DNA of 35,825 nucleotides. Origin: an uncultured Cytophaga sp. Its GTDB lineage: Bacteria; Bacteroidota; Bacteroidia; Cytophagales; Cytophagaceae. The stretch covers positions 1-35,825 of the forward strand of contig NZ_CALMGQ010000177.1 of the NCBI RefSeq assembly GCF_937863595.1. Direction: 5' to 3'. Every line of letters starts with the position of its first letter. Within the stretch, counting starts at the first letter, position 1. The translations under genes were made by a program, and so were the position numbers. The notes beneath the pieces were generated by a model that worked only from the letters and a program-made list of their open reading frames with translations, was not told the origin of the DNA and did no database searches. This document shows, one piece after another, positions 1 through 35,825 of the stretch.

Positions 1-551
1 TAGGTCGCTACCAAGCAACCGAATACAATATGGAATGGGAGTCGTTTATGTCAAAAACAGGATTTACTCAAGAAGAATTTGTTTCTAGAATGATAAGCAG
101 AAGACCCGTAGTAAAAGAAAACTTCGAAAAAAATGGCTTGATGTTGGGTTTATGGGATACCTATCGGATTAAATATTCATGGCGACCAAAGTTTGAGTTT
201 CCTGAAGGAAGTATTTCTGAGCTGATTCGGTTAAGAATGTTTAATGGAGAATATGAAGTATTATGGGGAGACAGATTCGTTAAAAACTCATTTGAAAAAC
301 GTGCCATAACCAATAGATGCAACCTGTTATGGACAGATGAAACTGGAAAGGAATATGGTGCCGAAGTTACGTTTGATGAAGCAGAAATATTCGAAGCGTT
401 CAAACTTATTTATGCAAAAGACAAAGAGCAAGATGCGGAGTTGGTTATCAAATATAATGATACACGTACATCCTTAGAATTTTATTTACGCAGTAAATCC
501 GAAGAAATTGAACTAGAAAAAACCAAAGTGAGTATTTTTAAACGAACCTAG
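1..551 (+). CDS. DUF2931-like lipoprotein, copy 1 of tandem array (5' end missing)
   Basis: The open frame runs in from the contig edge (first full codon at base 3), so the lipoprotein signal and N-terminal half lie outside the window; an internal ATG at 30 is not the true start. The visible part aligns without gaps to the C-terminal half of the two complete copies downstream, including the shared blocks LMLGLWDTYRIKYSWRPKF and NDTRTSLEFYLRSKSEEIEL. Its C-terminus is closer to copy 3 (1588-2622) than to its neighbour copy 2, which suggests gene conversion or a duplication order other than simple stepwise. The stop TAG shares its last base with the GTG start of the next copy. No catalytic motif is visible and the function is unknown; the DUF2931 assignment is from memory of that family. 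Confidence 0.8.
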   Translation, partial: GRYQATEYNMEWESFMSKTGFTQEEFVSRMISRRPVVKENFEKNGLMLGLWDTYRIKYSWRPKFEFPEGSISELIRLRMFNGEYEVLWGDRFVKNSFEKRAITNRCNLLWTDETGKEYGAEVTFDEAEIFEAFKLIYAKDKEQDAELVIKYNDTRTSLEFYLRSKSEEIELEKTKVSIFKRT

Positions 552-1588
552 TGAAAAATATTCTTTTCTATTTTATGATTTCATCGCTGCTACAGTTTAT
601 TGTTTCAGCATGCTCGCCATCTAAAACAAGTATGCAGAAAGAAACTATGAGTACACAGTTAGAATACGCATCGGGCATCTGCGCACCAGAATTATATCCA
701 GTACGAGTGCATAAAGGAGATTTTTATACAGCGGACGATTGGCTTCCATTGACTAAAGGTGGTGTTGTAGAAGCTGGTTGGGGTGATAATGGAATGAATA
801 TGAGTAGAAGTGGTATTATCCCGACTGGTTTTAAGGTTACCTATTTTTCTTATATGGAAAATAAATTTTACAAAGGAGATTTTGCTTTACCTTCAGATGC
901 AATACGGGATTTATTTAAGGAGGGTATGATTGGTTATAGAAGTAAACGCTACTCTACCTATGATGCTATGATTGTGGGCATGGCACCAGGTGGGGTATTG
1001 GTTGTTTGGATGCAAGGAATAGATAAGCAGATTGAAATAGGTAGGTATCAAGCAACCGAAACGGATATGGAATGGGAACATTTTATACCTAAAACGGGAT
1101 TTACTAGAGATGAATATGTTACCAATTTGATTAATAGAAGGCCTGAAGTAGTTGCCAACTTCCAAAAAAATGGTTTGATGTTGGGCTTATGGGATACCTA
1201 TCGGATTAAATATTCATGGCGTCCAAAATTTGAGTTTCCAGAAGGAAGTAAGGTTGAAGGTTTTGAATTAAGAATGTATATTGGAGAATATAATTTTATT
1301 TGGGGGGATAGATTGACTAAAAATGATTATGAAAAACGCGCAATAACTACAAGTATGGATTTGTTGTGGGCCGATGAAACAGGTCAAGATTTTGGAGCTG
1401 ATATATACTTTGATGAAGCAGAAATCTTTGAAGCCTACAAACTTATTTATAGAGACGATAAAGAACAAGATGCAGAATTGGTTATCAAATACAATGATAC
1501 ACGCACTTCATTAGAATTTTATCTACGCAGTAAATCAGAAGAAATAGAACTTGAAAAAATGAAAGTGAAAATCTATAAACGTACTTAG
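551..1588 (+). CDS. DUF2931-like lipoprotein, copy 2
   Basis: A 345-residue protein starting at GTG, chosen because it overlaps the upstream TAG by one base and opens directly with a lipoprotein signal peptide (charged MKN, hydrophobic stretch, lipobox VSAC with Cys21). The mature part is rich in Trp, Tyr and Gly and carries blocks expected of DUF2931: a GIIPTGFKVTYFSYMENKFY stretch near residue 90 and GMAPGGVLVVWMQG near residue 143. It was probably made as a membrane-anchored periplasmic protein. Residues about 231-300 differ strongly from copies 1 and 3 although flanking blocks are nearly identical. It is translated in series with copies 1 and 3, probably from one mRNA by stop-start coupling. 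No function can be given. Confidence 0.85.
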   Translation: MKNILFYFMISSLLQFIVSACSPSKTSMQKETMSTQLEYASGICAPELYPVRVHKGDFYTADDWLPLTKGGVVEAGWGDNGMNMSRSGIIPTGFKVTYFSYMENKFYKGDFALPSDAIRDLFKEGMIGYRSKRYSTYDAMIVGMAPGGVLVVWMQGIDKQIEIGRYQATETDMEWEHFIPKTGFTRDEYVTNLINRRPEVVANFQKNGLMLGLWDTYRIKYSWRPKFEFPEGSKVEGFELRMYIGEYNFIWGDRLTKNDYEKRAITTSMDLLWADETGQDFGADIYFDEAEIFEAYKLIYRDDKEQDAELVIKYNDTRTSLEFYLRSKSEEIELEKMKVKIYKRT

Positions 1589-2622
1589 TGAAAAATATTC
1601 TTTTCTATCTTATGATTTCATCGCTGCTACAGTTTATTGTTTCTGCATGTTCGCCATCCAAAAGAAGTGTACATACAGATTTTCGGCCACCATTAGAATA
1701 CGCATCGGGCATCTGCGCTCCCAAATTATATCCAATACGAGTACATACAGGAGATTTTTATACAGCGGACGATTGGCTGCCATTACCCAATGGAGGATTT
1801 GTAGATGCTGGATGGGGCAGTAATGGAATGAATATGAGTAGAAGTAGTATTATACCTACCGGGTTTAAGGTTACCTATTTTGCCTATATGGAAAATAAAT
1901 TTTATACGGCAAATTTTGCTTTACCCTCCGATACCATACGAAGTTTATTTAAAGAAGGGATGATTGACTATTTGACAAAAAAATATGATACCTATAGAGC
2001 CATGATTGTAGGAATGGCTCCTGGGGGAGTTTTGGTGGTTTGGATGCAAGGGTTTGATAAGCAAGTAGAAATCGGTCGCTATTTAGCGACAGAAACAGAA
2101 ATGAATTGGGAGTCTTTTATACCAAGAACAGGATTGACAAGAGAAGAATATGTGTTTAATTTAATTGATAGAAGACCAGTAGTAAAAGAAAACTTCCAAA
2201 AAAATGGATTAATGTTAGGTTTATGGGATACCTATCGGATTAAATATTCATGGCGTCCGAAGTTTGAGTTTCCCGAAGGAAGTATTTCTGAGCTGATTCG
2301 GTTGAGAATGTTTAATGGGGAATATGAAGTTTTATGGGGAGATAGATTTGTTGAAAATTCATTTGAAAAACGTGCTATTACCGAAAGATGCAACCTGTTA
2401 TGGACAGATGAAACTGGAAAGGAATATGGCGCCGAAGTTACGTTCGACGAAGCCGAAATATTTGAAGCGTTCAAACTTATTTATGTAAAAGACAAAGAGC
2501 AAGACGCAGAATTGATTATTAAGTATAATGATACGCGTACATCATTGGAATTTTATCTGCGCAGCAAATCAGAAGAGATTGAACTTGAAAAAACGAAAGT
2601 CAGTATTTTTAAACGTACCTAG
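1588..2622 (+). CDS. DUF2931-like lipoprotein, copy 3
   Basis: A 344-residue paralogue of the preceding gene, with the same GTG start overlapping the upstream TAG by one base and the same lipobox VSAC (Cys21). After the signal peptide a short variable linker (SPSKRSVHTDFRPP) differs from copy 2; from LEYASGICAP onward the two align along their length. The gene-to-gene period is 1037 bp then 1034 bp. Its C-terminal 170 residues nearly match copy 1. The stop codon again supplies the G of a GTG, but the fourth reading frame is truncated. Predicted exported lipoprotein, function unknown; multi-copy arrays of this kind often diversify, though nothing here proves selection. Confidence 0.85.
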   Translation: MKNILFYLMISSLLQFIVSACSPSKRSVHTDFRPPLEYASGICAPKLYPIRVHTGDFYTADDWLPLPNGGFVDAGWGSNGMNMSRSSIIPTGFKVTYFAYMENKFYTANFALPSDTIRSLFKEGMIDYLTKKYDTYRAMIVGMAPGGVLVVWMQGFDKQVEIGRYLATETEMNWESFIPRTGLTREEYVFNLIDRRPVVKENFQKNGLMLGLWDTYRIKYSWRPKFEFPEGSISELIRLRMFNGEYEVLWGDRFVENSFEKRAITERCNLLWTDETGKEYGAEVTFDEAEIFEAFKLIYVKDKEQDAELIIKYNDTRTSLEFYLRSKSEEIELEKTKVSIFKRT

Positions 2623-2705
2623 TGAAAAAAATCCTTTACTATCTTATGATTTCATCGGTGTTACAGTTTGCACCTCTTAATCAATTATATAAAAACGTGC
2701 TCTAA
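2622..2705 (+). pseudogene. Truncated fourth copy of the lipoprotein gene (27 codons)
   Basis: It begins at the same overlapping GTG and codes for a signal-peptide start very like copies 2 and 3 (VKKILYYLMISSVLQF), then leaves homology at about 2669 and stops at TAA 2703-2705. The lipobox and the whole mature domain are missing. This is the scar of a deletion or recombination at the right end of the array. A 27-residue hydrophobic peptide could still be translated by coupling, but I see no reason to think it is functional. Confidence 0.75.
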
Positions 2706-3148
2706 ATAATTAACTGTATTATTATTATTTTTACTTCAAACAAGTACTCAGACCTATTTTAATTTATTTGAGTGCTTGTTTGAATATTAGTAAAAATCAA
2801 AACATTCTTTTTAAATTTGAGTTGAGACCCTACTATAATTTATTTTTTCATCCTTATATGTACATTCATATGCTTTCAAAATTTATATAAGTTCTTGTTA
2901 ACATAAGATAACAAATTCTTAAACATTATGGAATGTAATTTATTGACCATATATTGTATAAAAATGATGTGTTTTTGAAATTTTAAAAGATAAGCGCTTA
3001 TTAATTATTTAGTTATATTAAATGATTGCTTTTCTTTAAATGTGCGAACGAAGGTTGTTTCGTATGTTATAAACGATTAAATAGTTTTCTATTAATCTTT
3101 TATAACTAAAATTTCATACTAATTCATTTAATAAAAGCCAATTAAGAA
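2706..3148. other. Non-coding gap before the lipid operon
   Basis: About 440 bases of very AT-rich DNA with no credible gene. It holds the hairpin at 2737-2782, an isolated TAAATTTG (2812-2819) that fits the Bacteroidetes -7 element but is over 300 bases from the next gene, and a 10-bp palindrome TAAGCGCTTA at 2991-3000. The promoter for the lipid operon must lie here, but I could not place it with confidence. Confidence 0.6.
2737..2782 (+). terminator. Hairpin downstream of the lipoprotein array
   Basis: Arms CAAACAAGTACTCA (2737-2750) and TGAGTGCTTGTTTG (2769-2782) pair over 14 bp with one G-U, around an 18-base loop. It starts 32 bases after the stump's stop codon. There is no clean T-run after it, so it is a candidate terminator or 3'-end stabiliser rather than a classical one. 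Confidence 0.5.
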
Positions 3149-4135
3149 ATGAAAGAACAAATTTTGAATTATTTATCACGGATGGATCTCTTGCAAAAAA
3201 TAGACATCCTCCATGTGGTAGAAATCATTTTTGCTATATTAATTACTGCATCGCTAACATTTTTTATCTGGGGGAAATTAAAACCCGAAACGAATCTCAA
3301 AGAACTAAAATCACGCACCAATTCGTGGTGGGTGATGGTATTTCTATTTATTGCTGCAGTATTACTGGACAGGATGATTACATTTCCTGCGCTTGCATTA
3401 CTATCCTTTGTTGCATTTAGAGAGCTATACTCCATGATCGGTTTTCGGGATGTGGACAGAAGACCCATCTTTTGGGCATTCTTAGCAATTCCTGTCCAAT
3501 ATTATTTGGCCTACATCGGTTGGTATGAACTCTTCATCATCTTTATACCCGTTTGGATGTTCTTATTTATACCTGTTCGCATGGTGATTGCAGGTGAAAC
3601 GACTGGTATCATTAAATCCATGGCTTCCTTACAATGGTCCTTAATGATTACCGTGTATGGTCTTAGTCATTTGGCCTACTTTTTAGCCTTGCCCGAGGCA
3701 ACAAATCTAAGCGAAGGGAAAAGTTTTATAAACGGTGGACAAGGTCTATTGCTATTCGTGGTGTTTCTAACAGAAATCAACGATGTACTCCAATTTATGT
3801 GGGGTAAAATGTTAGGCAAGCATAAAATTACGCCTTCTGTAAGTCCGAATAAAACGTGGGAAGGCTTTATTGGCGGTGTTCTTAGTACAACAGTCATTAG
3901 TTATTTTATTGGCTTTTTAACTCCATTAACAGATATGCAAGTTGTTCTTGGGGGATTCATTATTGGCTGTACCGGCTTCTTTGGTGACATCGTAATGTCT
4001 GCTATAAAAAGAGATATTGGTGTTAAAGACACGGGTAGTACTATACCAGGCCATGGTGGAGTTCTAGACAGAATTGATTCGCTTACCTATACTGCTCCGA
4101 TATTTTTTCACTTTGTATACTACATCGTATTTTAA
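3149..4135 (+). CDS. ynbB: Phosphatidate cytidylyltransferase-family protein (CdsA/YnbB-like)
   Basis: A polytopic membrane protein of 328 residues. CdsA enzymes make CDP-diacylglycerol from phosphatidate and CTP. The C-terminal family signature is complete: SAIKRDIGVKD, then GHGGVLDRIDS, which carries the metal-binding Asp residues. The N-terminal part has several hydrophobic spans. Its neighbours (PlsC, a CDP-alcohol transferase, a hydrolase-methyltransferase and a PAP2-DSP protein) match the E. coli ynb genes, so this is more likely the YnbB-type paralogue than the housekeeping cdsA; E. coli YnbB has been linked to the glycolipid MPIase, from memory. The next gene starts on the base after the stop, which points to one operon. 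Confidence 0.85.
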   Translation: MKEQILNYLSRMDLLQKIDILHVVEIIFAILITASLTFFIWGKLKPETNLKELKSRTNSWWVMVFLFIAAVLLDRMITFPALALLSFVAFRELYSMIGFRDVDRRPIFWAFLAIPVQYYLAYIGWYELFIIFIPVWMFLFIPVRMVIAGETTGIIKSMASLQWSLMITVYGLSHLAYFLALPEATNLSEGKSFINGGQGLLLFVVFLTEINDVLQFMWGKMLGKHKITPSVSPNKTWEGFIGGVLSTTVISYFIGFLTPLTDMQVVLGGFIIGCTGFFGDIVMSAIKRDIGVKDTGSTIPGHGGVLDRIDSLTYTAPIFFHFVYYIVF

Positions 4136-4783
4136 ATGAAAAGAATCGTTTTAATTCTTAGTTATGGGTATCTAATTCGTTACTTCCTTCGAATCATCGT
4201 AGGGGTGAAGTGTTCGGATACGTCCTTTTTGAAAAAGGAAAAACAATTTATACTCATTGCAAATCACAACAGTCATTTAGATGCCATGTCTATTATGGCT
4301 TCCATGCCGAAGTCGATTGTACATAATGTGCGACCTGTTGCAGCCCAAGATTACTTTGGTAAAACAAAACGCCAAGAATGGTTCAGCAATTATTTTATCA
4401 ATACCTTATTGATTCAGCGCAAGCACGATAAAAGTTCGATACAAGATTCGCCCATGCATAAAATGGATGAAGCGCTTAAACAAGGTTTTTCATTGATTAT
4501 TTTCCCCGAAGGTTCGCGTGGAGAGCCAGGTGTCGCGCAGGAATTTAAAGCGGGTGTTGCGATGTTGTTGTTACAGAATCCTGAAATTCCATATATACCC
4601 ATTTACATGAAAAACATGGGGAAGGCTATGCCTAAAGGGGATAGTTTAATTGTGCCGCACGAAAGTACTATTGTATACGGTACACCAAATAAAATCACAC
4701 ATTTCACTGTCGACGAAATTCTGGCGTGTATGAAACAAGAAATGGAAGTCCTTCGCCAATCCTTAGAAAATACAAAATCATGA
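4136..4783 (+). CDS. 1-acyl-glycerol-3-phosphate acyltransferase family (PlsC-like)
   Basis: A 215-residue protein with both diagnostic acyltransferase blocks: NHNSHLD, containing the catalytic H44-x4-D49, and FPEGSRG at residues 123-129, which binds the glycerol phosphate. Such enzymes add an acyl chain to lysophosphatidate or to related lyso-lipids at the inner face of the membrane. The ATG follows the CdsA-like stop with no spacer, and the stop overlaps the next start (ATGA). In the operon it could supply the phosphatidate used by the cytidylyltransferase, or acylate the product lipid. E. coli ynbABCD itself has no plsC gene as far as I recall, so this is an addition to that set. Confidence 0.88.
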   Translation: MKRIVLILSYGYLIRYFLRIIVGVKCSDTSFLKKEKQFILIANHNSHLDAMSIMASMPKSIVHNVRPVAAQDYFGKTKRQEWFSNYFINTLLIQRKHDKSSIQDSPMHKMDEALKQGFSLIIFPEGSRGEPGVAQEFKAGVAMLLLQNPEIPYIPIYMKNMGKAMPKGDSLIVPHESTIVYGTPNKITHFTVDEILACMKQEMEVLRQSLENTKS

Positions 4784-5388
4784 TTTCAATTTATTCATTA
4801 AAGCCAAAGTTTCAAGCCTTGCTCAAACCCATCCTGGAATTTTTGCATCGCAAAGGAGTTACTGCCAATCAAATTACAATGACTTCTGTTTTTTGGTCCA
4901 TAGGCATTGCTATCTGCTTTTGGTATGCAGATCAATATTCCATTCTGTTTCTTGCCTTACCTATTGGTTTATTTGTACGCATGGCATTAAATGCCTTGGA
5001 TGGTATGATGGCACGCGTTTACAATCAACAATCTAAAAAAGGAGAAATATTAAATGAATTGGGAGATGTTATTTCAGACATCGCCTTGTTTTTTCCACTC
5101 TTGAAATTCGAATCACAAGCAATCTATGCCGTTGTTGTATTTATATGCTTAAGCATCATCAATGAATTTGGAGGCATACTCGCAAAGGTTGTATCTGGAG
5201 ACCGTCGCTACGATGGACCTATGGGCAAAAGCGATCGTGCATTTATGATTGGTTTGTATGGCTTATTGAGTTTTTTAGGCGTACATACATCGAGCTATTC
5301 GATTTATATTTTCGCGGCATTAATTCTATTATTAATACTCAGCACGTTTACTCGACTAAAAAAATCCTTGCTCATTATTAAAAAATAG
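4780..5388 (+). CDS. ynbA: CDP-alcohol phosphatidyltransferase, YnbA-like, variant metal motif
   Basis: A 202-residue membrane protein; the start at 4780 is chosen because its ATG overlaps the plsC stop as ATGA, whereas an in-frame ATG at 4726 would overlap plsC by 58 bases. The family motif is D-x2-DG-x2-AR-x8-G-x3-D-x3-D and transfers a phosphatidyl group from CDP-lipid to an alcohol. Here it reads N71-A-L-D74-G-M-M-A78-R79, G88, N92, D96: the first and third Asp are Asn. I recall the same NALDG and LNE.GD strings in E. coli YnbA, so this looks like a clade trait, not decay. Six hydrophobic spans are plausible. The alcohol substrate is unknown. Confidence 0.88.
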   Translation: MISIYSLKPKFQALLKPILEFLHRKGVTANQITMTSVFWSIGIAICFWYADQYSILFLALPIGLFVRMALNALDGMMARVYNQQSKKGEILNELGDVISDIALFFPLLKFESQAIYAVVVFICLSIINEFGGILAKVVSGDRRYDGPMGKSDRAFMIGLYGLLSFLGVHTSSYSIYIFAALILLLILSTFTRLKKSLLIIKK

Positions 5389-5488
5389 ACCACAATAACT
5401 AGGAAACCACCAAATCGCAGGGGATATGGTTTAGGATAACACATTGAAAAATCAGTATAGAAATAATTAACTTTTTATTAAATCAGAT

Positions 5489-7261
5489 ATGGAAAAAAAT
5501 AGAATAGCTTCGGAAAATACGTTTGTTAGTCACGATGGACAAGCAATTTTTTACCGCAATTGGAAAGAAACGACTCCAACAGCAGCAAAACGTGCAATTG
5601 TATTACTACACCGGGGACACGAACATTCAGGTCGAGTAGAGCATATTGTAAATGAATTGAATATGCCTGATACTCCGTTCTTCGCATGGGATGTACGTGG
5701 TTGTGGCCGTACAGAAGGTACGCGTGGTTATGCCAGTAGCTTTATGACTTGGGTTCAAGATTTAGATCAGTTCATTCAACACATACATCATACGCAGGGT
5801 ATACCCGTAGAAAACATTGTTGTAATTGCACAGAGTGTAGGAGCTGTCATTGCAGCAACGTGGGTACACGATTATGCACCAAAGATTAAAGCCTTAATCT
5901 TAGCTTCGCCTGCTTTTAGCGTGAAGTTGTATATTCCTTTTGCAGTAGAAGGGATTGCTTTATGGCAAAAAATGGCAGGTAAGTTTTTTGTAAAATCCTA
6001 TGTAAAAGGAAAACACTTAACGCACGATACAGAACGCGCTGCTTCCTATCATACAGACCCCTTGGTAGCATTGCCGATTGGCTCAAATGTCTTGTTGGAT
6101 TTATACACCACCTCTGATCGTGTGATTGCAGATGCTGGTGCGATTGTTACACCCGTACAAATGCTGATTTCGGGAGATGATTTTGTTGTTCGTAGAAAAC
6201 CACAAGAAGAGTTCTATACAAATTTGAGTTCCTCTATTAAAGAAAAACATATTCTAGAAGGATTCTTTCACGATACCTTGGGAGAAAAAGATCGTGCACA
6301 AGCATTTGATAAAATCAAAGCCTTTATTGCAAAGGTAGAATCCGCCAATGCACATACCAATTTATTGGATGCCGATAAGAAAGGATATACCTTCAATGAA
6401 TACCAAGAATTATTAAAACCCAAAGCATCTTCTTTTTCCAAACAAGTAAGTTTTGCCTTAACACGCGGCTCAATGAAATGGATGGGTAAAAATGCTTCCA
6501 AAGGATTGAAAATTGGTGTCGAAACGGGTTTTGATTCTGGTAGTTCCTTGGATTATGTATACCTCAATAAAGCACAAGGATTAGGCTTGTGGAAATACAT
6601 AGGCTTAGGAAAAGTAATTGATCGAGGGTATTTGGATAGCATCGGTTGGCAAGGGATTCGTGCCCGTAAACAAAACCTTGAAAAGCTTATTGGTAAATAC
6701 ATTGATGTGTTGAAGAAAGACGGACAATCTGTTCGTATCATGGATATTGCTTCTGGACATGGTCGCTATATTTTAGATGCCATACAGCCTAAACGCAATG
6801 ATGTAGAAGCAATTTTATTACGCGATTACAGCGATATCAATGTAAAGGCAGGTAGTCAAATGATCTTAGATCGTAATTTAAGTTCAAAGGCGCAGTTTAA
6901 AAATGCCAATGCATTTGATGAAGAAAGTATTGCTACAGAAGAAATCAAACCAACAATTGGTGTTGTTTCAGGAGTATATGAATTGTTTTCAGACAATAGT
7001 TTGTTGCAAGCATCTTTAAAAGGATTTAGTAGAGCAATACCACAAGGAGGCTATTTGATTTATACCAATCAACCTTGGCATCCACAAGTGGAGCTTATTG
7101 CGAGAACATTGAATAACCATTCAGGCGAAGATCGCTGGGTTATGCGTCGTCGTACACAAGCAGAGATGGATCAGTTGGTGGCACAAGCTGGTTTTGACAA
7201 GATTGAACAATTGCAAGACGAATGGGGCATTTTTACCGTTTCGGTTGCACGCAAAAAATAA
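5489..7261 (+). CDS. ynbC: Alpha/beta hydrolase fused to SAM methyltransferase (YnbC-like)
   Basis: A 590-residue two-domain soluble protein. Residues 1-285 form a lysophospholipase-type alpha/beta hydrolase (Hydrolase_4): oxyanion region LLHRGHEHSGR, nucleophile elbow AQSVG with Ser116, likely acid Asp230 or Asp231 in SGDD, and His261 in FFHD. Residues about 340-590 form a class I methyltransferase with SAM-binding motif DIASGHGRY (419-427) and an acidic loop at LRDYS (444-448), matching the Methyltransf_20 family that is typically joined to this hydrolase. The length and architecture match E. coli YnbC. It lies 100 bases after the CDP-alcohol transferase and ends at a strong terminator. A role in remodelling or methylating the lipid made by the operon is inference. 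Confidence 0.88.
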   Translation: MEKNRIASENTFVSHDGQAIFYRNWKETTPTAAKRAIVLLHRGHEHSGRVEHIVNELNMPDTPFFAWDVRGCGRTEGTRGYASSFMTWVQDLDQFIQHIHHTQGIPVENIVVIAQSVGAVIAATWVHDYAPKIKALILASPAFSVKLYIPFAVEGIALWQKMAGKFFVKSYVKGKHLTHDTERAASYHTDPLVALPIGSNVLLDLYTTSDRVIADAGAIVTPVQMLISGDDFVVRRKPQEEFYTNLSSSIKEKHILEGFFHDTLGEKDRAQAFDKIKAFIAKVESANAHTNLLDADKKGYTFNEYQELLKPKASSFSKQVSFALTRGSMKWMGKNASKGLKIGVETGFDSGSSLDYVYLNKAQGLGLWKYIGLGKVIDRGYLDSIGWQGIRARKQNLEKLIGKYIDVLKKDGQSVRIMDIASGHGRYILDAIQPKRNDVEAILLRDYSDINVKAGSQMILDRNLSSKAQFKNANAFDEESIATEEIKPTIGVVSGVYELFSDNSLLQASLKGFSRAIPQGGYLIYTNQPWHPQVELIARTLNNHSGEDRWVMRRRTQAEMDQLVAQAGFDKIEQLQDEWGIFTVSVARKK

Positions 7262-7287
7262 ATACAATCACATTTAAGAATGAAATG

Positions 7288-7322
7288 GCTACAAGTAACG
7301 CATATTACTTGTAGCTTTTTTT
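7288..7322 (+). terminator. Intrinsic terminator between ynbC- and ynbD-like genes
   Basis: Arms GCTACAAGTAA (7288-7298) and TTACTTGTAGC (7305-7315) form a perfect 11-bp stem with a 6-base loop, followed by seven T (7316-7322). The next start codon is only 20 bases away, so it either ends the first transcript or attenuates expression of the downstream phosphatase gene. Confidence 0.85.
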
Positions 7323-7341
7323 AATAATTTATAACCTACGC

Positions 7342-8661
7342 ATGCAAAACACGACAGAAGTTCCTAAAATACATTGGCTTAGTGGATTTATTTGGTTGGC
7401 TATATTAGCACCTTTATTTTTTATTGTATACGGCTGGGCAAATACCTATTCTGCAGGCTTACCTGTAGATGGAGTAAAGGAGTTTGTATATGATTGGGAG
7501 CGGCATATTCCGTTCATGCCTTGGACGATTTTACCGTATTGGAGCATTGATTTTTTATATGGAATATCCTTATTTCTTCCTTTAACAAAATTTGCGCAAC
7601 GTCAACATGCCTTGCGATTATTGGTGGCAACACCGATTGCTGCTGCATTCTTTTATTTTTATCCCTTAACCTTTTCTGGCGGCAGACCCGATGCAGAAGG
7701 TTTATGGAAAACCTTGTTTGATGCATTATTGGGTTTTGATAAACCCTTTAATCAATCGCCCTCACTACACATTATTTTATTGGTTATTATCTGGCAAATC
7801 TATTTGCCACAGTTTAAAAGAGTAGGGAAGTTATTGTGGAATGTTTGGTGCTTTTTAATTGGCATCTCTGTACTTACTACATTTCAACATCACTTTATTG
7901 ACATCCCCGCAGGCTTTTTAGTGGGCGTTGCAATTTGTTTTATATTTCCTTTGGTAAAAGAACATCAATGGAAATGGAATCAAATGAAAATAACGAAACT
8001 ATCTCGCTATTATTTGATTGCTGGTATTATACTATTAATAGGCGCGATGTACGCATCTTTTTGGCCCGCCTTAATCTTACTTTGGATTGGATTTTCCATG
8101 CTGGTAATTGGTTTGGGCTATCTGAATATGGGTGCTATTGTTTTTCAAAAGCAGGATAACGGAGCGTTTTCTTTTGCAGCAAAAACAATACACTTACCAT
8201 ATCGTACCATTAGTAAAACCGTTCGGTATTTCTTCTTTCCTTCGTACAAAGAGCCTCAGAAAATAACAGATAATCTATATCTAGGTGCGTATGGCATGGA
8301 TCATATGACTCCTTGTGATGCCATTTTTGATGTATGTTCCGAATACGAACGAGCAAATTATACGAAAGAACATTATGTAAATTATCCACTGATAGATTTA
8401 CAGGTGCCTTCAATAGATGAGCTTAAGATTGGGGTAGAGAAACTCGATGCCTTATTGCAAAACAATCGAGTGGTATTTATTCATTGTGCTTTAGGTATGT
8501 CACGGAGTGCAATATTGGTAATGGGTTGGTTACTGTATTCTAAAAAGGTACGGTCTGTTGAAGAAGCCATTCACTATTTTAAAGAACATAATTTCAAATC
8601 GAACGTATCTGAAAAACATATTGCGATGTTACATATGTATTCTAAACAAATTGCTCAATGA
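7342..8661 (+). CDS. ynbD: PAP2 phosphatase fused to dual-specificity phosphatase (YnbD-like)
   Basis: A 439-residue protein with about six to eight membrane spans in the first 260 residues and a cytosolic C-terminal domain. The N-terminal half carries PAP2 motifs PSLH (140-143) and H183-x3-D187. Residues about 303-439 form a dual-specificity phosphatase with the P-loop HCALGMSRS (Cys382, Arg388) and a likely general acid Asp352. The fusion and length match E. coli YnbD. A DSP-type phosphatase (mitochondrial PTPMT1) is known to remove phosphate from phosphatidylglycerophosphate, so an attractive inference is that this enzyme dephosphorylates the lipid product of the CDP-alcohol transferase. 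Its stop overlaps the next start (ATGA). Confidence 0.88.
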   Translation: MQNTTEVPKIHWLSGFIWLAILAPLFFIVYGWANTYSAGLPVDGVKEFVYDWERHIPFMPWTILPYWSIDFLYGISLFLPLTKFAQRQHALRLLVATPIAAAFFYFYPLTFSGGRPDAEGLWKTLFDALLGFDKPFNQSPSLHIILLVIIWQIYLPQFKRVGKLLWNVWCFLIGISVLTTFQHHFIDIPAGFLVGVAICFIFPLVKEHQWKWNQMKITKLSRYYLIAGIILLIGAMYASFWPALILLWIGFSMLVIGLGYLNMGAIVFQKQDNGAFSFAAKTIHLPYRTISKTVRYFFFPSYKEPQKITDNLYLGAYGMDHMTPCDAIFDVCSEYERANYTKEHYVNYPLIDLQVPSIDELKIGVEKLDALLQNNRVVFIHCALGMSRSAILVMGWLLYSKKVRSVEEAIHYFKEHNFKSNVSEKHIAMLHMYSKQIAQ

Positions 8662-9077
8662 CCGATCAAGAACGCAATATATGTCAGGTTGCATCTGCAG
8701 CCTTGTTGGGATTTAGCAGATTGGGTTTTGTAGTATTTATTACCACACCAGCACTATTCATACTGTTGCAACATAAAGAGGTAGAGTTGTTTCATATGAT
8801 AGCGATAGCGGTCTTTTTAGTTTCAGTATGCATTGTTGCATTAAAAAGTTGGCATATTTATTTTGATGCATTGTTATTTAAAACACTCGGATTAGGAACT
8901 GCAGGGATAGGAGAGATTGATTTATTGTTATTGAAAGTATTTAAAAAAGATATTCAAGGTAAACCATTAACCGAGCGAATAGATGCCTGCTATGCATTAT
9001 CTCGCAAGTTGTTTATTCTTGTTGGTGTACATGTATTGTTGTTTATAAGCATACTTATTTATTTACTGAATACGTAA
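8658..9077 (+). CDS. Small membrane protein at the end of the ynb-like operon
   Basis: A 139-residue protein whose ATG overlaps the preceding stop as ATGA, so it is almost certainly co-translated with the PAP2-DSP protein. It has three hydrophobic spans (roughly residues 16-36, 45-65 and 113-137) and a central soluble stretch with a Gly-rich turn (LGLGTAGIGEIDLLLLKVF). I recognise no family. Tight coupling suggests a partner or membrane anchor for the lipid enzymes; nothing in the sequence gives an activity. Confidence 0.75.
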   Translation: MTDQERNICQVASAALLGFSRLGFVVFITTPALFILLQHKEVELFHMIAIAVFLVSVCIVALKSWHIYFDALLFKTLGLGTAGIGEIDLLLLKVFKKDIQGKPLTERIDACYALSRKLFILVGVHVLLFISILIYLLNT

Positions 9078-9109
9078 ATTTAGTGTTGCTTAAATTGAGC
9101 ACTAAATTT
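9076..9109 (+). terminator. Hairpin at the end of the ynb-like operon
   Basis: Arms AAATTTAGTG (9076-9085) and CACTAAATTT (9100-9109) form a perfect 10-bp stem with a 14-base loop. The first arm overlaps the TAA stop. There is no T-run beyond the internal TTT, so terminator strength is uncertain, but the position fits. Confidence 0.6.
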
Positions 9110-9171
9110 CCATTCTGTCATTTATCTACAGGTTGAAATAAATGGATAAACGTATTCCAGGAGCACAACAA

Positions 9172-9203
9172 TTGATATTATAAAAAAACAAAATTTACGT
9201 TTG
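9172..9203 (+). promoter_or_regulatory. Bacteroidetes-type promoter, TTG-N21-TACGTTTG
   Basis: TTG at 9172-9174 and TACGTTTG at 9196-9203 are separated by 21 bases and fit the consensus TTG-N17-23-TAnnTTTG. Transcription would start a few bases downstream, almost on the ATG at 9211, implying a leaderless or near-leaderless message. Confidence 0.6.
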
Positions 9204-9210
9204 TAATCTT

Positions 9211-9909
9211 ATGTACATTGTTTTTGACTATTTAAACTCCTTAAGTCTGTTTGCTGTATTTCTATTGTGTTTAATAGAAAATATCTTTATTGCGTTTAGC
9301 GCAATTTTTATTGGATTTGCAGTTGATGGTTTACTAAAGCAAATGAAACAATTGGTTTCAATCAAAGAACTCTATTGGGGACTTTCTACTATTTTTTTAA
9401 ATACCGTTGTAACGTTTACAGGTTATCTATTATATAAATATAACTTCATTCAATTTGAATTGGGATTTACTATAAGTGATTTTGTCGTAGATTTTATACT
9501 ATTATTTATAGCGATGGATTTTTTGATGTATGTATTTCATTATATAGCCCATAAAATTTTATTTCTCAATCAATTCCATGAGCTGCATCATGAGTACGAT
9601 TCACCCACAGCGTTTTCATTATTTGTGCTACATCCTATAGAAGTAATGGGTTTTGGAAGTATTTGGTTGATGTTATTATACCTAGGCGAATTTTCTTTCT
9701 ATGCAATTATGGCCTATCTAATTTTGAATGTAATGATGGGGATGATTGGTCATCTGAGAAAAGAATTTATACCTGATTTTCTTAAAAATAACACGATGTT
9801 TAAGTGGATTGCGAATACCGGTTTTCATGTCGAACATCATCAAAACGATGTACACAATTATGGTTTTTACACGAAGGTTTGGGATCGAATATTTGGGACG
9901 TTGAAATAA
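9211..9909 (+). CDS. Sterol desaturase / fatty acid hydroxylase family protein
   Basis: A 232-residue membrane protein with the three histidine boxes of the integral-membrane diiron hydroxylases: H110YIAH114, H123ELHH127 and H206VEHH210, plus H141, H181 and H216. Such enzymes use O2 and two irons to hydroxylate or desaturate lipids, sterols or carotenoids. Hydrophobic spans occupy about residues 8-40, 55-75, 90-110 and 140-180. It follows the lipid operon but has its own promoter, with a hairpin in between, so any link to that pathway is only positional. The substrate cannot be told from the sequence. Confidence 0.88.
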   Translation: MYIVFDYLNSLSLFAVFLLCLIENIFIAFSAIFIGFAVDGLLKQMKQLVSIKELYWGLSTIFLNTVVTFTGYLLYKYNFIQFELGFTISDFVVDFILLFIAMDFLMYVFHYIAHKILFLNQFHELHHEYDSPTAFSLFVLHPIEVMGFGSIWLMLLYLGEFSFYAIMAYLILNVMMGMIGHLRKEFIPDFLKNNTMFKWIANTGFHVEHHQNDVHNYGFYTKVWDRIFGTLK

Positions 9910-9959
9910 ATAAAATTATTGAATTGTTATTTAATTTCAACAATCCCAGTCATAACGTA

Positions 9960-10236
9960 TTATTTTACTGCTACAATCTGTATATAACTTCCATTTAAAT
10001 AGTTCAGATTTAAAGTACAAGTATTATTATTTACAATTCCCTTGCTTGAAAAATTAAACGAAGATTGATCTAACATTATAATCACTTCCATTTTTTGTAA
10101 TTGTCATTTTATCTATAACAATGTCTGTCGAAGAACTATTCGCATAATCAATAATAACTTTCACTGTGTTTTTATTGAATTCGTAACAATCACATAGTCT
10201 CAATAACGAGCTATTAACAGTTATAATGCAATGTCG
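9960..10236 (-). pseudogene. Frameshifted C-terminal gene remnant
   Basis: On the minus strand two adjacent frames read like one protein. The upstream frame (from about 10236 down to 10053) gives CDCYEFNKNTVKVIIDYANS and then DKMTITKNGSDYNVRS; the second frame continues SFNFSSKGIVNNNTCTLN and ends NGSYIQIVAVK at a stop at 9960-9962. A one-base shift near 10060 joins them into an 80-residue, Asn/Thr-rich beta-type sequence like the end of an exported protein. The 5' part is absent: coding sense stops where the repeat element begins at 10231. I do not recognise the family. Confidence 0.45.
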
Positions 10237-10370
10237 TTTCCTTAAGAGAATTTAGAGTGATAAAAACCTTCGTTTTTTTTCACTCTTGTATAAGGGCTCT
10301 AATAATAAAACCATCCGACCAACGGAAATTTACTCGGATTGCTGTTCAAAAATATTCGTTCATTCCTTTG
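10237..10370. repeat. Diverged interspersed repeat, copy A
   Basis: It begins with the 23-base string that recurs exactly at 10689 (CCTTAAGAGAATTTAGAGTG is its last 20 bases). Beyond that the copies stay alignable through CCTT.GTTTT, CTCT.ATAAT...A..TCC and CTGTTCAAAA. Copy A also holds the hairpin AGAGTGA (10254-10260) / TCACTCT (10280-10286). The right boundary is approximate. Confidence 0.6.
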
Positions 10371-10515
10371 ATGGTTGATTACGAACATATTCAAAGAGGT
10401 TCATGGTTTTGTAATTCTATTTATTAATCTGTTAAAAGTTCTAACTGCATTTGATTTAACGTATTGAAACGAACATTCGATATTTGTACTATTCTACTAT
10501 TCTATCAACAGTTAG

Positions 10516-10570
10516 GTAACTGTATGGTAACAGTATGGGAACTGTATGGCTAATGTATGGGGAATGTATG
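10516..10570. repeat. 11-bp tandem repeat, five copies
   Basis: Five contiguous 11-mers: GTAACTGTATG, GTAACAGTATG, GGAACTGTATG, GCTAATGTATG and GGGAATGTATG, with a weaker copy just before (10505-10515). The TATG end is fixed while the first six bases drift. Units of one helical turn place the repeated bases on one face of the DNA. Confidence 0.75.
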
Positions 10571-10688
10571 AAAATGAATAATATGATGTTTAATTGAATA
10601 CAGCCTATTAAATGCGTAAAGGCAGTTTGTGCAAAAAAGGGGTTTTGCATCAGGATTGTATTATTTTAATAAAATTAAATCACTGGCT

Positions 10689-10820
10689 TTTCCTTAAGAG
10701 AATTTAGAGTGCTGATATCCTTAGTTTTGTAGTTGTTTCAAGCTTGAAAAAGAGAACTCTGATAATTTTAAATCCTCGTACTAAGAAAAAGTGGTCGAAC
10801 GACTGTTCAAAATGAATGTA
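10689..10820. repeat. Diverged interspersed repeat, copy B
   Basis: Direct copy of the element at 10237, 452 bases away. The first 23 bases are identical and later blocks match in order with substitutions and small gaps. It is followed by the palindrome TTTCCCT-TTT-AGGGAAA (10828-10844), part of an inverted copy of the element's end. Confidence 0.6.
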
Positions 10821-10877
10821 TTTTTTATTTCCCTTTTAGGGAAACGACATTATTAGGTATTTGGAAATCACTTTCCA

Positions 10878-11708
10878 TCACCAACCTGTTACCAATAAGC
10901 CACGAGCAGCTTTCTCTGTACATTTTTGGTATGTTGTATAGGCACGCGCAGCTCTGGTTCTTATAGACTCATTGCTTTCGTTGTTTACATATCCACTAAG
11001 TGCGTCGTGTAAGGTATATGCTTCCGGGCACATCAATCCTGTAGTCCATATAATAGGATTGGCTTTTGCTGGTTTGATGTAGGGTGAAAAATAGTTTTTA
11101 CTGATGCAGGCTAAAAGAATACAATCACGTGTTTTGCCATCGGTATTTTCAACTGCATCCGATAATTTAAAATCCATTAATCCATCGTGTCCGATATACG
11201 ATACAAGTTTTGCATTGCCCTGAATACCAATAGTGGTTGTATTTACAGTCATGGTAGCTTTTTTTTGCCCTGAACAACTAAAAAGAAAATCTTGTGTACA
11301 CGTTTTTATGTATTTTCCATTGTATGCATCTGCAACCAAATAAACGTTTTTAGTTTTGTGTTTAAAGACTAAGCGTTCAAGCACTATGCTATCCATCTTC
11401 ATTGATTTAAGTAGCGTCCATTCATTGCTTTTCTTGAAAAAGGTTTTAATACCATAGGCACACCCCCAATATAAATTATTAAATGGATCTTGACCATTAC
11501 CTATTAAGGGAGGTACGGGTACAATGCCTTGATACCTATTGTCGCATAAGGCTACGAATACATGTATAGTTGTAATAGTTGTATCGAAGTGAGCATGTTG
11601 TACTTCTAATGCTTTTACGGGAGTACCAGTAAGGGATTTATTAATCAGTTTTAACTGCGCTTTGAAACAAACAACTATTAAACAAATGACTATTAGATGT
11701 AGTTTCAT
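10878..11708 (-). CDS. Secreted protein with caspase-fold-like His/Cys motifs
   Basis: A 276-residue protein with a cleavable signal peptide (cleavage near residue 17, after FKA). Two late blocks resemble the catalytic dyad of clan CD cysteine peptidases (legumain, caspase, gingipain): YIGHDGLMDF with H174, and CILLACISKNYF with C201, each after a hydrophobic strand; the usual H-G is H-D-G here. An earlier block, VFVALCDNRYQGIVPVPP (51-68), fits the first strand of such a fold. The C-terminus holds several Cys residues and an Arg-rich helix. The peptidase idea is inference from motifs; I do not recognise a named family. It lies next to the repeat region and upstream of a co-directional lipoprotein gene 64 bases away. 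Confidence 0.75.
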   Translation of the reverse strand: MKLHLIVICLIVVCFKAQLKLINKSLTGTPVKALEVQHAHFDTTITTIHVFVALCDNRYQGIVPVPPLIGNGQDPFNNLYWGCAYGIKTFFKKSNEWTLLKSMKMDSIVLERLVFKHKTKNVYLVADAYNGKYIKTCTQDFLFSCSGQKKATMTVNTTTIGIQGNAKLVSYIGHDGLMDFKLSDAVENTDGKTRDCILLACISKNYFSPYIKPAKANPIIWTTGLMCPEAYTLHDALSGYVNNESNESIRTRAARAYTTYQKCTEKAARGLLVTGW

Positions 11709-11772
11709 ACGCTTTTAATTTTGAAACTGTTTTTTGTTACGAATACAATTTTGAGTATGTATATTAATTTTT

Positions 11773-12108
11773 TTATTCTTGAACTTTGATCGGGACATTA
11801 ATGAGAACACCATCGTGCTGTGTCAATTGAATCATACATGTTCGATTATTTTTCCATTCGAAATGTATCGTTTGTTTATTGATTTCGTCTGCATAAAATT
11901 CTTGATATACTTTAGACGTTTCTCCCTTGTAGGTCATTTCAATATCCAACAACCAGGGATCCAATGAACTTGTTCTTTTACCTTGAATGGATATTTTCAT
12001 TTCCTTATCCGCAGAGTAAGATTCAATCGATTTACTGATTTCTTTTGAACAAGAGCTGAGTATTGTTACGAATACTACCAATATTACTTTCCAGAGTGTC
12101 GTTTTCAT
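11773..12108 (-). CDS. Small lipoprotein of unknown function
   Basis: A 111-residue protein with a clear lipoprotein signal: MKTTLWK, a hydrophobic run and lipobox LSSC with Cys20. The mature 91 residues alternate charged and hydrophobic positions (KISIQGKRTSSL, FEWKNNRTCMIQLTQ) as expected for a beta-sandwich. It is transcribed in the same direction as the secreted protein at 10878-11708 and away from trxB. I recognise no family; it is probably anchored in the inner or outer membrane. Confidence 0.75.
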   Translation of the reverse strand: MKTTLWKVILVVFVTILSSCSKEISKSIESYSADKEMKISIQGKRTSSLDPWLLDIEMTYKGETSKVYQEFYADEINKQTIHFEWKNNRTCMIQLTQHDGVLINVPIKVQE

Positions 12109-12298
12109 CGCTTTTTTTTATACATAAGGAAGTAAAACCCCAAAAGATACAGTCTACAAATAAAAAATGTGTAAATATTTCATTTCTTGTATGAATCTGG
12201 ATAAAATTCTTTTTTCCACAGAACCTTACACAAAGTCTATATGTTTTGCTTCCAAAGCTAAAATTCACGAAATTGAAAATCTATAATATTTAAGCCCT

Positions 12299-13246
12299 AT
12301 GTCAGTCGAAAAAGTATCTTGTTTAATTATTGGTTCAGGTCCAGCTGGGTATACTGCAGCAATATATGCATCACGTGCAGGTTTAAAGCCTGTTATGTAT
12401 CAAGGAGCTCAACCAGGAGGTCAGTTGATGATTACAAATGATGTTGAAAATTTCCCTGGTTATCCAGATGGTGTAGTTGGTCCAGAAATGATGGAACACT
12501 TTAAAAAACAAGCGGAACGTTTTGGTACGGATGTACGATATGGTACTATTAGTTCTGTTGATTTTACAGGTCCTGTACATAAAGTAACAGTTGATGAAAA
12601 ACTTGTGGTTGAAGCAGATACGATTATTATATCTACAGGAGCAGCAGCAAAATGGTTGGGAATAGAATCTGAATCACGTTTGAATGGTCGCGGTGTATCT
12701 GCATGTGCAGTATGTGATGGCTTCTTTTTTAGAGGTCAAGATGTTGCGATTGTTGGTGCAGGAGATACGGCTTGTGAAGAAGCGAGTTATCTAGCAAAAT
12801 TGTGCAAGAAAGTATATATGCTTGTACGTAAAGATAAATTTGTTGCTGCATCTGTAATTATGCAACAACGTGTATTGAATACTCCTAATATTGAAGTGTT
12901 ATTCAGTACTGAAACCGATGAAATATTAGGTAAAGAAGATGTAGAAGGTATGCGTGTTCGTAATACTGTAACTGGCGAATTGCGCGAAATTGCAGTATCC
13001 GGATTCTTTGTTGCAATCGGACATAAACCCAATACAGACATCTTTAAAGGTTGGATTGATATGGATGAAAATGGATATATCAAAACAATTCCTGGTACTT
13101 CAAAAACGAATATTGAAGGGGTATTTGCTTGTGGAGATGCACAAGATCATGTATACCGTCAAGCAGTAACAGCTGCAGGTACTGGTTGTATGGCAGCCTT
13201 AGATTCTGAAAGATATTTAGCTGCAAAAGAAGCAGTAACAGCATAA
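12299..13246 (+). CDS. trxB: Thioredoxin reductase
   Basis: A 315-residue flavoprotein that passes electrons from NADPH via FAD to thioredoxin. It has the FAD-binding GSGPAGYTAAIYASRAG (12-28), the redox-active disulfide CAVC (136-139) followed by DG, the nucleotide-binding GAGDTACEEA (153-162), and the C-terminal FAD block GVFACGDAQDHVYRQA. The NADPH-specificity segment reads VRKDKF (176-181) instead of the usual HRRD.F, a modest departure. Ten bases separate it from the M23 peptidase gene, and bshB1 follows with one base between, so thiol-redox genes appear co-transcribed. Confidence 0.96.
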   Translation: MSVEKVSCLIIGSGPAGYTAAIYASRAGLKPVMYQGAQPGGQLMITNDVENFPGYPDGVVGPEMMEHFKKQAERFGTDVRYGTISSVDFTGPVHKVTVDEKLVVEADTIIISTGAAAKWLGIESESRLNGRGVSACAVCDGFFFRGQDVAIVGAGDTACEEASYLAKLCKKVYMLVRKDKFVAASVIMQQRVLNTPNIEVLFSTETDEILGKEDVEGMRVRNTVTGELREIAVSGFFVAIGHKPNTDIFKGWIDMDENGYIKTIPGTSKTNIEGVFACGDAQDHVYRQAVTAAGTGCMAALDSERYLAAKEAVTA

Positions 13247-13256
13247 ATAATAAGAC

Positions 13257-14285
13257 ATGCGTATATTCCTATTTATATTCTTTTTTGGTTTTTTGTTGTC
13301 TGTTCAAGCACAACATCCCAAAAAAGGAGATAAAGACTTTGATAAAACTCAAGCTCCAGCAGTTGAGTATAAAACACCCAATATGGACGATATTCTCTTT
13401 ACAGATGAAATCGTTGATACAGTAGCAGGTGGTATACAAACCAATTATAGTTTTGATGCTGAAAAGGATTGGACAATGATTGAAGAAGATACGGCTGCTT
13501 GGGAAGAAGGAGAAGAAGTTGGTGAAGATGAATTTGTTGTTGTAGAAGTAGAAGAGCAACAGCGATTTGATTCCACATGGGTTACCATTGCTCAATATTA
13601 CTCTGTTTGGGATACCCGTTCAATAGATCCGTATAAAATTGACCCATCAGATTTTAAGGATACCATTTCAATGGTATTGTACGATTCATTGGAAGGTCAT
13701 TATTGGTCCATGCCTTTAAGTCAAAGTAGAATCAACTCCAATTTCGGTATGCGTTCACGCTGGCATTATGGTACAGATCTACATCTTGAAATTGGAGACC
13801 CTGTTATGGCTGCATTTGATGGGATTGTTCGGATTGTACAATACAATGCCGGCGGTTATGGATACTATATTCTGGTGCGTCATTATAATGGATTCGAAAC
13901 ATTATATGCCCATTTAAGTAGACAAGATGTTAAAGTGGGACAAATTGTAAAAGCCGGCGAAGTTATCGGTTTAGGTGGTAATACAGGTCATAGCAGTGGC
14001 CCACATTTACATTTTGAAGTACGTTATGCTGGTAATGCTTTCAATACAACCTATATGTATGATTATCCAAATCATCGATTACGAACTGCTAATTTCTCTT
14101 TATTGCCAGAGCATTACGCGTACGCTAAAGAAGCACGTAAAGTATATTATCATACCGTAAGGTCTGGACAAACATTAAGTACAATTAGTAGAAAATACGG
14201 CGTATCTGTTTCTCAAATTTGTAAGTTGAACCACATTACTACACGTACAGTTATCAACGTTGGTAGAAGATTACGCATAAGATAG
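13257..14285 (+). CDS. M23 family metallopeptidase with C-terminal LysM domain
   Basis: A 342-residue exported cell-wall enzyme. A signal peptide ends near SVQA (residue 18); a long acidic linker (Glu/Asp-rich 65-100) follows. The M23 domain (about 155-262) has zinc ligands H170 and D174 in HYGTD and H252 in GPHLHFE, and the catalytic H219 in YAHL, so it is predicted to be an active endopeptidase that cuts peptidoglycan cross-links. Residues about 298-342 are one LysM domain (YHTVRSGQTLSTISRKYGVS) that binds glycan. It sits between trxB and bshB1 with tiny gaps, which suggests shared transcription rather than shared function. Confidence 0.94.
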   Translation: MRIFLFIFFFGFLLSVQAQHPKKGDKDFDKTQAPAVEYKTPNMDDILFTDEIVDTVAGGIQTNYSFDAEKDWTMIEEDTAAWEEGEEVGEDEFVVVEVEEQQRFDSTWVTIAQYYSVWDTRSIDPYKIDPSDFKDTISMVLYDSLEGHYWSMPLSQSRINSNFGMRSRWHYGTDLHLEIGDPVMAAFDGIVRIVQYNAGGYGYYILVRHYNGFETLYAHLSRQDVKVGQIVKAGEVIGLGGNTGHSSGPHLHFEVRYAGNAFNTTYMYDYPNHRLRTANFSLLPEHYAYAKEARKVYYHTVRSGQTLSTISRKYGVSVSQICKLNHITTRTVINVGRRLRIR

Positions 14286-14286
14286 T

Positions 14287-15018
14287 ATGATTCAAAAAGT
14301 TGACATTTTAGTATTTGCAGCGCATCCAGATGATGCGGAGTTAGGTTGCTCCGGAACCATATTGAATCAAATTCATAAGGGTAATAAAGTAGCTATTGTC
14401 GATTTAACAAAAGGGGAGTTGGGTAGTCGCGGAACGGCAGAAATACGTTCTCAAGAATCCGCAGCATCTACAAAAATATTAGGATTGACAGCACGTATGA
14501 ATGCTGAATTTGCAGATGGTTTCTTTGAATCGGATAAAGAACATTGTTTGAAATTAGTTGAATATATTCGTTTTTTTCAGCCAGAAATAGTTTTATGCAA
14601 TGCAATTCATGACCGCCATCCCGATCATGGGAATGGCTCTGTACTTGCTTCTAGAGCATGCTTTCTAGCTGGTTTGATTAAAATTGAAACCACGTGGATG
14701 GGCGAGAATCAGCTCGCTTGGAGACCTAAGAATGTATACCATTATATTCAAGATCGATATATTCAACCCGATTTTGTTGTTGATATCAGCAATCATTGGG
14801 AAGAAAAAATGAATTGCATATTGGCTTTTAAATCTCAATTTTATAATCCTGAAACCAATTTAAATGGCGAACCTCAAACCTATATTTCTGGGAAAGGTTT
14901 TTTACAATCAGTTGAATCTCGGGCGAGAGAGTTTGGTCATTCCATTGGTGTGGATTACGGTGAAGGCTTTACGAAAGAGAAGCAGTTGGGAGTCATTGAT
15001 ATCTTTGATCTTATTTGA
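14287..15018 (+). CDS. bshB1: Bacillithiol biosynthesis deacetylase BshB1
   Basis: A 243-residue LmbE/PIG-L type zinc deacetylase. The motif AHPDDAE (H13, D15, D16) and the second block HDRHPDHGNG (H114) give the metal site; the stretch TKGELGSRGT and the final KQLGVIDIFDLI are typical of the BshB1 branch. The enzyme removes the acetyl group from GlcNAc-malate in bacillithiol synthesis. The ATG lies one base after the M23 peptidase stop. Presence of this gene implies that the organism uses bacillithiol as its low-molecular-weight thiol, in keeping with Bacteroidetes. Confidence 0.94.
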   Translation: MIQKVDILVFAAHPDDAELGCSGTILNQIHKGNKVAIVDLTKGELGSRGTAEIRSQESAASTKILGLTARMNAEFADGFFESDKEHCLKLVEYIRFFQPEIVLCNAIHDRHPDHGNGSVLASRACFLAGLIKIETTWMGENQLAWRPKNVYHYIQDRYIQPDFVVDISNHWEEKMNCILAFKSQFYNPETNLNGEPQTYISGKGFLQSVESRAREFGHSIGVDYGEGFTKEKQLGVIDIFDLI

Positions 15019-15021
15019 GAT

Positions 15022-15098
15022 AAATTCCAAAACACAAAAAACAAATCCCAAACGACTTTCAAATTCGTTTGGGATTTGTTTTTTGTGTTTTGGAATTT
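15022..15098. terminator. Perfect 34-bp bidirectional hairpin terminator
   Basis: Arms at 15022-15055 and 15065-15098 are exact reverse complements over 34 bp, with a 9-base loop (CTTTCAAAT). A-runs in the first arm and T-runs in the second would give U-tracts on both transcripts. It sits between the convergent bshB1 and pdxH genes. Confidence 0.92.
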
Positions 15099-15104
15099 AC
15101 CAGT

Positions 15105-15752
15105 TCAAGGGCATATCCTATAAATTTCCCATTCACCTTTTTCATCCAATTCATATACAATACGATCGTGTAAGCGACTAGGTCTTCCTTGCCAAAATTC
15201 AATATAGTTTGGTGTTAAGGCATAGCCTCCCCAATGTGATGGTCTAGGAACGACGGAACCTTCAGGATATTTTTGTTGATATTCTAGAACCTTATCTTCT
15301 AATTCTTTTCTAGAGGTGATCTTTTTACTTTGGTCCGAAACCCAAGCACCGATTTTACTGCCGTAGGGACGACTTTCAAAATACCCATCCGATTCAGAAG
15401 GATCAACTTTTAATATAGATCCTTCAATGCGAACTTGTCTCTCGAGTTCGGGCCAAAAGAAATTGATAGCTGCAGAAGTCTGTGTTGCTAAATCTAGACC
15501 TTTATGACTAGTATAATTTGTGTAAAATATAAACTGATCTTTTTCAATTCCTTTTAATAAAACAATTCGTGAGCTTGGCTGGCCGTTTGGGTTTACTGTA
15601 GCAAGATTCATCGCAGTAGACTCTAATGCACCGGCTTCCATTGCTTGATTTAGCCACGTTTCAAATTGCTTGATTGGTGATCGAGCAACATCTTTGCAAT
15701 CCAAATTTCTGGAAGAGTATTCAATTCTTATATCTGCAAGGTTTGTTTTCAT
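15105..15752 (-). CDS. pdxH: Pyridoxamine/pyridoxine 5'-phosphate oxidase
   Basis: A 215-residue FMN enzyme that makes pyridoxal 5'-phosphate. Family blocks are all present: RIVLLKGIEKDQFIFYTNYT, SHKGLDL, INFFWPELERQVRIEG, ESRPYGSKIGAWVSDQS and, near the end, PNYIEFWQGRPSRLHDR. I chose the ATG at 15752 because MKTNLADIR matches the usual N-terminus; an in-frame ATG at 15770 would add MDVHLN. The bases just upstream contain TACATTTG, which fits a -7 element and would support a very short leader, but no -33 TTG is well placed. It converges on bshB1 across the long hairpin. Confidence 0.95.
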   Translation of the reverse strand: MKTNLADIRIEYSSRNLDCKDVARSPIKQFETWLNQAMEAGALESTAMNLATVNPNGQPSSRIVLLKGIEKDQFIFYTNYTSHKGLDLATQTSAAINFFWPELERQVRIEGSILKVDPSESDGYFESRPYGSKIGAWVSDQSKKITSRKELEDKVLEYQQKYPEGSVVPRPSHWGGYALTPNYIEFWQGRPSRLHDRIVYELDEKGEWEIYRICP

Positions 15753-15797
15753 ATTCAAATGTACATCCAAAATCGTGTTTAAGAAATTTCATATGAA

Positions 15798-16301
15798 TTA
15801 GTTTTGAACAGTTCCGTCTGAATTGTAGTACATCCATCCACTTGATTTAACTCCATTGGAATAATCACCTTCTGAGGAAATTTGCCCGTTTGAATAATAA
15901 TATTTCCAAGTGCCACTTTCTTTATTGTTTTGATAATTCCCTTCTTCTTTAATTTGACCAGAAGGATAATAAAACTTCCAATATCCACTTAATTGCCCGT
16001 TGGAGTAGTTTCCTTCTTTCATCATAAGTCCATTAGCATAATATTGTTTCCAATATCCAGAAGGACTGCCATTTTGATAGTTTCCTTCAGAACTCATTAC
16101 ATACGAATTCGGATAATAAAACCGTGTATAACCGTTAATATTATAGTAGGCATAAGGAACAACATAGCGGCCTGTATCTGGAACATAAGAATAATTGGGG
16201 CGTGGTGGTTCATTGTGTGATGATCTGTTACAGGAAGCGAGGGAAGATGCAATAGCGATTAAACCAATTATAATTAGTTTAACATTCATTTTAATTTTCA
16301 T
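15798..16301 (-). CDS. Lipoprotein with YwqK/MORN-like repeats
   Basis: A 167-residue protein with a lipoprotein signal (lipobox LASC, Cys24) and four tandem units of about 23 residues, each of the form EGNY-x-NG-x3-SG-x-WK-x-YY-x-NG-x-I (for example EGNYSNGQLSGYWKFYYPSG). This matches the YwqK-type, MORN-related repeats often annotated as antitoxin-like in Bacteroidetes, although no toxin gene is near. A Tyr/Pro-rich linker joins anchor and repeats. Likely a periplasmic or surface binding protein. It is followed by pdxH in the same direction 45 bases on; three exact 14-bp repeats lie just upstream of its start. Confidence 0.85.
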   Translation of the reverse strand: MKIKMNVKLIIIGLIAIASSLASCNRSSHNEPPRPNYSYVPDTGRYVVPYAYYNINGYTRFYYPNSYVMSSEGNYQNGSPSGYWKQYYANGLMMKEGNYSNGQLSGYWKFYYPSGQIKEEGNYQNNKESGTWKYYYSNGQISSEGDYSNGVKSSGWMYYNSDGTVQN

Positions 16302-16321
16302 AAAGGGTAGCTTAGTAAAAG

Positions 16322-16363
16322 AGTGATTGATAAACAGTGATTGATAAACAGTGATTGATAAAC
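16322..16363. repeat. 14-bp tandem repeat, three exact copies
   Basis: AGTGATTGATAAAC occurs three times in a row with no mismatch, 21 to 62 bases upstream of the repeat-lipoprotein start and in the divergent region before yqgE. Possible repeated operator or slippage-prone promoter spacer. Confidence 0.85.
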
Positions 16364-16493
16364 AATACTGATATTTGAATTTACAAAGAATAAATATAGA
16401 AATAGAATGAATCTGATAATAAAAACACGTTATTTTTTACATCATTCACATTTTTTTCGATATTGAAGTATATATGTACGAACCATTAAGAAT

Positions 16494-17042
16494 TTGTTAG
16501 AAAGAGGAAAAATATTGATTTCAGAACCTTTTTTAGGTGACGCTACCTTTGAACGTAGTGTTGTATTATTGTGTGAACATAATGATAATGGAGCATTTGG
16601 CTTTATGTTAAACAAGTCTACTAGCTTAACTATTAATGCAGTACTAGAAGAAACCGTACCATTTGAGCAAGATTTATTTCTAGGCGGACCTGTGGCCCAA
16701 GATTCATTGTTTTTTTTAATACGCCAAGAAGAGGCAATTTTAAATGGTGCGATGCACATCAAAGACGACCTCTATTGGGGAGGAGATTTTGAGCATTTAA
16801 AAGTATTAATAAAAGAAGAGGTATTGGATATTAATAATTGTCGATTTTTTTTAGGATATTCGGGTTGGAGTGAGGAACAATTAGAGGCTGAATTAGAAAA
16901 TGATTCATGGATTGTAACAGATATTCATTCGGAAGAAATGTTTGTAAAAAATCCTCAATCCATGTGGCAAACTATATTACGAAATATGGGAGGGGAATAT
17001 AAAGCCCTTTCGAACTATCCAATTGATCCAAGGTTAAATTAA
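16494..17042 (+). CDS. yqgE: YqgE/AlgH family protein
   Basis: A 182-residue protein of the YqgE/AlgH (UPF0301) family: GKILISEPFLGDATFERSVV, HNDNGAFGFMLNKS, FLGGPVAQDSLF and the C-terminal GYSGWSEEQLEAELENDSW are all diagnostic. The fold is known from structures, but the biochemical role is not. No ATG is available: the frame offers TTG at 16494 (used here) or ATT at 16485, and a stop lies at 16464-16466. A short gap (13 to 16 bases) precedes the DUF349 gene, so the two are probably co-transcribed. Confidence 0.92.
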   Translation: MLERGKILISEPFLGDATFERSVVLLCEHNDNGAFGFMLNKSTSLTINAVLEETVPFEQDLFLGGPVAQDSLFFLIRQEEAILNGAMHIKDDLYWGGDFEHLKVLIKEEVLDINNCRFFLGYSGWSEEQLEAELENDSWIVTDIHSEEMFVKNPQSMWQTILRNMGGEYKALSNYPIDPRLN

Positions 17043-17058
17043 ATAAAATAATAGCGTG

Positions 17059-18822
17059 ATGAGTATTTCTGATGAATTGCATAATGAGTTTGAAGATTCG
17101 GTAGATGTAGCGAACCAAGATGATGTACAGAAACAAGATTTTAGTCAATTTACTAAAAGTGAATTAGTAGATTTTTTAGAACAGTTTAAACCCGAAGCGA
17201 ATTTTCAGGAAGCAAATTCAGTATTAAAAAATGTGCGTCAACAATACGACCATCTATTTGAGCAAGAAGAGCAAACAGCTTTGGAAAAGTTTGTTGCAGA
17301 CGGCAGTTTAGCAGATGATTTCAAATTTAAAAAAGATGAGCGCTCTGTAGCGTTTGATGCTGCATTCACAGCCATAAAAGAAAAAATTTCTGCTCATTAT
17401 TCAAGTTTAGAAAAACAAAAAACAAAAAATTCTGAAATAAAGAATTCTATTCTTGAACAGATGCGTGCAATTATTGCATCTGAAGAAAGTGCAGAATCAT
17501 TTCAATCGTTTAAAAAACTTCAAGATACATGGAAAGCTACAGGGCAAGTGCCACTTGCTGAAGCCAAAGAGTTATGGGCAAACTACCAGGCCCTGACGGA
17601 TATGTTTTACAACAACCGCAGTGTATATTTTGAATTAAAAGAATTAGATAGAAGAAAGAATCTAAGTTTAAAACAAGAGATTATTTCAAAAGTAGAGCAG
17701 TTATTAGATCATCCAAATGTACAGTCAGCATTTAATGAGTTAAGGAAATTGCAGGATGAATTTAGAAATATTGGTCCTGTTCCAAAAGAAGATCACGAAA
17801 ATCTTTGGGCTAAATTAAAGCACTTTTCCGATGCAATATTTGCAAAGCGTAAAACATTTTTAGAAGATCTAGACAAAGCAAAAGTTGCGAACCATGAATT
17901 AAAAGTAGCACTTGTTGAAAAGTTAAAGGAGTTTGAAGAATTTACTACTGAAAAAATTGATGAGTGGAAAGTTAAAACAGCTCACATTTTAGAAATTCAA
18001 GAATCTTGGAAAAAGATTGGACAAGTTCCAGAAGATAAAGTAAAAGATTTATCAAAAGAGTTTTGGGCTATTGGCAAAAAGTTCTTTTCAAACAAGAATA
18101 CGTTCTTTAAAAAATTAGATGATAAGCGACAAGAAAATCTAGAGCAAAAAATGATTTTATGTGAAAAGGCAGAGGCTTTAAAAGATAATCAAGATTTTGC
18201 AGAAACATCTAGAAGCATTATTCAGTTACAGAAAGAATGGGCTAAAATTGGACAAGTACCTATTAAGTTTAAGGACACAATATTCGCTAGATTTAAATCT
18301 GCTTGTGATTATTTCTTTCAACAACAACGTGATTTAAAAGTACAAGCAGAAAGTGCGTTGATTGAAAATCTAAAAAATAAGGAAGCGTATTTAAAAGAAT
18401 TGCAAACGAAGGTAAAATCTACCGTTGTTGATACAGAAGAAACGTTGCTTTCCTATATTGATCAATGGGAAACGTTGGGTTTTGTACCTATGGAGCAGAA
18501 AAAAGCATTACAAGATTCGTTTAGAGATGTATTGTTCGCAGGTATTGAAAAAATGCCTTTAGATAGCGAAGCAAAAGAAAAACTTCAGTTGAAAATTGAA
18601 GTGAAACAAGGCGGTACGAAAAATGTTGAAGGCTTGATGAAAGATTTACAACGCAAAGCTGCAACTGTGAAAGCCGAAATAGAACAGTATAATAATAACA
18701 TGGCTTTCTTTGCTAATTCTACCAAAGCGTCTGCATTAAAAGAACAAGTGCAAACTAAAATTTCAGAAGCAGAGTTGGAGTTGAAAAAATTGCTCGCAAA
18801 AATTAATATCTTAAAAGGATAA
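17059..18822 (+). CDS. DUF349 repeat protein
   Basis: A 587-residue, highly charged helical protein. The ATG at 17059 directly follows an in-frame GTG (17056), either of which could serve. Five units end in the DUF349 signature W-x3-G-x-VP: TWKATGQVP, EFRNIGPVP, SWKKIGQVP, EWAKIGQVP and QWETLGFVP, each followed by a helix with aromatic residues such as LWAKLKHFSDAIF. Long coiled-coil stretches rich in Lys and Glu occupy the rest, and an acidic N-terminus precedes the first repeat. There is no signal peptide, so it is cytosolic. The function of DUF349 is not established to my knowledge. Confidence 0.9.
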   Translation: MSISDELHNEFEDSVDVANQDDVQKQDFSQFTKSELVDFLEQFKPEANFQEANSVLKNVRQQYDHLFEQEEQTALEKFVADGSLADDFKFKKDERSVAFDAAFTAIKEKISAHYSSLEKQKTKNSEIKNSILEQMRAIIASEESAESFQSFKKLQDTWKATGQVPLAEAKELWANYQALTDMFYNNRSVYFELKELDRRKNLSLKQEIISKVEQLLDHPNVQSAFNELRKLQDEFRNIGPVPKEDHENLWAKLKHFSDAIFAKRKTFLEDLDKAKVANHELKVALVEKLKEFEEFTTEKIDEWKVKTAHILEIQESWKKIGQVPEDKVKDLSKEFWAIGKKFFSNKNTFFKKLDDKRQENLEQKMILCEKAEALKDNQDFAETSRSIIQLQKEWAKIGQVPIKFKDTIFARFKSACDYFFQQQRDLKVQAESALIENLKNKEAYLKELQTKVKSTVVDTEETLLSYIDQWETLGFVPMEQKKALQDSFRDVLFAGIEKMPLDSEAKEKLQLKIEVKQGGTKNVEGLMKDLQRKAATVKAEIEQYNNNMAFFANSTKASALKEQVQTKISEAELELKKLLAKINILKG

Positions 18823-18841
18823 GTTGCCCATTCGATATGTT

Positions 18842-18878
18842 AAAAGAGCTTGTTCTAATAGTAGAACAAGCTCTTTTT
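18842..18878. terminator. Bidirectional terminator, 16-bp stem
   Basis: Arms AAAAGAGCTTGTTCTA (18842-18857) and TAGAACAAGCTCTTTT (18862-18877) are perfect complements around the loop ATAG, followed by T, G and more T. It separates the convergent DUF349 and cation-efflux genes. Confidence 0.92.
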
Positions 18879-18900
18879 GTTTTCGTATGTGATAGTTAAC

Positions 18901-19839
18901 TTAAACAGATGTATGTCCTGAATCTGAGAAATATGTAATGGATTTAATTTCAATATAAATGCGTTTAATTTCAGGGAATTTAGTTCGAATATCCTTTTCA
19001 ATTTGATCAATATGATTGGCTAGTTCATTCATTTTTAAGTCTTCTTTAAATTGAACATCTAAGGCCAATAAAATATCCTTTGGGCCAAATTGCAGCGTAA
19101 GTGGACTTCTAAAAAATACTACTGCAGGATTCTCTTTTATTATTTCAACGATTTTTTCGATTAAAACGGGATCCGCACTTTCTCCAATTAATAAACTTTT
19201 GGTCTCAAAAGCCAACATAAAAGATAAGCTTGCTAATATGCAACCAATGACGATGGATGCAATACCATCTATGTAGGGATTGTTTAGGGTATGTCCTAGG
19301 TAAACTCCTAGAAATGCCACAATAAGACCTAATATATCAGCAGCATCTTCAAAGAGAATGCTAAACGTGCCTGGGTCTTTACTATCTTTAATTGCTCTGT
19401 AAATAGGTTTATTTGGATTGTCCGTTTTGAATTTTTTTACTGCAACATATAAGGAAGCGCCACTTAATACAAAGGCAACAGCGATTACAATATAATTCCA
19501 ATACGGATCTTCTATAGCTTCTGGATGCTGAATATGTAGAATGCCTTCATAGATAGACATTCCACCACCTATTGCAAACAAGGATATGGCAACAACCATA
19601 CTCCAAAAATACAACTCTCTACCATAACCAAATGGATGGTTCGGTGTAGCAGGTTTTTTACTTCTATAATCGCCAAATAATAACAATGCCGTATTGCCTG
19701 TGTCCACTAACGAGTGAATCCCTTCTGAAAGCATGGCAGAACTTCCCGTTATAGCTGCTGCGATAAATTTAAAAATTGCAATCAATAAATTGGATGCAAA
19801 AGCACCAATGATAGCAATGTTCGATTCTCCTTTTGACAT
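18901..19839 (-). CDS. Cation diffusion facilitator family metal transporter
   Basis: A 312-residue transporter with six predicted membrane spans and a cytosolic C-terminal metal-binding domain (about 215-312). The first transmembrane metal motif is SEGIHSLVDTGN (H42, D46). The second, normally H-x3-D, is E164-D-A-A-D168 in LFEDAADILG, so His is replaced by Glu; I recall a similar FED/LED sequence in the ZnT9-like branch. CDF proteins export Zn, Mn, Fe or related ions by proton antiport; the altered site means the metal should not be assumed to be zinc. The gene stands alone between a terminator and a 325-base gap. Confidence 0.92.
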   Translation of the reverse strand: MSKGESNIAIIGAFASNLLIAIFKFIAAAITGSSAMLSEGIHSLVDTGNTALLLFGDYRSKKPATPNHPFGYGRELYFWSMVVAISLFAIGGGMSIYEGILHIQHPEAIEDPYWNYIVIAVAFVLSGASLYVAVKKFKTDNPNKPIYRAIKDSKDPGTFSILFEDAADILGLIVAFLGVYLGHTLNNPYIDGIASIVIGCILASLSFMLAFETKSLLIGESADPVLIEKIVEIIKENPAVVFFRSPLTLQFGPKDILLALDVQFKEDLKMNELANHIDQIEKDIRTKFPEIKRIYIEIKSITYFSDSGHTSV

Positions 19840-20164
19840 ATTGATTTTTTCTTCAATCTAATGTATAAATAAAATAAGACTCTTAATAAAAATAAGTAGC
19901 AAATTAATATGAATGCGTATTCAACAGCATTAGGTATTCAATAGTGTTGTTGAATTGAACTACTAACGCATGTTGATTTTTTTTAAAAAGATATTCCATC
20001 AAACGTAATTCTATATTAAAACACGTTAGATGTATGTGTTTTAATATAGATTTGTAAATAAAAAAATATATGTAATCAGAAGTATGTATTAAATCCTTAA
20101 TTTGTCATACATATATAGGTCAGTAATAAATGGAAGGATTCATTGCATTTGAAAAATAGCAACT
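19840..20164. other. Intergenic region with a 15-bp inverted repeat
   Basis: About 325 AT-rich bases between divergent genes. The main structure is TCTATATTAAAACAC (20010-20024) paired perfectly with GTGTTTTAATATAGA (20036-20050), loop of 11. A TAGATTTG (20047-20054) that fits the -7 consensus overlaps its right arm. Otherwise nothing coding. Confidence 0.65.
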
Positions 20165-20458
20165 ATGCAAATTAAAACGTGTAGTAAATGTACTGAATTA
20201 CTTCATTGCGGTAGCTCAGACGGTTCGTGTTGGTGTATGGCGTATCCATCTATTCCAATTGCGGATGCAGAAATGGATTGCTTATGTCCAACCTGTTTGG
20301 CTATAGCACTCAAGCAAAATGAAAGCAACGTAGATGCCATTCAGCAGGATTATTATATTGAAAATGGTATGTGCGTATTTACTAAATTCTATCATCTTAA
20401 AAGAGGATACTGCTGTCAAAATGGATGCAGGCATTGTCCCTACGGTTTTAAAAGGTAA
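20165..20458 (+). CDS. Cys-rich CWC domain fused to DUF5522
   Basis: A 97-residue protein with 13 cysteines. Residues 6-44 hold C6-x2-C9, C15, C22-W-C24 and C39-x-C41-x2-C44, matching the cysteine-rich CWC family. Residues 62-97 (DYYIENGMCVFTKFYHLKRG, then C83, C84, C88 and C91 in GYCCQNGCRHCPYGF) match DUF5522. Both halves look like zinc or iron-sulfur binding modules; neither has a known function. The stop is four bases before the start of the PP-loop enzyme gene, so the two are likely translated from one message and may act together. Confidence 0.88.
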   Translation: MQIKTCSKCTELLHCGSSDGSCWCMAYPSIPIADAEMDCLCPTCLAIALKQNESNVDAIQQDYYIENGMCVFTKFYHLKRGYCCQNGCRHCPYGFKR

Positions 20459-20462
20459 TTTA

Positions 20463-21182
20463 ATGGAGCTAAAAGATAAAGCAATTTTTTGTTGGAGTGG
20501 AGGAAAAGATTCTGCTTTTGGTTTATATAAAATACTACAGGAAGCAAAGTATGATGTTTTGTATTTGTTGACCACCATCAATGATGATTACAAGCGCGTA
20601 TCTATGCATGGCGTTCGCGAGGAAATGCTTGATAAGCAAATTGAATCGATAGGTATACCTGCTTTAAAGGTTCGTGTTATTGATGGTACGTATGATGAAT
20701 ATGAACGGTTGATGCACTCTGTTTTGATGCGCGCAAAATCAGAAGGAATTACGCATGTTATTTTTGGCGATATTTTTTTAGAAGATTTACGCAGTTATAG
20801 AGAAGATAATTTAAAGAAAGTAGATTTAATAGGAGTATTCCCGTTATGGAAGAGCGATACGAGTATATTGATAAATGAATTTTTAGATCATAAATTTAGA
20901 ACAATTACCTGCTGCATCAGTGATGTACACTTAGATCAATCGTGGGTTGGTCAAGAAATTACTACTTCGTTTATTGCAGCCTTGCCCGAACAGGTAGATC
21001 CTTGTGGTGAAAATGGGGAGTATCATACTTTTTGTTTCGACGGACCTCTTTTCAAAAAAACCATTGATTTCGTATTGGGAGAACAGGTGTACAAACCCAT
21101 CCAACTTAAAAATGATGATGAAGAAATTTTAGAAACGACTCAAACAAACGGATTTTGGTTTTGTGATATTCTACCTATTTAA
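20463..21182 (+). CDS. PP-loop ATPase of the Dph6 / diphthine-ammonia ligase family
   Basis: A 239-residue adenylating enzyme. The PP-loop SGGKDSA (S12-G-G-K15-D-S) at the N-terminus binds ATP; downstream blocks HGVREEMLDKQIESIGIP, HVIFGDIFLEDLRSYREDN and DPCGENGEYHTFCFDGP are those of the Dph6-like ATP_bind_4 family. The ATG at 20463 is preferred because starting earlier in the frame would overlap the CWC-DUF5522 gene. Bacteria lack diphthamide, so the true substrate is unknown; the family adenylates a carboxyl or carbonyl and adds ammonia in eukaryotes. The Cys-rich neighbour is a possible partner. Confidence 0.9.
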   Translation: MELKDKAIFCWSGGKDSAFGLYKILQEAKYDVLYLLTTINDDYKRVSMHGVREEMLDKQIESIGIPALKVRVIDGTYDEYERLMHSVLMRAKSEGITHVIFGDIFLEDLRSYREDNLKKVDLIGVFPLWKSDTSILINEFLDHKFRTITCCISDVHLDQSWVGQEITTSFIAALPEQVDPCGENGEYHTFCFDGPLFKKTIDFVLGEQVYKPIQLKNDDEEILETTQTNGFWFCDILPI

Positions 21183-21198
21183 AAAAAAATAATTTAAA

Positions 21199-22302
21199 AT
21201 GGAGCCATTAAAGAATATGTTTTCCCCAGCATTTATTGCTGATGTAGCCGATTCATTTAAGAAAGTGAATTCCAAATTGAATGAAAAGAAATTCATAAAC
21301 GCAATATTCAATGCAGGCTGGGAACACAAAGAATTGAAGCAGCGCATTCGGCATATTTCAACTGTAGTGCATCAATTTTTGACACACGATTTTTCAAAAG
21401 ATAGTGATGTTCTCATTTCTTGGGTGCATGCATTAAAAGAAGAACAGGGCGAGAAACAAAGTCTTGAATATATTTTTCTTGCAGATTTTATAGAAGTTTA
21501 TGGTCAACAAGACCTTGCACAGTCATTAAAAGCGATAGAAGAAATTACCCAATTTACCAGTTGTGAATTTGCTATACGTCCCTTTATTATAAAAAGCCCA
21601 GAGAAAGTAATGAAGCAAATGTTGAAATGGTCGAAACATAAAAATCACTATGTTCGACGTTTGGCAAGTGAAGGATGCCGGCCTAGATTACCATGGGGAA
21701 TGGCAATACAAGCGTTTAAAAAGGATCCATCTTTCATTATACCCATATTAGAAAACTTAAAAGAAGATACGACATTATACGTTCGGAAAAGTGTTGCCAA
21801 TAACTTAAATGATCTTACTAAAGACAGTCCAACTATAGTAATCGATTTAATGAAACAATGGAAAGGGAAATCTGTTGATACCGATTGGATCATTAAACAT
21901 GGAGCAAGAACGTTATTGAAAGCCGCGAATCAAGAAGTATTGACATTGTTTGAAATTGACCCAAGAATTAAATGCAGTGTCGTTGATTTTAAGTTACATC
22001 AAAAAGAAATTAAACTAGGAGGTGCACTCACATTCTCTTGCATATTGAAAAATGATTCTAAAAAAGAGCAACGATTTAGAATTGAATTTGCAATTTTTTA
22101 TATGAAATCCTCGGGCAAACTAAGTCGCAAGCTTTTTAAGATAAATGAGAACGTTCATTCCAAAGATGCGATTATTTCGATTACCAAAACGCTTTCATTT
22201 AAAGATTTGACTACCCGCAAACATTACGAAGGAAGCCATAAAATTGCCATAGTGGTAAATGGGAATGAAGTTTGTGAAAAGGAATTTATGATTGTGGCTT
22301 AA
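21199..22302 (+). CDS. alkC: DNA alkylation repair glycosylase, AlkC-like
   Basis: A 367-residue protein of the HEAT-like-repeat glycosylases. The N-terminus (MEPLKNMFSPAFIADVAD ... ELKQRIRHISTVVHQFL) and the central helices with HKNHYVRRLASEGCRPRLPW and YVRKSVANNLNDL follow the AlkC pattern. The C-terminal 115 residues (from about 250) are beta-rich, in keeping with the Ig-like domain found on one AlkC type. AlkC removes N3-methyl-adenine and related bases from DNA. It starts 16 bases after the PP-loop gene. It is cytosolic with no signal peptide. The choice of AlkC over AlkD rests on the N-terminus and on the overall length. Confidence 0.85.
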   Translation: MEPLKNMFSPAFIADVADSFKKVNSKLNEKKFINAIFNAGWEHKELKQRIRHISTVVHQFLTHDFSKDSDVLISWVHALKEEQGEKQSLEYIFLADFIEVYGQQDLAQSLKAIEEITQFTSCEFAIRPFIIKSPEKVMKQMLKWSKHKNHYVRRLASEGCRPRLPWGMAIQAFKKDPSFIIPILENLKEDTTLYVRKSVANNLNDLTKDSPTIVIDLMKQWKGKSVDTDWIIKHGARTLLKAANQEVLTLFEIDPRIKCSVVDFKLHQKEIKLGGALTFSCILKNDSKKEQRFRIEFAIFYMKSSGKLSRKLFKINENVHSKDAIISITKTLSFKDLTTRKHYEGSHKIAIVVNGNEVCEKEFMIVA

Positions 22303-22409
22303 TAAAAGTGTTTTTACAAAGCATACTGTTTCTTTAATTTATATCCTTACGTTCGGATTTGGGAAATAAAAAAATGTAATCGGAATAAATGAATCGCAAC
22401 TAACCTTTT

Positions 22410-23216
22410 TTATAAGTCAACTTGTACGTTGTATAAGGTTCCGTTCATAATAAAATTAATCGTGAAAAATTTTTCTGATATTGAAATTAATCGAAAGGCT
22501 GATACTTTCGGAAATCCTTTAAGCTCACCTGTGATGGTTACTTTTTCATCTGTTTCAATAATTTCATCTATTATTAATACACCATTAAAATACAATTGGT
22601 ATACATCGGATTTTCCTTCTTGTAAATACCATTGATGTGTTGCTGTAAAATTATTTTTATCGCCTATAATTTTCTCTAAGGTATCTGCCGATAATTTTTC
22701 ACTTGAATAGCCAATACCCAACAATTGAGTCATTGTAGAGTCCGTGCTTCCTTCTGTAAGTAATGCTTTTTGATTCGGAATGTATATTAGATTGGCACCT
22801 TGCATCGCTGCTTGTATACGCAATTGGGCATAACGTTTTTCAAGATATTTTTTTTGACCACTTAATTCGTAATTAAAAGGAACTTGTAGTTCTGATATCT
22901 TAATTGTGTGAAGCGTATCGTCAGGAGTAAAACTTGTGACCACGTCATTGAAATTTGAAACACCTTCAATGTGTTTCAATCGGATGTCTTCTTTTATAGA
23001 GAATGATTTTCCATTTTTATAAATAATTTTATCAACTTCTTTTTTTGAAATATGTAAGAGCTCTTTAGAATTAACGAGTCTGTATTTTATGGAATCTGTT
23101 TGGATTTTTATAACAGTACAACTGATTTTATTGGTATGTGTAACAAGCGTATCTGTCTGTGCTGCTAAAGACAGATGTAGTAAAAATAAAACAAAAACGT
23201 AAATGGTCTTATTCAT
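22410..23216 (-). CDS. Exported protein of unknown function
   Basis: A 268-residue protein when started at the ATG at 23216, which opens with a signal peptide (MNKTIYVFVLFLLHLSLAAQ, cleavage near residue 20). An in-frame ATG at 23297 would add 27 residues before that signal and is less likely. The first domain (about 28-75) has the pattern ISCTVIKIQTDSIKYR...KKEVDKIIYKNGK, seen in many Bacteroidetes exported proteins. The middle has a helix AQLRIQAAMQGANLIYIPNQ like those of periplasmic heavy-metal or DUF4156-type domains, and the end is beta-rich. I do not recognise a named family. The gene lies 93 bases downstream of the ABC-F gene. Confidence 0.75.
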   Translation of the reverse strand: MNKTIYVFVLFLLHLSLAAQTDTLVTHTNKISCTVIKIQTDSIKYRLVNSKELLHISKKEVDKIIYKNGKSFSIKEDIRLKHIEGVSNFNDVVTSFTPDDTLHTIKISELQVPFNYELSGQKKYLEKRYAQLRIQAAMQGANLIYIPNQKALLTEGSTDSTMTQLLGIGYSSEKLSADTLEKIIGDKNNFTATHQWYLQEGKSDVYQLYFNGVLIIDEIIETDEKVTITGELKGFPKVSAFRLISISEKFFTINFIMNGTLYNVQVDL

Positions 23217-23309
23217 GCGTTGGCATTCATTTGTAATGAAACGACAAAATTCATACCATGGTATGCGTTGAAGATACTTATTGAATGAATAATTCATTTG
23301 GAAAAGAAA

Positions 23310-24947
23310 TTAAGCCTTACGCTCAATTTCTTTCAAATTGTCCATTTTTTTGTTTCTTAAGAATCCGTTGATATCTTCAAAGTGCTCTTTTATGCGCTTA
23401 TTGCCAAACTCGAAAACTTTAGTAGCCAAACCACTTAAGAAATCTCTATCGTGAGATACTAAAATAATAGTACCGTCAAAAGCGAGTAGTGCTTCTTTTA
23501 AAATGTCTTTGGTTTTGATATCCAAGTGATTGGTAGGTTCATCGAGAATCAGCAAATTAACCGGCTCTAACAATAATTTAATCATTGCCAAACGTGTTTT
23601 TTCTCCACCGGAAAGTACTTTTACTTTTTTAGCAGAAGCTTCGCCGCCAAACATAAAAGCACCTAAAATATCTCTTATTTTAGTACGTATGTCACCAACA
23701 GCAATATTATCTACTGTTTGGAATACCGTTAAATCTTCATCTAATAACGACGCTTGATTTTGAGCAAAGTATCCAATCATAGAATTGTGTCCCATTTCCA
23801 ACTCACCATCAAATTCCAATTGTCCCATGATGGCTTTAATCAGTGTGGATTTACCTTCACCATTTTTACCTACGAAAGCAACCTTTTCTCCACGTTCAAT
23901 TGTCAAAGATGCATTTTGAAATACAATATGTTCGCCGTACTTCTTTGTAAGGTCGCGTACAATAACGGGGTAATTCCCCGAGCGTGGGGCAGGAGGGAAT
24001 TTTAAACTTAAAGACGACGTATCAACTTCATCTACTTCAATAGGCTCAAGCTTTTCAAGCATTTTGACACGTGATTGTACTTGTAGTGTTTTAGAATATG
24101 TACCCTTAAAACGATCCACAAATTCCATGGTGTCAGCAATAAAACGCTGTTGTTCATCAAATGCTTTTTGTTGATGTTGTCTGCGTTCTTTTCTTAATTC
24201 TAAGTAATGCGAATAGTTAACTTTATAATCATAAATGCGTCCCATTGTTAATTCAATAGTGCGATTTGTGATATTATCTACAAAGGTTTTATCATGCGAA
24301 ATAAGCATTACAGCTTTGGCATTGTTCACTAAAAAATCTTCTAACCATTGAATCGATTCAATATCCAAATGGTTGGTAGGTTCATCTAACAAAATCAGAT
24401 CGGGTTTTTGCAAGAGAATTTTTGCTAATTCAATGCGCATTCTCCAACCACCACTAAACTCCGAACAAGGTCGTGTAAAATCTTCACGCATAAAGCCTAA
24501 ACCCAATAAGGTTTTTTCAACTTCTGCATCAAAGTTTACTTCTTCAATGGAATAGTATTGCTCGCTTGCTTCGGAAACGCGCTCAATTATTTTCATATAC
24601 GCATCCGTTTCATAATCGGTACGCGTTTCTAATTGATAGTTTAATTCATCGATTTCTTTTTTTAAAGCTAAAATAGTTCCAAATGCTTTTGATGTTTCTT
24701 CAAACACATTACTATCATCTTTAACCAATAAATGTTGCGGTAAATAGGCAATAACTGCACCGTTTGGAGCGGTTACTTTACCTTTGGTAGGTTTGTCTAC
24801 ACCTGCTATAATCTTTAGCATTGTTGATTTTCCCGCACCATTTTTACCCATTAATGCAATACGATCTTTTTCATTAATGTTAAATGTAACATCACTAAAT
24901 AAAACGTTACCACTAAAGGCAACTGCTAAGCCATCTATCGAAATCAT
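23310..24947 (-). CDS. ABC-F family ATPase (translation factor type)
   Basis: A 545-residue soluble protein with two ABC domains and no membrane span. Walker A motifs are GKNGAGKS (34-41) and GKNGEGKS (360-367), signature motifs SGGWR (165) and SGGEK (446), Walker B/catalytic Glu in LLDEPTNHLD (E189, E470), with H-loops SHDKTF and SHDRDF. The charged linker at about 245-300 (RKERRQHQQKAFDEQQRFI ... QVQSRVKMLEKL) is the tRNA-contacting segment of ABC-F proteins. Such factors bind the ribosome and resolve stalled states; the sequence looks most like the YbiT/Uup side rather than a dedicated antibiotic-resistance type, which is an impression only. Confidence 0.94.
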   Translation of the reverse strand: MISIDGLAVAFSGNVLFSDVTFNINEKDRIALMGKNGAGKSTMLKIIAGVDKPTKGKVTAPNGAVIAYLPQHLLVKDDSNVFEETSKAFGTILALKKEIDELNYQLETRTDYETDAYMKIIERVSEASEQYYSIEEVNFDAEVEKTLLGLGFMREDFTRPCSEFSGGWRMRIELAKILLQKPDLILLDEPTNHLDIESIQWLEDFLVNNAKAVMLISHDKTFVDNITNRTIELTMGRIYDYKVNYSHYLELRKERRQHQQKAFDEQQRFIADTMEFVDRFKGTYSKTLQVQSRVKMLEKLEPIEVDEVDTSSLSLKFPPAPRSGNYPVIVRDLTKKYGEHIVFQNASLTIERGEKVAFVGKNGEGKSTLIKAIMGQLEFDGELEMGHNSMIGYFAQNQASLLDEDLTVFQTVDNIAVGDIRTKIRDILGAFMFGGEASAKKVKVLSGGEKTRLAMIKLLLEPVNLLILDEPTNHLDIKTKDILKEALLAFDGTIILVSHDRDFLSGLATKVFEFGNKRIKEHFEDINGFLRNKKMDNLKEIERKA

Positions 24948-25273
24948 GAAAATAAATTTAAGGGTGTAAAGATAGATAAAAAATCGTGCTTAATTCAGTG
25001 GAATTGAAAGAGAGGATTTCTTCAATAGTTGCTTGTATGTGTGTATTTGAAAATCTTTTTTTGTAAATGTAGTGAGCTTTTGAATGTAGTAGGTAATGTG
25101 TAATTCTTTAATAAATAGTTAATTATGTTTAATAGTTGTTTCTTTTTATGAATGTTAGTTACCCTCAAATGCTAATGAGTTATGTCTTTTAAATATGAAT
25201 TAATTGCATTATATTTAGTATGTATAGTATGTAACGATTTCAATCTTATTAAAAAAAAATAAATAATTATTCT
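24948..25273. other. Intergenic region without visible features
   Basis: About 325 AT-rich bases between the divergent ABC-F and YpfJ-like genes. It must hold both promoters, but I find no full TTG-N17-23-TAnnTTTG match, no strong hairpin and no coding sense. A short direct repeat AGTATGTATAGTATGTA lies near 25217. Confidence 0.5.
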
Positions 25274-26137
25274 ATGAAATGGCAAAATAGACGTGGTAGC
25301 AACAATGTGGAAGATAGAAGAAGCTTTGGTGGTACTGGTGGGAAAATGATTTTTGGTGGCGGAGCAGTGGGTATTATTTTCATCCTAGTACAATTGTTTT
25401 TAGGTGGCGATAATCCGGATTTATTAAATCAAATTCAACAACAAGTTTCTGTTGGTCAACAAGAACAGACATCTGAACCTTTAAGCGCCGAAGATCAAGA
25501 AATGGGTAATATGGTTTCAGTAATGCTTGCAGATAACGAAGAAGTATGGAACAAACTATTTGCTGAAGCAGGAAAAACCTATGTCGAACCAAAGCTTGTA
25601 TTATTTCGTAATTCTACAGAATCGGGTTGTGGAAATGCAAGTTCCTCGATTGGACCCTTTTATTGTCCTGCCGATCAAAAGGTATATATCGACTTAGGTT
25701 TTTTTGACGAGTTGAAAGATAAGTATGGTGCTAAAGGAGGTGATTTTGCTATTGCTTATGTAATTGCGCATGAAATAGGCCACCATGTACAAAACTTATT
25801 AGGTGTTTCAAACGAAGTAGACAAACAACGCCAACAATTAAGTGAAAAGGAATTTAATAAGTTATCTGTTGCAGTAGAGTTGCAAGCTGATTTTTATGCC
25901 GGTGTTTGGGCAAACCACGATCAAGATATGAATAACGTCTTAGAAGCAGGTGATATAGAGGAAGCAATTAGTGCTGCCAGTGCAGTGGGTGACGATCATT
26001 TGCAGAAGATGGCACGTGGTTCAGTACAACCAGATGCCTTTACTCATGGAACGTCTGAGCAACGTGTGTATTGGTTTAATCGAGGATTCAAAACCGGTGA
26101 TATGAACGAAGGGAATACATTTAAAGAACTTTTATGA
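25274..26137 (+). CDS. ypfJ: Neutral zinc metallopeptidase, YpfJ family
   Basis: A 287-residue membrane-anchored protein with the hallmark N-terminus of this family (MKWQNRRGSNNVEDRR) followed by a Gly-rich segment and one membrane span (about 27-43). The catalytic domain has HEIGH (H166, E167, H170) in AYVIAHEIGHHVQNLLG and a likely third ligand E202 in VELQADFYAG. An earlier pair of Cys residues (C119, C131) may form a disulfide. The active site is probably in the periplasm. Peptidase activity is inferred from the motif; no substrate is known. The stop overlaps the ATG of the DinB-type gene. Confidence 0.93.
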   Translation: MKWQNRRGSNNVEDRRSFGGTGGKMIFGGGAVGIIFILVQLFLGGDNPDLLNQIQQQVSVGQQEQTSEPLSAEDQEMGNMVSVMLADNEEVWNKLFAEAGKTYVEPKLVLFRNSTESGCGNASSSIGPFYCPADQKVYIDLGFFDELKDKYGAKGGDFAIAYVIAHEIGHHVQNLLGVSNEVDKQRQQLSEKEFNKLSVAVELQADFYAGVWANHDQDMNNVLEAGDIEEAISAASAVGDDHLQKMARGSVQPDAFTHGTSEQRVYWFNRGFKTGDMNEGNTFKELL

Positions 26138-26610
26138 AAACTAAAACTACAGCTATGAAACCTCAATTTGATTTAATCCGAAAAACCCGCAGTTTCTTAT
26201 TGGATGCAGTAAAAGATGTTTCAAATGATCAGTTTAATAAAATTCCGCAAGGGTTTAAAAATAATATCATTTGGAATATGGGACATATAATAGCCGCACA
26301 GCAAGGATTGTGTTATGTTCGATCGAATGTTCCTATAGTTGTAGATGAAGGTTATATGAAGTTATTTAAACCAGATACAAAACCAGAAGGTCAATTATCT
26401 GCAGACGCAATTGATACATTAAAGAAGCTTATGTTGCCTATAGTTGATCGTTTAGAAACGGATTATAGGCAGCAATCCTTTGCAGCTTTTAAACCGTTTA
26501 AAAATAGATATGGAGTAGAAATTCAAACGATAGAAGATGCACTCAATTTTTTAGTGTATCATGATGGAGTTCACTTTGGATGCATTATGGCCTTGAAAAA
26601 AATGATATAA
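26134..26610 (+). CDS. DinB family putative metalloenzyme
   Basis: A 158-residue four-helix protein whose ATG overlaps the ypfJ stop as ATGA; a second Met eight codons in (26155) is an alternative. The DinB-like metal site is visible as H51 in NMGHIIAAQQ and H143/H147 in YHDGVHFG. Members of this superfamily bind a divalent metal and include thiol transferases that use bacillithiol or mycothiol; since this organism has bshB1, a bacillithiol-dependent S-transferase role is a fair guess but no more. It ends at a long bidirectional terminator. Confidence 0.85.
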   Translation: MKTKTTAMKPQFDLIRKTRSFLLDAVKDVSNDQFNKIPQGFKNNIIWNMGHIIAAQQGLCYVRSNVPIVVDEGYMKLFKPDTKPEGQLSADAIDTLKKLMLPIVDRLETDYRQQSFAAFKPFKNRYGVEIQTIEDALNFLVYHDGVHFGCIMALKKMI

Positions 26611-26618
26611 TATTAAAT

Positions 26619-26667
26619 ATTTCACAAAAAAAGGCTCTGAGTAAATCAGAGCCTTTTTTTGTGAAAT
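26619..26667. terminator. Bidirectional terminator, 22-bp perfect stem
   Basis: Arms at 26619-26640 and 26646-26667 are exact complements (core AAGGCTCTGA / TCAGAGCCTT) with loop GTAAA. The A7 and T7 runs within the arms provide U-tracts in both directions for the convergent DinB-type and menD genes. Confidence 0.93.
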
Positions 26668-26685
26668 GATTCATGGTACAACTGC

Positions 26686-28365
26686 TTATTGATCATACTG
26701 TTGTTGCATTGTTTTTTTAAATCGTTTGAACACTTCTGTATTTTTCAACGAATCTGTTTCGATTTCTAATATCTTTCCAAACATGGACGGTTGAAAGAAT
26801 CCTTCAATGGATTTATTTAAATCGTTAAAGTTTTTACAAAGCGTATATTCAAGGCTGTGTTCAATGGCTAGATTTTTTGCATTCAACTTTTGTTTGGTTT
26901 CAAAAAACTCGTCTAGCTCTGGTAGCGAAGACGGTCCATCTATCATACGGAAGATGCCCCCGCCATGATTGTTTAATAAAACAATACGTAAATTAGAAGG
27001 CTTGTAATTATTCCAAAACGCATTCCGATCGTAAAAGAATGCTAAATCACCTGTTATAATGGTAACGAGTTGAGGTGTTTTTAGGGCATATCCATAAGCA
27101 GTACTGATTACACCATCAATGCCACTTGTACCTCTATTTGCAAATACTTCAACCGAACGTTGATGTATTCCAATGGTATTCACATAACGGACAGACATGC
27201 TATTGGCAACGTGTAATTTTGTATAGGAAGGCACATTCTGCAATACATCGGCAATCGCTGAAAATTCATTAAAAACGTTTTCTTTTTTATTGAAGTCTCG
27301 AATTGCAGGCATGATGTGGGTTTGCTGTTGCATCCATCGTTGTAAATAATGCTCTTGGCTATCCGATGCTATTGACGTGTTGGATAAGAAATCAGAAATG
27401 TGCACAGGTATTATTTCACTTAATTGTTGAAACACATCTGCAGTTGTCACATCCGGACCGATATACCAATGATGGGTAGAAGCGTTGCTGCGGATAAATT
27501 TTTTCAACCATTTTGAAATTAGGGCTCCTCCAAATGAAATAACTAAGTCTGGCTTTAATTCTTCCAAAGCATCCACAGGTATTGAGGTTAACATGGTATC
27601 GTGCATCTGAATGACGTTTCGTAAACCATGTAAATTTGATACCACTTCACCTATAAAGGGCGCTTGTATATTACCAATTTTTAAACGCAACGAATCATCG
27701 TAGGCATGTTGTCCAGCTATAAATATAATTTTCTTATACCCATTTAACCTATGTTGTAGGAGTTTCCATTGCGCTTCATTTAAGCTATTTGTAGGTTGTT
27801 CGCGCTTAATAACTGTTGGCTCATCTGAAAATTGAATTTCACCTTTAGGATAAAAAGGTTCTCTGAATGGGATGTTTATATGAACAGGACCTTTCGGATA
27901 CGATTCCGAAATAATTATTGCTTCGTTAACTTTACGATACGTTTCCCATTGAGTGGCTTCAATTTCATGTTCAGCAGATAATTGAAAAAAAGCTTTGGTA
28001 TGTTTGCCATAAATTTCTTGTTGCTGTATGGTTTGTCCATCGTTTTGGTCAATCCATTCCGGCGGTCTATCTGCAGACAACACAATCAGTGGCACACGTT
28101 GATAAAATGCTTCTACGATTGCTGGAGCATAATTATATAAAGCAGAACCAGATGTGCAAATGAGCACAGTAGGTTTGCGGGATTGTAAAGACATACCTAA
28201 CGCAATAAATGCAGCCGAACGCTCGTCTGGAACTACTTTGATTTGCAATTTTTTATGACGTGCAAAAGCAATGCTTAATGGAGCACAACGAGAGCCTGGC
28301 GAAAGTACCACATCTGTAACACCATGCTGAAAAAGTATTTCGGGTATATCGTATATTGCTTGCAC
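26686..28365 (-). CDS. menD: SEPHCHC synthase MenD (menaquinone biosynthesis)
   Basis: A 559-residue thiamine-diphosphate enzyme that joins 2-oxoglutarate to isochorismate. The N-terminal block VLSPGSRCAPLSIAF, the conserved glutamate in PDERSAAF, ICTSGSALYNYAPAIVEAFY and LSADRPPEWIDQNDGQTIQQ are MenD hallmarks; the ThDP/Mg block GDLAFFYDRNAFWN and NNHGGGIF follow near residues 435-475. The start is GTG at 28365; no ATG is available upstream before a stop. The gene lies 19 bases after menF and is the last of a menI-menF-menD operon. The rest of the pathway is not in this window. Confidence 0.95.
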   Translation of the reverse strand: MQAIYDIPEILFQHGVTDVVLSPGSRCAPLSIAFARHKKLQIKVVPDERSAAFIALGMSLQSRKPTVLICTSGSALYNYAPAIVEAFYQRVPLIVLSADRPPEWIDQNDGQTIQQQEIYGKHTKAFFQLSAEHEIEATQWETYRKVNEAIIISESYPKGPVHINIPFREPFYPKGEIQFSDEPTVIKREQPTNSLNEAQWKLLQHRLNGYKKIIFIAGQHAYDDSLRLKIGNIQAPFIGEVVSNLHGLRNVIQMHDTMLTSIPVDALEELKPDLVISFGGALISKWLKKFIRSNASTHHWYIGPDVTTADVFQQLSEIIPVHISDFLSNTSIASDSQEHYLQRWMQQQTHIMPAIRDFNKKENVFNEFSAIADVLQNVPSYTKLHVANSMSVRYVNTIGIHQRSVEVFANRGTSGIDGVISTAYGYALKTPQLVTIITGDLAFFYDRNAFWNNYKPSNLRIVLLNNHGGGIFRMIDGPSSLPELDEFFETKQKLNAKNLAIEHSLEYTLCKNFNDLNKSIEGFFQPSMFGKILEIETDSLKNTEVFKRFKKTMQQQYDQ

Positions 28366-28384
28366 GGTTAAAATCGATTTAAAT

Positions 28385-29599
28385 TCAGATTGTTAATTTA
28401 CTAAAAACTGCACCAATCACATTCATTTTCAACTCCGTTTCTTCAAATTCTTTCTCTGCGTCTGAATCTGCTGTAATGCCAGCACCTGCGTAAAGCGTTA
28501 TTTTATCCGCATGGATGTTGGCACAACGAAGGGTGACAAATAAAAACGTTTCTTTTTCAATATTAACAGGTCCAGAATATCCACTAAATAGTTTTCTATC
28601 GAAGGATTCATTGTGTGCTATGAAATCTAATGCGGATACTTTAGGCATACCACATACGGCAGACGTTGGGTGCAAGAGCTCAAGCATGGTAGTACCAATC
28701 TCCGACATATTTACTTCTGTTGTATGAGCCGTAAATTCTGTTTTTAGATGCAGGATGTTGCCAGCTTGTATGGTTCGAGGGCCGATCTCCACATAATTAC
28801 GCAAACGAATGGTTTTGAAACAGCCAATAATGTATCTGGATACTAAGGCTTGTTCTTCAATTTCTTTATGTGTCCAAGAAACGTCTCTAACAGGTATAGC
28901 TGGGTTGTATTTTTGGGTGCCGGCTAAAGCAACCGTTTTAAAGGTACCTGCAGCATCCGTGGTTAATAATAATTCAGGCGTGGCAGTGATCCAAAGCCCA
29001 ATCTCTGGTTGATAGAATGCAGCTATACAGGAATGCGGATACGAAGCGCGTAATTCGAGTAATACTTTTTCTAGCGCTTCTACAGGCGCATCTATGGTTT
29101 TTGAACGCGATAAAACAACTTTCTGAAATTTTTCATCTTGAATACATTGTTTTGCTTTATCAACACCACTTATATAAAATTCGCTTGTCGTTTCTTCTGT
29201 ATTGGTATGCTTCTTTAAAAAATGTGTAATAGAAGTATCGGTATTATTAAGATACGTTTCAAAGGATTCAAATGCGTTTTCAGAGCCGTCTTTAATTTGT
29301 ATTGTTATTGTTTTATCTAAAACAATATGCATGTTATTTTTTATGAGGTATTTTTTTTTATTGCTATTAAATGGAGCAATTAAATAACCCGATTCTAATG
29401 TATGTATGGAGGGGGATCTATCTTCTGATAGGAGTGTAGCGTCTTGATCTAGTAATATATCCCACTTAGAAGATTCAGGCTTTGACCAACATGCTAGTGA
29501 ATAACCATGTTCTAAGGCAAAGCACAAACTACCCTTAATGAGTTTTTCTTTACTTAGGCTTGTTATAGAATCGATTATTTTTGAACTTGAATAATTCAT
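28385..29599 (-). CDS. menF: Isochorismate synthase (MenF)
   Basis: A 404-residue chorismate-binding enzyme that makes isochorismate from chorismate with Mg. The catalytic domain is C-terminal (about 145-404), with KVVLSRSKTI, WITATPELLL, LAGTQKY, LLHPTSAVCGMPK, and the Mg-binding YAGAGITADSDAEKEFEET. The first 140 residues are divergent, as usual for MenF. Isochorismate could also feed siderophore synthesis (EntC type), but the flanking menI and menD settle the menaquinone role. It starts one base after the menI stop. Confidence 0.94.
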   Translation of the reverse strand: MNYSSSKIIDSITSLSKEKLIKGSLCFALEHGYSLACWSKPESSKWDILLDQDATLLSEDRSPSIHTLESGYLIAPFNSNKKKYLIKNNMHIVLDKTITIQIKDGSENAFESFETYLNNTDTSITHFLKKHTNTEETTSEFYISGVDKAKQCIQDEKFQKVVLSRSKTIDAPVEALEKVLLELRASYPHSCIAAFYQPEIGLWITATPELLLTTDAAGTFKTVALAGTQKYNPAIPVRDVSWTHKEIEEQALVSRYIIGCFKTIRLRNYVEIGPRTIQAGNILHLKTEFTAHTTEVNMSEIGTTMLELLHPTSAVCGMPKVSALDFIAHNESFDRKLFSGYSGPVNIEKETFLFVTLRCANIHADKITLYAGAGITADSDAEKEFEETELKMNVIGAVFSKLTI

Positions 29600-29600
29600 T

Positions 29601-30020
29601 TTATTTTTTATCCAATACCATTACGGTGAGTCTGCTGCTGCAAACAAGTTGACCTTTATCGTTTACAATATCAATATTCCAGATATGGGTTTTAGAACCT
29701 TCATGTATCAATATCGCTTTCCCAGTTACAAATCCTTCCTTTGCTGCTCGAATGTGATTGCAAGAAATGCTTAAACCTACACAAGCTTGGGTATTGGGAT
29801 CAACACATAAATAAGAACCGATACTTCCTAAAGATTCAGCCAATACTGCAGATGCACCACCATGCAACAATCCCATAGGTTGTTTGGTTCTTTTGTCAAC
29901 AGGCATTGTTCCACAGATATAATCTGTACCAACTTCTGTAAATACAATTTCTAAGTGCTCTCCAATCGTATTGGCACTCATTTTATTTAACTCTTCTAGA
30001 GGTATATTTGTATTTATCAT
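29601..30020 (-). CDS. menI: Hotdog thioesterase, likely DHNA-CoA thioesterase (MenI)
   Basis: A 139-residue single-hotdog-domain protein when started at the ATG at 30020 (an in-frame ATG at 30077 would add a hydrophobic 19-residue extension that overlaps the divergent gene and is not expected for the family). The diagnostic stretch MGLLHGGASAVLAESLGSIG contains the catalytic Glu62; ISCNHIRAAKEG and CSSRLTVMVL follow. The pattern closely resembles E. coli MenI (YdiI), which hydrolyses 1,4-dihydroxy-2-naphthoyl-CoA. Its place directly upstream of menF and menD supports that role over phenylacetate metabolism. Confidence 0.88.
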   Translation of the reverse strand: MINTNIPLEELNKMSANTIGEHLEIVFTEVGTDYICGTMPVDKRTKQPMGLLHGGASAVLAESLGSIGSYLCVDPNTQACVGLSISCNHIRAAKEGFVTGKAILIHEGSKTHIWNIDIVNDKGQLVCSSRLTVMVLDKK

Positions 30021-30066
30021 TATACTTGCATGTACGTTTACAAAGGCTAACAAAAGTAAAATAATT

Positions 30067-30684
30067 TTGAGTACCAAAAAAATATACCTCGTCCGTCACG
30101 GACAAACAGATTTCAATTTGAAAGGCATCGTTCAAGGAAGTGCTGTCAATTCTTCTCTAAATGATACGGGTAGAGCACAAGCGATGTGTTTTTACGAAGC
30201 CTATAAGCACATTGATTTTGATGTTGTATATACTTCAGCATTAAATAGAAGCATAGAATCTGTACAATCGTTTATTGATCAGTCTATTCCTCATTCGATG
30301 CGTGCGGGACTCAATGAAATCAGTTGGGGCGAAATGGATGGTAAGTTAGCGACGGATACCGAACACAATGAATATAAGGAATTATTACGGCGTTGGAAAG
30401 AAGGTGATATCGAATTTAAAATGTGGGGAGGAGAAAGTCCGGTCGATGTACAAAAACGACAAATGCCTGTTGTGGAAGAAATTTTGCAATCTACGCATGA
30501 AACCATATTGATTTGTATGCATGGACGTGCCATTCGAATTCTTTTAAGTCTACTGACTAATACCAGTTTAACGAAGATGGATCAATTTGAACACGGTAAT
30601 TTGTGTTTGTATGTGCTTGAAATACAAAAAAATGAGGTCACCATTGTTCATAAGAACGATCAAAAGCATTTAGATCATCTTTGA
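30067..30684 (+). CDS. Histidine phosphatase superfamily protein
   Basis: A 205-residue member of the phosphoglycerate-mutase-like phosphatases. The TTG at 30067 is chosen because MSTKKIYLVRHGQTDFN is the normal N-terminus; the frame stays open to an ATG at 29971, but that would put 32 extra residues across the divergent menI gene. The catalytic H11 is in RHGQT, the second His in CMHGRAIRIL, and the acid is likely in LNEISWGEMDGK. Related enzymes remove phosphate from alpha-ribazole phosphate, sugars or nucleotides; the substrate here is not evident. It starts only 46 bases from menI, divergently. Confidence 0.88.
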   Translation: MSTKKIYLVRHGQTDFNLKGIVQGSAVNSSLNDTGRAQAMCFYEAYKHIDFDVVYTSALNRSIESVQSFIDQSIPHSMRAGLNEISWGEMDGKLATDTEHNEYKELLRRWKEGDIEFKMWGGESPVDVQKRQMPVVEEILQSTHETILICMHGRAIRILLSLLTNTSLTKMDQFEHGNLCLYVLEIQKNEVTIVHKNDQKHLDHL

Positions 30685-30876
30685 TTCTCTTTCTCATTCA
30701 ATAAATAGAGAATGGGTTGAGGACAATTTAATTTTGAATAACAAGACTAATTTAGAGCAATGTTCTAGATAACAGTTGTTTAATTGCTGATTCTCTCTGG
30801 GTACGTAAAATGGAAACAATACAAAGTACAGGTACCTGCATAATTTATATACTTAGTAGTGGGAATTTATTGTAAA

Positions 30877-30907
30877 AAACGTATTTTTGAATTCGAAGAA
30901 TACGTTT
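30877..30907. promoter_or_regulatory. Inverted repeat over a -7 element before the E2 gene
   Basis: AAACGTATT (30877-30885) and AATACGTTT (30899-30907) are perfect inverted repeats flanking GAATTC. The left arm overlaps TATTTTTG (30882-30889), which fits TAnnTTTG. The site ends 17 bases before the ATG at 30925. It is placed as an operator would be, but no regulator is known. A 10-bp palindrome CAGGTACCTG lies at 30829-30838. Confidence 0.4.
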
Positions 30908-30924
30908 AATCTCTATATAAGATA

Positions 30925-32562
30925 ATGGCTGAATTGATTAGAATGCCTAAAATGAGCGATACCATGACTGAAGGTGTTATCGCTGCATGGCACAAAAAAG
31001 TAGGAGATAAGGTGAAGTCCGGAGACCTTTTAGCGGAAGTTGAAACGGATAAGGCTACCATGGAAATGGAATCGTATGAAGATGGAATACTCTTACATAT
31101 TGCTGCGGAAGCAAAAACTGCTGTACCGATTGATGGTGTTATTGCAATCATAGGTAAAGAAGGTGAAAATATAGATGCATTATTAGCTGAAATCAAAGGC
31201 GGTGGTAAGCCTGCAGATGCTCCTAAAGCAGAAGCAAAAGCAGAAGAACCTGCAAAATCTGCTGAAGCAACAAGTGCGCCAGCCGTTGATTTATCTTCTA
31301 TTAAGGCAGAAGCGATATTGATGCCTAAAATGAGCGATACAATGGTTGAAGGAACGATTGTAGCTTGGCATAAAAAAGTAGGTGACGCTGTTAAATCAGG
31401 CGAATTATTAGCAGAAGTAGCTACTGATAAGGCGACCATGGAAATGGAATCCTATGAAGATGGTACACTGTTACACATTGAAATTAAAGAAGGGGAAGCT
31501 GTTCAGATTGACGGATTGATTGCAATCATCGGTGAAAAAGGAACAGATGTAACTCCAATTATCAATGCATATAAAAATGGCGGTAAGCCTTCCGCTGCAC
31601 CTGTAGCAAAAGAAGCTGCTAAATCTGATACTGCTTCTGCACCAGCTAGTGCTAGTGCTCCAGTTGCTCATGGTTCTTCTTCGGATGATCGATCAAAAGT
31701 TTCTCCATTAGCGCGTAAGATTGCGTCTGATAAAGGAATCGACATCAAACAAGTGAAAGGGTCTGGTGATCATGGTCGTATTGTAAAACGCGACATTGAA
31801 AACTTCAAAGCATCTGATGCTGCTCCGGTTGCCAAAGGTGCTAGCACTCCTGCAGTTTCGTTGCCATCTGTTGTTGGCGAAGAAAGCTTCAGTGAATTTC
31901 CAGTTTCTCAAATGCGTAAGGTTATTGCAAAGCGTTTGACAGAAAGTTTATTTACTGCGCCTCACTTCTATTTAACCATGGAAATCAACATGGATAAAGC
32001 GATCGAAGCACGAGTAAGTATTAACGAAGTAGCAACGGCAAAAATATCCTTCAACGATATGGTAATCCGTGCATGCGCGGCAGCTATTCGCAAACATCCA
32101 ATGGTGAACGCTTCTTGGTTAGGCGATAAAATTCGTGTAAACAATCACATTCACATAGGTGTGGCAATTGCTGTAGAAGAAGGTTTATTAGTACCGGTAG
32201 TACGTTTTGCAGATTCTAAATCACTTTCTCATATTTCTACAGAAGTAAAAGAATTGGCTGGTAAAGCGAAGAGTAAAAAACTAACACCAGCAGAAATGTC
32301 TGGTAATACCTTCACTATTTCCAACTTAGGTATGTTTGGTATTGATGAATTTACATCTATCATCAATTCTCCTGATGCATGTATCTTATCGGTAGGTGGT
32401 ATCAAACAAACTCCAATTGTAAAGAACGGTCAAATCGTTATTGGAAATATTATGAAGGTAACACTTGCTTGTGATCACCGCGTAGCGGATGGTGCAGTAG
32501 GTTCAGCATTCTTACAAACACTAAAAAGCTACCTTGAAGATCCCGTACGTATTTTAGCGTAA
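30925..32562 (+). CDS. pdhC: Dihydrolipoamide acetyltransferase, E2 of pyruvate dehydrogenase
   Basis: A 545-residue multidomain acyltransferase. Two lipoyl domains occupy about 1-77 and 130-208, with lipoyl lysines K43 (ETDKATME) and K169 (ATDKATME); the pair are near-identical and joined by Ala/Glu/Lys-rich linkers. A peripheral-subunit-binding domain follows (SPLARKIASDKGIDIKQVKG), then the catalytic core of about 230 residues ending in DHRVADGAVGSAF, whose H-x3-DG is the active site. The start ATG fits the usual MAELIRMPKMSDTM. E2 transfers acetyl groups to CoA. The E1 and E3 genes are not in the window, so it could serve pyruvate or another 2-oxo acid; the sequence looks like the pyruvate type. 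Confidence 0.93.
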   Translation: MAELIRMPKMSDTMTEGVIAAWHKKVGDKVKSGDLLAEVETDKATMEMESYEDGILLHIAAEAKTAVPIDGVIAIIGKEGENIDALLAEIKGGGKPADAPKAEAKAEEPAKSAEATSAPAVDLSSIKAEAILMPKMSDTMVEGTIVAWHKKVGDAVKSGELLAEVATDKATMEMESYEDGTLLHIEIKEGEAVQIDGLIAIIGEKGTDVTPIINAYKNGGKPSAAPVAKEAAKSDTASAPASASAPVAHGSSSDDRSKVSPLARKIASDKGIDIKQVKGSGDHGRIVKRDIENFKASDAAPVAKGASTPAVSLPSVVGEESFSEFPVSQMRKVIAKRLTESLFTAPHFYLTMEINMDKAIEARVSINEVATAKISFNDMVIRACAAAIRKHPMVNASWLGDKIRVNNHIHIGVAIAVEEGLLVPVVRFADSKSLSHISTEVKELAGKAKSKKLTPAEMSGNTFTISNLGMFGIDEFTSIINSPDACILSVGGIKQTPIVKNGQIVIGNIMKVTLACDHRVADGAVGSAFLQTLKSYLEDPVRILA

Positions 32563-32587
32563 GTTTCTTATAAGATGTTCCTATATG

Positions 32588-32619
32588 AAAGTTCCACTGG
32601 AAACAGTGGAACTTTTTTT
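32588..32619 (+). terminator. Terminator after the E2 gene, GAAA loop
   Basis: Arms AAAGTTCCACTG (32588-32599) and CAGTGGAACTTT (32604-32615), perfect 12 bp, capped by the tetraloop GAAA and followed by TTTT. The next ATG is at 32631. Confidence 0.93.
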
Positions 32620-32630
32620 AATCAATTTCT

Positions 32631-33275
32631 ATGAGAAAAATTATCATACTTTCCATTGTTATACTATTTTGTTGTTGCTTAAGAACAAACAACGCTAAGT
32701 CAACCAAACAGATGACCTTGTATTCATATCAATCAAATAGAGGAGATGCTGTTTTTAGTAAAATTGTCCCAAATAATAATTATGGTACACTTGAAGATAT
32801 TCATTTATATGCTTGGACTCAAAATGGTGTGTTAAATGTAAATCGGGTACTAGTAGATTTTAATACTTCTGAAATCATTCCAGGGACTAAAATAAACCAC
32901 GCGTATCTGAATATATATTACAATACAACTTCACAATATGATATAATATTGGGGGGTAAAGGCAACTTGGGAGAAGACTCCTTTCTGGTAGAAGAGGTTG
33001 TTTCAGAATGGAATGAAAAGACTGTAACATGGGCAAACCAACCAATAGTTAATTCATTAATGAATGTAGTAATATTAAAAAAAATAGATCCCAAAGCGAA
33101 TTATATAAAACTTGATGTTACTGAAATTGTACAAAGTATGATTCTTAAGCCTGTTGCTGAACGGTATGGTCTGAGATTGAAACTTGAAAATGAAATTCCA
33201 TATAATGTTTATTTTTTTGCATCTGGAAATCATCCGATAGTAAATCTTCGACCATCCTTAGAAATAGATTTTTAA
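32631..33275 (+). CDS. Secreted DNRLRE-domain protein
   Basis: A 214-residue protein with an N-terminal signal segment (hydrophobic 4-16, Cys-rich CCC at 14-16, cleavage uncertain) and one DNRLRE-type beta-sandwich: DAVFSKIVPNNNYGTLEDIH, a RVLVDFNTSEIIPGTKINHA block, YLNIYYNT, EWNEKTVTWANQP, LDVTEIVQSM and the closing NLRPSLEIDF. Such domains occur in exported and cell-surface proteins of Bacteroidetes and some bind polysaccharide. There is no catalytic domain and no C-terminal sorting domain. It stands alone between two look-alike terminators, which hints at insertion as a unit. Confidence 0.82.
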   Translation: MRKIIILSIVILFCCCLRTNNAKSTKQMTLYSYQSNRGDAVFSKIVPNNNYGTLEDIHLYAWTQNGVLNVNRVLVDFNTSEIIPGTKINHAYLNIYYNTTSQYDIILGGKGNLGEDSFLVEEVVSEWNEKTVTWANQPIVNSLMNVVILKKIDPKANYIKLDVTEIVQSMILKPVAERYGLRLKLENEIPYNVYFFASGNHPIVNLRPSLEIDF

Positions 33276-33292
33276 TATGCATCGTTTGAAAT

Positions 33293-33328
33293 AAAAGTGC
33301 TACTGGAAACAGTGGCACTTTTATTTTT
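33293..33328 (+). terminator. Terminator after the DNRLRE gene, GAAA loop
   Basis: Arms AAAAGTGCTACTG (33293-33305) and CAGTGGCACTTTT (33310-33322), 13 bp with one G-U, loop GAAA, then ATTTTTT. The loop-proximal part ACTGGAAACAGTGG is the same as in the terminator at 32588. Confidence 0.92.
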
Positions 33329-33348
33329 TGTGTATTCGAGTTACACAC

Positions 33349-35316
33349 TTAAATCACATTCGGAATCTCCACAATAAACGTTGTTCCGCCCGTACTTACT
33401 GGTTGGTACGTTATTGTTCCATTTATTTTTTCTAATGACATTTTTACGATGTATAATCCTAAACCTGTACCGCTAATTTCTTCCTTCAAATGTTCTCTGA
33501 AAAACATCGTAAAAATGTGTTCACGATTTTCTTTTTGAATGCCAATGCCGTTATCCGTAAACTGAAGGATTGCCTTTGACTCATTTGCTCGGATTAAAAT
33601 ATCCAATTTAGAGGCTTCAACTTGAACCTTCGTGTACTTCATCGCATTTTCAATAATGTTTTCTATAACAGTATATATAATATGTTCATGCGATCTAAAT
33701 ACTCCAGTTTGATGTATGTCTTTAGAAATAACAATAGTTTTATATTCGTTTGTAGGTTCAAGAGATGTTTGTATTTTATTAAGTAAATGTTCGAAATCAA
33801 TTTCACAAATTTCTTCTTTATCAGATTTTTTAATATTCGATAATTCTCTAAAATCAGTTGTTATCTTATCTAATTTTAAAGCACTTCCTTGAATTAATTT
33901 AAAATAATTTTCGCGATCCAACACGTCAATTAATCCTAAGTTTGCTAAGCCAAGAATGGATTTAATAGGTCCTTTAATATCGTGAGAAAGTCTGTAAAAC
34001 AAGGTGTCCAATTCGTCCACTTTTTCATTTATAATTTCATTTTGAATTTGAAGTACTTCTGTACGTTCTGATACACGTTCTTCCAATATTTTATTTATGT
34101 TCTCGGTAACAATTTTTTCCTGAATCATTATTTTCAACCAAGAGCCAAGTGATAAGGATAGGAAAAGAATTTCTAAAACTGCTCCAAAATTTAATGAATA
34201 CGCAGTGAAAATGTTTGATTCAACAATACATGCAACTCTTAATGAATTGATGATAAAAGAGATTAAGAGTACTGAAAAACCAATAGCGAAATATAAAGCG
34301 GGTTTAAATCCTTTATAATACGCGTAGATAGCCGATAAATAGGCTACTATAAATGGAATATAATCATAATACATGATTAGGGATAAAAATTGGTCGTTAT
34401 TCTGCGGTATACATGCGATAACTATTCGAACCACAATCCATACCATCATTGCTTTCCAGATCCAAGGCGATTTTTGCTTTATTTCTAAAAAAGCGCAAAA
34501 ATAAAGTGTATACGGAATGAGCATCAACAATCTCGAAATAGAAATGGAGTGTGTATTTATAAACGGATAATTCGCCCATAGATATTGAAAGCCTGTGCCG
34601 TCCTGACACATGAAAAATACAGCGAAACCTGTAAGAAATAACGAATAGTATAGAAATACGATTTTTCGAAAGGATAGTAGCATTAATAGACTAAATAGGG
34701 CTACTATACCAATTGTGCCGTAAAAGATCCCCAGTAAAAAGTATTCTCCGATTGCATAGGTTGTAAAAGCATCAAAACGTCTGATATAGAGTTCGAAACT
34801 TGCTGGTTGTTTTGTACGAATACGTAGGTAGCAGATTATCTGCTCCTTTGAATTAGGAATCAGAAATTCGAAATTCTTATGACCGACAGAACGTTGACTG
34901 AACTTATATTGATCTCCTTCAATCACTTCTGAGAAGCCAGTATTTGTTTGCATGTAGCAGGAAATTTCATTGATTCTAAAATTGAAAGATTCAATGAGCC
35001 ACTGCTGACTTTTATCTGTTTTATTTAAAATGGTAAGCTTAAGCCAGTAAGCCGACTCACGATTAGAATTACGCAGCATACTTTCACCAGAAGCTTTAAA
35101 TCTGGAATTAAAAAGTGGAGATGTTACCTGTTCAATCGTAAAACTTGCCGTTGGGTCTTCAAGTTGCTCAATAAGTTGAGGTGAAATTTGATATTGTTTG
35201 TCCCCATTATGTAGGGTAACAGCATACTCCGCTTGTGTCCATAATGAACTCAACAAGAATAGTATTAATAAAATACAATAGGATGTAATTTTATTAAGCA
35301 GTATTGAAAAGTTCAA
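33349..35316 (-). CDS. 7TMR-DISM sensor histidine kinase
   Basis: A 655-residue membrane kinase. A signal peptide (to about 28) leads into a periplasmic 7TMR-DISM extracellular domain (about 30-180, with WLIESFNFRINEISCYM), then seven membrane spans (about 187-400), a coiled coil (400-440) and the kinase core. The dimerisation box LSHDIKGPIKS carries the phospho-acceptor H445; the ATPase domain has N-box NIIENAMKYT (553-562), G1 DNGIGI (588-593) and G2 GTGLGLYIVK (616-625). All catalytic motifs are intact. No response regulator gene is adjacent, so it is an orphan in this window. The ligand is unknown; related receptors bind carbohydrates or other small molecules. Confidence 0.93.
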   Translation of the reverse strand: MNFSILLNKITSYCILLILFLLSSLWTQAEYAVTLHNGDKQYQISPQLIEQLEDPTASFTIEQVTSPLFNSRFKASGESMLRNSNRESAYWLKLTILNKTDKSQQWLIESFNFRINEISCYMQTNTGFSEVIEGDQYKFSQRSVGHKNFEFLIPNSKEQIICYLRIRTKQPASFELYIRRFDAFTTYAIGEYFLLGIFYGTIGIVALFSLLMLLSFRKIVFLYYSLFLTGFAVFFMCQDGTGFQYLWANYPFINTHSISISRLLMLIPYTLYFCAFLEIKQKSPWIWKAMMVWIVVRIVIACIPQNNDQFLSLIMYYDYIPFIVAYLSAIYAYYKGFKPALYFAIGFSVLLISFIINSLRVACIVESNIFTAYSLNFGAVLEILFLSLSLGSWLKIMIQEKIVTENINKILEERVSERTEVLQIQNEIINEKVDELDTLFYRLSHDIKGPIKSILGLANLGLIDVLDRENYFKLIQGSALKLDKITTDFRELSNIKKSDKEEICEIDFEHLLNKIQTSLEPTNEYKTIVISKDIHQTGVFRSHEHIIYTVIENIIENAMKYTKVQVEASKLDILIRANESKAILQFTDNGIGIQKENREHIFTMFFREHLKEEISGTGLGLYIVKMSLEKINGTITYQPVSTGGTTFIVEIPNVI

Positions 35317-35628
35317 TCTGAGAATATAATTAGATTTCTGGTTGAAAATAGGAGTAGTTGATTAATAGCTTAACTAAATATAACGAAGTGTTATATCATT
35401 TAATAACACTTTGAAATTTATATTATGAATAATTTAGATTGTTATTTACTATTATCGAATCTAATTGTTTGTTTTAATGCATGGATTTGTTTTAATAAAT
35501 AACAGTGTATTTTCACGAAAATTGTATCCTTTTTAGCAATACTTACATATATTCCAGTTTTTTTACGTTAAATTTTTCTTATTAAAATGAAAGTCACATA
35601 TTTAGTTTGAGAATTAAAATTTACAGCT
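35317..35628. other. Intergenic region with one inverted repeat
   Basis: About 310 AT-rich bases between divergent genes. AAGTGTTAT (35386-35394) and ATAACACTT (35403-35411) are a perfect 9-bp inverted repeat about 70 bases upstream of the kinase start, a possible operator. TTAGTTTG (35602-35609) is one base off a -7 element before the small ORF at 35629. No other structure seen. Confidence 0.5.
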
Positions 35629-35784
35629 ATGTCAAAAACAAAAAATGAATCCCCCAAATCTAAAGAAGAACAAAAAGAAGTAGGAAAGGGCAATCTTCAG
35701 GAAGTAAAAACAAATGAAGATTTTAATAAAATCAAACCCAAACCTGAAGATCCATTGCTTAAAGTAAAAAAAGTTAAAAAATAG
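35629..35784 (+). CDS. Small Lys-rich protein, 51 residues
   Basis: A short open frame from ATG (35629) to TAG (35782-35784). The product is very hydrophilic: MSKTKNESPKSKEEQKE at the start and a basic tail LKVKKVKK, about one third Lys and many Glu, no Cys, no Trp, no membrane segment; predicted disordered. Small proteins of this type are common in Bacteroidetes and have no known role. The coding character (strong Lys/Glu/Pro bias, clean start and stop) argues that it is real, but it is short and ends just 10 bases before adapter sequence. Confidence 0.6.
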   Translation: MSKTKNESPKSKEEQKEVGKGNLQEVKTNEDFNKIKPKPEDPLLKVKKVKK

Positions 35785-35794
35785 TTCGGTCACA

Positions 35795-35825
35795 ATCGGA
35801 AGAGCGTCGTGTAGGGAAAGAGTGT
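35795..35825. other. Illumina sequencing adapter at the contig end (artefact)
   Basis: The last 31 bases, from ATCGGAAGAGCGTCGTG to GGAAAGAGTGT, equal the reverse complement of the TruSeq universal / read-1 adapter minus its first bases. They are not genomic. The contig therefore ends near 35794 and this end was left untrimmed. Confidence 0.97.

Follow-up and report, generated by a model that had tools for sequence, protein, structure and literature searches.

The six consecutive genes at positions 3,149 to 9,077 of the analysed DNA (the window, a 35,825-nucleotide stretch from an uncultured Cytophaga sp.) probably form a specialised phospholipid module of the Arc1/Ynb type used for surviving phospholipase attack by competitors, a reading to which we assign a probability of roughly 60%. 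The sequence-only reading had described a ynbABCD-type gene set here, and all of these genes were found where it had placed them, on the forward strand (Table 1). Full-length BLAST matches to E. coli YnbA, YnbB, YnbC and YnbD put the similarity at the level of orthology, which excludes a chance list of parts. None of the module proteins is covered by a PADLOC model.

Table 1. Features of the module and of the DNA upstream of it, with the supporting matches; percentages for the Ynb-type genes are full-length BLAST identities to the E. coli proteins.
Feature	Position	Strand	Evidence
DUF2931 array gene 3, C-terminal part, cut by contig end	30..551	+	91% identical to C-terminal half of copy 2
DUF2931 lipoprotein (Tle1-immunity-like), copy 1	551..1588	+	PF11153, E 2e-34
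DUF2931 lipoprotein, copy 2	1588..2622	+	PF11153, E 2.4e-30; 77% identical to copy 1
YnbB-type CDP-diacylglycerol synthase (CdsA paralogue; Arc1F-like)	3149..4135	+	CTP_transf_1 (PF01148), E 9e-64; 43% to YnbB; YnbB clade
PlsC-type lysophospholipid acyltransferase	4136..4783	+	Acyltransferase (PF01553), E 9e-17; NHNSHLD and FPEGSR motifs intact
YnbA-type CDP-alcohol phosphotransferase, Asn at D1 and D3	4780..5388	+	CDP-OH_P_transf (PF01066), E 2e-9; 44% to YnbA
YnbC, monoacylglycerol-lipase-like hydrolase and Methyltransf_20 SAM methyltransferase fusion	5489..7261	+	Hydrolase_4, E 6e-61; Methyltransf_20, E 1e-123; 49% to YnbC
Terminator-like hairpin in the ynbC/ynbD gap	7287..7316	+	12-bp stem and T-run; dG -16.8, z -5.4
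YnbD, PAP2-superfamily membrane domain and DSP phosphatase fusion	7342..8661	+	PAP2 (below cut-off); DSPc, E 1e-15; 38% to YnbD
Small three-helix membrane protein, sixth module member	8658..9077	+	No Pfam match; position conserved in relatives

Three of the junctions are tight, as had been claimed: the first two genes abut at 4135/4136, and ATGA overlaps are found at 4780-4783 and 8658-8661. The start of ynbA is the ATG at 4780 (MISIY, conserved in relatives), the mechanically listed GTG at 4726 being a wrong start. The remaining two junctions are looser: ynbA and ynbC lie 100 bp apart, and 80 bp separate ynbC from ynbD. This latter gap contains the strong terminator-like hairpin, which makes two or more transcription units likely, and YnbC and YnbD are probably not encoded on one unbroken transcript.

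The YnbB-type synthase retains the CdsA signature (SAIKRDIGVKD..GHGG.LDRID), and the phylogenetic tree bears out its separation from housekeeping cdsA: the 19 housekeeping CdsA proteins of Bacteroidota fall on one side at 100/100, and the window protein sits apart with the YnbB types in a clade of their own. YnbB of E. coli has been linked to the glycolipid MPIase, and this counts against a defensive role; overproduction of YnbB raises MPIase, but deletion of ynbB leaves it unchanged (PMC6362211). The back-up route to MPIase that has been suggested for the E. coli protein would also leave no role for YnbA, PlsC, YnbC or YnbD, and we regard it as highly improbable for this module.

YnbC has S116, D231 and H261 and the DIASGHGRY motif intact, and its nearest solved structures are monoacylglycerol lipases; the AlphaFold model, built from two sequences, was poor (pLDDT 43). 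The first Methyltransf_20 matches across Bacteroidota turned out to be generic methyltransferases, this genome excepted. A YnbC-like protein of Kosakonia has a dead hydrolase domain and adjoins fatty-acid synthesis genes. This hints at a possibly acyl-derived methyl acceptor, although one locus is too little for a claim. YnbD carries the conserved motifs PSLH, QHHFID and HCALGMSRS. Its DSP domain has the Cx5R active site and the invariant acid region (C382, R388 and D352 are all invariant), whereas its PAP2 domain departs from the canonical phosphatase motifs KX6RP, PSGH and SRX5HX3D, retaining RP, PSLH and HX3D and lacking the motif-1 Lys and the motif-3 Arg.

The comparison of gene neighbourhoods showed that the association is conserved elsewhere. 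All six genes occur together on plasmids of Shinella, Rhizobium, Roseateles, Burkholderia and Citrobacter, and the recurrence of the set across Alpha-, Beta- and Gammaproteobacteria supports an Arc1/Ynb-type module. The window conforms to this arrangement, with YnbA, YnbB-type CdsA, PlsC, YnbC and YnbD all together and the small membrane protein 3' of YnbD. PlsC and the small protein, the latter called new in the sequence-only reading, are therefore no local additions but standard parts of a widespread module, and the six-gene plasmid forms indicate that ynbABCD of E. coli K-12 is a reduced version. The small protein matches the alphaproteobacterial set (hhalign E 5e-7, score 44.5 against 10-15 for shuffled sequences); the match for Burkholderia is weaker, and for Citrobacter sequence comparison detects none. 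When the genome contigs were scanned with a single-sequence query, the only match was a Flavobacterium relative. Absence of the module from two genomes of the same genus and 16 others of the same family suggests horizontal gain; GC content differs only slightly (37% vs 34%). A phage-borne origin was dropped, as no relatives were found in viral contigs or phages.

YnbA, the key head-group enzyme of the module, departs from its family in the active site. Class I CDP-alcohol phosphotransferases have a canonical motif of eight invariant residues, D1xxD2G1xxAR...G2xxxD3xxxD4 (PMC4634129, PMC6506517), with which YnbA does not comply: Asn replaces D1 and D3 in the window protein and in all relatives, and D2, G1, A, G2 and D4 are retained. 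This replacement, previously undescribed, affects two aspartates out of the four said to be 'absolutely conserved' and was found in 28/28 YnbA-type transferases spanning two subfamilies, whereas 23 other CDP-alcohol transferase loci used for comparison keep Asp/Asp. It contradicts the claim that all eight motif residues are absolutely conserved. N71, N92 and R67 are invariant.

These residues bear on what YnbA might make. A second route to phosphatidylglycerol, in which YnbA would form PGP from CDP-DAG and glycerol-3-phosphate, YnbD would dephosphorylate it as PTPMT1 does and YnbC would modify the product, accords with the Cx5R of the DSP domain (as in PTEN/PTPMT1-type enzymes), with the remark of Ting et al. 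(PMC8926400) that four arc1 products are homologous to enzymes of PG synthesis and with the failure to find a PgsA-like gene in this genome, a PssA-like gene aside. We nevertheless consider it unlikely, as YnbA scores 26 bits against the pgsA cut-off of 109 and lacks D1 and D3, and no YnbD lies beside the module genes in Flavobacterium, Caballeronia and six Bacteroidota genomes that carry a core cassette. The best NCBIfam models for YnbA are instead archaetidylinositol-phosphate synthase (72 bits vs 180) and PIP synthase (PIPSynth, 58 vs 170), and its nearest solved structures are PIP synthases, which would fit a phosphatidylinositol-type pathway with YnbA as inositol-phosphate transferase and YnbD as PIP phosphatase. 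That pathway is very unlikely given that all of these scores are well below the curated cut-offs and D1 and D3 are again missing. Inositol lipids are not known from E. coli, which carries the pathway.

It is possible, and we put it forward tentatively, that the YnbA/Arc1A-type enzymes form a distinct class of CDP-alcohol phosphotransferases. An Asn-Asp-Asn-Asp site would here replace the usual four-aspartate, two-metal site, with the invariant Arg one helical turn N-terminal of the first Asn as part of it, and would consequently work with a single metal or by a different acceptor chemistry. Together with YnbB and PlsC, such an enzyme might make an undescribed phospholipid that counters phospholipase weapons, a mobile lipid-based immunity shared by Proteobacteria, cyanobacteria and Bacteroidota.

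The likeness to P. aeruginosa PA2536-41 (arc1), for which a phenotype in defence against antagonism has been published, allows a biological role to be put forward. This Gac/Rsm-induced cluster of six genes, five of them phospholipid-related and four resembling PG-synthesis enzymes, is protective against the T6SS and has very low basal expression (PMC8926400). Full resistance to lipase effectors requires arc1A, whose role against lipases has been called auxiliary (PMC12663445). Compared by published description and by termini derived from PAO1 primers, the window module is very probably the same membrane-lipid module as arc1A-F (PA2541-PA2536): the cluster description fits, the N-terminus of PA2541 (MISVYQL) is that of a Bacteroidota YnbA, and the internal ALIRTM also fits YnbA.

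The surroundings of the window copy point the same way. A tandem array of DUF2931 genes lies directly upstream, with a lipoprotein-like N-terminus; the contig starts inside this array and shows no effector. DUF2931 proteins are Tle1-phospholipase immunity proteins (PMC7245790), and elsewhere in the genome three Tle1-like domains adjoin DUF2931 arrays and the T6SS component TssC is present. One contig with a Tle1 locus (C81) breaks off within a copy of DUF2931 and is similar to the beginning of the window contig; a physical join is not claimed, as the shared stretch is about 54 bp, after which the copies diverge.

Some observations sit less easily with defence. Only the window shows DUF2931 genes next to the module; the Flavobacterium relative, where the flanking genes are ordinary, has none, and TssC is absent from ten other genomes, 8/10 of which have the core cassette. 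A resident T6SS is thus not needed for the cassette, and another everyday role may exist. Such a role could be the constitutive synthesis of a special membrane lipid, serving envelope adaptation or plasmid or symbiosis fitness, with the DUF2931 neighbours coincidental; the frequency of the cassette on Rhizobium and Paracoccus plasmids would suit it. We find this alternative rather doubtful in view of the published Arc1 phenotype with its low basal expression (PMC8926400), the direct adjacency to Tle1-immunity-type genes, and the Azospirillum cassette, which overlaps an LplT-Aas lysophospholipid-repair gene.

In the preferred reading, a module for surviving phospholipase attack, the YnbC lipase-like domain and PlsC would act on damaged lipid by trimming and re-acylation, the YnbB-type synthase would convert phosphatidic acid to CDP-diacylglycerol, and YnbA, with its Asn/Asn active site, would add the head group. 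The DSP and/or PAP2 domain of YnbD could remove or transfer a phosphate, and the methyltransferase and small membrane protein may finish or organise the product. This lipid would repair or replace bulk phospholipid, or resist lipases. The order of steps, the substrates and the defence role of the window copy are inferred; for the P. aeruginosa counterpart, other groups have shown the defence phenotype. The scheme proposed earlier, running from acylation through CDP-lipid, head-group and phosphatase steps to methylation or deacylation, survives as a lipid pathway of the ynbABCD type, but its PGP-like version is one option only, since YnbA lacks D1/D3, PAP2 lacks canonical phosphatase residues, and the DSP, even the whole YnbD and the methyltransferase, are missing in many relatives; the phosphatase and methylation steps are thus accessory. 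The statement that the final lipid is not known agrees with our finding no paper that names a ynb product.

The module joins three puzzles: the uncharacterised ynbABCD of E. coli, the biochemically unknown Arc1 of P. aeruginosa and the DUF2931/Tle1 loci of Bacteroidota. It matches arc1A-F in its gene content and in the Arc1A N-terminus, but Gac/Rsm control is found there and a DUF2931 array upstream here. The core cassettes of Bacteroides, Rhizobium, Paracoccus, Azospirillum and Vibrio share homologous YnbB and PlsC and a CDP-alcohol transferase that likewise carries the Asn/Asn signature, in several cases of a second subfamily (about 25% identity), but are without YnbC, YnbD and the small protein. 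LplT-Aas has a similar proposed purpose, coping with phospholipase damage, but uses other enzymes, Aas re-acylating lysolipids directly. The ynbABCD genes of E. coli K-12 (b1408-b1411) encode four full-length relatives (38-49% identical) in a different order, with neither PlsC nor the small membrane protein among them, and make this strain a test bed for the identity of the Arc1 lipid and for the blunting of phospholipase effectors.

Six genes make up the module in the window, five of which the sequence-only reading had matched to the parts of E. coli ynbABCD with stops and starts overlapping or abutting at three junctions. Both points were borne out, the former by Pfam and by full-length BLAST against the E. 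coli K-12 proteins (identity 43% for YnbB, 44% for YnbA, 49% for YnbC and 38% for YnbD), the small membrane protein excepted. Unlike the window module, ynbABCD of K-12 carries neither PlsC nor the small gene. A strong, terminator-like 12-bp hairpin followed by a T-run (dG -16.8 kcal/mol, z -5.4) is located in the ynbC-ynbD gap, and therefore ynbD and the small gene may form a second transcription unit. A protein of the FA_hydroxylase (sterol desaturase) family is encoded 133 bp 3' of the module; as no such neighbour was seen beside the module in relatives, it was not counted as part of it.

Features of the module and its surroundings (window coordinates)
Feature	Position	Strand	Pfam
DUF2931 lipoprotein genes (two, and part of a third)	30-2622		
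CdsA-like gene (YnbB type)	3149-4135	+	supported
PlsC gene	4136-4783	+	supported
CDP-alcohol phosphotransferase gene (YnbA)	4780-5388	+	supported
Hydrolase-methyltransferase fusion (YnbC)	5489-7261	+	supported
Hairpin and T-run	7287-7316		
PAP2-DSP fusion (YnbD)	7342-8661	+	supported
Small membrane protein gene	8658-9077	+	no family
FA_hydroxylase gene	9211-9909		

In a maximum-likelihood tree the YnbB types were separated from 19 Bacteroidota housekeeping CdsA sequences (support 100/100), and the housekeeping CdsA of E. coli lay on a long branch outside them. Outside the module, a housekeeping CdsA is encoded in the source genome, as is a CDP-alcohol transferase of the PssA-like type. The CdsA-like gene is therefore distinct from housekeeping cdsA, as had been proposed from the sequence.

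Class I CDP-alcohol phosphotransferases share the motif D1xxD2G1xxAR...G2xxxD3xxxD4, whose eight residues have been called absolutely conserved; in M. tuberculosis PIP synthase, Mg-1 is bound by D1, D2 and D3 and Mg-2 also by D3, whilst D4 is the proposed base and its change to N nearly abolishes activity (PMC4634129, PMC6506517). YnbA-type proteins have Asn at D1 and D3, and an invariant Arg four residues N-terminal of D1. This combination was present in all 22 aligned YnbA-type sequences, including E. coli YnbA, and in six more from a second subfamily, a total of 28 loci (with L035/L049 and L085/L090 as near-identical pairs), whereas Asp was found at both positions in 23/23 Bacteroidota loci recovered for other CDP-alcohol transferases, and is kept in E. 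coli PgsA and the PssA-like protein. As the difference is seen in 28/28 loci, the substitution is, on these alignments, a hallmark of the family rather than decay, and it might mean one metal, a shifted site or a different acceptor.

The hydrolase triad (S116, D231, H261) and SAM motif of YnbC are intact, and the nearest solved structures to its hydrolase are monoacylglycerol lipases. In YnbD the Cx5R of the DSP domain is intact, and the PAP2 part keeps RP, PSLH and QHHxID; because the motif 1 Lys and motif 3 Arg are absent, phosphate transfer would be just as likely a role for this part as phosphatase activity. A YnbC-like protein of Kosakonia cowanii (locus L039, 2874-8599) has a dead hydrolase (Ser to His) and an intact methyltransferase, and ACP, KAS, MaoC, FabG and Metal_hydrol genes are present in the same locus, which suggests that the methyl acceptor may be acyl-derived.

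All six genes were found on plasmids of Shinella, Rhizobium, Roseateles and Burkholderia ambifaria and on a Citrobacter IncF plasmid, where order and strand vary and a small 'hypothetical protein' gene is invariably directly 3' of YnbD. The small protein of the window matched its alphaproteobacterial counterparts in a profile comparison (44.5, as against 10-15 for shuffled controls; E 5e-7), matched that of Burkholderia weakly, and agreed with that of Citrobacter in position and helix pattern only. Reduced forms occur in Flavobacterium sp. ZT3R18 (CdsA-PlsC-YnbA-YnbC, 70-78% identity, with no YnbD nearby) and Pseudanabaena (methyltransferase without hydrolase); Fusobacterium has YnbC-YnbA-YnbB together and a distant stand-alone PAP2, and Caballeronia transferase, PlsC and CdsA only. 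Two E. coli plasmid loci (L035, L049) carry transferase-CdsA-PlsC-YnbC with YnbD broken or absent, and colicin M genes are near L035. On Moraxella osloensis pNP7-2, a short gene annotated DUF2235 (Tle1-family; L037, 3135-3422) is near a YnbA-YnbC cluster, in a region surrounded by IS elements.

Among 395 Bacteroidota genomes, full-length Methyltransf_20 was detected in the source genome alone, and in none of two same-genus and 16 other same-family genomes. The YnbA profile matched seven of the 395 at E < 1e-66, with a clean gap to the remainder (> 1e-13); the other six carry a core cassette, transferase-CdsA-PlsC, often adjoined by an alpha/beta hydrolase of a different subfamily. The YnbB-PlsC pair with the second transferase subfamily was found in two same-family genomes and one Vibrio, and in Bacteroides finegoldii, Rhizobium, Paracoccus and Azospirillum. 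These transferases (L048, L111, L112, L128-L131) likewise carry Asn/Asn, within the motif CNLxDGMVA...G...N, and have YnbB-type CdsA and PlsC beside them in every case. On a plasmid of Azospirillum B510 (L131, 2171-7900) the transferase-PlsC-CdsA cassette is overlapped by an acyl-ACP phospholipid O-acyltransferase gene, a true LplT-Aas (1500 bits, cut-off 1349), which ties the core cassette to lysophospholipid repair.

Directly 5' of the module are the tandem DUF2931 lipoprotein genes; the contig starts inside this array, so any upstream Tle1 gene is out of view. The lipoproteins are 77-91% identical to each other and belong to a family linked with Tle1 immunity: in Aeromonas hydrophila, DUF2931 proteins are the immunity partners of this phospholipase effector (PMC7245790), and they are reported adjoining Tle1 in V. 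cholerae (PMC13133936). There are nine DUF2931 matches in the source genome, and each of its three other arrays has a Tle1-like catalytic domain beside it, one with an internal stop. Bacteroidota-type TssC is present in this genome and was found in none of two same-genus and eight core-cassette genomes. The chance of an array directly adjoining the module is ~0.2%, a post hoc figure for about four arrays and an estimated ~3,500 genes; the Flavobacterium relative has no DUF2931 adjacency at its module. Another contig of the source genome (L125, G000:C81:1-3300) likewise breaks off within a DUF2931 copy and shares ~54 identical bp with the window start; its array adjoins a Tle1-like domain, and the contig is a possible, though unproven, physical neighbour of the window.

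The most economical reading is of an Arc1/Ynb-type lipid module for defence against phospholipase attack, beside Tle1-immunity-type genes. That the window genes belong to the Ynb/Arc1 module is strongly supported; for this copy we infer a defence role. In P. aeruginosa, arc1A-F (PA2541-36) is a six-gene operon under Gac/Rsm, with five phospholipid-related genes, four of the six being like PG-synthesis enzymes, and is protective against the B. thailandensis T6SS (Ting et al., PMC8926400); a later study found that without arc1A resistance to TseL and Tle1, both lipase effectors, is incomplete, and gave the gene an auxiliary role beside arc3A (PMC12663445). The comparison was made using the published description and PA2541 fragments derived from published primers: the N-terminus, MISVYQL, is identical to that of one Bacteroidota YnbA (MISVYQLKP) and close to MISIYSL in the window, and the internal ALIRTM fits the conserved Arg region of YnbA. 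The arc1 genes also agree with the window module in number and composition, and presumably in their A-to-F order in the PAO1 annotation.
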